DNA of 34,972 nt, taken from positions 1-34,972 of the IMG/VR virus record IMGVR_UViG_3300025168_000289; one strand, given 5' to 3'. This document shows, one piece after another, positions 1 through 34,972 of this stretch. Source of the stretch: a virus. Position 1 is the first letter of the stretch. Every line of letters starts with the position of its first letter. Made by a program: the position numbers and the translations under genes. The notes beneath the pieces were generated by a model. It was not told the origin of the DNA. It made no database searches and saw only the letters and a list, made by a program, of their open reading frames with translations.

Positions 1-2
1 TA

Positions 3-143
3 TCAAATAAAAATCACGATAAAGGTAATGACATTGATAACACAAAAGGAAATTGGACTATTCAAGAAGGAGAAAATAATTTGTACTTAATAAATAATAA
101 AAACAAAAAAAAATATAAATTTAATTTAGAGGAGGTAGAGTAA
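3..143 (+). CDS. C-terminal end of a tail-fibre-module protein (5' truncated)
   Basis: An open frame runs in from the left edge and ends at TAA 141-143, leaving 46 residues. They are polar and Asn/Lys-rich, with GNWTI followed by NNLYLINNKNKKKYKF and an acidic end. This looks like the closing beta-segment of a phage fibre or tail-associated protein. The stop overlaps the start of the next gene (TAATG), so the two are translationally coupled. The last codons also provide the ribosome binding site GAGGAGG for the next gene. The N-terminus lies outside the window and the function is inferred from position only. Confidence 0.6.
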   Translation, partial: SNKNHDKGNDIDNTKGNWTIQEGENNLYLINNKNKKKYKFNLEEVE

Positions 144-748
144 TGGCTTTATATGTAGGTGGTGTAGCAGTAACTGGCACACAAGTATTAGATGCAACAA
201 AGCTATCAGGAAATTTACCTGCTCTCAATGCTTCGGCAGTTACAACTCTTAATGCAAGTAATATTTCTAGTGGTACTTTAGCATCAGCAAGATTTTCTGG
301 TGGAAAAGTAAAACAAATAGTAAATGCAAGTTTAGGTAGTTCAATTAATACAAATTCTAGTTCAGTTTCTAATGTTCTTCAATTAAGTTTTACTCCTACA
401 TCTTCATCTTCTGTAGTAGCAGTTTTTTGTAATGTTGGTTATCAACTATTTGGTAATTCTTCCTCTTCTAATCCAGGTGGTAATTTTATTATCAGAAAAG
501 AAATTGGTGGTAGTGGTAGTGATATTACAGCTGTATATTGTGATACAAATGGAGTTTTAAATTCTACTTCTGCTTATATATCTATTCCAGGTAATTTAAA
601 TGGTATTTTTACACCAGGTGCAACTACACAATGTGATATTTATTTAAGATTTAAAACTAATGGTAATGGAAGAATACAAGCTTTTGGAAATGCTGAAGGT
701 GGACAAGACAATCCTACCAGATTAATAGCTATGGAATATTCAACATGA
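143..748 (+). CDS. Tail fibre/receptor-binding-type structural protein
   Basis: This 201-residue protein is rich in Ser, Thr, Asn and Gly. Residues 1-55 resemble the short alternating repeats of phage fibres (VGGVAVTGTQVLDATKLSGNL, then LNASNISSGTLASARFSGG). The rest looks like a beta-sandwich head domain, with a C-terminal IAMEYST strand. The ATG follows GAGGAGG at good spacing. The N-terminal repeat style matches the protein truncated at the right edge (34475 onward), so both belong to a fibre/appendage module and may bind receptors or decorate the tail. No catalytic motif is visible. The structural class is fairly certain, the exact role is not. Confidence 0.6.
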   Translation: MALYVGGVAVTGTQVLDATKLSGNLPALNASAVTTLNASNISSGTLASARFSGGKVKQIVNASLGSSINTNSSSVSNVLQLSFTPTSSSSVVAVFCNVGYQLFGNSSSSNPGGNFIIRKEIGGSGSDITAVYCDTNGVLNSTSAYISIPGNLNGIFTPGATTQCDIYLRFKTNGNGRIQAFGNAEGGQDNPTRLIAMEYST

Positions 749-957
749 TGACAAATATAGATAAATTATTTAATTCAATAGAATTATTAAAACCAAAAAC
801 TGAATTAACTTTTTCTGGAGAAATAGTAGATGAAAATAGTTATAAAACTATTGATTGGAAAACTGGAGAAATAAATGGGGAAGGAATTACTACTAAAACA
901 AACCCTCATGCAGAACTAACATGGACAGTAGTCAAAGCTGAAATGGACAAATTATGA
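745..957 (+). CDS. Small conserved-type phage protein of unknown function
   Basis: This 70-residue protein starts with ATGATG overlapping the previous stop (ATGA), so it is coupled to the fibre-like gene. It contains ELTFSGEIVDENSYKTIDWKTGE, with alternating charged and hydrophobic residues, and a HAELTWTVVKAEMDKL end. No signal peptide, membrane segment or known motif is seen. Its place at the end of the fibre genes suggests a chaperone or small tail accessory, but that is a guess from position. Confidence 0.6.
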   Translation: MMTNIDKLFNSIELLKPKTELTFSGEIVDENSYKTIDWKTGEINGEGITTKTNPHAELTWTVVKAEMDKL

Positions 958-1001
958 TTAATCCTTGTGGCTGTGATGGGAGCTGTGTTTGTGGTAAATG
1001 A
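954..1001 (+). CDS. 15-residue cysteine-rich micro-protein (CxC...CxC)
   Basis: An ATG at 954 overlaps the upstream TGA as ATGA. The frame reads MINPCGCDGSCVCGK and stops at TGA 999-1001, which overlaps the ATG of the next gene at 998, again as ATGA. Four cysteines in nine residues (5, 7, 11, 13) form two CxC pairs, the layout expected for a small metal-binding or disulfide peptide. Overlaps on both sides are the same coupling seen between the real genes here, which argues against chance. It is very short, and translation is not proven. Confidence 0.5.
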   Translation: MINPCGCDGSCVCGK

Positions 1002-1234
1002 ATATAGAACTGTCTGTAAAAAACATAGTAATATTTTTAGGAATTATTAGTGCTGGGATTGGTAATGTTTTCTTTGTCGGAAAATTATTCTCGGACTTTG
1101 AATTACTCAAAACCGAAATTCAAGCTATTCAAGACGATCAAAATGTCTTGGAACTACAGCAAGAAATACTTGAGAATAAATACAAAATAAAATCATTAAG
1201 ACTACAAGTTGATGACTTTGGAGAGGGAAGTTAA
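998..1234 (+). CDS. Small membrane protein with C-terminal coiled coil
   Basis: This 78-residue protein has one membrane segment at about residues 8-32 (VKNIVIFLGIISAGIGNVFFVG), then a charged helix (ELLKTEIQAIQDDQNVLELQQEILENKYKI style heptads). It is the first of three consecutive membrane or exported proteins with ATGA/TAATG overlaps. In phages such sets usually act on the envelope as holin- or spanin-like helpers. No family was recognised, so the role is inferred from topology and neighbours. Confidence 0.65.
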   Translation: MNIELSVKNIVIFLGIISAGIGNVFFVGKLFSDFELLKTEIQAIQDDQNVLELQQEILENKYKIKSLRLQVDDFGEGS

Positions 1235-1647
1235 TGTTAAAATATTTTGCTTCAATACCAATAGTCTTAACACTACTAGCTTCTTTGTATGGAGGATTTA
1301 CCTATATCAACAAACTAACAAACCAGATTGATGACTCAACAAAAGAAATAATGATGTTGAGAAAAGATATAGAAAATATCCATCAAATTTATTCTGACAA
1401 AACAAATAGAAATACATCTGCTTATACTGAAGCAAGAGAAGAACTGACAAAAGAACTAGCTTCATTTTCTGCTTGGGTAGGAAGAATAGAAGGAGTTGTA
1501 AATGCATTAAGAGATGCATCTTATAGTATGGCTTCTGAAGCAGAAGTTAGAGCATTAGAAGAATCAGTTAGAACTAACACTACAAGTGTTAGAGATATTG
1601 GTTATGAAATGAAAGAGTTAGAGAGAAAATTAAGTGGTGGGTACTAA
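1234..1647 (+). CDS. Membrane-anchored coiled-coil protein
   Basis: This 137-residue protein has an N-terminal membrane segment or uncleaved signal anchor (residues 4-24, FASIPIVLTLLASLYGGFTYI). A long predicted coiled coil (about 28-135) rich in Glu, Lys, Arg and Ser follows. The topology resembles an inner-membrane spanin or an envelope-spanning stalk. The start overlaps the upstream stop (TAATG) and its own TAA overlaps the next ATG. It belongs to the same small operon as the exported protein that follows. No enzymatic motif is visible. Confidence 0.65.
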   Translation: MLKYFASIPIVLTLLASLYGGFTYINKLTNQIDDSTKEIMMLRKDIENIHQIYSDKTNRNTSAYTEAREELTKELASFSAWVGRIEGVVNALRDASYSMASEAEVRALEESVRTNTTSVRDIGYEMKELERKLSGGY

Positions 1648-2057
1648 TGCGAACTTTATTTTTGGTACTGAGTTTTATACTCATAGTTTCTGCTATTACA
1701 AGTGATGCTAAAGCAGTTAATGAATATCTTAATAGTTATAACAGTTGTGAACGAGGAAGAATAGAATTTTATACTGAGTTTGATAGACAAGACTACGATC
1801 AACGAATGAGTAGTAGTTCTGATTATTTTTCTGATAGTGGTAAAGTAGGAATACGATTTACTTATCCTTTACAATCTTCCTGCACAAAAGATTCTATTAG
1901 TTTAATGCACGAAAATGATAGACTTAAACAACAGCTTGAACTTTTAAAGCTGTGCGGGAGGTATCAAGAATTAGAACTTTCTGATGATTTTAAAGACATC
2001 AGAGAAAAATGTAAGGGAATTAAACTAAAGGAAAAAACAGATGCCAATGCAGAGTAG
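1647..2057 (+). CDS. Exported protein with Sec signal peptide
   Basis: This 136-residue protein begins with a classical signal peptide (MRTLFLVLSFILIVSAITSDAKA), with likely cleavage after AKA near residue 23. The mature part carries cysteines at NSCERG, SSCTKD, LCGRY and KCKG, and a helical stretch near residues 88-103 (ENDRLKQQLELLKLCG). Periplasmic location is well supported. With the membrane coiled-coil protein upstream it could form a two-component envelope complex such as an i-/o-spanin pair, but no lipobox is seen, so this is only a possibility. Confidence 0.65.
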   Translation: MRTLFLVLSFILIVSAITSDAKAVNEYLNSYNSCERGRIEFYTEFDRQDYDQRMSSSSDYFSDSGKVGIRFTYPLQSSCTKDSISLMHENDRLKQQLELLKLCGRYQELELSDDFKDIREKCKGIKLKEKTDANAE

Positions 2058-2145
2058 TATAGGACACTTATTAACTAACGATATATCAGCTTTAAATTTA
2101 ATTTTATTATTAATTATTTTATCTATTTTGTGGAAAAAGAAATGA
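2041..2145 (+). CDS. 34-residue single-span membrane micro-protein
   Basis: ATG 2041 is preceded by AAAGGA about eight bases upstream. The frame gives a soluble start of about 17 residues, a membrane stretch LNLILLLIILSILW and a KKK tail before TGA 2143-2145. It overlaps the end of the exported protein by 17 bases and the next gene by ATGA. The positive C-terminus fits an N-out/C-in insertion, as in very small phage holin or lysis regulators. ATG 2047 is an alternative start. No family was recognised. Confidence 0.55.
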   Translation: MPMQSSIGHLLTNDISALNLILLLIILSILWKKK

Positions 2146-2345
2146 GCGACTGGGATAAAGAAAAAATAATGATAGCAGAATTAAAATCTGATGTTCATTA
2201 TATTCGCGAAGATATACAAATTATGCAAAAACAAATTAGGGATTTAAACACTACATCAAATATGGGTGTTGGATTTTTGAAGGCGACTATTTATATCGGC
2301 ACAATTTTAGGGGCTATATATACGTTATTTAAATTTTTGGATTAA
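2142..2345 (+). CDS. XhlA-like small membrane protein (holin/lysis accessory candidate)
   Basis: The preferred start is ATG 2142 in an ATGA overlap, giving 67 residues (MSDWDKEK...). A GTG at 2130 would add four residues. Residues 1-42 form a charged coiled coil (ELKSDVHYIREDIQIMQKQIRDL). Residues about 46-66 form one membrane span (GFLKATIYIGTILGAIYTLFKFL). This N-terminal coiled coil plus C-terminal anchor is the layout of XhlA-type hemolysin/holin helpers in phage lysis cassettes. The match is by topology, not by diagnostic residues. The stop abuts the 3' end of the tRNA gene on the other strand. Confidence 0.55.
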   Translation: MSDWDKEKIMIAELKSDVHYIREDIQIMQKQIRDLNTTSNMGVGFLKATIYIGTILGAIYTLFKFLD

Positions 2346-2420
2346 TGGTGCTGTAAGAGAGACTCGAACTCTCGACTTCTACCTTACCAAGATAGCGTTC
2401 TACCCCTGAACTATTACAGC
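2346..2420 (-). tRNA. tRNA-Thr (anticodon GGT), CCA encoded
   Basis: On the minus strand all four arms fold. The acceptor stem is GCTGTAA/TTACAGC. The D stem is GTTC/GAAC with loop AGGGGTA. The anticodon stem is CTATC/GGTAG with loop TTGGTAA. The T arm is GAGAG-TTCGAGT-CTCTC. The discriminator is A and CCA is encoded (2346-2348). Anticodon GGT reads ACC and ACU. G1:C72, C2:G71 and G35/U36 agree with known bacterial threonine identity elements. The gene lies opposite to the flanking genes. It may supply Thr-tRNA for the threonine-rich virion proteins or relate to an attachment site. Confidence 0.93.
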
Positions 2421-2430
2421 AAGGACAACT

Positions 2431-3132
2431 ATGAATAATAGCCGTGTTCTAATATTATCAGATACACACTTTCCATACGAAAAGCCAATGTATTTTAAAT
2501 GGATTAAGAAACTTAAAACTAAAATTAATCCTACAAATATTATACATATTGGTGATTTAGTAGATTTTAATTCTTTATCTTTTTGGGAAAAATCCCCTTC
2601 GTTAAAATCAGCAGTTTTTGAAATTGCGGACGCTAAAAAAAGAATAAAAAAGTTAGAATCTATTTTCCCCGAAATGAATATTTTGCTGGGGAATCATGAC
2701 ATACGAATACAACGATTAGGAGAAAAAGCCGGAATACCGGATTCCTTTTTTAAATCGTTAAATCAAATTTTAGATATTAAGTCTAATTGGACTTGGAATC
2801 AAAAACTAATACTACCCCTTCCAAACGGCAACAAAGTGTTTTTAACACACCATTTTAAATCTAGTTCTTTAGCTAGTTCAAAAGAATTAGGAATGTCTTT
2901 TATTTCAGGACATCAGCATACGGTATCTAATTTATCGTATTGGAGTAGCCCTACGGCTCTTAACTTCGCTATGACAGTTGGCTGTTCTATAGACCCTAAA
3001 CACGAAGCTTTTAAATACGGAAAAAATTTTATTAAGCGACCAATTATTTCAGTTGCATCTATCATTAATTCCCAACCTGCTTTACATAGTATGCCTTTAG
3101 ATGAAAACGGCGAATACACGGGGAAAATATGA
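2431..3132 (+). CDS. Calcineurin-like metallophosphoesterase
   Basis: This 233-residue protein carries the full two-metal phosphoesterase motif set: DTH at 11-13, GDLVD at 41-45, GNHD at 87-90, tandem His 140-141 and GHQHT at 160-164. It should hydrolyse phosphoesters (nucleotides, nucleic acid ends or phosphoproteins) in the cytoplasm. The substrate cannot be read from sequence. ATG 2431 follows AAGGAC at good spacing. The stop overlaps the next start (ATGA), linking it to the MazG-like protein and endolysin. Phages commonly carry such enzymes near lysis or nucleotide-metabolism genes. Confidence 0.9.
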   Translation: MNNSRVLILSDTHFPYEKPMYFKWIKKLKTKINPTNIIHIGDLVDFNSLSFWEKSPSLKSAVFEIADAKKRIKKLESIFPEMNILLGNHDIRIQRLGEKAGIPDSFFKSLNQILDIKSNWTWNQKLILPLPNGNKVFLTHHFKSSSLASSKELGMSFISGHQHTVSNLSYWSSPTALNFAMTVGCSIDPKHEAFKYGKNFIKRPIISVASIINSQPALHSMPLDENGEYTGKI

Positions 3133-3362
3133 AAACGAAAGACCCGCTTGTTCAACAAGTAATAAATAGAATAGCCGAACGTTCCGAAGCCGGTATTAAA
3201 AAATTTGGAAACACAATTGATAAATCCGAACATAGTTTAGAACATTGGATATCTGAAACTCAAGAAGAATTAGCTGACGCTATAATATATTTAGAAAAAT
3301 TAAAAACCGTAATTCGCAAAAAGGAAATACTATGGGATATGAAGAACTCGTCAAAAGGATAA
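3129..3362 (+). CDS. Small MazG-like all-alpha NTP pyrophosphohydrolase-type protein
   Basis: This 77-residue helical protein has a pattern common in phages: VINRIAERSEAGIKKFGNTID, then HWISETQEELADAIIYLEKL at about 40-59. The E..EE..D spacing resembles the metal-binding helices of MazG/MazZ-type pyrophosphohydrolases, which cleave (d)NTPs to monophosphates. The protein is shorter than a full MazG domain, so activity is uncertain. It overlaps the phosphoesterase by ATGA, and the endolysin gene begins 31 bases before its end. A link with nucleotide metabolism is inferred. Confidence 0.55.
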   Translation: MKTKDPLVQQVINRIAERSEAGIKKFGNTIDKSEHSLEHWISETQEELADAIIYLEKLKTVIRKKEILWDMKNSSKG

Positions 3363-3760
3363 AACATCACGAAGGTTTCAGGGACTCTATATATCGAGAC
3401 TCGTTAGGAAAAAAAACAATCGGGTACGGTCATTTAATTGTACACGAAGATGACTTTGTAGAAGGGCGATCGTATTCAAAAAAAGAATTAGAAGAAACAT
3501 TTAAAAAGGATTTTCTTAAAGCGGTAGACGGAGCGAATAGAATTTTAGATTTAAGTAAGATAGACCCAAAAGCGCAAGATATAGTTATTGAAGCTTGTTT
3601 TGTTTTGGGTGTAACGGGTTTTTCCCGTTTTAAGCGTTGTGTGATAGCTTTAGAAGAACATAGGTATAAAGACAGCAGCGACGAACTTAAAGATAGTTTA
3701 TGGTATAAACAGGCGACAAATCGTGTTGAAACACTTGCAAAAATTTTGGAAAACTTATGA
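3332..3760 (+). CDS. Endolysin, T4-type lysozyme (GH24 muramidase)
   Basis: This 142-residue protein matches the T4 lysozyme family in length and motif. It has HHEGFRDSIYRDSLGKKTIGYGH at 12-34. Catalytic Glu14, Asp23 and Thr29 have the same spacing as E11/D20/T26 of T4 lysozyme. It should cleave the MurNAc-GlcNAc bond of peptidoglycan at host lysis. No signal peptide is present, so it needs a holin, and a 3TM holin gene follows at 3849. ATG 3332 has AAGGAAA upstream and overlaps the previous gene by 31 bases. Confidence 0.93.
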   Translation: MGYEELVKRIKHHEGFRDSIYRDSLGKKTIGYGHLIVHEDDFVEGRSYSKKELEETFKKDFLKAVDGANRILDLSKIDPKAQDIVIEACFVLGVTGFSRFKRCVIALEEHRYKDSSDELKDSLWYKQATNRVETLAKILENL

Positions 3761-3855
3761 AAATTATAATTACAATATTATTAACAAGTTTAGTAGCTAT
3801 CGAATTTTGTAATCTAGTTATTTACTATCAACAAGTAGGCGGAAATATATGTTAG
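3757..3855 (+). CDS. 32-residue single-span membrane micro-protein
   Basis: ATG 3757 overlaps the endolysin stop as ATGA. The frame encodes MKIIITILLTSLVAIEFCNL, then VIYYQQVGGNIC, ending at TAG 3853-3855 inside the start of the holin gene. Nearly the first 22 residues are hydrophobic, so it is a membrane or signal-anchor peptide. Wedged between endolysin and holin, it is a candidate small holin, antiholin or spanin-type peptide. The cysteine at 18 lacks a proper lipobox. The assignment rests on coupling and topology. Confidence 0.5.
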   Translation: MKIIITILLTSLVAIEFCNLVIYYQQVGGNIC

Positions 3856-4256
3856 GAATATTAACCGGCATTCTTGGGGGTAAAGGTGGTGGAATTTTAG
3901 AAACCGGTTTAAAAGTTGTAGACGAACTTTATGATTCGCCGGAAGAAAAAAGACAAGCCCAAATAACTTTAGAAAAAATAGAAGCAAGACTAAAAGAAAA
4001 ACAAATAGACGTTAATATAGCACAAGCTAAATCTAAATCTTTATTTGTTTCAGGCGCCAGACCTTTTATTCAATGGGTTTGTGGTATTGGACTAGCTTAT
4101 GCTTTTTTAGTAGCGCCAACAATGGAATTTTTTATGCCGGAAATGGAAAAGGTTAATATACCAACCGACGTAATGATGGAATTAACTTTAGCCACTTTAG
4201 GTATGGCAGCTTTAAGAACGGTGGAGAAGGTTAAGAACGTTCAACGGGATAGTTGA
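3849..4256 (+). CDS. Holin of the GTA 3TM family
   Basis: This 135-residue protein has a glycine-rich amphipathic start (1-20), a charged helix (30-60, SPEEKRQAQITLEKIEARL) and the typical GARPFIQWVCGIGLAYAFLVAP segment (69-90). A last hydrophobic stretch lies at 108-123. The SGARPFIQW motif and layout match the 3TM holins first noted in gene transfer agents of alphaproteobacteria and common in marine phages. It should form membrane lesions that release the endolysin. It overlaps the upstream micro-protein by 7 bases. Confidence 0.82.
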   Translation: MLGILTGILGGKGGGILETGLKVVDELYDSPEEKRQAQITLEKIEARLKEKQIDVNIAQAKSKSLFVSGARPFIQWVCGIGLAYAFLVAPTMEFFMPEMEKVNIPTDVMMELTLATLGMAALRTVEKVKNVQRDS

Positions 4257-4351
4257 TGGAATTATGGGAACTATGGCTTTTGTTAATGGTAACCGTAAAT
4301 ACGGTGCAAAATTTAATCGTGTTTTTTGTAGGACGTAAATTTAAAAAATAG
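4256..4351 (+). CDS. 31-residue membrane micro-protein
   Basis: ATG 4256 overlaps the holin stop (TGATG). The frame begins MELWELWLLLMVTVNTVQNL, continues as IVFFVGRKFKK and stops at TAG 4349-4351. It is almost wholly hydrophobic and Trp-rich, with a positively charged C-terminus, so one membrane span with C-in orientation is expected. It lies in the lysis cassette right after the holin and may tune holin timing. No family was recognised. Confidence 0.5.
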   Translation: MELWELWLLLMVTVNTVQNLIVFFVGRKFKK

Positions 4352-4359
4352 GAGTAACT

Positions 4360-4479
4360 ATGAACTTAATTAAAGACTTATGGGAACACTTGAAAGAGTG
4401 GTCTGACTGGACTTTAAAGGACTGGATTAAAGCCGGTATTGTAGCAATAATCGTAATAGTAGTAATTGGCGCAATATAA
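4360..4479 (+). CDS. 39-residue amphipathic/membrane micro-protein
   Basis: ATG 4360 follows GGAG at about six bases. The protein has an amphipathic Trp-rich start (DLWEHLKEWSDWTLKDWIKA, residues 6-25), then one membrane span (GIVAIIVIVVIGAI). Peptides with a similar EWSDWT.KDW pattern recur in marine phage genomes as I recall them; this should be checked by search. The segment could lie at the membrane surface and contribute to lysis or superinfection control. The role is unknown. Confidence 0.55.
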   Translation: MNLIKDLWEHLKEWSDWTLKDWIKAGIVAIIVIVVIGAI

Positions 4480-4483
4480 TTAA

Positions 4484-4738
4484 ATGGCTATAAATTATAG
4501 GGGTGTAACATTTAGCGGGTATTCAAAACCAAAGCGCACCCCTAAACACCCTAAAAAATCCCACGCGGTTTTAGTTAAAGATAACGGAAAAGATAAACTT
4601 ATTCGTTTTGGACAACAAGGGGTTTCGGGCGATAAAAAAAATACAGCAAGATCAAAGTCTTTTAAAGCTAGACATAGTATGAATATAGCTAAAGGAAAAA
4701 CGTCAGCTGCTTACTGGAGTAATAAAGTTAAATGGTGA
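4484..4738 (+). CDS. Small basic conserved phage protein (SKSFKARH motif)
   Basis: This 84-residue protein is strongly basic, with KPKRTPKHPKKSHAV near 16-30, KLIRFGQQGVSGDKK near 38-52, then ARSKSFKARHSMNIAKGK and AAYWSNKVKW. The FG..G and R.KSFKARH arrangement is one I associate with small basic proteins found in many tailed phages, possibly nucleic-acid- or head-associated. It begins 5 bases after the previous stop. It leads a run of three Lys-rich proteins (4484-5007). No catalytic residues are evident. Confidence 0.7.
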   Translation: MAINYRGVTFSGYSKPKRTPKHPKKSHAVLVKDNGKDKLIRFGQQGVSGDKKNTARSKSFKARHSMNIAKGKTSAAYWSNKVKW

Positions 4739-4905
4739 AAAAGAAACAAGTATGGGAAAAGCCAAGACCAAAAAGTTTAGGCAAATCAAAAAAATTAAAA
4801 GGTAAAAAAGGGTATTCGTCCGCTAAAGCTAAAGCTGACAAAAAGTTTGGCAGGGGTACATCTCTTGTTAAAAATATGTATATATCAAAACAAATGAAAG
4901 GATAA
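4732..4905 (+). CDS. 57-residue lysine-rich basic protein
   Basis: ATG 4732 lies inside the last codons of the preceding gene (AAATGGTGA). The frame gives MVKKKQVWEKPRPKSLGKSK, a second Lys-rich part with GYSSAKAKADKKFGRGTS, and ends at TAA 4903-4905. About one third of residues are lysine. The overlap, basic neighbours and clean junction with the next gene support a real gene. Probable nucleic-acid or capsid-interior binding is inferred from charge alone. Confidence 0.6.
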   Translation: MVKKKQVWEKPRPKSLGKSKKLKGKKGYSSAKAKADKKFGRGTSLVKNMYISKQMKG

Positions 4906-4908
4906 TAT

Positions 4909-5007
4909 ATGCCACAAGGAATGGGAACGTACGGAACTAAAAAAGGTAGACCGCCTAAAAAGAAAAAAACAGAATCTAAAAAAAAGAAAACTAAAAAGAA
5001 GAAGTGA
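4909..5007 (+). CDS. 32-residue AT-hook-like DNA-binding micro-protein
   Basis: ATG 4909 starts 4 bases after the previous stop. The sequence begins MPQGMGTYGTKKGRPPKKKK and the remaining 12 residues are mostly lysine. The core KKGRPPKK is close to the AT-hook (GRP flanked by basic residues), which binds the minor groove of AT-rich DNA, and this genome is AT-rich. The TGA at 5005 overlaps the GTG start of the next gene. Similar GTYG.K.GRPP starts are common in phages as I recall. DNA binding is inferred. Confidence 0.6.
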   Translation: MPQGMGTYGTKKGRPPKKKKTESKKKKTKKKK

Positions 5008-5246
5008 AAATAGTTTTAGTTACTTGGCTGGACACTAATGAAAATTCGGTTGGTGGTTGGATTGAAAAATCTGATTTAGATAAATCGGAGGTTTGTAGTG
5101 TAGATTCTTTAGGTTGGTTGTATAAAGAAACTGAAGATTTAATTGTTATACTAGCCGATAAAGATACTCACGATAAGGATGACTTATTTGGTAGAAGCCA
5201 AGTCATCCCTAGAGGAGTTATAAAAGATATTAAGTATTTGAATTAA
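5004..5246 (+). CDS. Small conserved-type phage protein, unknown function
   Basis: This 80-residue acidic protein begins at GTG 5004, overlapping the TGA of the AT-hook-like gene. It reads as a compact beta-rich fold: IVLVTWLDTN..VGGWI, SVDSLGWLYKE, LIVILADKD and a closing RSQVIPRGVIKDIKYL. The SVDSLGWL...VILADKD...IPRG.IK.I pattern is one I recognise from small phage proteins of unknown role. It ends the rightward lysis block. Its stop shares the TTAA at 5243-5246 with the stop of the convergent gene on the other strand. Confidence 0.7.
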   Translation: MKIVLVTWLDTNENSVGGWIEKSDLDKSEVCSVDSLGWLYKETEDLIVILADKDTHDKDDLFGRSQVIPRGVIKDIKYLN

Positions 5247-5827
5247 GCTACAAATCTTATTTTAGGTTTTAAATCTGGTTTATTTCTATTTGGTCTATTA
5301 GACCACCCTTTAGAATTATTAGAATAAACAATTAATTTATCTTTTTTAAATCCTGCATATTCTAAATATTTACCACTTTGCCAATTATGAATATAAGTAA
5401 CTAATTTAGAAACCTTATAATTTTTTTTAAAATCTTTAATACTTTCTCTAATAAATTTACTAGGATATTTTTTTTCTTTGTTATTCTTTGGTTTAAAATA
5501 TGATGGAAAACATATTCTAGTTATTTCAAATATATTTTTATCTTTAAATCTAGCTATTGTATTTCCAATGCTACAAATACCTATTACTTTTCCTTTTGTA
5601 TAAATAACTTGGTCATTATTATCATCTAAACTAATTACAATTTCATTTTCTAAAAAATCTAAACCTTCTAAATCGTCAAACAATAATTCTGCGTAACCTA
5701 ATTTATGCCATTGATTTCCTTCTAAAGCTACATAACTTTTTCTATGACCAATAGGAGCAATATTAGTTTTATGATACAAATTATAAATAGCTTTAGCTAA
5801 ACTAAATTTAATAGGAACTATTTTCAT
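5243..5827 (-). CDS. Mom-like GNAT-fold acyltransferase (DNA-modification candidate)
   Basis: This 194-residue protein has GNAT-like features: KVIGICSIGNT (80-90), EITRICFPSYF (101-111), PSKFIRESIKDF (122-133), KLVTYIHNWQSGKYLEYAGF (141-160) and a basic SKGWSNRPNRNK tail (172-183). The order (strand, R.C.P, then S-[KR]-F-[IL], then K.V.Y....G..Y...GF) is what I expect of the phage Mu Mom family, which modifies adenine so that restriction enzymes do not cut. The ATG follows GGGAGGG. It is the last gene of the accessory block downstream of integrase. Another GNAT N-acyltransferase is the main alternative. Confidence 0.6.
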   Translation of the reverse strand: MKIVPIKFSLAKAIYNLYHKTNIAPIGHRKSYVALEGNQWHKLGYAELLFDDLEGLDFLENEIVISLDDNNDQVIYTKGKVIGICSIGNTIARFKDKNIFEITRICFPSYFKPKNNKEKKYPSKFIRESIKDFKKNYKVSKLVTYIHNWQSGKYLEYAGFKKDKLIVYSNNSKGWSNRPNRNKPDLKPKIRFVA

Positions 5828-6100
5828 TTAACCCTCCCTAACTATTAAATTATTAAATTCTTTTATATATTTTTGACCTACTTTTCTTTCTGTTTCATCA
5901 AAAACATTAGCTAATTTATAATTTTCTACAAAAGCATATTCATCTAATCTTTCTGTATTCATATGACTAATTAAAGATAATTCTTCAATTCCAGAATCTA
6001 ATAAATGTTTTAAACTTTTATAAGGACTAATAGCATCTGATAATTTATCAAAAAGCATAACATCATTTGTTTCAATATTTTTTAATTTCCATTCAATCAT
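5828..6100 (-). CDS. Hypothetical acidic protein, accessory block
   Basis: This 90-residue protein starts at an ATG preceded by GAGGGG at good spacing. It is helical and acidic (KLSDAISPYKSLKHLLDSGIEEL; NTERLDEYAFVENYKLANVF). No known motif is seen. Its stop directly abuts the ATG of the Mom-like gene, and its last codons (VREG-stop) contain that gene's GGGAGGG ribosome binding site. The two are therefore co-translated, which hints at a shared function. Confidence 0.6.
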   Translation of the reverse strand: MIEWKLKNIETNDVMLFDKLSDAISPYKSLKHLLDSGIEELSLISHMNTERLDEYAFVENYKLANVFDETERKVGQKYIKEFNNLIVREG

Positions 6101-6308
6101 TTAACCCCTCTAGTTTAATTTTATATTTTAATTCTTGCTCCCATTGAAATAATGTAAAATCATTTAATCTAGGAATTAATACCAATGAATCATAAAATTC
6201 TGGATTATTTTTTAAGGGAAAAAAATAAAAATATCCTTTTCCTTTAACTAATTCATATCCATAATTAACGATTTCTTTATTAACTTTTTTAATAGTTAGA
6301 TGGCTCAT
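6093..6308 (-). CDS. Small conserved-type phage protein (KGxGYFYF)
   Basis: This 71-residue protein contains TIKKVNKEIVNYGYELVKGK, then GYFYFFPL, SLVLIPRLNDFTLFQWEQEL. The pattern (NKEI...G..LVKG.GYFYF......V...RLN..TL.QW..E) is one I recognise from a small family of phage proteins with unknown role. The start ATG overlaps the stop of the upstream gene (TAATG) inside an 18-base perfect palindrome, which may affect its translation. It overlaps the next gene by 8 bases. Confidence 0.7.
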   Translation of the reverse strand: MSHLTIKKVNKEIVNYGYELVKGKGYFYFFPLKNNPEFYDSLVLIPRLNDFTLFQWEQELKYKIKLEGLND

Positions 6309-6318
6309 TAATGAGCCA
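6301..6318. repeat. 18-bp perfect palindrome across a stop/start junction
   Basis: TGGCTCATTAATGAGCCA is its own reverse complement. It spans the end of the 6308-6667 gene (VAH-stop) and the start of the 6093-6308 gene (MSH). In RNA it can fold as a TGGCTC/GAGCCA stem with the TAATG junction in the loop. It could regulate coupling or be a protein binding site. Confidence 0.75.
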
Positions 6319-6667
6319 CCTTATGAAATCTTACTTCCCAACCTTTGCCACTAAAAAAATATAAATCGTATTTTTCTTTTAATAATGGTTTACCTAAACC
6401 TTCTCTAATTTGATTAATTTGTTTATGGTGGTTAGGTATAAAAATAATCTTTGTCTCATTGATATTTGCGTGATTGCCAATATTATTATTAACAAGATTA
6501 ACTATTTTATTAGCTAAATCTTTTTCATTATCTTTATTAATTTGTATTTCTTTATTAGCAAAATGATTATTTATCGTAGTAATATCATATTGAGATTTTG
6601 AATATTTAACACAACTTTTTACAAGTTTATATTTATCTTTACCTTCGTTCATAGTTTTAACCATCAT
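6308..6667 (-). CDS. Hypothetical protein, accessory block
   Basis: This 119-residue protein is rich in Lys and Asn. The first ATG pair follows GGGGAGAAG. An internal ATG at residue 6 is an alternative. It carries a mixed helical middle (EIQINKDNEKDLANKIVNLV), a strand-like ETKIIFIPNHHKQ and a C-terminal LYFFSGKGWEVRFHKVAH. No signal, membrane segment or catalytic motif is recognised. It is transcribed with the Mom-like gene downstream. Function unknown. Confidence 0.6.
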   Translation of the reverse strand: MMVKTMNEGKDKYKLVKSCVKYSKSQYDITTINNHFANKEIQINKDNEKDLANKIVNLVNNNIGNHANINETKIIFIPNHHKQINQIREGLGKPLLKEKYDLYFFSGKGWEVRFHKVAH

Positions 6668-6668
6668 A

Positions 6669-6911
6669 TTACTTCTCCCCTTTATTATAAACTTTTTTAG
6701 CTTTATTTCTTAAATCAATAATTTTTTGAGATACTTTATCTTTAAGCAAATCAGATTTTTTTGCTAAAGCATCAACAAATGATTTTCTCTGAAAATGTTT
6801 GTGATATTTGTAACTAAAATCAAAAGTTTCAATTAAAATATCTTCACAATTACTTCTGCTAAAACCTAAAACAGTTATAGTGTTAGCTAAGTTTTTTTTA
6901 TACCAATTCAT
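6669..6911 (-). CDS. Hypothetical small basic protein, accessory block
   Basis: This 80-residue basic protein begins MNWYKKNLANTITVLGFSRS and is mostly helical after residue 20, with a Lys-rich end (DLRNKAKKVYNKGEK). The ATG is preceded by GGGGAG, and the 5' junction is nearly identical in sequence to that of the 6308-6667 gene, suggesting local duplication of the leader. No family was recognised. DNA or RNA binding is possible from charge but not shown. Confidence 0.6.
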   Translation of the reverse strand: MNWYKKNLANTITVLGFSRSNCEDILIETFDFSYKYHKHFQRKSFVDALAKKSDLLKDKVSQKIIDLRNKAKKVYNKGEK

Positions 6912-6912
6912 A

Positions 6913-7281
6913 TTATTCTCCCCTTTTATAAGTACCGTAACAAGAATCCGATTGATCTCGTACTGCGTAAATTAAAATATTTTTATTATATTTTTTTGAT
7001 AAATCTTTAGCGGTAGCAATAACTAAATCAAAAGTTTTAGCTTCGATTTTAATATTACCTTCTTCTTTAGTTCTTACCCAAGCGGTAAAATGATCTGGTT
7101 TTTCTAGTACCCATTCTTCTCTAGGGTTAATATCGTGTTTAACAAACATAACGTCCTCCAAGTTGTTTGCAATTTTTGAAAAAGTAACCGCAAGTAAATG
7201 ACCGTTTTTTGAATAACTACTATTGCCGTTATTTGCTTTTACCTGCGGTATTTGGCTATTCTTTTCTTCTAATTGCTTCAT
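6913..7281 (-). CDS. Hypothetical protein, first gene of the accessory block
   Basis: The preferred start is ATG at 7281 (MKQLEEKNSQ), giving 122 residues. A TTG at 7308 would extend it by 9 residues into the promoter region. It contains HLLAVTFSKIANNLEDVMFV, then EEWVLEKPDHFTAWVRTKE, and a C-terminal ILIYAVRDQSDSCYGTYKRG. No known motif is seen. A sigma70-like promoter (7291-7319) lies just upstream, so this gene probably leads a six-gene transcript to the Mom-like gene. Its leader would be very short. Confidence 0.6.
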   Translation of the reverse strand: MKQLEEKNSQIPQVKANNGNSSYSKNGHLLAVTFSKIANNLEDVMFVKHDINPREEWVLEKPDHFTAWVRTKEEGNIKIEAKTFDLVIATAKDLSKKYNKNILIYAVRDQSDSCYGTYKRGE

Positions 7282-7290
7282 TATTCTTAC

Positions 7291-7319
7291 AACATAGAAG
7301 ATTACCAATAGTTTGACAA
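7291..7319 (-). promoter_or_regulatory. Candidate sigma70-type promoter for the accessory block
   Basis: On the minus strand TTGTCA (7314-7319) is followed by 17 bases and TATGTT (7291-7296). The ATG of the first block gene is 10 bases past the -10 box. The TTGTCAA heptamer is the same word found in the repressor operators, so the promoter may be repressor-responsive. The remaining intergenic bases up to the integrase stop (7320-7408) show no gene and could hold the attachment site. Confidence 0.45.
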
Positions 7320-7408
7320 GAATAATCGTACACTAATTTACCCCGCATTTCCGCCGTTTATTAAAATAATTTTTTATTTAAACAGAAAATGACCGTTTTT
7401 ATTTTAAT

Positions 7409-8686
7409 TTATACTAACATTTTAGGTAGATTATTAATAGCTTTGGTTATTTCGTCCGGCAAAACAGCAGCGTAATGGTCAATACTTGAATCACTTTTAT
7501 GCCCCGATAATTGTTTTAAACCTATTTTATCAAAATTATTATATTTCCTATTCCAAGTTATATACGTTGCTCGGCATTGATGAACTATCTTGTCGTGGCT
7601 TATACCGGACTTATCTAAAGTATGATGCCAATTAGCGTATAAAGATAAATGAGTATTCTTATGGTCGTCGTGCTTTTTCCAAATAAATAAAGTTTCTTCT
7701 TTGTTATTTATTCGTAATAACAATTCTTTTAAGGTAGGGTGTAACGTTATCGTACGATATTTATTATCCTTATCTTCGTATATTGATATAGAATTATTAT
7801 CTAAATCTATATTTTCCCAGGTTTGATTTAACGCTTCTTGCAATCTAGCACCGGTATATAAACAAAAAACAAACAATAATTTAATATCCGGTATAGTAGA
7901 ATTATCTATAAATAATTGTACTTCTTCGTTATCAAAAACTATCGGTTGTGAATCAAACAAAGAATATTTAGGTACTTTAAGATAATTACAATATCCTTCT
8001 TCATGTCCTAGATGAACTATAGAAGCTATAATAGATATAGTATGGTTTCTAGTATTAAGTTTTCCCGACCTAAATTTTCGTAAATTTAACACTTCTTTTT
8101 GACTTGCTAATTGCGAAGTAGAATTTCTTACAAGTAAAGCTTTAGTAAATTTACTTTTAAAAGCAAAAGATTTAGGTAAAAAAGCTTCTTTCGTAATAGT
8201 ATTATCGGCGATATAAACTTTACTTAAATCACGGTACGATACTTTTTCTATTTGTTTTTGTATAAAAACACCATCTTCTTTAATCCATACTAAATACTTT
8301 TCTAAAGGATGAATTTTTTTGATAGTATTTCTAATAGCTTCATTGGTAATATCCCTAACGTTTTTATTACCAATAATTTTAGATATTCTATTAGATTCTT
8401 TAACAAACTTATCGGAAAAAGGTTTATCGGAATCTTGTTTAAATTGAAACATTTGATCGTATGTTTTATTTTTAACAATAGATAAACCGTTTATAATCCT
8501 ATCTTTAAAAGGTTGTATTAAATTAGCTTCGACCCATTTTTCCGCTTCTATCTTATCTTCCCTTTTCGTTGATAAAGGATTTAGAATAGATAACTTATGG
8601 TCTTTAGAATCGTGACTAAAATAATAAACACCCCTAACTAACCAGTATTTGTTTTTACTTCCTTTTCTTCTTTTATACCGTAACAT
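7409..8686 (-). CDS. int: Tyrosine recombinase / phage integrase
   Basis: This 425-residue protein has a complete catalytic set near the C-terminus: Arg281 (YTGARLQEAL), a candidate beta-hairpin Lys near 306-309, H369-x-x-R372 (VHQCRATY), His396 (LSGHKS) and Tyr405 (SIDHY). The N-terminal half should contain the arm- and core-binding domains. It would integrate the phage into, and with a helper excise it from, the host chromosome. The start overlaps the HTH gene upstream by 49 bases. Its presence, with the repressor, marks the phage as temperate. Confidence 0.95.
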   Translation of the reverse strand: MLRYKRRKGSKNKYWLVRGVYYFSHDSKDHKLSILNPLSTKREDKIEAEKWVEANLIQPFKDRIINGLSIVKNKTYDQMFQFKQDSDKPFSDKFVKESNRISKIIGNKNVRDITNEAIRNTIKKIHPLEKYLVWIKEDGVFIQKQIEKVSYRDLSKVYIADNTITKEAFLPKSFAFKSKFTKALLVRNSTSQLASQKEVLNLRKFRSGKLNTRNHTISIIASIVHLGHEEGYCNYLKVPKYSLFDSQPIVFDNEEVQLFIDNSTIPDIKLLFVFCLYTGARLQEALNQTWENIDLDNNSISIYEDKDNKYRTITLHPTLKELLLRINNKEETLFIWKKHDDHKNTHLSLYANWHHTLDKSGISHDKIVHQCRATYITWNRKYNNFDKIGLKQLSGHKSDSSIDHYAAVLPDEITKAINNLPKMLV

Positions 8687-8862
8687 AATTGTATAATCCT
8701 TTCCTTATCAGCTTCGGTAAACCGTTGCCGTTTATTAACGTATAATGAAAAGCATTTTTCCTTCGGATAACGTTCCTGAAGGTTATTAAGAAAAGAATAG
8801 CCAGTTCTTTGGGATAAACCCAACGCCTTGAATATATCTCTTTTATTGTAAAGTACAGCCAT
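8638..8862 (-). CDS. Small HTH protein, candidate excisionase/directionality factor
   Basis: This 74-residue protein has an N-terminal helix-turn-helix-like segment (KRDIFKALGLSQRTGYSFLNNLQERYP) and a C-terminal helix (TEADKERIIQLCYG), similar in size to MerR/Xis-type DNA-binding domains. It overlaps the integrase by 49 bases and is immediately upstream, the usual place for an excisionase. It could instead be a small transcription regulator of the int region. The HTH assignment is fairly sure, the Xis role is inferred from context. Confidence 0.6.
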   Translation of the reverse strand: MAVLYNKRDIFKALGLSQRTGYSFLNNLQERYPKEKCFSLYVNKRQRFTEADKERIIQLCYGIKEEKEVKTNTG

Positions 8863-9380
8863 TAAATATCCCCTTCTATTTTTTCGTCATCATGTAAATG
8901 TATTCCTAATCTAAAAGCTTCTTCACCGTCGATTTCTTGCCGAAGTCTTTTTATTTCTTCTTTTTCTTCCGGTGTAGTGATTCTCGGTGTTTCTGTAAAC
9001 AACGCCGGATTAACCGGTGCTTCCGTTTTAACTTTATCAATATCCTTTTTATCTTCTTCATTTCTATGCCCTTGATATAACAAATCATAAAAAGCTGTCG
9101 GCAATAACACCGTATGGTTTTTATCTTCGTAAACAATAAGCCACCAATAAAAAATTTTGTCCGTTAAAGTTTCTTTGAAAGTACTGCCCCAACGCGTTAC
9201 TGAATATATTGTTTTAGGTGGACTTGTTCCACATTGCGCTAATTCTTTTAATTGGGTTTTATCTAAAATTCTTTGTTCTTCTTCTTCAAAATATAATTTC
9301 CAAAGTTTATCAACAATATCTCCTTTTTCATTTTTACCCCCTTCTTCTATTTGTTCTATCTTAATAATTTTTTTACTCAT
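8862..9380 (-). CDS. Hypothetical acidic protein in the leftward early operon
   Basis: This 172-residue protein begins MSKKIIKIEQIEEGG after AAGGAAT. The middle is beta-like with aromatic residues (TIYSVTRWGSTFKETLTDKIFYWWLIVYEDKNHTV, within about 57-90). The end is a highly charged acidic helix (EEKEEIKRLRQEIDGEEAF). No known family was recognised. It overlaps both neighbours by 1-4 bases, between the PD-(D/E)XK nuclease and the HTH gene, so it belongs to the recombination/integration operon. Confidence 0.6.
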   Translation of the reverse strand: MSKKIIKIEQIEEGGKNEKGDIVDKLWKLYFEEEEQRILDKTQLKELAQCGTSPPKTIYSVTRWGSTFKETLTDKIFYWWLIVYEDKNHTVLLPTAFYDLLYQGHRNEEDKKDIDKVKTEAPVNPALFTETPRITTPEEKEEIKRLRQEIDGEEAFRLGIHLHDDEKIEGDI

Positions 9381-9808
9381 TTTATTCCTTGAAGTAAATA
9401 TTCGCCTAATAATTCTTTCTTAATTAGTATCGCCTTTTTTTGTTGAGTATCCCCGTTCCCTATAAAAGATACAAAGTTAAGTTTGTTTAATAAAATACAT
9501 TCAAAAATCTTTATAGGTGTCGTCCAAAGAAATTTAAACCCGTCAAAGAAAACCCAATAATCAGCTTTAGACTTTAGTATTCCCGAAGGTTTACCGTACA
9601 TTTCTAATTCAACTACAATATTTCCTGTTTCCATACTTTTTTCATCTGATTTAACTTCTACGCTTTTATTAATTTCCGGTATCCAAATATCGTAGTTAGG
9701 AAAATACCCTTCTATTTTAGTTGCTGCCGGATAACGAAGTTGAATGATAGATAATACTTGTCCTTCTATACTTTCCCCTTTGTTTAAATCGCGTTTAAAA
9801 GTTTGCAC
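9377..9808 (-). CDS. PD-(D/E)XK-fold nuclease domain protein
   Basis: This 143-residue protein shows a restriction-like nuclease core: GESIEGQVLS with Glu near 15, NYDIWIPEINKSVEVKSD with Asp40 and the E51-V-K53 pair, then GNIVVELE and KPSGILKSKADYWVFF. The D...ExK spacing and the following SKADYWV helix/strand are typical of small phage endonucleases and resolvase-like enzymes. It probably cuts branched or specific DNA during recombination, replication or host takeover. The target is unknown. It overlaps both neighbours by a few bases. Confidence 0.75.
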   Translation of the reverse strand: MQTFKRDLNKGESIEGQVLSIIQLRYPAATKIEGYFPNYDIWIPEINKSVEVKSDEKSMETGNIVVELEMYGKPSGILKSKADYWVFFDGFKFLWTTPIKIFECILLNKLNFVSFIGNGDTQQKKAILIKKELLGEYLLQGIK

Positions 9809-10212
9809 TATATTCCACCCATTTTTATTTCAGCCCTAGAATTACTATTTTGTTCCACCATGGCGTCTAGTTTCTTTTCTTTCCCAACGTAAGAACTAGA
9901 ATGGGTAGCTAATTCGTCTTTTGCCGTTACTATTTCTTTTTTCTTTTCCTTAACGCTTTCGTCGGTATTGGCTTTCGCTTCCGCTACTTTGTCCGATATC
10001 TTTTCGTTAGTACCTACCGGATATTTATGTTCTAAAAATTTTACGTCTAATAAATCTTTTAGTTCTTGTTCTAAATTCTTTATTTTATTACGCGCTATTT
10101 CTTTATTTAAATGTAATGATTGAAATAAGTTTCCTAATAAATGGGGATCGTATTTATAAAAACCGCCTTCTAATCTAACTATATTTTTTTCGTTTATATT
10201 TTTATAATCCAT
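9808..10212 (-). CDS. Hypothetical coiled-coil protein
   Basis: This 134-residue protein has a short N-terminal part (NIVRLEGGFYKYDPHLLGNLFQ) and then a long Lys/Glu-rich coiled coil (about 36-125). The last base of its frame is shared with the ATG of the nuclease gene, so the two are coupled. It may be a structural partner or a DNA-end/recombination helper, but no motif supports a definite role. Confidence 0.6.
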   Translation of the reverse strand: MDYKNINEKNIVRLEGGFYKYDPHLLGNLFQSLHLNKEIARNKIKNLEQELKDLLDVKFLEHKYPVGTNEKISDKVAEAKANTDESVKEKKKEIVTAKDELATHSSSYVGKEKKLDAMVEQNSNSRAEIKMGGI

Positions 10213-10214
10213 AA

Positions 10215-10487
10215 TTAATCTAATCTATCCGCTATTAAATGTAATGTTTTCGCCCTAATTGTATTATTAAAATCTTTATCTTTATGCGCTTTATTATGGC
10301 AGGGGCGACATAAACACGTTAGATTTTCTATGTAATCAAAACATTTGTGTTTACTTCCACCCATACCTTTGTTGTTTATATGGTGAATATCTACGCCTTC
10401 CCAACTTGAACAATTAAAACATTGATACGATTGCGCTATTGTTAAATTGTCATTCCAAAAATTCATAAATATTTGTTTATAATTCAT
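10215..10487 (-). CDS. HNH endonuclease
   Basis: The preferred start is ATG 10487 (MNYKQIFMNF, 90 residues), overlapping the upstream micro-gene as ATGA. An upstream TTG is less likely. It has the zinc-ribbon HNH layout: C23-x-x-C26, DIHH (33-36), N55 in ENL, C60-x-x-C63-H64 and H68. It should nick or cut double-stranded DNA using one metal ion. It lies in the recombination operon, not next to the terminase, so it may process recombination intermediates or act as a homing-type nuclease. Confidence 0.85.
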   Translation of the reverse strand: MNYKQIFMNFWNDNLTIAQSYQCFNCSSWEGVDIHHINNKGMGGSKHKCFDYIENLTCLCRPCHNKAHKDKDFNNTIRAKTLHLIADRLD

Positions 10488-10573
10488 TTTGAAATACGAT
10501 CTCCAATACCCCAAACCATTAAAGCTATTAAAACCAAAACTATTAATTGTAATAATAAAATAATTGTAATCAT
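10484..10573 (-). CDS. 29-residue single-span membrane micro-protein
   Basis: ATG 10573 lies just after the stop of the upstream gene, and TGA 10484-10486 overlaps the HNH start as ATGA. The sequence begins MITIILLLQLIVLVLIALMV and ends WGIGDRISK. It is one membrane span with a basic tail. Overlap at one end and near-abutment at the other support translation. A membrane peptide inside a recombination operon is unexpected; superinfection exclusion is one possible role (inference). Confidence 0.45.
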   Translation of the reverse strand: MITIILLLQLIVLVLIALMVWGIGDRISK

Positions 10574-10574
10574 A

Positions 10575-10805
10575 TTATTCAAACGAAAGATTTGGTTTAT
10601 GTACTTTTACGTTCGAAGATAATTGATTCTGTTTTTTATAAACCCTTTTTATTTGTCTTTTCTTATCTTCTAAAACTTGGTTTATAGATTCTTCTTGGCA
10701 ACTATCTTCATAATTTGGAAAGCGTAAATTGTTTTCTTCGCAAATTCCAACGTATCTTTTAGTTAATATTTCCATAATAATACTTTCTACTTTTTTTATT
10801 TTCAT
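10575..10805 (-). CDS. Hypothetical small charged protein
   Basis: This 76-residue protein is rich in Lys, Glu and Gln (MEILTKRYVGICEENNLRF; QVLEDKKRQIKRVYKKQNQ). No strong ribosome binding site is visible before the ATG at 10805, and ATG 10775 (MEILTKRY) is an alternative. It lies between the SSB-like gene and the membrane micro-gene in the leftward operon. No motif was recognised. Confidence 0.5.
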   Translation of the reverse strand: MKIKKVESIIMEILTKRYVGICEENNLRFPNYEDSCQEESINQVLEDKKRQIKRVYKKQNQLSSNVKVHKPNLSFE

Positions 10806-10813
10806 TCATTTTA

Positions 10814-11344
10814 TTAAAAAGGGATATCTTCTTCTATATCTTCGCCTTCTATTTGAGCGTTGTTACTTGCTTGTTGTACTTCAAGTTTTTTAACAAATAA
10901 AACACTAGAAAATTGATTACCTTTAGCGCTAGTTTGGTCTTTCTTTTTATAAGTAAATTCTAATTCGTCGCCTTCTTGAATCCAGGATAAAGGCTCGTTA
11001 GCATAAAAAGTTTTATCTTCGCCGTTTACTTGCCCTATAATTCTAAAATTATTTTTACCGTCTTTAGAATAATCGTCTAATCTTGTTACGATACAAGTAC
11101 CTTTTTCGTTTTGTGGCGAAACACTATTAGCGTTATAAGGTTGTTTAGCTTGATTATAAGTATTAGCTACCGTATTTTGTGGGTTGTTAGAACGCTTTTT
11201 TAAAGTAAAAGTACCGCCAAAAGATAGTTTAATAAAAACAGTACCGTTATCATTAATCCAACCAGCCCCCATTTTTCTATCGGTTTTATTTCCTTTATAG
11301 ACTTCTTCGTAAACTACGTCGTAATTAGGTAATTTGTTTTCCAT
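10814..11344 (-). CDS. SSB-like OB-fold protein with acidic DIPF tail
   Basis: The preferred start is ATG 11344 (MENKLPNYD), preceded by GAAGGA, giving 176 residues. The upstream extension to 11431 is inside the neighbouring nuclease gene. A possible OB-fold covers about 82-156 (CIVTRLDDYSKDGKNNFRII, then WIQEGDELEFTYKKK). The C-terminus ends EGEDIEEDIPF, the acidic tip by which bacterial SSB recruits partner enzymes. The order after the split exonuclease suggests single-strand binding in recombination or replication. The N-terminal 50 residues (MGAGWINDNGTVFIKL) may be a second beta domain. Confidence 0.6.
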   Translation of the reverse strand: MENKLPNYDVVYEEVYKGNKTDRKMGAGWINDNGTVFIKLSFGGTFTLKKRSNNPQNTVANTYNQAKQPYNANSVSPQNEKGTCIVTRLDDYSKDGKNNFRIIGQVNGEDKTFYANEPLSWIQEGDELEFTYKKKDQTSAKGNQFSSVLFVKKLEVQQASNNAQIEGEDIEEDIPF

Positions 11345-11957
11345 ATCCTTCTTTCCTTGCTTGTTTGCAATAATTAACCACCGAACAATATTGTGCACAT
11401 CTTCTTGATATGCCTTTTCTAATTTCAACAAAAGCTTTCGGAACTGTAATTTTAAATTCTTCCGCTTCTTTTAAATTAGTAAAAAGTTTTTTAGCCCTTT
11501 TTTGTTTATCAACCATTACGGCGTAAACATCTTCGCCCTTCCAACGTTCTTTATTCGTACAATCAATTTCTTTATTTTCCATATTGAAAAGAAAGTCTGC
11601 TTGTTGGTGGGTTTCTATTCTATCTTTAATATAATCTTGTTGTTCTTTGTCAGACCATAAAGGTAAATCTACTATTTGAATCGGTAACAAAGGATAACCA
11701 CCGTCGTTCTTTTGTGATTCAAAAGCTTTAGACTTTTGCCAATCCCGAAGTATTGCAATAATTTGAAGTTTTGTTACCCGATAACCGTTGGCTCTACATA
11801 ACCATGCATAAACATTTTGTTGTTTAACCCATTCTTCTTTGTAACCGTTAGGATTATCTTTAGACTTTAATAAAGACCAAGCCGACGTAACTTTATAATC
11901 TTGTACTATTATTTTTTTTAAATCTCTTTCAAAAGCTTCCATAGTTAATTCACTCAC
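11325..11957 (-). CDS. C-terminal half of a split PD-(D/E)XK exonuclease
   Basis: This 210-residue protein starts at GTG 11957, overlapping the methyltransferase stop (GTGA). ATG 11942 is an alternative. It begins with about 15 residues of new sequence and then continues a RecB/Cas4-like nuclease: IIVQDYKVTSAW (16-27) with Asp20 and Lys22, a Q-x-x-x-Y motif (QNVYAWL), LQIIAILRDWQKSKA, a second part with HQQADF, and a cysteine-containing end RRCAQYCSVVNYCKQ. The first active-site Asp is on the other half (12846-13178). The overlap with the SSB-like gene suggests an end-resection role. Confidence 0.8.
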   Translation of the reverse strand: MSELTMEAFERDLKKIIVQDYKVTSAWSLLKSKDNPNGYKEEWVKQQNVYAWLCRANGYRVTKLQIIAILRDWQKSKAFESQKNDGGYPLLPIQIVDLPLWSDKEQQDYIKDRIETHQQADFLFNMENKEIDCTNKERWKGEDVYAVMVDKQKRAKKLFTNLKEAEEFKITVPKAFVEIRKGISRRCAQYCSVVNYCKQARKEGYGKQIT

Positions 11958-12856
11958 TTTCTAAATACTAAAACGTTTTGATGTATCTTTACTAATTTTT
12001 GATTTCTCATTTGTCCGTTAGCTCTCATACTTGCCGAGCCGGTTGGTTGACAATAAACAGCGTCGTTGTAAAAAGGTATTCCGCAATTTTGAAAAGCTTT
12101 AATAGTATCGGCTACAAACCCTCGATAGTTACCTTTTTTATCTCGAAAATCCCCTATAACAAAACAAGCATAGCTTCCCTTCTTTAAAAGCTTACAACTT
12201 TTATCTATTATTTCGGTATAGCTTTCTAAAAATTTAGAATATTCCATATTAGAAATATCATCTTCTAAATCGCTATAAACTTCTAAATCACCGTAAGGAG
12301 GACAAGAAAATACAAAATCAAATTCTTCGTCGATAGTATCTAATACTTTATTTGCATCGCCAATAATCCAATTTGGCTGTTGATTACTTTCTAATATTTC
12401 TATTCCTTGTTCAATATTACTATCTATTTGTGCTTTACGAATATCTATACCGGTATATTTATAACCAAGATATTCGGCTACTATTCCCCTAACCGAGCCA
12501 CCTGCAAAAGGGTCTAATATTTTACCGCCTTCAATACAAAACCAAGTATATAAAACTTCACATAAAGCTGGATCAAAAATACTAATAGTACCTATTTCCA
12601 TTATTTTTTGTGTACTTTCGGATTGATGGGTTAAACCATGCTTTGAAGCAAAAGAATTATTACCTTTAGTTGTTGTTTCCCTACCGACTTCGCTTCGCAT
12701 TCCTAAATCTTTCCAAATTCTTTTTCTTCTTTGCCAATTACCTTGTTTGGAATCTAATATTGTAAAGGGGGGCTCTATAAATCTATCCCGTAAAATAGTT
12801 TTCTTTTCTATTTCGTTACCGAATAAATCTTTATCTTGCGCTGTTTCACTTATCAT
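11954..12856 (-). CDS. DNA methyltransferase (N4-cytosine/N6-adenine type) inserted in the exonuclease
   Basis: ATG 12856 is preferred (MISETAQDKD), giving 300 residues; TTG 12859 adds one. It contains ILDPFAGGSVRG (113-124, SAM-binding motif I) before SCPPYGD (184-190, catalytic motif IV), the order of the gamma class. Upstream blocks DRFIEPPFTILDSKQGNWQRRK (24-45) and a GR box recur in phage methylases as I recall. CPPY does not decide between N4-C and N6-A. It overlaps the upstream half-exonuclease by 11 bases and the downstream half by 4, with a TCACTT copy at each edge. Confidence 0.88.
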   Translation of the reverse strand: MISETAQDKDLFGNEIEKKTILRDRFIEPPFTILDSKQGNWQRRKRIWKDLGMRSEVGRETTTKGNNSFASKHGLTHQSESTQKIMEIGTISIFDPALCEVLYTWFCIEGGKILDPFAGGSVRGIVAEYLGYKYTGIDIRKAQIDSNIEQGIEILESNQQPNWIIGDANKVLDTIDEEFDFVFSCPPYGDLEVYSDLEDDISNMEYSKFLESYTEIIDKSCKLLKKGSYACFVIGDFRDKKGNYRGFVADTIKAFQNCGIPFYNDAVYCQPTGSASMRANGQMRNQKLVKIHQNVLVFRK

Positions 12857-13178
12857 CAAGGATAACCATTCGATCTATTGCTCCAGAAATGACCCAACCT
12901 TCACACTGTGCAAACAATCTTTTTTCGGTTATCGCCTTTTTATCGTTGTCGTTTTCTTCTATAGCGTTATGAACTGCCGTTCCTAAAAATGACCAAACCA
13001 TATCGCTAATATCTTCTGATAATTCGTCTTTATATTTTTCCTTTAATATTTTAACTTTAGGACTATCAATTAATTGTGTTACCGAGATATCTGATTCGCC
13101 CCTAGAATACTTGGAGGAGGTTCTCGTTATAAGCGAATACAGACTACTCGGCAAATTATGGATATTGGTGAATTTCAT
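12846..13178 (-). CDS. N-terminal half of a split PD-(D/E)XK exonuclease
   Basis: ATG 13178 (MKFTNIHNLP) overlaps the upstream micro-gene as ATGA, giving 110 residues; the TTG at 13217 is less likely. It holds the first half of the RecB-like nuclease: ESDISVTQLIDSPKVKIL (28-45), FLGTAVHNAIEE (64-75, with the motif His70), EKRLF and SGAIDRMVI (98-106) with the metal-binding Asp102. It then stops after LDDK. The continuation IIVQDYKV is in the gene at 11325-11957. Joined as LDDK-KIIVQDYKV the two give a normal core. Confidence 0.8.
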   Translation of the reverse strand: MKFTNIHNLPSSLYSLITRTSSKYSRGESDISVTQLIDSPKVKILKEKYKDELSEDISDMVWSFLGTAVHNAIEENDNDKKAITEKRLFAQCEGWVISGAIDRMVILDDK

Positions 13179-13279
13179 ACGGGAAGAGGTATTTCCATCA
13201 CCATTCCATAAAGACAATAGACTACTATAAACGCCCAGAAGGTCATGAATAGTATTCCAATTATAAATTCTTTATTCAT
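13175..13279 (-). CDS. 34-residue single-span membrane micro-protein
   Basis: ATG 13279 overlaps the stop of the upstream gene, and TGA 13175-13177 overlaps the ATG of the nuclease N-half as ATGA. The sequence begins MNKEFIIGILFMTFWAFIVV and ends YCLYGMVMEIPLPV. It is a single hydrophobic helix. It resembles the micro-protein at 10484-10573 in size and coupling pattern. The function is unknown; its position decides the start of the nuclease N-half. Confidence 0.5.
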   Translation of the reverse strand: MNKEFIIGILFMTFWAFIVVYCLYGMVMEIPLPV

Positions 13280-13502
13280 ATTTAGCTTTCCAAGTAGATT
13301 GTAAGGTACTACTAATTGCTAAATGAATGCTAATAAGATTACGTTGTAAATTCGTATAAGGTTTATTTTCTTCCTTACGACGTTTACAATCTTTAATAAC
13401 TATTATTTCTCTTTTTTTATTTAATTCTTCTCTTGTTGTAGGTAATGTTATAATGTTCTCTACGGGAATATTATCTACAACTTTTAAATCAGGTTTAGAC
13501 AT
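13272..13502 (-). CDS. Hypothetical small protein, first gene of the leftward early operon
   Basis: This 76-residue basic protein begins MSKPDLKVVDNIPVENIITL after AAGGAAAA. The middle is a Lys/Arg/Glu-rich helix (REELNKKREIIVIKDCKRRKEE). It ends LISIHLAISSTLQSTWKAKYE. It is the first gene after the operator and the two hairpins, so it would be made first and most, a position often used for host-takeover or anti-termination proteins. No known motif was found. Confidence 0.6.
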   Translation of the reverse strand: MSKPDLKVVDNIPVENIITLPTTREELNKKREIIVIKDCKRRKEENKPYTNLQRNLISIHLAISSTLQSTWKAKYE

Positions 13503-13519
13503 AATTTTCCTTTTTTAAA

Positions 13520-13540
13520 GGGGAAGTTGAGAGCTTCCCC
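13520..13540 (-). promoter_or_regulatory. Perfect 7-bp hairpin in the leader of the leftward operon
   Basis: GGGGAAG (13520-13526) pairs with CTTCCCC (13534-13540) around a 7-base loop. On the transcript strand it lies about 20 bases upstream of the first start codon and is followed by only TTT then A-rich sequence. It is not a good intrinsic terminator; an attenuator, antitermination site or stability element is more likely. Confidence 0.55.
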
Positions 13541-13603
13541 TAATGAAGATATCGAACTACATATTCGACTAATAGACTCCGAAAACAAATTTCAAATTTT
13601 ATA

Positions 13604-13626
13604 GAAGGGCAGCGAATCCGCCCTTC
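13604..13626 (-). promoter_or_regulatory. Second perfect 7-bp hairpin in the leftward leader
   Basis: GAAGGGC (13604-13610) pairs with GCCCTTC (13620-13626) around a 9-base loop. It sits between the left operator (13696-13715) and the first leftward gene, in a very AT-rich region, so two GC-rich perfect stems stand out. No T run follows on either strand. The other bases in 13503-13731 show no gene. Confidence 0.55.
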
Positions 13627-13695
13627 CATTCGGCGACTATAAGCAAATAAACGAATTTAATTGCTTATTTAGGTAATTAAAGGAAGTTATTTACG

Positions 13696-13715
13696 TTGTC
13701 AATAATATTTGACAA
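13696..13715. promoter_or_regulatory. Left operator-like inverted repeat
   Basis: TTGTCAA (13696-13702) and TTGACAA (13709-13715) form a perfect 7-bp inverted repeat with a 6-base AT spacer. TTGTCAATA also occurs at 14403-14411 and 14447-14455 on the other side of the repressor gene. It lies 16 bases past the repressor stop and upstream of the leftward operon, the place of an OL operator. A -35-like TTGACA is embedded in it on the minus strand, but no good -10 was found. Confidence 0.6.
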
Positions 13716-13731
13716 TTTAAATTAAATTATT

Positions 13732-14382
13732 TTATTGGGTATCTATAATTTCAAAATTTCTAAAGCACATGCTAGAAATAGGGTATATTTTATTTGAATT
13801 AATTTTTTGTTTTCCTTCTATAAAGTTGTCGCAATACAAAAGACCTTTTTTATTTTTAAAGATATAAGTTACTTGGGCTTCTTGCTTTTCGTTAAATACA
13901 ACGGCAAAACCTTCTTCAAAATCCGGTACATTAATTGTTTCAAAGAATTTGATATGAGGATATTTTTCAGATAAACGATAGCTTATTATTGCTTTTATAT
14001 TTTCTTTTATTTCCCCGTCCCTTAATAAAATTATAGCTTGTGTAGGGTCGTTTATTAAATCTGGTAGTTCTAATATAGGTTTTTGATATTCTTTAAAAGC
14101 TACGGAATATCTAGGTATTTCGTTATCAAACAATCTATTTAAGGGTAAATTACTATCAATATTTTTAAATATTTTATGTAGAGTTCTTATAGATTTTAAA
14201 TTTGGGGGTATATCTCCCGTTAGATAATCGTTAATTGTTGAATGGTTAATATAAAATTCTTCGTTGTTTCCTAAAAGTTTAGTTTGTCTTGATATTTCCC
14301 TAGCCGATAAATTAAAATCAAAAGCTAAATTTCCTAGCGTAGTGTCTTTTTGATATTTTTTAGCTTTAACCATAAAATCCAT
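13732..14382 (-). CDS. CI-like phage repressor (HTH)
   Basis: The preferred start is ATG 14382, five bases after a perfect GGAGG, giving 216 residues (MDFMVKAKKYQK). A TTG at 14409 is inside an operator repeat and unlikely. Residues about 14-60 read as an HTH domain (LAFDFNLSAREISRQTKLLG, then HSTINDYLTGDIPPNLKSI). The C-terminal part has mixed strands (HIKFFETINVPDFEEGFAVVF) but no clear Ser/Lys of S24 self-cleavage. Flanked by TTGTCAA repeats, with divergent operons on both sides, it is the likely lysogeny repressor. Confidence 0.75.
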   Translation of the reverse strand: MDFMVKAKKYQKDTTLGNLAFDFNLSAREISRQTKLLGNNEEFYINHSTINDYLTGDIPPNLKSIRTLHKIFKNIDSNLPLNRLFDNEIPRYSVAFKEYQKPILELPDLINDPTQAIILLRDGEIKENIKAIISYRLSEKYPHIKFFETINVPDFEEGFAVVFNEKQEAQVTYIFKNKKGLLYCDNFIEGKQKINSNKIYPISSMCFRNFEIIDTQ

Positions 14383-14402
14383 AACTACCTCCGGTATAAG
14401 AT

Positions 14403-14411
14403 TTGTCAATA
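14403..14411 (+). promoter_or_regulatory. Operator-like repeat TTGTCAATA (copy B)
   Basis: An exact copy of the 9-mer found at 13696-13704 and 14447-14455. It lies in the leader of the repressor gene, 44 bases from copy C in direct orientation. It is a probable repressor or Cro-analogue binding half-site that could autoregulate the repressor. Confidence 0.5.
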
Positions 14412-14446
14412 AAGCAATTTACGGCAATTTAAAGAAAATTTTAACT

Positions 14447-14475
14447 TTGTCAATATTTATTAACTTTGGTATAGA
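14447..14475 (+). promoter_or_regulatory. Rightward early promoter overlapping operator copy C
   Basis: TTGTCA (14447-14452), then exactly 17 bases, then TATAGA (14470-14475). Transcription would start near 14482, just before ATG 14490. The -35 box is part of the operator word TTGTCAATA (14447-14455), so a bound repressor would block RNA polymerase, like lambda PR. The promoter drives the LexA-type protein and replication genes. Confidence 0.6.
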
Positions 14476-14489
14476 ACAAATTAGAACTT

Positions 14490-14753
14490 ATGGAAACTAA
14501 ATGTCATGTTTGTGGAATGGTTAAAGACGATAGGGGTTATTTGACGCCTAAAGAAACCAAAATAATGAAATATATCCAAGATTTTATAGAAGAATATAGC
14601 ATTAGCCCTAGTTTTAGAGAAATAATGGTAGGCGTAGACTTAAAATCTACTTCTAGCGTTGATAGATATTTATTTCAACTACAAGCTAAACAATATCTTT
14701 ACGTTAAGAACGGAAAATGGAGAGCGATTAGAATTTTACAAAGGATAACATGA
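14490..14753 (+). CDS. LexA-type winged-HTH regulator with CxxC (Cro-position protein)
   Basis: This 87-residue protein has an N-terminal C5-x-x-C8 and then a domain matching the LexA DNA-binding region: LTPKETKIMKYIQDFIEEY (18-36), SPSFREI (39-45), DLKSTSSVDRYLFQL (50-64), YVKNGKWRAIRIL (71-83). The C-terminal self-cleaving peptidase of LexA is absent. It is divergent from the repressor and is the first rightward gene, the position of Cro. It probably binds the same control region or host SOS-like sites. The start is at the 5' end of a near-leaderless transcript. Confidence 0.8.
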   Translation: METKCHVCGMVKDDRGYLTPKETKIMKYIQDFIEEYSISPSFREIMVGVDLKSTSSVDRYLFQLQAKQYLYVKNGKWRAIRILQRIT

Positions 14754-15550
14754 ATATAAAATTACCCTACGTCGATTTTTATTATTCCGATTTTATAACC
14801 GGAACGGCACATTTAACGCCCCAACAAAAAGGTATTTATATAACGTTATTTTGCAAAGCAGGAACGCTTAACGGTAGGGGTTTACCTAATAATTTTGACC
14901 AATTGTGCCGAATTGCCGAATTATACGATCCAAGTATTGAAAAAATTGAAGAATTAAAGGAAGATTTAACCTTTGTATTAAACGATAAATTTACTTTAAT
15001 GGACGACGGCAAGTACCACCAAAAAAGACAATTTACCGACCGTTTAGGGCAAGTACATAAAATTAAAGTAAAATCAGAAAATGGCAGTAAAGGTGGTCTA
15101 GCAAAAGCGAAGCTAAAGTCTAGCGAAGTATCTGACTCTGATTCTGAATCTCTGTTTAATTATATATGGAAAAATATTAAAGTTAAAAGGGGTAGTAAAC
15201 CGGAAGCGTATAAAAAGTTTGTTATTCACGCTTTAAAAATTAAACCGGAAACAATAGTAGAAAAATATAATGCTCTTTGTAGTTCGGTAACGGAACAGCA
15301 TTTTATACCGCATTTAAGTAAATGGCTTAAAGATCAAAGATGGGAAGAAGAATTACCTACCGATAACAAAGATAATGATACACAAATAGTTAATAGATAC
15401 CAAAGCCGATTGTATTTGTGGAAGAAGGAAACAAAACCAACCGCCTTTACGTTAGATTTTGCTCAAAAGAATAATAGTGAAATATTAGAAATGTACCGAA
15501 ATGGCGATTTAACGAAAGAAAACCTTAAAATTTTAAAGATTGATGCCTAA
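14750..15550 (+). CDS. DUF1376-domain replication-type protein
   Basis: This 266-residue protein begins with the DUF1376 signature: YVDFYYSDFITGTAHLTPQQ, then KGIYITLFCKAGTLNGRGLP and FDQLCRIAEL (about 7-63). Such proteins occur in phage replication regions in the place of lambda O. The C-terminal half is helical and contains FIPHLSKWLKDQRWEEE, the end often seen in helicase-loader or initiator-like proteins. It overlaps the previous gene by ATGA. A role in replication initiation is inferred from family and position. Confidence 0.82.
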   Translation: MNIKLPYVDFYYSDFITGTAHLTPQQKGIYITLFCKAGTLNGRGLPNNFDQLCRIAELYDPSIEKIEELKEDLTFVLNDKFTLMDDGKYHQKRQFTDRLGQVHKIKVKSENGSKGGLAKAKLKSSEVSDSDSESLFNYIWKNIKVKRGSKPEAYKKFVIHALKIKPETIVEKYNALCSSVTEQHFIPHLSKWLKDQRWEEELPTDNKDNDTQIVNRYQSRLYLWKKETKPTAFTLDFAQKNNSEILEMYRNGDLTKENLKILKIDA

Positions 15551-16043
15551 AAAGAATAAAAAAAGTAAAATTCCCGACGATTTTGGTGCACAACAATTAG
15601 TAAAAACCAAAGACGGTAAATTAGTTCGTAAAGTTGATGGGGAAGAATTTTTTATAGCTTATACTAGAACTGGTAGACATTTAGAACGAACAATTAAATC
15701 GGTATTAGATAATTATTTTACACACAATCAATTAGACCCAAAAGATAGGGATATTAATTCAAGAAGATATTTAGCCGGTCAAAAATTTGAAAGATTAGCC
15801 CATAGATCCGGTATGAATCAAAGAATTACGACTAGATTAGCCGAAGTTATGATTGGTGGGGGTAACGACGATTTTTTAAACGATACAATAGACTTTCATA
15901 GCGATTTACACCAAGCTATTAAATTTTGTAACAACGAATGGCGTATAGTTTGGCAAGTATTAGTGGATAATATACCTGCTAAAAAGAAAATGGATAAATT
16001 TAGAGAAGGATTAGACAATCTTATAATTTTTTTTGATTTGTAG
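15543..16043 (+). CDS. Replication-module protein (DUF6456-like), unknown function
   Basis: The preferred start is ATG 15543, overlapping the DUF1376 gene by 8 bases, giving 166 residues. It starts MPKKNKKSKIPDDFG and carries INSRRYLAGQKFERLAHRSGM (about 77-97). This Y-x-A-G-x-x-[FY] block with a following helix is typical of phage replication-module proteins. The last part (AIKFCNNEWRIVWQVLVDNI) is helical. Exact function unknown. It is the last rightward early gene before the terminator. Confidence 0.6.
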   Translation: MPKKNKKSKIPDDFGAQQLVKTKDGKLVRKVDGEEFFIAYTRTGRHLERTIKSVLDNYFTHNQLDPKDRDINSRRYLAGQKFERLAHRSGMNQRITTRLAEVMIGGGNDDFLNDTIDFHSDLHQAIKFCNNEWRIVWQVLVDNIPAKKKMDKFREGLDNLIIFFDL

Positions 16044-16098
16044 TGTTCTTTGAATGTTCTTTAATGTTTCAGTTACGATAAAAACGCGAATACGCTAA

Positions 16099-16112
16099 TG
16101 ATTATATAATCA
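16099..16112 (+). promoter_or_regulatory. 14-bp perfect palindrome containing a consensus -10 box
   Basis: TGATTATATAATCA is its own reverse complement and contains TATAAT (16105-16110). No -35 box is found at 16-18 bases. It lies between the early genes and the structural operon, about 23 bases before a terminator. It is either a protein-binding palindrome or part of a factor-dependent late promoter. Confidence 0.4.
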
Positions 16113-16132
16113 CAACAATAACGTAAGGATTG

Positions 16133-16160
16133 TCCCGTTTTTATACGGGATTTTTTATTT
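16133..16160 (+). terminator. Rho-independent terminator after the early rightward genes
   Basis: TCCCGT (16133-16138) pairs with ACGGGA (16145-16150) around TTTTAT, followed by TTTTTTATTT. This is a classical intrinsic terminator in the rightward direction. The next gene starts at 16163, three bases after it, so structural genes need read-through, antitermination or their own promoter. Confidence 0.85.
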
Positions 16161-16162
16161 GC

Positions 16163-16432
16163 ATGGATATAAAATTATATCGTGCTGTTATTATTCAAGG
16201 ATTATTAGACGCATTTAATAGGTTTTTTTGGTTTAGTAAAAATAATTCCAAATATAACGAACAAGCTTTAAATTGGTTGGGCGGGGAAGATTTTAAATAT
16301 CTTTGCGACTTGGCTAACTTGGAAGTTTCGGTAGTATTAGAAACTTATAATAAAATGAAAGAACATACTAATTATTTATCTACGGAGGACGTAAAGTTTT
16401 TATTAAATGAACGATTTGCAAAATTACAATGA
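16163..16432 (+). CDS. Small conserved-type phage protein before the terminase
   Basis: ATG 16163 gives 89 residues (MDIKLYRAVIIQGLLDAFNR...); an earlier non-ATG start would run through the terminator. It has EQALNWLGGEDFKYLCDLANLEVSVVLETYNKM (about 33-65). This A..WL....F...C..A......V pattern is one I recognise from small proteins upstream of terminase genes in tailed phages. No ribosome binding site is visible, because the T-rich terminator tail occupies the region. Function unknown. Confidence 0.6.
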   Translation: MDIKLYRAVIIQGLLDAFNRFFWFSKNNSKYNEQALNWLGGEDFKYLCDLANLEVSVVLETYNKMKEHTNYLSTEDVKFLLNERFAKLQ

Positions 16433-16604
16433 TTTGATTTGTACTTTATTTTACGTTGAAAATCCTGATACATTACAGCCGGAAGTAATAGTTAGATTTA
16501 CAGAATTTAAGAACAAAGACGACGCTATGCTTTTCGTGGAGACATTCAAATCGGCAGAACATTTTATAGATTTAAGTGAAACACAAAACCATACAATCCA
16601 TTAG
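16407..16604 (+). CDS. Hypothetical small acidic protein before the terminase
   Basis: This 65-residue protein starts at ATG 16407, overlapping the previous gene by 26 bases. It reads MNDLQNYNDLICTLFYVENP, then EVIVRFTEFKNKDDAMLFVETFK and an acidic end. It looks like a small alpha/beta protein. No family was recognised. Its place before the small terminase gene is common for tiny proteins of unknown role. Confidence 0.5.
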   Translation: MNDLQNYNDLICTLFYVENPDTLQPEVIVRFTEFKNKDDAMLFVETFKSAEHFIDLSETQNHTIH

Positions 16605-16648
16605 TAAAGAACAACAAATAGAATTAGAAAGAATAACGGATATATTAA

Positions 16649-17098
16649 GTGGAAAATTCACAATCAAAGGAGATAGTCAAATCTTCACCGTCAAAGATAG
16701 GACGTCCAAGCAAATACTCAAAGACAATCGTACAAAACATTCTGGAAGCGTTAAGTAAAGGAATGTCTATTCGCGGAGCTTTGAAACAAGAGCAAATAAC
16801 GTGGCGTACTTGGAGAAAATGGATGGACAAGTATGAACTTCGAACTTCATACGTTCAGGCAAAACAAGACGGAATAGATTATACTATTGCGGACGTAACT
16901 TCTTTAGCGCGGGAAACAGTTGAAAAGGCAGCTAATAAAGAAATTGATTTAGCTACCGTTAAAGCTGTAGACAATTATATAAAGCATAAACAATGGGCAG
17001 CAAGTAAACTTGCACCGCAACAATTCGGTAACGATAAACAAATGGTAAGTATAACTAACGGCGACGGGCAGAAGCTTGAGATTGAGTGGCAGAAATAG
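16649..17098 (+). CDS. terS: Terminase small subunit
   Basis: This 149-residue protein has an N-terminal HTH (GRPSKYSKTIVQNILEALSK, GMSIRGALKQEQITWRTWRKWM, about 18-59) typical of TerS DNA-recognition domains. Helical oligomerisation segments follow (TSLARETVEKAANKEIDLATV). The end, QFGNDKQMVSITNGDGQKLEIEWQK, is typical of TerS proteins. It recognises the packaging site and hands DNA to the large subunit encoded at 17697. The start is GTG 16649; no in-frame ATG precedes the HTH. A 434-base non-coding stretch separates it from the next gene. Confidence 0.82.
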   Translation: MENSQSKEIVKSSPSKIGRPSKYSKTIVQNILEALSKGMSIRGALKQEQITWRTWRKWMDKYELRTSYVQAKQDGIDYTIADVTSLARETVEKAANKEIDLATVKAVDNYIKHKQWAASKLAPQQFGNDKQMVSITNGDGQKLEIEWQK

Positions 17099-17532
17099 TA
17101 AGATTCTTTCCGAGTTATTACTTAAACAGATACTAAAACAATCCAATTCGTATCTAACTGTATTACAAACTACTATATAGAGATAAGACTTAATATATAA
17201 TTATTGGCGCTATTGTTAGGGTTATTGAAAGAGTGTTCCTTCGGATTTCTTTTGTAAGACGAAATTTCTAATGAAACAAGAACAAAGCAAGAACACTTAA
17301 GATAATTAAAAAGATTTAGGTTATTATCCGGTTAAATATTTATTTATTGGCGGATATATTAAGGAGTCAAACCGTTAACAGTAGTTAGATTTAATATTTA
17401 TTATATTTTTTAGTATTTTATATATATTTTATTCATTATTTGGCTGTTTTCCTAGACTTTGTACCCCTTTGGGTTGCAAGGATTAGTTTTACTACCTATT
17501 CTAATTCAGGGCGGATTTACTATGGAAATTTT
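17099..17532. other. 434-base non-coding stretch between terminase subunit genes
   Basis: No supported gene is seen on either strand in this very AT-rich segment. It holds an inverted repeat AGTGTTC (17232-17238)/GAACACT (17291-17297) around a 52-base loop, an internal GAAATTTC palindrome, and AT runs around 17390-17430. A short ACCC-CTTT-GGGT hairpin lies near 17463. Next to terS, it could hold the packaging (pac/cos) site, an origin or a small RNA. The longest ATG frame noted (at 17271) encodes only 9 residues. Confidence 0.6.
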
Positions 17533-17700
17533 ATGAAAAAGAAAAAGACTAAAAAAAAAGATAATTCTTTTAAGGCGCTAGTATTGGAAATAAGTAAACC
17601 GAAACCGGTCTATCCCAATTCAATGGGTAGGGGATTGGTACAAGGTAGCGATGTTTCCGCAATGCGCGATTATTTAGACGGGCAGAAAAATGGTAAATGA
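17533..17700 (+). CDS. 55-residue lysine-rich protein preceding TerL
   Basis: ATG 17533 gives MKKKKTKKKDNSFKALVLEI, then PKPVYPNSMGRGLVQGSD and MRDYLDGQKNGK. A longer frame from 17440 is unlikely, since its extra N-terminus lacks protein-like character. The stop overlaps the TerL start as ATGA, so the two are co-translated. The basic start may bind DNA or RNA. No family was recognised. Confidence 0.6.
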   Translation: MKKKKTKKKDNSFKALVLEISKPKPVYPNSMGRGLVQGSDVSAMRDYLDGQKNGK

Positions 17701-18947
17701 AAATAGTAATTCCTTACAAACCGCGAAAATTACAAAAAGAAATTCACGATAATTTAAGAAGGTTTAACGTATTAGTCTGCCATAGGCGTTTTGGAAAAAC
17801 CGTACTATGTATAAATGAATTATTAAAAAAGGCGCTTCAAAACCCTTTACCAAGACCGCGATATTATTATGTTTGCCCTACGTATGCAATGGCGAAAAAA
17901 AATGCATGGGATTACGTTAAAGAATTTACGGGTGTCCTACCGGACGTCCAATACCATGAAACAGAACTACGATGCGATTTACCTAATGGCGCAAGAATAC
18001 AATTATTAGGGTGCGAAAGACCAGATTCTTTACGAGGATTATACATTGACGGTGTAGTTCTTGATGAGGTGGCACAAATGCCCCCTAGACTTTGGACGGA
18101 AATAATAAGACCTGCGTTATCGGATAGAAACGGGTTTATGGTGGCAATCGGGACACCGCAGGGTCATAATAGCTTCTTTACGCTATTTGATTACGCCTTA
18201 CATCAAGAAGGTTGGTACGCGAAAAAATTTGTTGCTTCGGAAACGGGTATTATATCCGAATTAGAATTAAACGAAGCTAAACACTTAATGCCGGAAGAAG
18301 TGTATGAAGCGGAATTTGAATGTAGTTTCGATAGTTTAGCTATTGGGTCTATTTATTCTAAAGGGCTACAATTAGCGGAAGAAGAAAACCGTATAACTAA
18401 AGTGCCTTACGACTCCGCTGTAAAAGTAGATACGTTCTGGGATTTAGGTATGGCGGATAAGACAGCTATCTGGATGGTGCAACAAAAGGGAAGTGCTTTT
18501 CATGTTATCGACTATATAGAAGATAGCGGTGAATCGTTAGAATACTACGCGCAATTATTGGATCAAAAAAAATATATATACGATACCCATTATTTGCCCC
18601 ACGACGCCAACGTACGTGAAATAGGCACGGGTGTATCGCGAATAGAAACCGCGCAAAGTTTAGGACTACGAACGTCAATAGTTCCCAAGCTATCAATCGA
18701 AGATGGAATAAATGCCGTGCGAATGGTACTCGGAAGATGCTGGTGGGATTACGAAAAATGCAAAGACGGACTAGACGCTTTACGGCAATATAGATGGCAA
18801 ACAAACGACAAGGGCGAAATCAAGAATAAACCAGTACACGATTGGACTTCACATAGCGCTGACGCATTCAGATATTTCGCTGTTGGCAATCAGCAGACAA
18901 CACAATGGACGACCAAATTAGAATATAACGAATTAGGAATTATTTAA
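17697..18947 (+). CDS. terL: Terminase large subunit
   Basis: This 416-residue packaging ATPase-nuclease has Walker A CHRRFGKT (28-35), Walker B VVLDE (120-124) and the coupling motif IGTP (151-154). The RNase H-like nuclease residues are D250 in FWDLG, D304 in PHDAN and D390 in SHSADAF. It drives DNA into the procapsid at the portal and cuts the concatemer. It follows the 55-residue gene by ATGA overlap and its stop overlaps the portal start. Length and motifs are complete, so it should be functional. Confidence 0.97.
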   Translation: MKIVIPYKPRKLQKEIHDNLRRFNVLVCHRRFGKTVLCINELLKKALQNPLPRPRYYYVCPTYAMAKKNAWDYVKEFTGVLPDVQYHETELRCDLPNGARIQLLGCERPDSLRGLYIDGVVLDEVAQMPPRLWTEIIRPALSDRNGFMVAIGTPQGHNSFFTLFDYALHQEGWYAKKFVASETGIISELELNEAKHLMPEEVYEAEFECSFDSLAIGSIYSKGLQLAEEENRITKVPYDSAVKVDTFWDLGMADKTAIWMVQQKGSAFHVIDYIEDSGESLEYYAQLLDQKKYIYDTHYLPHDANVREIGTGVSRIETAQSLGLRTSIVPKLSIEDGINAVRMVLGRCWWDYEKCKDGLDALRQYRWQTNDKGEIKNKPVHDWTSHSADAFRYFAVGNQQTTQWTTKLEYNELGII

Positions 18948-20956
18948 TGGCTAAATTAACAAAATCATCTTTACTATCTTTAGTTTCGCAAGAAATAAGT
19001 AATAGTTTAGGTTTTTATGAATCAGATCTTTCTAAACAAAGAAAAGACGCGCTTAAATATTATTTAGGTGAGCCGATTGGTAATGAAATTTCGGGACGTT
19101 CTAGTGTTGTCAGCCAAGATTTACTAGAAGTAGTAGAAGCTATCCTTCCAAGCTTAATGCGTATGTTTACGCAGGGCGATAAGATAGTTAATTTTGACCC
19201 AACGAACGAAGAAGATGTAGAATACGCGGATCAAGTTTCGGATTATTGTAATTATATATTCCAAAAAGATAATCCTGGTTTTAGTATTCTTTATACGTTG
19301 TTCAAAGACGCTTTATTATCTAAAAACGGATTTGTTAAAACGTATTGGAAAACAAGAAAAAGCCAAAAGAAAGAAAAATACGAAAATTTAACGGAACAAG
19401 AACTACAAGCGCTAGAAATGGATAGCGAAGTAGAAATTGTAAGCGTTGAACAAGCCGAATATGAAAATTTAGACGTAAACGACGTATCTTATAACGTAGA
19501 AGTTAAACGTGTTAAGGATATAGGACGCGTCTGTATCGAAAATGTAGCGCCTGAAGAAATTTTAATTAGTAAAAGAGCTAAATCTATAGAAGATTGTGAT
19601 TTTATTGCACAACGCGTCTATAAAACGGTTTCCGAATTAATAGACTTGGGTTACGATAAGAAATTAGTTGAAAATTTACCTAGTACGTCGGAAGATGTTT
19701 TTAATACCGAAGCGATAACTAGACGAAGTTACGACGATACAACTTCACAATTAGAATCTTCAACAATAGACCCTTCGTTAAGGGTAGTTAATATAACCGA
19801 AGTCTATATGAAATGCGATTACGATAACGACGGTATCGCAGAATTAAGAAAAATAACCGTAGGCGGAAGCGGATATAACAATTACGTTCTTTTAGAAAAC
19901 GAAGAAATTAATTTTATTCCTTTTGCAACGGCAGTAGCTATACCAATGCCCCATAGATTCTTTGGTTTAAGTTTTTATGATTTATTGGCAGACGTTCAGC
20001 TAACACACACAGCCATATTAAGAAATACGCTGGACAACATGTATTTTCAGAATAACGCTCGTACGGTTGTTGTAGACGGACAAGCAAATCTTGATGATTT
20101 ATTGACCTCGAGAGCAGGTGGAATAGTACGCGTAAAATCGCCAAATGCTGTCACGCCATTACAGACACCAAATTTCTTAAACGACGGTCTAGCTATGTTA
20201 CAAAAAATAGAAACTATTAAAGAACAACGTAGCGGTGTAGGAAAACAACAAACCGGTATGAATCCCGATACGATTAATAAATCACATACAACAGCGCAAT
20301 CAGTTAATCAAATGATGGCAGCGTCAAATCAAAGAATTGAGCTTATAGCCCGTAACTTTGCGGAAGGCGTTAAAGATATATTTAAAAACGTAATGGCTGT
20401 TATTTGCGAATACCAAGATAAAGAAAGAATTATCCGTTTACGCGGTAAGTTTGTAAATATGGATCCTCGCGAATGGGCAAATCGTTACGACGTAACCGTT
20501 CAAGTAGGATTAGGAACGGGCAACGAACAACAACGATTAACAACGTTACAGCAAGTTTTGTCTGTACAAGAAAAATTAATAGCGCAGGGCGGAATGGGTT
20601 TAGTTACCCCGCAAAACGTATTTAATACGTTAGAAAAATATTTAGAAAACGCTGGATATAAAAGCGCTGACGCTTTCTTTGTTAATCCGGCTAACGCGCA
20701 ACCGCAACCGCCTAAACAACAACAACCCGATCCGGCTATGGAATTAGCAAAACAAGATATACAAATGAGAACAATGAACAATCAAGCTAATTTACAATTA
20801 AAAGCGCAAAAGCAACAACAAGATAACGTAATTAAAATGCAAAAATTAAGTTTAGACGAACAAAAATTAGCTGCACAATTAATTAAAGACCAAAAAATAG
20901 AAAGTTTAGAAAAAGAAAAACTAGCTTCTAAAATTTTACAACAAGGAATAAATTAA
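18947..20956 (+). CDS. Portal protein, P22-type
   Basis: This 669-residue protein has the opening ALKYYLGEPIGNEISGRSSVVSQDLLEVVEAI and MRMFTQGDKIVNFDP (about 26-87) that mark P22-like portals. The wing domain has EEILISKRAKSIED. The C-terminal 100 residues form a Gln/Lys-rich helix, as in portal barrels. Its dodecamer would sit at one capsid vertex as the DNA entry and exit channel and dock the tail. It is close to the 725 residues of P22 gp1. It overlaps the terminase and next gene by one base. Confidence 0.93.
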   Translation: MAKLTKSSLLSLVSQEISNSLGFYESDLSKQRKDALKYYLGEPIGNEISGRSSVVSQDLLEVVEAILPSLMRMFTQGDKIVNFDPTNEEDVEYADQVSDYCNYIFQKDNPGFSILYTLFKDALLSKNGFVKTYWKTRKSQKKEKYENLTEQELQALEMDSEVEIVSVEQAEYENLDVNDVSYNVEVKRVKDIGRVCIENVAPEEILISKRAKSIEDCDFIAQRVYKTVSELIDLGYDKKLVENLPSTSEDVFNTEAITRRSYDDTTSQLESSTIDPSLRVVNITEVYMKCDYDNDGIAELRKITVGGSGYNNYVLLENEEINFIPFATAVAIPMPHRFFGLSFYDLLADVQLTHTAILRNTLDNMYFQNNARTVVVDGQANLDDLLTSRAGGIVRVKSPNAVTPLQTPNFLNDGLAMLQKIETIKEQRSGVGKQQTGMNPDTINKSHTTAQSVNQMMAASNQRIELIARNFAEGVKDIFKNVMAVICEYQDKERIIRLRGKFVNMDPREWANRYDVTVQVGLGTGNEQQRLTTLQQVLSVQEKLIAQGGMGLVTPQNVFNTLEKYLENAGYKSADAFFVNPANAQPQPPKQQQPDPAMELAKQDIQMRTMNNQANLQLKAQKQQQDNVIKMQKLSLDEQKLAAQLIKDQKIESLEKEKLASKILQQGIN

Positions 20957-21858
20957 TGACACCTTTTTTACAAAGTACACAAGCACAAGGTGTTATAGAT
21001 AAATATTTAAAAGGAGATTTAGACCCTAAACCAAACGTTAATAGCGCTGGTGTATTTAGAAATCCTTTATTTGATTTACGAACTGAACAAGAAAACGCGG
21101 GTACTTTAGACCCTTCGGCTTTATATCCAAATCCGCAAATAGATTTTTCCGTACCGGAAGAAGAAATTATCGACCCTTGCCAAGAAGGATTTATGTTAGT
21201 TGATGGTATTTGTCAGCCAATAGAAACTTTTGGTCAATCCGCTTATAACGAAAAAGACGATAAAGATGATTCCGAGCCTAGAGAATATTATTCTATAGAA
21301 GATATGGAAAAAATGGATGATTATGAATTTTTAAATTATCTTACTGGTGCAGGTGCTTACATGACAGGAAAAGATGGTCAATTTACTTTAAATGATCCTA
21401 TGAATTTTGGAATGTTTGGCTCTGGATTAAAACTTTTAGGATTAGATAGTTCTGATATTAGAAATAAATTTATGCGTAAAAAATTAGCCGAACTTGGTTA
21501 TAATTTTACAAACAATAAACAAGGAGAGCCAGTTTATAATTTACAAAGTCCTATGCAAATAATTGATAACTCACAAGCAGCTAATAAATTAATGACAGGA
21601 GATCAAAAATTTGATGCAAGTGAAATTAATTATCAAATAGATGCTAAGAATGAAAGAGATAATACTAACGATCAACAAAACTACGCAAGGGCAATGACAG
21701 AACAAGAAGTTATAGAAGATGCAGTAAAATCTGGAGCAACAAGTGTTAATCCATTTGAAAGATTTGGTCTAAATCAATCAACACCATCAAATTACACATC
21801 TAATAGCAGAAAATCAGATGGAAATTATAGAAGAAACCCAAATATAAATAACAGATAA
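20956..21858 (+). CDS. Head-module protein of unknown function (composite base usage)
   Basis: This 300-residue polar, acidic protein begins MTPFLQSTQAQGVIDKYLKG. It has a small cysteine element, DPCQEGFMLVDGICQPIE (about 73-90), similar to CxEGxxxxxxxCxPI elements in other phage structural proteins. The remainder is Asn/Gln/Asp-rich and low in complexity. Aspartate is encoded by both GAC and GAT up to about 21285, then by GAT only, so the gene looks like a fusion or a replaced 3' part. It lies between portal and scaffold. Role unknown. Confidence 0.6.
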   Translation: MTPFLQSTQAQGVIDKYLKGDLDPKPNVNSAGVFRNPLFDLRTEQENAGTLDPSALYPNPQIDFSVPEEEIIDPCQEGFMLVDGICQPIETFGQSAYNEKDDKDDSEPREYYSIEDMEKMDDYEFLNYLTGAGAYMTGKDGQFTLNDPMNFGMFGSGLKLLGLDSSDIRNKFMRKKLAELGYNFTNNKQGEPVYNLQSPMQIIDNSQAANKLMTGDQKFDASEINYQIDAKNERDNTNDQQNYARAMTEQEVIEDAVKSGATSVNPFERFGLNQSTPSNYTSNSRKSDGNYRRNPNINNR

Positions 21859-22112
21859 TGGATAAAGAAAAAGAAATACAACGCGGATTAAAAGCTAAAG
21901 AAATACTGGATAATCCTTTATTTCAAGAAGCTATACAAAAAGTTTCGGCAGAATTAGACCACGAATGGATCAATTCTCCGATTAGGGATACTGAAGGACG
22001 TGAAAGAATATACATGATGAAAAGAATGTTAAACGTAGTTCTTATCCAAGTTAAATCTGTAATGGAAACTGGAAAACTAGCTTCCACGCAGGAAAATAAT
22101 AATCTTAAATAA
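21858..22112 (+). CDS. Small helical head-module protein
   Basis: This 84-residue protein reads GLKAKEILDNPLFQEAIQKVSAELDHEWINSPIRDTEGRERIYMMKRMLNVVLIQVKSVMETGK as one continuous helical unit. The NPLF.EA..........W..SP..D.EGRE.......L pattern is one I recognise from phage head genes between portal and scaffold. It may assist head assembly. It overlaps the previous stop by one base (TAATG). Confidence 0.65.
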   Translation: MDKEKEIQRGLKAKEILDNPLFQEAIQKVSAELDHEWINSPIRDTEGRERIYMMKRMLNVVLIQVKSVMETGKLASTQENNNLK

Positions 22113-22121
22113 GGAGTTATA

Positions 22122-23138
22122 ATGGCAGAGCAACCTCAAGCTGAGGAGTCTGTTGTTTCACAACCAACCTACAAGACGGAAGAAACAGCACAGGCATTCA
22201 GCAATCTTTTAAACCAGACTGCAAAGACTGAAGAGCCACAACCGGCTACAACGGAAGAAAAGGAAAGCAATCTTGAAGAAGATCAAGTGGAACTTTTAGA
22301 AGAAGATGTAGACGTAAACGAATTAGTAGACGACAACGAAACCGCTTTAGAAAGCCCAGAGGAACTTTACGACGTTACCATTGACGGTAAATTAGAAAAA
22401 GTACCCCTTAACGAGCTTCTAAAAGGTTACTCACGAGAATCTTCATTCACAAAAAAAAGTCAGGAATTAAGTAATTCGAGAAGGGATTTAGAAACCCAAC
22501 AAGAAGGAATTAAAACCGAACTTGATGCGGTCAAACAAACGAGAAATGAATACGCAGAAAAATTAAAAGTTTTAACTGATAGTTTAAACGTAGACCAAGA
22601 TATAGATTGGGTTAAGTTAGCGCAAGACGATCCACAAAATTACGCTATTCATCGAGCTGAATACGATAAGAATATGGAACTAAAACAGATTGCGGAACAA
22701 GAACAACAACGTGTTTTGAAAGAACAAAAAATCGAACAAGAAAAAATTTATTCTAAATATATCTTGAACGAAAAACAATTACTTTCAGAAAAGTTACCAA
22801 TTTATAAAGACGAAGTTAAGGGTAAAGAGTTCGTAAAGAACATAACTAATTTTGCGAAAGAACTAGGTTACAAAGACCAAGAACTTTCTATGTTAGTAGA
22901 TCATAGAGCAGTTTTAATGTTAGCAGACGCTTATCGTTATAACCAACTAAAGAAAACTAAATTAGCAAATAAAAAAGTTACTAAAGCCCCTAAATCCGTT
23001 AGTTCTAATGCAGCAAACGTCAGTCAAGCTTCTGAAAATTCTAAAATATACAAAGATCGTTTTAGTAAACTGAAACAATCGGGGTCAGTTAAGGATGCAC
23101 AATCGGTGCTGAAAGAAATGTACTTCGGAAAAGAATAA
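22122..23138 (+). CDS. Scaffolding protein
   Basis: This 338-residue protein precedes the capsid gene. It has an acidic, low-complexity start (about 10-110), then a long coiled coil (about 105-235) rich in Gln, Glu and Lys, and a basic C-terminal helical end (KLKQSGSVKDAQSVLKEMYFGK) of the type that binds coat protein. The order portal-scaffold-coat and the composition fit a scaffold that directs procapsid assembly and is then released. ATG 22122 follows AAGGAG at good spacing. Confidence 0.82.
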   Translation: MAEQPQAEESVVSQPTYKTEETAQAFSNLLNQTAKTEEPQPATTEEKESNLEEDQVELLEEDVDVNELVDDNETALESPEELYDVTIDGKLEKVPLNELLKGYSRESSFTKKSQELSNSRRDLETQQEGIKTELDAVKQTRNEYAEKLKVLTDSLNVDQDIDWVKLAQDDPQNYAIHRAEYDKNMELKQIAEQEQQRVLKEQKIEQEKIYSKYILNEKQLLSEKLPIYKDEVKGKEFVKNITNFAKELGYKDQELSMLVDHRAVLMLADAYRYNQLKKTKLANKKVTKAPKSVSSNAANVSQASENSKIYKDRFSKLKQSGSVKDAQSVLKEMYFGKE

Positions 23139-23150
23139 TAGGAGATAATT

Positions 23151-24152
23151 ATGGCTGTACCTGGAAATACCGTACAAACATACGACCGCGTGGGTATTCG
23201 TGAGGATCTTATAAACGTGATATATAATATTTCACCAACTGAGACACCTTTCATGAGTAATGCTGGACAAGGCAGCGCTGCGCAAACAACACACGAGTGG
23301 CAAACAGATGGACTTGCAGCTGCTGGTGCAAATGCAAAAATAGAGGGTGATGATGCTGCAAATACAGCAACAGTTGCTACTACTAGATTAAGTAACTTCA
23401 CGCAAATTTCAAATAAAGTAATTGGCGTAACCGGAACTGACCAAGCTGTAACAAATGCAGGTCGGGGCGACGAACTGAGTTATCAGTTAGCCAAAGCTGG
23501 AAAAGAGTTAAAACGCGATATAGAATTTACTTGTATCGGCGCTGAAACTTTTAAAACTATTGGCGCAGCTGGAACGGCTCGTAATCTCGGATCGGTTGGC
23601 ACATGGTATGGAGGAAATATTGCTGGAACTGCAACTGCAGCTTCAAATTTTTCCGACGCTGCTGACACTACTTATGCAGATGCTGGTGGTGCAGAAAATA
23701 ATCCAACTGGAGATGGCTTAACAAAAAGAAACGCTAACGGAACTTTAAGAGCTTATACTGAAGAACTGTTAAAAGCAGGTTTAAAAAAATCTTTTGAACT
23801 TGGTGGAAATCCAGATGTAGTGCTTATGACTGCTTCACACAAACAAACAGCTTCAGGCTTTAACGGAATCGCAACTAACACAAACAACATTGCTGATAAA
23901 AGAGTAATCGGTGCGGTTGATGTTTATGTTTCTGATTTTGGTGAAACATCATTTGTTGCAGATAGATTCCAACAAGATAACAGAGTTGATATTTTAGAAA
24001 TGGATAAATGGGAACTTTCATATTTGAGACCCTTCCAAACTAAAGAATTAGCAAAAACGGGAGATGCAGACAGAAGCATGATACTTACTGAGTACACTTT
24101 GACTGCAAGAAGCCCTAATTCTAACTTCGGAATTTTTGCATTAACAGCATAA
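23151..24152 (+). CDS. Major capsid protein (SU10/DUF5309-like)
   Basis: This 333-residue protein begins MAVPGNTVQTYDRVGIREDL and INVIYNISPTETPFMSN, the opening of the SU10-type (DUF5309) coat proteins. It has HEWQTDGLAAAGANAKIEGD, then a beta-rich middle, HKQTASGFNGIATN and the closing DRSMILTEYTLTARSPNSNFG. An HK97 fold is expected from the family. The ATG follows AGGAGA. An intrinsic terminator follows the gene, consistent with very high expression of coat protein. Confidence 0.9.
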   Translation: MAVPGNTVQTYDRVGIREDLINVIYNISPTETPFMSNAGQGSAAQTTHEWQTDGLAAAGANAKIEGDDAANTATVATTRLSNFTQISNKVIGVTGTDQAVTNAGRGDELSYQLAKAGKELKRDIEFTCIGAETFKTIGAAGTARNLGSVGTWYGGNIAGTATAASNFSDAADTTYADAGGAENNPTGDGLTKRNANGTLRAYTEELLKAGLKKSFELGGNPDVVLMTASHKQTASGFNGIATNTNNIADKRVIGAVDVYVSDFGETSFVADRFQQDNRVDILEMDKWELSYLRPFQTKELAKTGDADRSMILTEYTLTARSPNSNFGIFALTA

Positions 24153-24169
24153 ATTTATATTTTTATATT

Positions 24170-24201
24170 AAGGGGCGTAATTAGTACGCCCTTTATTTAT
24201 T
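24170..24201 (+). terminator. Rho-independent terminator after the capsid gene
   Basis: GGGCGTA (24173-24179) pairs with TACGCCC (24185-24191) around ATTAG, with flanking AAG/TTT pairing and a T-rich tail. It would trim or terminate most transcripts after the coat gene, leaving lower expression of later genes. Confidence 0.85.
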
Positions 24202-24237
24202 GAAGATTGTAAAAATCGGAACAATAGGAAAAAAAAA

Positions 24238-24591
24238 ATGAGAACATTAAACGATTATTTTTTAACATCAAAAATGACAACTATCTCAACTGGTGGAAGT
24301 TATTTTGTAACTGTACCTGATAGTGGGAAAATACAAAAAATTTACGTTACTTTAAAAAATGCAATATCTTCTGCTAACGCAGCTTTATCTTTTGAGATAG
24401 GCGGAGTAGCAGTGGGTGGTGGTGCAATTACCGTACCTCATAGTGGATCAGCTGCAGGAACAGTTCATCATGCAACACCTTCAAGTGCTAATTATGTACC
24501 GGAAGGAACTCCAATAGAAATGATTACTGACGGAGCTTCTTCAACTGCATGTGAGGTTGAAGTAACTTTCGTAATCAGAAGAATGGGGTAA
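24238..24591 (+). CDS. Small beta-rich virion protein (decoration candidate)
   Basis: This 117-residue protein follows the coat gene terminator and starts at ATG 24238 after AGGAA. It is Ser/Thr/Gly/Ala-rich and beta-like: GGSYFVTVPDSGKIQKIYVT, then AALSFEIGGVAVGGGAITVP, ending EVEVTFVIRRMG. Small beta-rich proteins right after the coat gene are often capsid decoration or head-fibre proteins. The assignment rests on fold style and position. Confidence 0.55.
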   Translation: MRTLNDYFLTSKMTTISTGGSYFVTVPDSGKIQKIYVTLKNAISSANAALSFEIGGVAVGGGAITVPHSGSAAGTVHHATPSSANYVPEGTPIEMITDGASSTACEVEVTFVIRRMG

Positions 24592-24593
24592 TT

Positions 24594-24890
24594 ATGGCTA
24601 ATGCAGGAATATATTATGGCAGACCATCAACAGTACATAAAATTGATTTTACTGCTTCATCAGTACCTCAATCAAATGCTTTTAGTGCTGATACAAGTTA
24701 TGTAATGTTATGTGCAAAAACTGCTGGCTGTCATTTTGTTGTTGCTTCTACTCCAACCGCAACTGTAAATGCTGGATCTTATTTACCAAAAGATGAAGTT
24801 ATTTTAATTAAAGTAAGCGGTGGAGATAAAATTGGAGCTATTAGAGAAGCGTCTACAAGTGGTAGTTTATACGCGACCGAAATGGTATGA
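24594..24890 (+). CDS. Small beta-rich virion protein
   Basis: This 98-residue protein starts two bases after the previous stop. It is of similar composition (VHKIDFTASSVPQSNAFSAD, GCHFVVASTPTATVNAGSYL, IKVSGGDKIGAIREASTSG). It looks like a second decoration or head-surface protein, possibly a paralogue of its neighbour. The ending IREAS.SG.LYATEMV is a phage-typical tail of beta-sandwich proteins. No direct motif match was recognised. Confidence 0.55.
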   Translation: MANAGIYYGRPSTVHKIDFTASSVPQSNAFSADTSYVMLCAKTAGCHFVVASTPTATVNAGSYLPKDEVILIKVSGGDKIGAIREASTSGSLYATEMV

Positions 24891-25243
24891 CAAAAAAACT
24901 TTGGATAGATGAGGCTAATAGCCCGTCTACACTTAAAACAAGAATGCACATCGACGATAGTGAAAATAAATATCACTTCGAAGATGTGCAGGACGTTCAA
25001 CCTTTATTAGATATGAATAAAAAAGAATCTAATTTAGGAAATAATAATTTAAAATTTAAAGGCGAACTGGGTAAACATGCGGGTATGACAAAAGTAGCGT
25101 CTATCCCTTTAATTGTTGTTCAACAACTTGCGCAAAAAGGAATTATGACTAACGCTGGGGCTATTAAAGATAAAATACGCTTTAGAAAATGGTTAAACGA
25201 CCCTGACAATGGCGTTTTTAAACTTTATAATGGAAAAATTTAA
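24887..25243 (+). CDS. Head-module protein, unknown function (head completion candidate)
   Basis: This 118-residue protein starts with an ATGA overlap. It has a basic/acidic start (MTKKLWIDEANSPSTLKTRM) and a helical C-terminus VASIPLIVVQQLAQKGIMTN followed by FRKWLNDPDNGVFKLYNGKI. The IPL.V...LA.KGIM.......F..WLND.DN motif is one I recognise from phage proteins encoded between coat and adaptor genes. A head completion or vertex role is inferred. Confidence 0.6.
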   Translation: MTKKLWIDEANSPSTLKTRMHIDDSENKYHFEDVQDVQPLLDMNKKESNLGNNNLKFKGELGKHAGMTKVASIPLIVVQQLAQKGIMTNAGAIKDKIRFRKWLNDPDNGVFKLYNGKI

Positions 25244-25872
25244 TGGCTTTAGACACTTACGCGAACTTAAAATTAGAAATAGCTTCGTACTTAAATAGAA
25301 CTGATTTATCGGAATATTTAGATACGTTTATTGATTTAGCAGAATCACGTATGGCTAGAGATTTACGTTTAAGAGAAATGGAAAGCGTAGATGCTACAAT
25401 ACAAACTGTTTCGGGTACTCAAGCTTACGATTTACCTACGGGTTATTTAGAAGCTAGATACGTTTTATTACAAAGTACACCGTATAACTTTTTAAGCTTT
25501 ATGGCTCCTGCCGATTTCTTTCGAGTTTATAATTTAGGCGAAGGGTCGGGAGCTTCTACTTACTATACTATAGTTGGAAGTAAAATTTATATCGGTTTTG
25601 CTCCAGATAGTGTTGTTAATATAGAAATTGGTTTTTTTAAAAGACCTACGGGATTATCAACTACAAATACGACTAACGACGTTTTAACTAATTTCCCCGA
25701 TCTTTATTTATACGGGGCATTAGGAGAAAGTGCGCCATTCTTAATGCAAGATGAAAGACTTAAAGTTTGGGCTTCTTTGTATAAAGAAGGGGTAGACTCC
25801 GCTAATAAATCAGCGCAACGAGGACGTGAATCTTCTGCGCCTTTACAAATGTCTGCCGTTAGGGTGGTTTAA
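25243..25872 (+). CDS. Head-tail adaptor protein
   Basis: This 209-residue protein shows a typical adaptor start: YANLKLEIASYLNRTDLSEY, then LDTFIDLAESRMARDLRLREM, then TQAYDLPTGYLEARYVLLQ. The C-terminal half (VVNIEIGFFKRPTGL; DLYLYGALGESAPFL) is the beta/alpha pattern of P22 gp4/SU10-type adaptors. It would bind the portal after packaging and provide the tail docking ring. It overlaps neighbours by one base at its start. Confidence 0.8.
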   Translation: MALDTYANLKLEIASYLNRTDLSEYLDTFIDLAESRMARDLRLREMESVDATIQTVSGTQAYDLPTGYLEARYVLLQSTPYNFLSFMAPADFFRVYNLGEGSGASTYYTIVGSKIYIGFAPDSVVNIEIGFFKRPTGLSTTNTTNDVLTNFPDLYLYGALGESAPFLMQDERLKVWASLYKEGVDSANKSAQRGRESSAPLQMSAVRVV

Positions 25873-27630
25873 ATGATTGAGTTTGGTGACCTTCAAGCCG
25901 ATTTGCCTACTTATCAAAACAGCGGTGCAATAAAAGTAGATAACGTTATACCTTTAACTAAAGGATATAGAAGTTTCCCTTCTTTTGTTCATTTAAGCAA
26001 TACGGGTTTAACAAGTACTCCGGTTGGTTTATTTTCTTCGTTTACGTCGGGGGGAGTTACTAACTACGCTGGTGATACTACTAAATTATATCAAATGGAT
26101 TCTAGTTTAGTATTTCAAGATAAATCTAAATCCGGCGGGTATAGTAATAATACGAATACGGGTACTAGAGATTTTTGGGCTTTTACACAATTTGGTACAA
26201 ATATAATCGCAACAAACGGTTATGATAATATACAAAAATTTGATGAAAGCGCTGGTGGTTTATTTGCAGACTTAACAGATTTTGCTGCTAAATATATTAG
26301 TGTTATTCGTGATTTTGTTGTTACGGGTTATGTTACGGATTACGAAACAGCTAAAACTTTTACGGCTAATAATATTAGTTCAAACGCTATTCCTATAACT
26401 TCGCACGGTTATAGTACGGGCGACACGGTTACTTACGATAATAACGGTAATGCAAATTTAACTAATTTAGTAAACGGTACTAGATACTATATTAATAAAG
26501 TAGATAATAATAATGTACGATTAGCTACTAACGTTAATAACGCGGTAGCGGGTACAATTATAACTTTAACCGCACCTTCGGGTAGCGCACAAACGCATAA
26601 ATTAGCTAAATATATAGCTTATAATCAACGCGTAAAATGGTCTGGTATTAATGACAGTTCTACATGGACTCCAAGCGGTACAACACAATCTGGTTTTCAA
26701 GATATTGTAGGAGCGCACGGTGGTATTCAAGCAATATCAGGGGGAGAAAGTTTTGGAATTATATTTTTAGAACGAGCTATTTATCGTATGTCATACGTTG
26801 GCTCACCTCTTATTTTTCAATTTGATAAGATTGCTGATTCAATAGGAGCTTTCGCGCCGAAATCGGTAGCAAGTTTTGGATCTGACGTATATTTTTTAGC
26901 GCAAGATGGGTTTTATAAAATATCCGGCGGACAACAATTAGTGCCTATTGGTCGAGGTAAGATTGATGACTTCTTCTTAAATGACGTTACAAGCAATTTC
27001 GAAGGAATAACTAGCGCTATTGACCCCAATAATAGTATGGTAGTTTGGTCTTATCGAGGTAGTGGGGCAACCGGTGGCGGTACGGTTAATAATAAATTAA
27101 TTTGTTATAACTTTAACGTTGATAAATGGTCTACCGGTAGCGGACAAGATTTACAGTTTATTAATTCGGCTTCGCAAGAAGCTTTTACAACGTTAGAAAG
27201 TCTAAACGCTTTAGGTACTTTAGACGGACTTCCGAAAAGTCTTGATAGTTTTTTTTATGACGAAGGCGTTATTGGTTTAGCGGGTTTTGATTCTAATAAT
27301 CGCTTTGGAAAGTTTTTAGGTAATAGTTTATCGGCAACGGTAGACACTACCGAATTTGAAGGAGCAGAAAATTCAAGAAGTACACTTATTGAAGCTAGAC
27401 CGATAGTAGACGCTAACGGAAGTGATAATACAACGATTACGGTTACTCCAATCTCGCGTTCCTCCCAAGCAGATGCTGTAACGACAGGGACGGCAGTAAA
27501 TTCATTATCAAATGGAAGCTGCCCCCTTCGTACAACTAGCCGATATCATAGATTACGAATAGGGGTAACGGGAAACTTTACAACTATGTCTGGTGTAGAC
27601 GTTGATTCAAGAAAAGAAGGTAAACGATAA
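25873..27630 (+). CDS. Tail nozzle/stopper-type protein with inserted beta domain
   Basis: This 585-residue protein has beta-propeller-like strands (FGTNIIATNGYDNIQKF; SFGSDVYFLAQDGFYKISGG; AIDPNNSMVVWSYRG) typical of P22 gp10-like packaged-DNA-stabilisation proteins and SU10-type nozzles. Residues about 155-246 (TSHGYSTGDTVTYDNNG, NGTRYYINKVDNNNVRLAT) form an inserted beta domain seen in other phage surface proteins. It closes the tail channel. It follows the adaptor without overlap. The identity is supported by gene order and fold style. Confidence 0.72.
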   Translation: MIEFGDLQADLPTYQNSGAIKVDNVIPLTKGYRSFPSFVHLSNTGLTSTPVGLFSSFTSGGVTNYAGDTTKLYQMDSSLVFQDKSKSGGYSNNTNTGTRDFWAFTQFGTNIIATNGYDNIQKFDESAGGLFADLTDFAAKYISVIRDFVVTGYVTDYETAKTFTANNISSNAIPITSHGYSTGDTVTYDNNGNANLTNLVNGTRYYINKVDNNNVRLATNVNNAVAGTIITLTAPSGSAQTHKLAKYIAYNQRVKWSGINDSSTWTPSGTTQSGFQDIVGAHGGIQAISGGESFGIIFLERAIYRMSYVGSPLIFQFDKIADSIGAFAPKSVASFGSDVYFLAQDGFYKISGGQQLVPIGRGKIDDFFLNDVTSNFEGITSAIDPNNSMVVWSYRGSGATGGGTVNNKLICYNFNVDKWSTGSGQDLQFINSASQEAFTTLESLNALGTLDGLPKSLDSFFYDEGVIGLAGFDSNNRFGKFLGNSLSATVDTTEFEGAENSRSTLIEARPIVDANGSDNTTITVTPISRSSQADAVTTGTAVNSLSNGSCPLRTTSRYHRLRIGVTGNFTTMSGVDVDSRKEGKR

Positions 27631-27959
27631 TGGCAATAAACCAATTTTTACGAGCGCCAATATCAATGCCAGATCAAGCGCAACATTTAAGACTTGTATC
27701 AAGCGTATTAAACAATACGTTAGACGGAAAATTAAATTCTACGGGCGAAGTTACTTTAACAGCTTCGGCAACATCAACAAATTTAGTTGATGAAAGAATA
27801 GGCGTTAATTCTGTAATTATACTAGAGCCAACAAATGCTAATTCGAATTCTGCAAAAGGAAACCTTTATGTTTCCGCAAGGGCAAACGGATCGGCAACTT
27901 TGACACATGCTAGTTCTGGTAATACTGATCAGAAGTTTGTTTATGTAGTTATTGGATGA
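27630..27959 (+). CDS. Small beta-rich virion protein
   Basis: This 109-residue protein overlaps the nozzle stop by one base. It starts MAINQFLRAPISMPDQAQHL and contains RLVSSVLNNTLDGKLNSTGE, followed by a beta-rich part (SVIILEPTNANSNSAKGNLY; FVYVVIG). It may be a tail or head accessory protein, such as a tail-needle or fibre adaptor. No family was recognised. Confidence 0.55.
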   Translation: MAINQFLRAPISMPDQAQHLRLVSSVLNNTLDGKLNSTGEVTLTASATSTNLVDERIGVNSVIILEPTNANSNSAKGNLYVSARANGSATLTHASSGNTDQKFVYVVIG

Positions 27960-28345
27960 TCGTAAAAGTACCCGCTGAAGATATACCCGTTATACAAAAC
28001 CAAATAGAGCCTTTAATTAAAAAAGCTTTAGACGATACCTATACTATTAAAGATATAATAGACGGTATTAAAATAAATAAGTTTCAACTATTTATTAGTT
28101 GGGAAGGAAAAGTAGAAAGCGCGGTAGTAACCGAAGTAGTAGACTATCCTCGCAAAAGAATTTTACGTTATGTCCTCGCGGGAGGAAATAATATTAATAA
28201 TTGGATAATAAATATCCAAGACAAAATAGAAAGTTTTGCAATAAATAACCATTGCCAAGCGGTAGAAATCGCTGGGCGAAAGGGTTGGTTGCGAAAACTT
28301 AAAGGATTTAAACAAAATATATATTTAATGAGTAAGGAATTATGA
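27956..28345 (+). CDS. GNAT-like tail-module protein of unknown function
   Basis: This 129-residue protein overlaps upstream by ATGA. It has QLFISWEGKVESAVVTEVVD (about 42-61), RILRYVLAGGNN, a helix (NNWIINIQDKIESFAINNHC) and a closing AVEIAGRKGWLRKLKGFKQN. The strand-strand-helix-strand order with GRKGW..KL.GF resembles a small GNAT fold found in phage virion operons. No acetyl-CoA loop is evident, so it may be structural or enzymatic. It lies between tail and ejection genes. Confidence 0.55.
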   Translation: MIVKVPAEDIPVIQNQIEPLIKKALDDTYTIKDIIDGIKINKFQLFISWEGKVESAVVTEVVDYPRKRILRYVLAGGNNINNWIINIQDKIESFAINNHCQAVEIAGRKGWLRKLKGFKQNIYLMSKEL

Positions 28346-29160
28346 GCAAAGGTAGTAACCCAACAAATGTAACAACAACAACTTCGGCTGATCCCAGCGA
28401 ATTTGTAAAACCATATTTATCAGAAGCTTTCGGACAAGCGCAAGATTTATTTCAATCGGCTACGCCTAACTATTACCCAAATCAAACGTATACAGATTTT
28501 GCCCCCGAAACAAACGCTGCTTTACAATTACAAACAGCTAGAGCATTACAAGGTAATCCTCTTTTAGGATCGTCGCAAAACGAAATTAATAATATATTAT
28601 CAGGTCAATATTTAGACCCTACGTCAAACCCTTATAGCCAAGCTTTATATAATCAAATAGCTGGTGACGTTACGTCTGGCGTTCAATCGCAATTTAGCAA
28701 AGCGGGTAGACTGGGTAGTGGAGCAAATCAAGAAATACTAGCTAGAGAACTAGGAAAAGTAGGACAACAAGTTTACGGAGATCAATACAATCAAGAACGT
28801 GCTAATATGGTTAATGCAACTTCTATAGCCCCTCAATTAGCCCAAGCGGATTACGACGATATTACTAGACTAGGACAAGTAGGCGCTGAAAAAGAAACAT
28901 TAGAACAAGCTAAAATTCAAGACGCATTAGGACGTTTTGATTTCGAACAGAACAAACCATATTTTAAACTACGAGAATATTTAGCTTCTATTGGCTCACC
29001 GTACGCACAAACAACAACTACAACAAACCCAGTATTTAGAAATACCGGCGCAGGAATTTTAGGCGGAGCTATGCAAGGCGCTAAAATGGGCGGTATGATT
29101 CCTGGATTGGGAGCGGGTATGGGTGCAATCGGCGGTGGCTTATTAGGAGGATTCTTTTAA
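28342..29160 (+). CDS. Ejection/internal virion protein candidate
   Basis: This 272-residue protein begins MSKGSNPTNVTTTTSADPSE and FVKPYLSEAFGQAQDLFQS. It has long Gln/Ala-rich helices and YSQALYNQIAGDVTSGVQSQFSKAGRLGSGA near residues 98-128. It ends with a Gly/Met-rich, membrane-active-looking stretch (GAGILGGAMQGAKMGGMIPG). This matches small DNA-ejection proteins of podoviruses that are packaged in the head and form part of the trans-envelope channel. It precedes two larger candidate ejection genes. Confidence 0.65.
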   Translation: MSKGSNPTNVTTTTSADPSEFVKPYLSEAFGQAQDLFQSATPNYYPNQTYTDFAPETNAALQLQTARALQGNPLLGSSQNEINNILSGQYLDPTSNPYSQALYNQIAGDVTSGVQSQFSKAGRLGSGANQEILARELGKVGQQVYGDQYNQERANMVNATSIAPQLAQADYDDITRLGQVGAEKETLEQAKIQDALGRFDFEQNKPYFKLREYLASIGSPYAQTTTTTNPVFRNTGAGILGGAMQGAKMGGMIPGLGAGMGAIGGGLLGGFF

Positions 29161-30497
29161 TGGCAAACGTTTACGACAATTATAGAAATATGGTTTTAGG
29201 TGGTTTTAGAGGTAACGCTACTAGCAATCCTGGAAGTACAAACGCTATAACAACAGACCAAATGAATAAATATAGCGCAATAGGTAATAAAAGCAAACGT
29301 AGTATTTTACCAAGACAAACAATTCAACAACCTGGAATTAGTTTTGCAAATACTTATGGATATAATAAACCAGTTTCTCCAGTTTCAAATCAAAAAATGA
29401 TTGAAATGGCTAATGCTAGAAAAATGCAAAATCAAACGGTAGATACCGCAACGCCTAATTTAAAAAACAATTTATTAAACTTTGTAGCTTCCCCTTATGG
29501 AGAAGGAATGGCACAAGGTTTATTAGAAGCTTCGGGATATTCAAATATGCCTACGTCTATAGGACAAGCTTTGGCTTTAGGAATGCAACGCGGTAATGAA
29601 GCGGAAGATAGAGCATTAACTAAAGAAAACGCAGAATTTACAAAATTATTAAAAGAAAAAGAAATGGCTATTGCCGAAAATAAAGAAGAACGAGAAGGCG
29701 TAGTTTTTGATAAAGCTTTATTAAAAGACGAAAACGTAAAAGAAATATTTTCATCTTTAAACCCAGATGATTTTGAAAACGATAAAGACTATTATAGTCA
29801 AGTAGCTAAAAACTTAATTAAAGAAGGTTATTATGACGAAGCTTCAAAATTTGCTACGTTAGGAAAACCAACTACTGTACAAGATTTTTCTAAACAAATA
29901 ATTTCATCTAACAAAGATGAAAAAGCAACTTATCAAGCCGTGCAAAAAGGAGTTTCTAATTTTAGACAAATACTAGATGCTGCAAATCAAGAAGGCGGAG
30001 CTTCTTCTTACGCTTTAATGATTAAATTTATTAAACAACTTGATGATTCAGTAGTTAGAGAAGGCGAAGTAAGGTCATTCCAAGCTTTTCAAGGTTTATA
30101 TAAAGATTTAAAAATTAGATTAGAAAAATTTAAAGGGCAAGGATTTCCGCCTGATATTAAAACAGAAATTGTTAATCTTGCAAACAAAACGGTTAATAGA
30201 TTAGTAACAGATTACGATTCTTATAAAACTGATAGAAGTGAAAATTTATATGCTCCTTTAGGTATTCCTCCTTCTATGGTTTTTGCAGGTTATGAAATTA
30301 ATACAGAAGGTTTAGATTTAGGTGGAGAATACACCGAAGAAGATTTTAGCCAAGATAATTTAAAATTTAGAAAAAATTTAAGACTTTTAGATGTAACTGA
30401 ATTAGGGTCGGTAGACATAACCGGATATTCTGAAGATCAAAAAATATTTTTTAATAATTTATTAGACAAAAAACTAAAAGAATTGGATAAAAAATGA
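29160..30497 (+). CDS. Helical internal virion/ejection protein candidate
   Basis: This 445-residue protein begins MANVYDNYRNMVLGGFRGNA. The first 110 residues are low in complexity. Residues 120-155 (GMAQGLLEASGYSNMPTSIG, QALALGMQRGNE) are a known start in phage internal proteins. The rest is helical and charged (YQAVQKGVSNFRQILDAANQ; IKFIKQLDDSVVREGEVRSF). The SYALMIKFIKQLDDSVVREGEV block is a typical phage signature. No lytic enzyme motif is seen. It overlaps both neighbours. Confidence 0.62.
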   Translation: MANVYDNYRNMVLGGFRGNATSNPGSTNAITTDQMNKYSAIGNKSKRSILPRQTIQQPGISFANTYGYNKPVSPVSNQKMIEMANARKMQNQTVDTATPNLKNNLLNFVASPYGEGMAQGLLEASGYSNMPTSIGQALALGMQRGNEAEDRALTKENAEFTKLLKEKEMAIAENKEEREGVVFDKALLKDENVKEIFSSLNPDDFENDKDYYSQVAKNLIKEGYYDEASKFATLGKPTTVQDFSKQIISSNKDEKATYQAVQKGVSNFRQILDAANQEGGASSYALMIKFIKQLDDSVVREGEVRSFQAFQGLYKDLKIRLEKFKGQGFPPDIKTEIVNLANKTVNRLVTDYDSYKTDRSENLYAPLGIPPSMVFAGYEINTEGLDLGGEYTEEDFSQDNLKFRKNLRLLDVTELGSVDITGYSEDQKIFFNNLLDKKLKELDKK

Positions 30498-32119
30498 GCG
30501 AAATAGATGATGCTATAGCAAAAAAATTAGAAAGATTAACTACTTTAGTTGGTAGCGATAAAGCTCAAGAAATTGTTAATCAAGATATTAAACGAAAAGA
30601 AAACGAAGGTAATCTTGTTGCTGGTGCTAAAATTGGTTTTCGTAATTTAGGTTTAGGAACAGAACAATTTATTCGAGGTTTAGTTCCAGGTGTAAGCGAA
30701 CGTGAAAAAAATTTACAAAATATAATTAACGAAAACGCTATTAAAGATAAACAAGTTTTAAGCACGGGTTATGGAACGGCTGGAAATATAGGCGCTACTA
30801 TTTTACCGGCTTTAGCTACCTTACCTGTTCCAGGTTTAAATACCGCAACCGGATTAGCAGCAACGGGTGCTCTTTTAGGGGCTGCACAACCAACAACAAG
30901 CCAAGATGAAACACTAGGTACAGAAGATCAATCAAGATTAATTAATACCGGTTTAGGTGCAGGTGGTGGTTTTGTAGGTAAAATAGGCGGTGATAAATTA
31001 GCTAAAGTTCTTCAAAATAGAATAGCGACTAGCGGTGGTAAATTAAATAAATTAAAATTACAAAATCAAGTTAGAGATGAATCAATAAAAAAAGCGCAAG
31101 ACGTAGGTTTTATTTTTCCTCCTTCGCAAGTTAATAAAGGATCGACTACCCAAAAAATAATAGAAAGTGCTGGTGGTAAAATACAAACAGCACAAAGTGC
31201 TTCTTTAAAAAATCAAATAACAACTAACGAATTAGTTAAAAAAGCTTTAGGCATAGCTGACGATCAACCTTTAACTGACGACGCTATTAATATTATTAGA
31301 GATAATGCAAGTAAAGTTTATGATGATATTTCTAAACTTGGTACTATGAGAAAAGATGATATTTTTACTAAAAATATTACAGATTCAATAGCCGATTATA
31401 AAAAAGTCATTAATCAATTACCGGATAGAAAAATACCTAAATTAGATAGTTTAATTAAAAATTTAGAAGAAATGGAAAATTTAGATTCTTCTAATATTAT
31501 TGTTTTAGTTAAAGCAATACAAAAAGAAAATAAAGCTTTATGGAAAGCTGGTGATGACGTTGCAAAACAAACACAAGCAAAAGTACAATCTTCTTTAGCT
31601 GACGATTTACTAGATTTAATTGGACGTAATATAGATAATATTGAAGGTGTAGATAAATCTATAATTGAAACTTTTAAAACTAATAGGGTTATTCTTGCTA
31701 AAGCTAACGCAGTACAAAATGCATTTAAAGCTGAAACTGGTGATGTTGCAGCAGGTTTATTAGCAAAAAATAAATATTTAACAGACGAATTAAAAACAAT
31801 AGCGGACGCTTACAATATATCGCCTAAATCTTTTCAAGTTATAAACGATAGTAAAGGCGTAAGTTTTGCTGATTTTGGACTTGGATTAGTAGCTTCTGCA
31901 GCTGCAGGTTCTCCGATTGGTATGGCAACAACTATGGTAAGACCAGTTTTAAGAAAAGGATTTGAAACACCATTTTATCAAAGAGCTATTAGACCAAATT
32001 ATAACACTAGCAATATTTCAACAAGACTAGGATTACTAGCAAACAAAACAACTCCGGCAGTAGGTGTAGGTGTAGGAGCAACAGAACAAAATAACGGTTT
32101 ACGTGGATTATTAAAATAG
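30494..32119 (+). CDS. Large ejection/internal virion protein candidate
   Basis: This 541-residue protein has a mostly helical N-terminus and an Ala/Gly-rich hydrophobic region (about 80-175, TGYGTAGNIGATILPALATL; GLGAGGGFVGKIGGDKLAK) that could insert into membranes. Charged coiled helices follow (DSLIKNLEEMENLDSSNIIV), and a second Gly/Ala-rich segment lies near 455-480. No peptidoglycan-cleaving motif is visible. Together with the two upstream genes it fits a three-protein ejection set as in P22-type phages. It ends with GLRGLLK. Confidence 0.62.
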   Translation: MSEIDDAIAKKLERLTTLVGSDKAQEIVNQDIKRKENEGNLVAGAKIGFRNLGLGTEQFIRGLVPGVSEREKNLQNIINENAIKDKQVLSTGYGTAGNIGATILPALATLPVPGLNTATGLAATGALLGAAQPTTSQDETLGTEDQSRLINTGLGAGGGFVGKIGGDKLAKVLQNRIATSGGKLNKLKLQNQVRDESIKKAQDVGFIFPPSQVNKGSTTQKIIESAGGKIQTAQSASLKNQITTNELVKKALGIADDQPLTDDAINIIRDNASKVYDDISKLGTMRKDDIFTKNITDSIADYKKVINQLPDRKIPKLDSLIKNLEEMENLDSSNIIVLVKAIQKENKALWKAGDDVAKQTQAKVQSSLADDLLDLIGRNIDNIEGVDKSIIETFKTNRVILAKANAVQNAFKAETGDVAAGLLAKNKYLTDELKTIADAYNISPKSFQVINDSKGVSFADFGLGLVASAAAGSPIGMATTMVRPVLRKGFETPFYQRAIRPNYNTSNISTRLGLLANKTTPAVGVGVGATEQNNGLRGLLK

Positions 32120-32128
32120 GAAATTAAA

Positions 32129-33925
32129 ATGACAATATCAAATTATAGTACAACTTCATCAAACAATACTCTTATAAATTCTATTAGTATTGCAGAGGGT
32201 ATGTTGCCATCTGACGTTAATAATGCAATTAGAAATGAATTAGCCGACCTTCGTACTTACGCCAACGATAAAGAGTGGTTTAGGGTTGGAGATCGTAACG
32301 CTAATAACCAAACGCCTTGTACGTTTACTAGAGCTTCTTCTACTTCTGTTACAGTTGCTTCTACTAATGTCATATCAGATTATCATGTTGGACGTCGTAT
32401 AAAAATAGTGGGGCAAAATACATCTACTATTTATGGTGTTATAGCTACGGCTTCTTTTAGTACAAATTCAACTATTAGTTTTACTTTTGATTCAGGTAGT
32501 ATTCATGCCGGAGATACAACGGTTGATGTTTTTGTTGGTAGCCCTTACGTTAATCCGGCTATACCGGTTATTAATAATAATTCTTTAGGTACAAGTCAGA
32601 TACTTCCTCCAAGTCAAAATTCTGTAAAACAATATATCGACACAACCGTAACTGCGCAGGATTTAGATTTTGCTGGTGCTTCGGGAAGCGGAGCGGTAGA
32701 TTTAGATTCACAAACTTTTACTATTGCAGCTGGAGAAGGTATTGATACCGTAGCTTCAGGACAAACTTTAACCGTATCTGGAGAACTAGCAACTACATCA
32801 AATAAAGGAGTAGCTTCATTTTCTTCCGATAACTTCGCCGTAAATTCTGGCGTAGTGACTATTAAAGATGGTGGTGTAGCAAACGCGGAACTCGTTAATG
32901 ATAGCGTAAACTTTGGTGGCATTACAGTTGCTTTAGGAGGGTCGGACACAACACCTGCTTTAAATTTAACAGATGCAGCTAACTATCCTACTTCTTCTTT
33001 AACGGGTACAATAGCAAATTCACAAGTTGCAACGGGAATAGATGCTGTAAAAATTGCAAACGGCTCAGTAAACAACACAGAATTTCAATACATTTCAACT
33101 TTATCTTCAAACGCACAAGATCAATTAACGGGTAAATTAGTTAAAGCTTCAAATTTAAGTGACGTTTCTTCAGCTTCTACATCAAGAACGAATCTGGGAT
33201 TAGGAACAATATCAACTCAGGCGTCTAACTCGGTAAGTATATCGGGTGGCGCAATCACGGGAATGGGTACTCCTTCTAACAACACAGACGTGGCTAACAA
33301 ATCGTACGTCGACCAAGCCATTGCTGGACTTCGTAACAGAACGGTGGCTGAATGTGCTTCAACGGGAAATGTAAATATATCAAATGGTTTAGAAGCAGGT
33401 GATTCAATAGATGGCGTTACGCTTGTGGCTGGAGATCGCGTATTATTAAAGAGTCAAAGCACGGCAACTGAAAACGGTTTATATTTAGCTGTGGCTTCGG
33501 GAGCTGGGGCTGCATCTCGAGATCCGGAACACGACACAATCGCTGAGTTGTCGGGAGGTATGATAGTTGTTAATCAGGGCTCAAGCAATAATGACAAAAT
33601 CTTTCTTTGTGTTACTGATAATTCTGGATCAATAGGCTCAACTAACATAACATATACCCAGGTGACCCCATCAAACACAGGTACGGTGGAGTCTGTAGGT
33701 ATAACACAATCAGGTTCGGAATTTACTATTGGCAATACGCCGATAACAAGCACAGGAAATATAACCCTTAATGTAAACAGAATTTCTGCCACTAAAATTG
33801 GTAGCGGGACTTCAGTCTCGGACACAGAATATGGTTATTTATCAAATGTAAGTAGCGACATTCAGGCGCAACTAAACGCGAAAGCTACTGCTGGATTTGC
33901 TCTAGCTATGGCTGTCGCATTATAA
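32129..33925 (+). CDS. Tail fibre/stalk protein
   Basis: This 598-residue protein starts with a virion-anchoring-type domain (MLPSDVNNAIRNELADLRTY near 24-43; EWFRVGDRN) and continues with Ser/Thr/Gly-rich beta repeats (FTIAAGEGIDTVASGQTLTV). It has the fibre motifs DVANKSYVDQAIAGL and IDGVTLVAGDRVLLKSQSTA near 385-450, known from phage long fibres. The end is EYGYLSNVSSDIQAQLNAKA. It likely forms a trimeric stalk that carries the distal small fibre proteins encoded downstream. The start follows AGGAAATTAAA. Confidence 0.8.
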   Translation: MTISNYSTTSSNNTLINSISIAEGMLPSDVNNAIRNELADLRTYANDKEWFRVGDRNANNQTPCTFTRASSTSVTVASTNVISDYHVGRRIKIVGQNTSTIYGVIATASFSTNSTISFTFDSGSIHAGDTTVDVFVGSPYVNPAIPVINNNSLGTSQILPPSQNSVKQYIDTTVTAQDLDFAGASGSGAVDLDSQTFTIAAGEGIDTVASGQTLTVSGELATTSNKGVASFSSDNFAVNSGVVTIKDGGVANAELVNDSVNFGGITVALGGSDTTPALNLTDAANYPTSSLTGTIANSQVATGIDAVKIANGSVNNTEFQYISTLSSNAQDQLTGKLVKASNLSDVSSASTSRTNLGLGTISTQASNSVSISGGAITGMGTPSNNTDVANKSYVDQAIAGLRNRTVAECASTGNVNISNGLEAGDSIDGVTLVAGDRVLLKSQSTATENGLYLAVASGAGAASRDPEHDTIAELSGGMIVVNQGSSNNDKIFLCVTDNSGSIGSTNITYTQVTPSNTGTVESVGITQSGSEFTIGNTPITSTGNITLNVNRISATKIGSGTSVSDTEYGYLSNVSSDIQAQLNAKATAGFALAMAVAL

Positions 33926-33948
33926 TTTTAACTAAAGGAGAATAACAA

Positions 33949-34290
33949 GTGGCTCAAGATTTTGAAAGAGTATTTAAATCGCAAGTTACCAGTTCGGCAC
34001 ATACTTTATTAACTTCAAATTCAGATGACGCTTTAATTGGTATTCGACTAACTAATATAACAACGGCAGCGCTAACAGTAAGTGTTTGGATTGATGCTGG
34101 AGGTGCAGGCTCAACTGCTTCTATAGTCTATTTGGCTAAAGATTTAGGGCTACCACCAAAAGCAAGTGTAGAGCTTATTCAAGGCGGTGCAAAAATTAAT
34201 ATGTTGAGTAGTGATGTATTAAAGGCGCAAAGTAGCGCTACTAATTCGGTAGCTGCATACATCAGCTATATTGATTCAATAAGTACATAG
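33949..34290 (+). CDS. Small beta-rich fibre-module protein
   Basis: This 113-residue protein starts at GTG 33949, 8 bases after a good AAGGAG. It reads as a beta-sandwich: HTLLTSNSDDALIGIRLTNI, TALTVSVWIDAGGAGSTAS, IVYLAKDLGLPPKASVELIQ, GGAKINMLSSDVLKAQSSA. This resembles compact phage decoration or fibre-cap folds that follow a stalk gene. It may bind the stalk tip or the host. No catalytic motif is visible. Confidence 0.65.
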   Translation: MAQDFERVFKSQVTSSAHTLLTSNSDDALIGIRLTNITTAALTVSVWIDAGGAGSTASIVYLAKDLGLPPKASVELIQGGAKINMLSSDVLKAQSSATNSVAAYISYIDSIST

Positions 34291-34298
34291 GATAAATA

Positions 34299-34478
34299 AT
34301 GGCAGAAGTAACAGATCAAAACGGAACTCTATATATAGGACAACCGTCAGGAAAAGATGGATTTTATATTCATCAAGAAACAATAGATGGAGACCATTAT
34401 ATTGAAAGCTCGGTGTTAGCCGGTACAGTATCATTTACTGGTACTATAGAAATAACAGGAAACTTGGTGGTAGTATGA
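34299..34478 (+). CDS. 59-residue small fibre-module protein
   Basis: ATG 34299 gives MAEVTDQNGTLYIGQPSGKD, then GFYIHQETIDGDHYIESSVL, and ends AGTVSFTGTIEITGNLVVV before TGA 34476-34478. It is a Gly/Thr-rich beta repeat, ending in the GTI.ITGNLVVV strand typical of small fibre links. Its stop overlaps the next start (ATGA). It may be an adaptor between stalk and distal fibre. No family name was assigned. Confidence 0.65.
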   Translation: MAEVTDQNGTLYIGQPSGKDGFYIHQETIDGDHYIESSVLAGTVSFTGTIEITGNLVVV

Positions 34479-34972
34479 CAGTAGAAATTGATGGTGCTAA
34501 TAATATAGTTAAAACCAATACAATATCAGAAGTAACTTCTGCTAATGGTGTAACTGTTGATGGTTTAAGTATTAAAGATTCAAAACTTGTTACTGCAAAC
34601 TCTGTAATAACTACTAATATAACTGATGCAAATATAACTTCAGCAAAAATTAATAATGATTTAATTTCTGGTAAAACTGCTTTAGCAAGTGAACCTGCCG
34701 ATACTGATGAATTTTTAGTTTCAGATGCAGGAACTCTTAAAAGAATAGATTACTCTTTAATTAAAGGTGGTGTAAATACTCCAAATTTTAAACTTTCATT
34801 AACATCTAACCAAAGCATCAGTAATGGAACAGAAACAAAAATTAATTTTAATTCTACAGAATTTGATACTGCAAGTGGTTGGAATAGTTCAAGTTATAAA
34901 TATATTATTCCTAGTGGACAAGGTGGGTTGTGGTTTATTTCTACTAATGCAAGAATGAGTGGAGGAGGTAAT
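34475..34972 (+). CDS. Tail fibre protein, 3' truncated by the window edge
   Basis: ATG 34475 overlaps the previous stop (ATGA) and stays open for 166 codons to the right edge. The start VTSANGVTVDGLSIKDSKLV is the collagen-like/beta 'time-point' repeat of phage fibres, followed by DEFLVSDAGTLKRIDYSLIK and an Asn/Ser-rich head-like start. The composition is close to the protein at 143-748, so the two belong to one fibre module if the genome is circular or circularly permuted. The C-terminus is not in the window. Confidence 0.7.
   Translation, partial: MTVEIDGANNIVKTNTISEVTSANGVTVDGLSIKDSKLVTANSVITTNITDANITSAKINNDLISGKTALASEPADTDEFLVSDAGTLKRIDYSLIKGGVNTPNFKLSLTSNQSISNGTETKINFNSTEFDTASGWNSSSYKYIIPSGQGGLWFISTNARMSGGGN

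Follow-up and report, generated by a model that had tools for sequence, protein, structure and literature searches.

A phage phrog_2139 exonuclease gene divided at its active-site hairpin, with a DNA methyltransferase gene at the junction

The analysis of an IMG/VR virus record of 34,972 bases (this whole stretch of DNA is referred to as the window) revealed a phrog_2139 exonuclease gene that is divided into two coding regions at an active-site hairpin, with a complete DNA methyltransferase gene between the halves. The arrangement is conserved in a different phage, and sibling lineages have the gene broken at this hairpin as well, with no gene inserted. We consider it probable that the exonuclease functions as two chains divided at a tolerant hairpin, and that the methyltransferase is housed at the gene boundary, which it is likelier to have entered than to have created. 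The three open reading frames (ORFs) and the adjoining gene are arranged as follows:

12846-13178, minus strand: N-half of a Cas4/RecB-like PD-(D/E)XK exonuclease, 110 aa, matching phrog_2139 positions 2-84
11954-12856 from ATG (12859 from TTG), minus strand: DNA adenine-N6/cytosine-N4 methyltransferase, with Pfam and PHROG matches
11325-11957, minus strand: C-half of the exonuclease, 210 aa, GTG start, matching phrog_2139 positions 145-321
10814-11341, minus strand: SSB-like protein with an acidic DIPF tail (ending DIEEDIPF), directly downstream of the C-half

The methyltransferase ATG at 12856 results in an overlap of 11 bases with the N-half, whose protein ends in SGAIDRMVILDDK before the stop codon, and the GTG start of the C-half, which contains KKIIVQDYKVTSAW, overlaps the methyltransferase stop by 4 bases. 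An assembly error was ruled out: 5,958 bases that span the edge between N-half and methyltransferase recur with 100% identity in another IMG/VR contig (L002), and all three genes are arranged in the same way in a different phage (L007). The portal protein of the window is nearest to that of Pelagibacter phage HTVC106P (44%). For the SSB-like protein, no Pfam or PHROG family match was obtained; counterparts occupy the same place in two split relatives (L264, 5539-5907; L268, 5432-5722).

The earlier note had described one nuclease divided between its catalytic Asp and D-x-K, with a complete methyltransferase overlapping both parts, and this description is borne out. Both halves match the phrog_2139 exonuclease in complementary ranges (N-half, 2-84 of 330, E=1e-14; C-half, 145-321 of 330, E=3e-29), and the family is normally encoded by a single gene for 290-340 aa; such unsplit homologues, with lengths of 289-337 aa, are found in the isolates Pelagibacter phage Baldr, Leptospira phage LE3 and MinM2 and in vir555. 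The N-half carries the catalytic residues His70 (in GTAVH) and Asp102 (in SGAIDR), and the C-half carries D20-Y-K22 and Q46xxxY50 as well as four cysteines (C133, C187, C191 and C197) in an iron-sulfur-type pattern. In 75 unsplit relatives, the His, Asp, D-x-K and Gln are invariant; the four cysteines, all located in the C-half, are invariant as well, and every split member retains the complete set. Single-sequence scans of viral contigs gave little, and alignment queries had to be used. Compared to the unsplit relative L271, the N-half is 55% identical to the corresponding N-terminal part and the C-half 48%. A PDB sequence search with the nuclease profile returned no match.

The position of the break was mapped on a predicted structure of L271 (mean pLDDT 95), in which Asp101 lies just before strand 102-104, and Asp112 and Lys114 lie on strand 109-116. 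According to this model, the window's split falls in the turn at 105-108 between the two strands, which places the first catalytic Asp on one chain and the D-x-K on the other. Foldseek identified the Cas4 protein SSO0001 (4ic1, E=1e-7) as the best solved match of the model, followed by RecE, with Exo5 and lambda exonuclease as further matches; a PD-(D/E)XK fold is thus predicted, for the unsplit relative rather than for the assembled halves. The C-half predicted alone (pLDDT 88) shows a new short helix at 6-11, followed by the core strand at 14-24. Outside the clade of the window, the hairpin spacing is 7-16 residues, and unsplit clade members have 10, 21 or 28. The window's hairpin totals 27 residues (8 on the N-half and 19 on the C-half), which is within the range of these unsplit members. 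Therefore, the roughly 15 extra residues of the C-half, previously ascribed to the insertion, need not stem from it; they correspond to a loop that unsplit siblings also have in expanded form. In 4 of these (L256, L258, L261 and L262), hairpin insertions of about 10-18 residues are located at the split site and are possibly scars of re-fusion.

The conservation of the arrangement was assessed by comparison with L007, which has the same order of N-half, methyltransferase and C-half as well as the same 11-base first overlap, and retains all catalytic residues and the four cysteines. Amino acid identity between the window and L007 is 65% for the N-half (67% after realignment), 87% for the methyltransferase and 65-66% for the C-half. 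Pairwise dN/dS is approximately 0.14 for the N-half (dN 0.216, dS 1.54) and 0.27 for the C-half (dN 0.254, dS 0.955), values that are rough, with synonymous sites near saturation. Furthermore, between the N-halves of two split siblings, L257 and L268, 19 of 22 differences are at third codon positions. Judging from these comparisons, both halves are under purifying selection. Together, the conserved order, the selection and the retained residues indicate that the split is old and that a live, two-chain nuclease is very probable. Of the two outcomes proposed in the earlier note, a split enzyme or a dead one, the former is hence favored.

The split is not confined to loci with the methyltransferase. 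Of the 241 nuclease loci retrieved, 226 have both parts in one ORF; the remaining 15 comprise the split lineages, with several loci from one and the same contig, and two contigs truncated at the 5' side. In L263-266 (four assemblies), the gene is split at the same hairpin with nothing between the halves: the last residues of the N-half are ESDD, and an ATG within a ATGATTAA overlap begins the C-half with MIKKIKIYDYK, an upstream in-frame TTG being another possible start. L257 and L268, which share 83% DNA identity over 2 kb, are likewise split at this hairpin without the methyltransferase; here, the N-half ends in IIIEEE, and for the C-half, which uses a different frame, the start is a TTG with AGGA ahead of it. 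In the insert-free types, the frames of the two halves differ by a +1 shift. These loci likely represent two genes instead of a frameshift; a programmed frameshift in place of a new start is possible for L263-266 and L257/L268 only. The window and its split siblings share the gene order of repressor region, nuclease, SSB-like gene, HNH, g9808 and integrase. Because sibling lineages are split at the same hairpin without a methyltransferase, the split does not require an insertion. The claim that the landing of the methyltransferase had caused it is not supported. Aligned to homologues, the two halves are members of a single family and accompany each other, as the note had expected, and the insert-free siblings come close to the observation that it had named as speaking against itself. 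In one of these insert-free relatives (L264), an apparent cytosine-C5-type methyltransferase is encoded elsewhere in the early region (2149-3123, minus strand).

In the phylogenetic tree, an 18-row clade (support 100/100) contains split and unsplit members in mixed order, which takes 4 changes of state; at least 3 are required by the starred branches. The hypothesis that all split rows form one clade was rejected by a topology test (p-AU 6e-59). A clade of only the window, L007 and the L263 split type was also rejected (p=0.0004), so that a split ancestor shared with L263 would require re-fusion in its unsplit sisters. The tree topology fits repeated splitting, or splitting and re-fusion, in either order. 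The closest lineages lacking the methyltransferase are 45-50% identical, and none of them shows the state just before insertion.

The inserted ORF exceeds the Pfam N6_N4_Mtase cut-off (47 bits compared to 26.7) and matches phrog_12517 with E=2e-86; the motifs DPFAGG and CPPY, the latter an atypical form of motif IV, are conserved in the alignment. Only methyltransferase domains were found in this ORF by Pfam and PHROG searches, which revealed no homing endonuclease domain. By these matches, the protein is assigned to the orphan phage family phrog_12517/phrog_498, and its role is presumably self-protection of phage DNA. The nearest named relatives mostly have a ParB-like N-terminal domain, which is absent from the window's protein and from most of its 80 nearest relatives on viral contigs. 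Among the 80 nearest methyltransferase loci, for which the flanking ORFs were tested, nuclease halves flank the gene only in L007, and no other split gene was evident in 17 neighbor pairs read by eye. On the basis of these 80 loci, a mobile methyltransferase that generally splits genes was rejected.

Identity to L007 shifts near the edges of the methyltransferase gene, and at four-fold sites it is 51/74 (0.69) for the methyltransferase vs 31/69 (0.45) for the halves (Fisher p=0.004), which suggests that the methyltransferase was exchanged as a cassette after the split. The HNH and g9808 genes show similar patches of identity to L007, and therefore ordinary mosaicism is enough to explain this pattern. 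The HNH endonuclease (10215-10487, minus strand) and its neighbor (9808-10212, minus strand) are 94% and 96% identical to L007, compared to 54-76% for most genes adjacent to this module; by these identities, the two are taken to be recently exchanged modules. A further gene near the split nuclease (9377-9808, minus strand) encodes a protein of the functionally unassigned family phrog_13596 with a VEVKS motif; it is possibly a second PD-(D/E)XK protein. Moreover, the gene at 5243-5827 (minus strand) has a weak match (E=5e-4) to the Mom-like DNA modification protein phrog_1384 and is possibly a second DNA modification gene.

We propose a recombination-type exonuclease whose two chains would be translated separately and come together to form one active enzyme. 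The break would lie in the beta-hairpin turn between the strand after the first metal-binding Asp and the strand with D-Y-K, so that whole secondary-structure elements would stay on each chain and the hairpin could pair across chains; in this clade, the hairpin is unusually long and appears to tolerate changes in length. Splitting, or splitting and re-fusion, would have occurred more than once by a change of frame in which a start codon of the C-half overlaps the end of the N-half. In the lineage of the window, an orphan methyltransferase, which is of a type that many marine phages carry, would have entered at the existing boundary between the halves, where it may serve as an ordinary operon gene, probably translationally coupled, and would later have been exchanged as a cassette. 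A more far-reaching version, which we regard as rather doubtful, holds that the two-chain nuclease is a natural and repeatedly evolved form whose junction docks cargo genes, with the coupled translation of the cargo setting the ratio of the halves.

For the window's own lineage, the insertion could have made the split. According to this alternative, which is the model of the earlier note and which we regard as possible but somewhat unlikely, a nuclease gene that was still whole received the methyltransferase, as nrdA of Aeh1 did with mobE; its two parts would have persisted as a two-chain enzyme, and the sibling splits would have arisen independently at the tolerant hairpin. It agrees with the separate branch formed by the window and L007 (98/95) apart from the other split lineages, with the finding that all splits cannot form one clade, and with the identical 11-base overlap at the first edge in L007. 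However, the same-site splits without an insert make an insertion unnecessary. Furthermore, methyltransferases of this family on viral contigs are found in many contexts and adjoin ordinary genes with small overlaps, including those of 4 or 11 bases, in many phages, which is as expected for insertion at gene boundaries. A target duplication conserved in L007 was not found either. The copies of TCACTT reported at each edge are present (11954-11959 and 12846-12851), but they do not qualify as the trace of an insertion: the window contains 12 copies of the hexamer compared to 18 expected, both edge copies are AAG-TGA (Lys-stop) codons, and the pair is absent from L007. A target-site duplication was therefore rejected, and the copies are best read as chance.

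The remaining explanations are far less probable. A dead nuclease with two remnants in decay would agree with the interruption of the gene and with an activity that is so far a prediction; yet both frames are open in two phages that are about 35% diverged in these proteins, with the low dN/dS values and the retained active-site residues described above, and the same applies to L257/L268, which renders decay very improbable. Equally hard to credit is that the halves are rejoined into one protein, either because the methyltransferase resides in a self-splicing intron or through ribosomal bypass or frameshifting. Mobile introns of phages often carry ORFs, and the insert-free split types are offset by a +1 frame, but an Rfam search of 10500-14500 revealed no intron or other RNA family at E<=1, the methyltransferase overlaps both coding halves at their start and stop codons, and a ribosomal bypass of 0.9 kb is, to our knowledge, without precedent. 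The earlier note had further envisaged a new type of linked nuclease/modification unit. A functional, restriction-modification-like unit of the three genes would account for their adjacency and overlaps being conserved in two phages; however, among 326 loci, the window phage and L007 alone have both families, and the nuclease is exonuclease-like (with matches to Cas4, RecE, lambda exonuclease and Exo5) and adjoins an SSB-like gene, which suggests recombination instead and leaves such a unit very improbable. A restriction-modification system proper was rejected, as no cognate restriction endonuclease is linked, the nuclease is of the exonuclease type and none of the other loci examined links the two.

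The literature search, which covered sources other than subscription journals, did not turn up any description of a phrog_2139 or Cas4-like phage nuclease in split form, or of such a gene harboring a methyltransferase. To the few phage enzymes that work as two parts, the locus would add an exonuclease, and a methyltransferase as the gene in between; the two ORFs are candidates for a naturally split Cas4-like nuclease. As insert-split, insert-free split and unsplit versions occur in one syntenic clade, it becomes testable whether splitting came before or after insertion, and also how a divided active site reassembles.

Within its own family, the enzyme shares catalytic residues and cysteine pattern with other phrog_2139 exonucleases (e.g., Baldr WDQ27613.1), nearly all of which are one chain, whereas the window enzyme consists of two chains broken at the active-site hairpin; its predicted nuclease fold is similar to that of Cas4 SSO0001 (PDB 4ic1). 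In its methyltransferase domain, the inserted protein is about 40-52% identical to ParB-MTase proteins (Listeria phage B054, phiFL3A and others) and has their motifs, but it lacks the ParB-like domain found in most of the named phrog_12517/phrog_498 proteins. With respect to gene organization, the locus shares a trait with insertion-split genes of the Aeh1 nrdA/mobE type, in that the gene is whole in relatives while an unrelated ORF separates its parts in the window and L007. In Aeromonas phage Aeh1, nrdA is likewise a phage enzyme gene in two coding regions with an unrelated ORF, the homing endonuclease mobE, between them, and the split NrdA was shown experimentally to be functional (PMC2988022). 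In contrast to Aeh1, the window's insert is a methyltransferase that lacks a homing endonuclease domain, and the divided enzyme is an exonuclease of the Cas4-like type; the split also occurs in siblings without any insert. The closest analogue of the favored order of events is the gene 43 DNA polymerase, which is split both with an endonuclease (seg) in phage 25 and without one in 44RR; the review suggests that gene 43 may already have been divided when the endonuclease invaded it, and 43A and 43B of phage 25 co-purify with polymerase activity (PMC2988022). Compared to gene 43, enzyme and intervening gene differ, and the insert-free halves overlap here, whereas those of 44RR are separated by an untranslated spacer.
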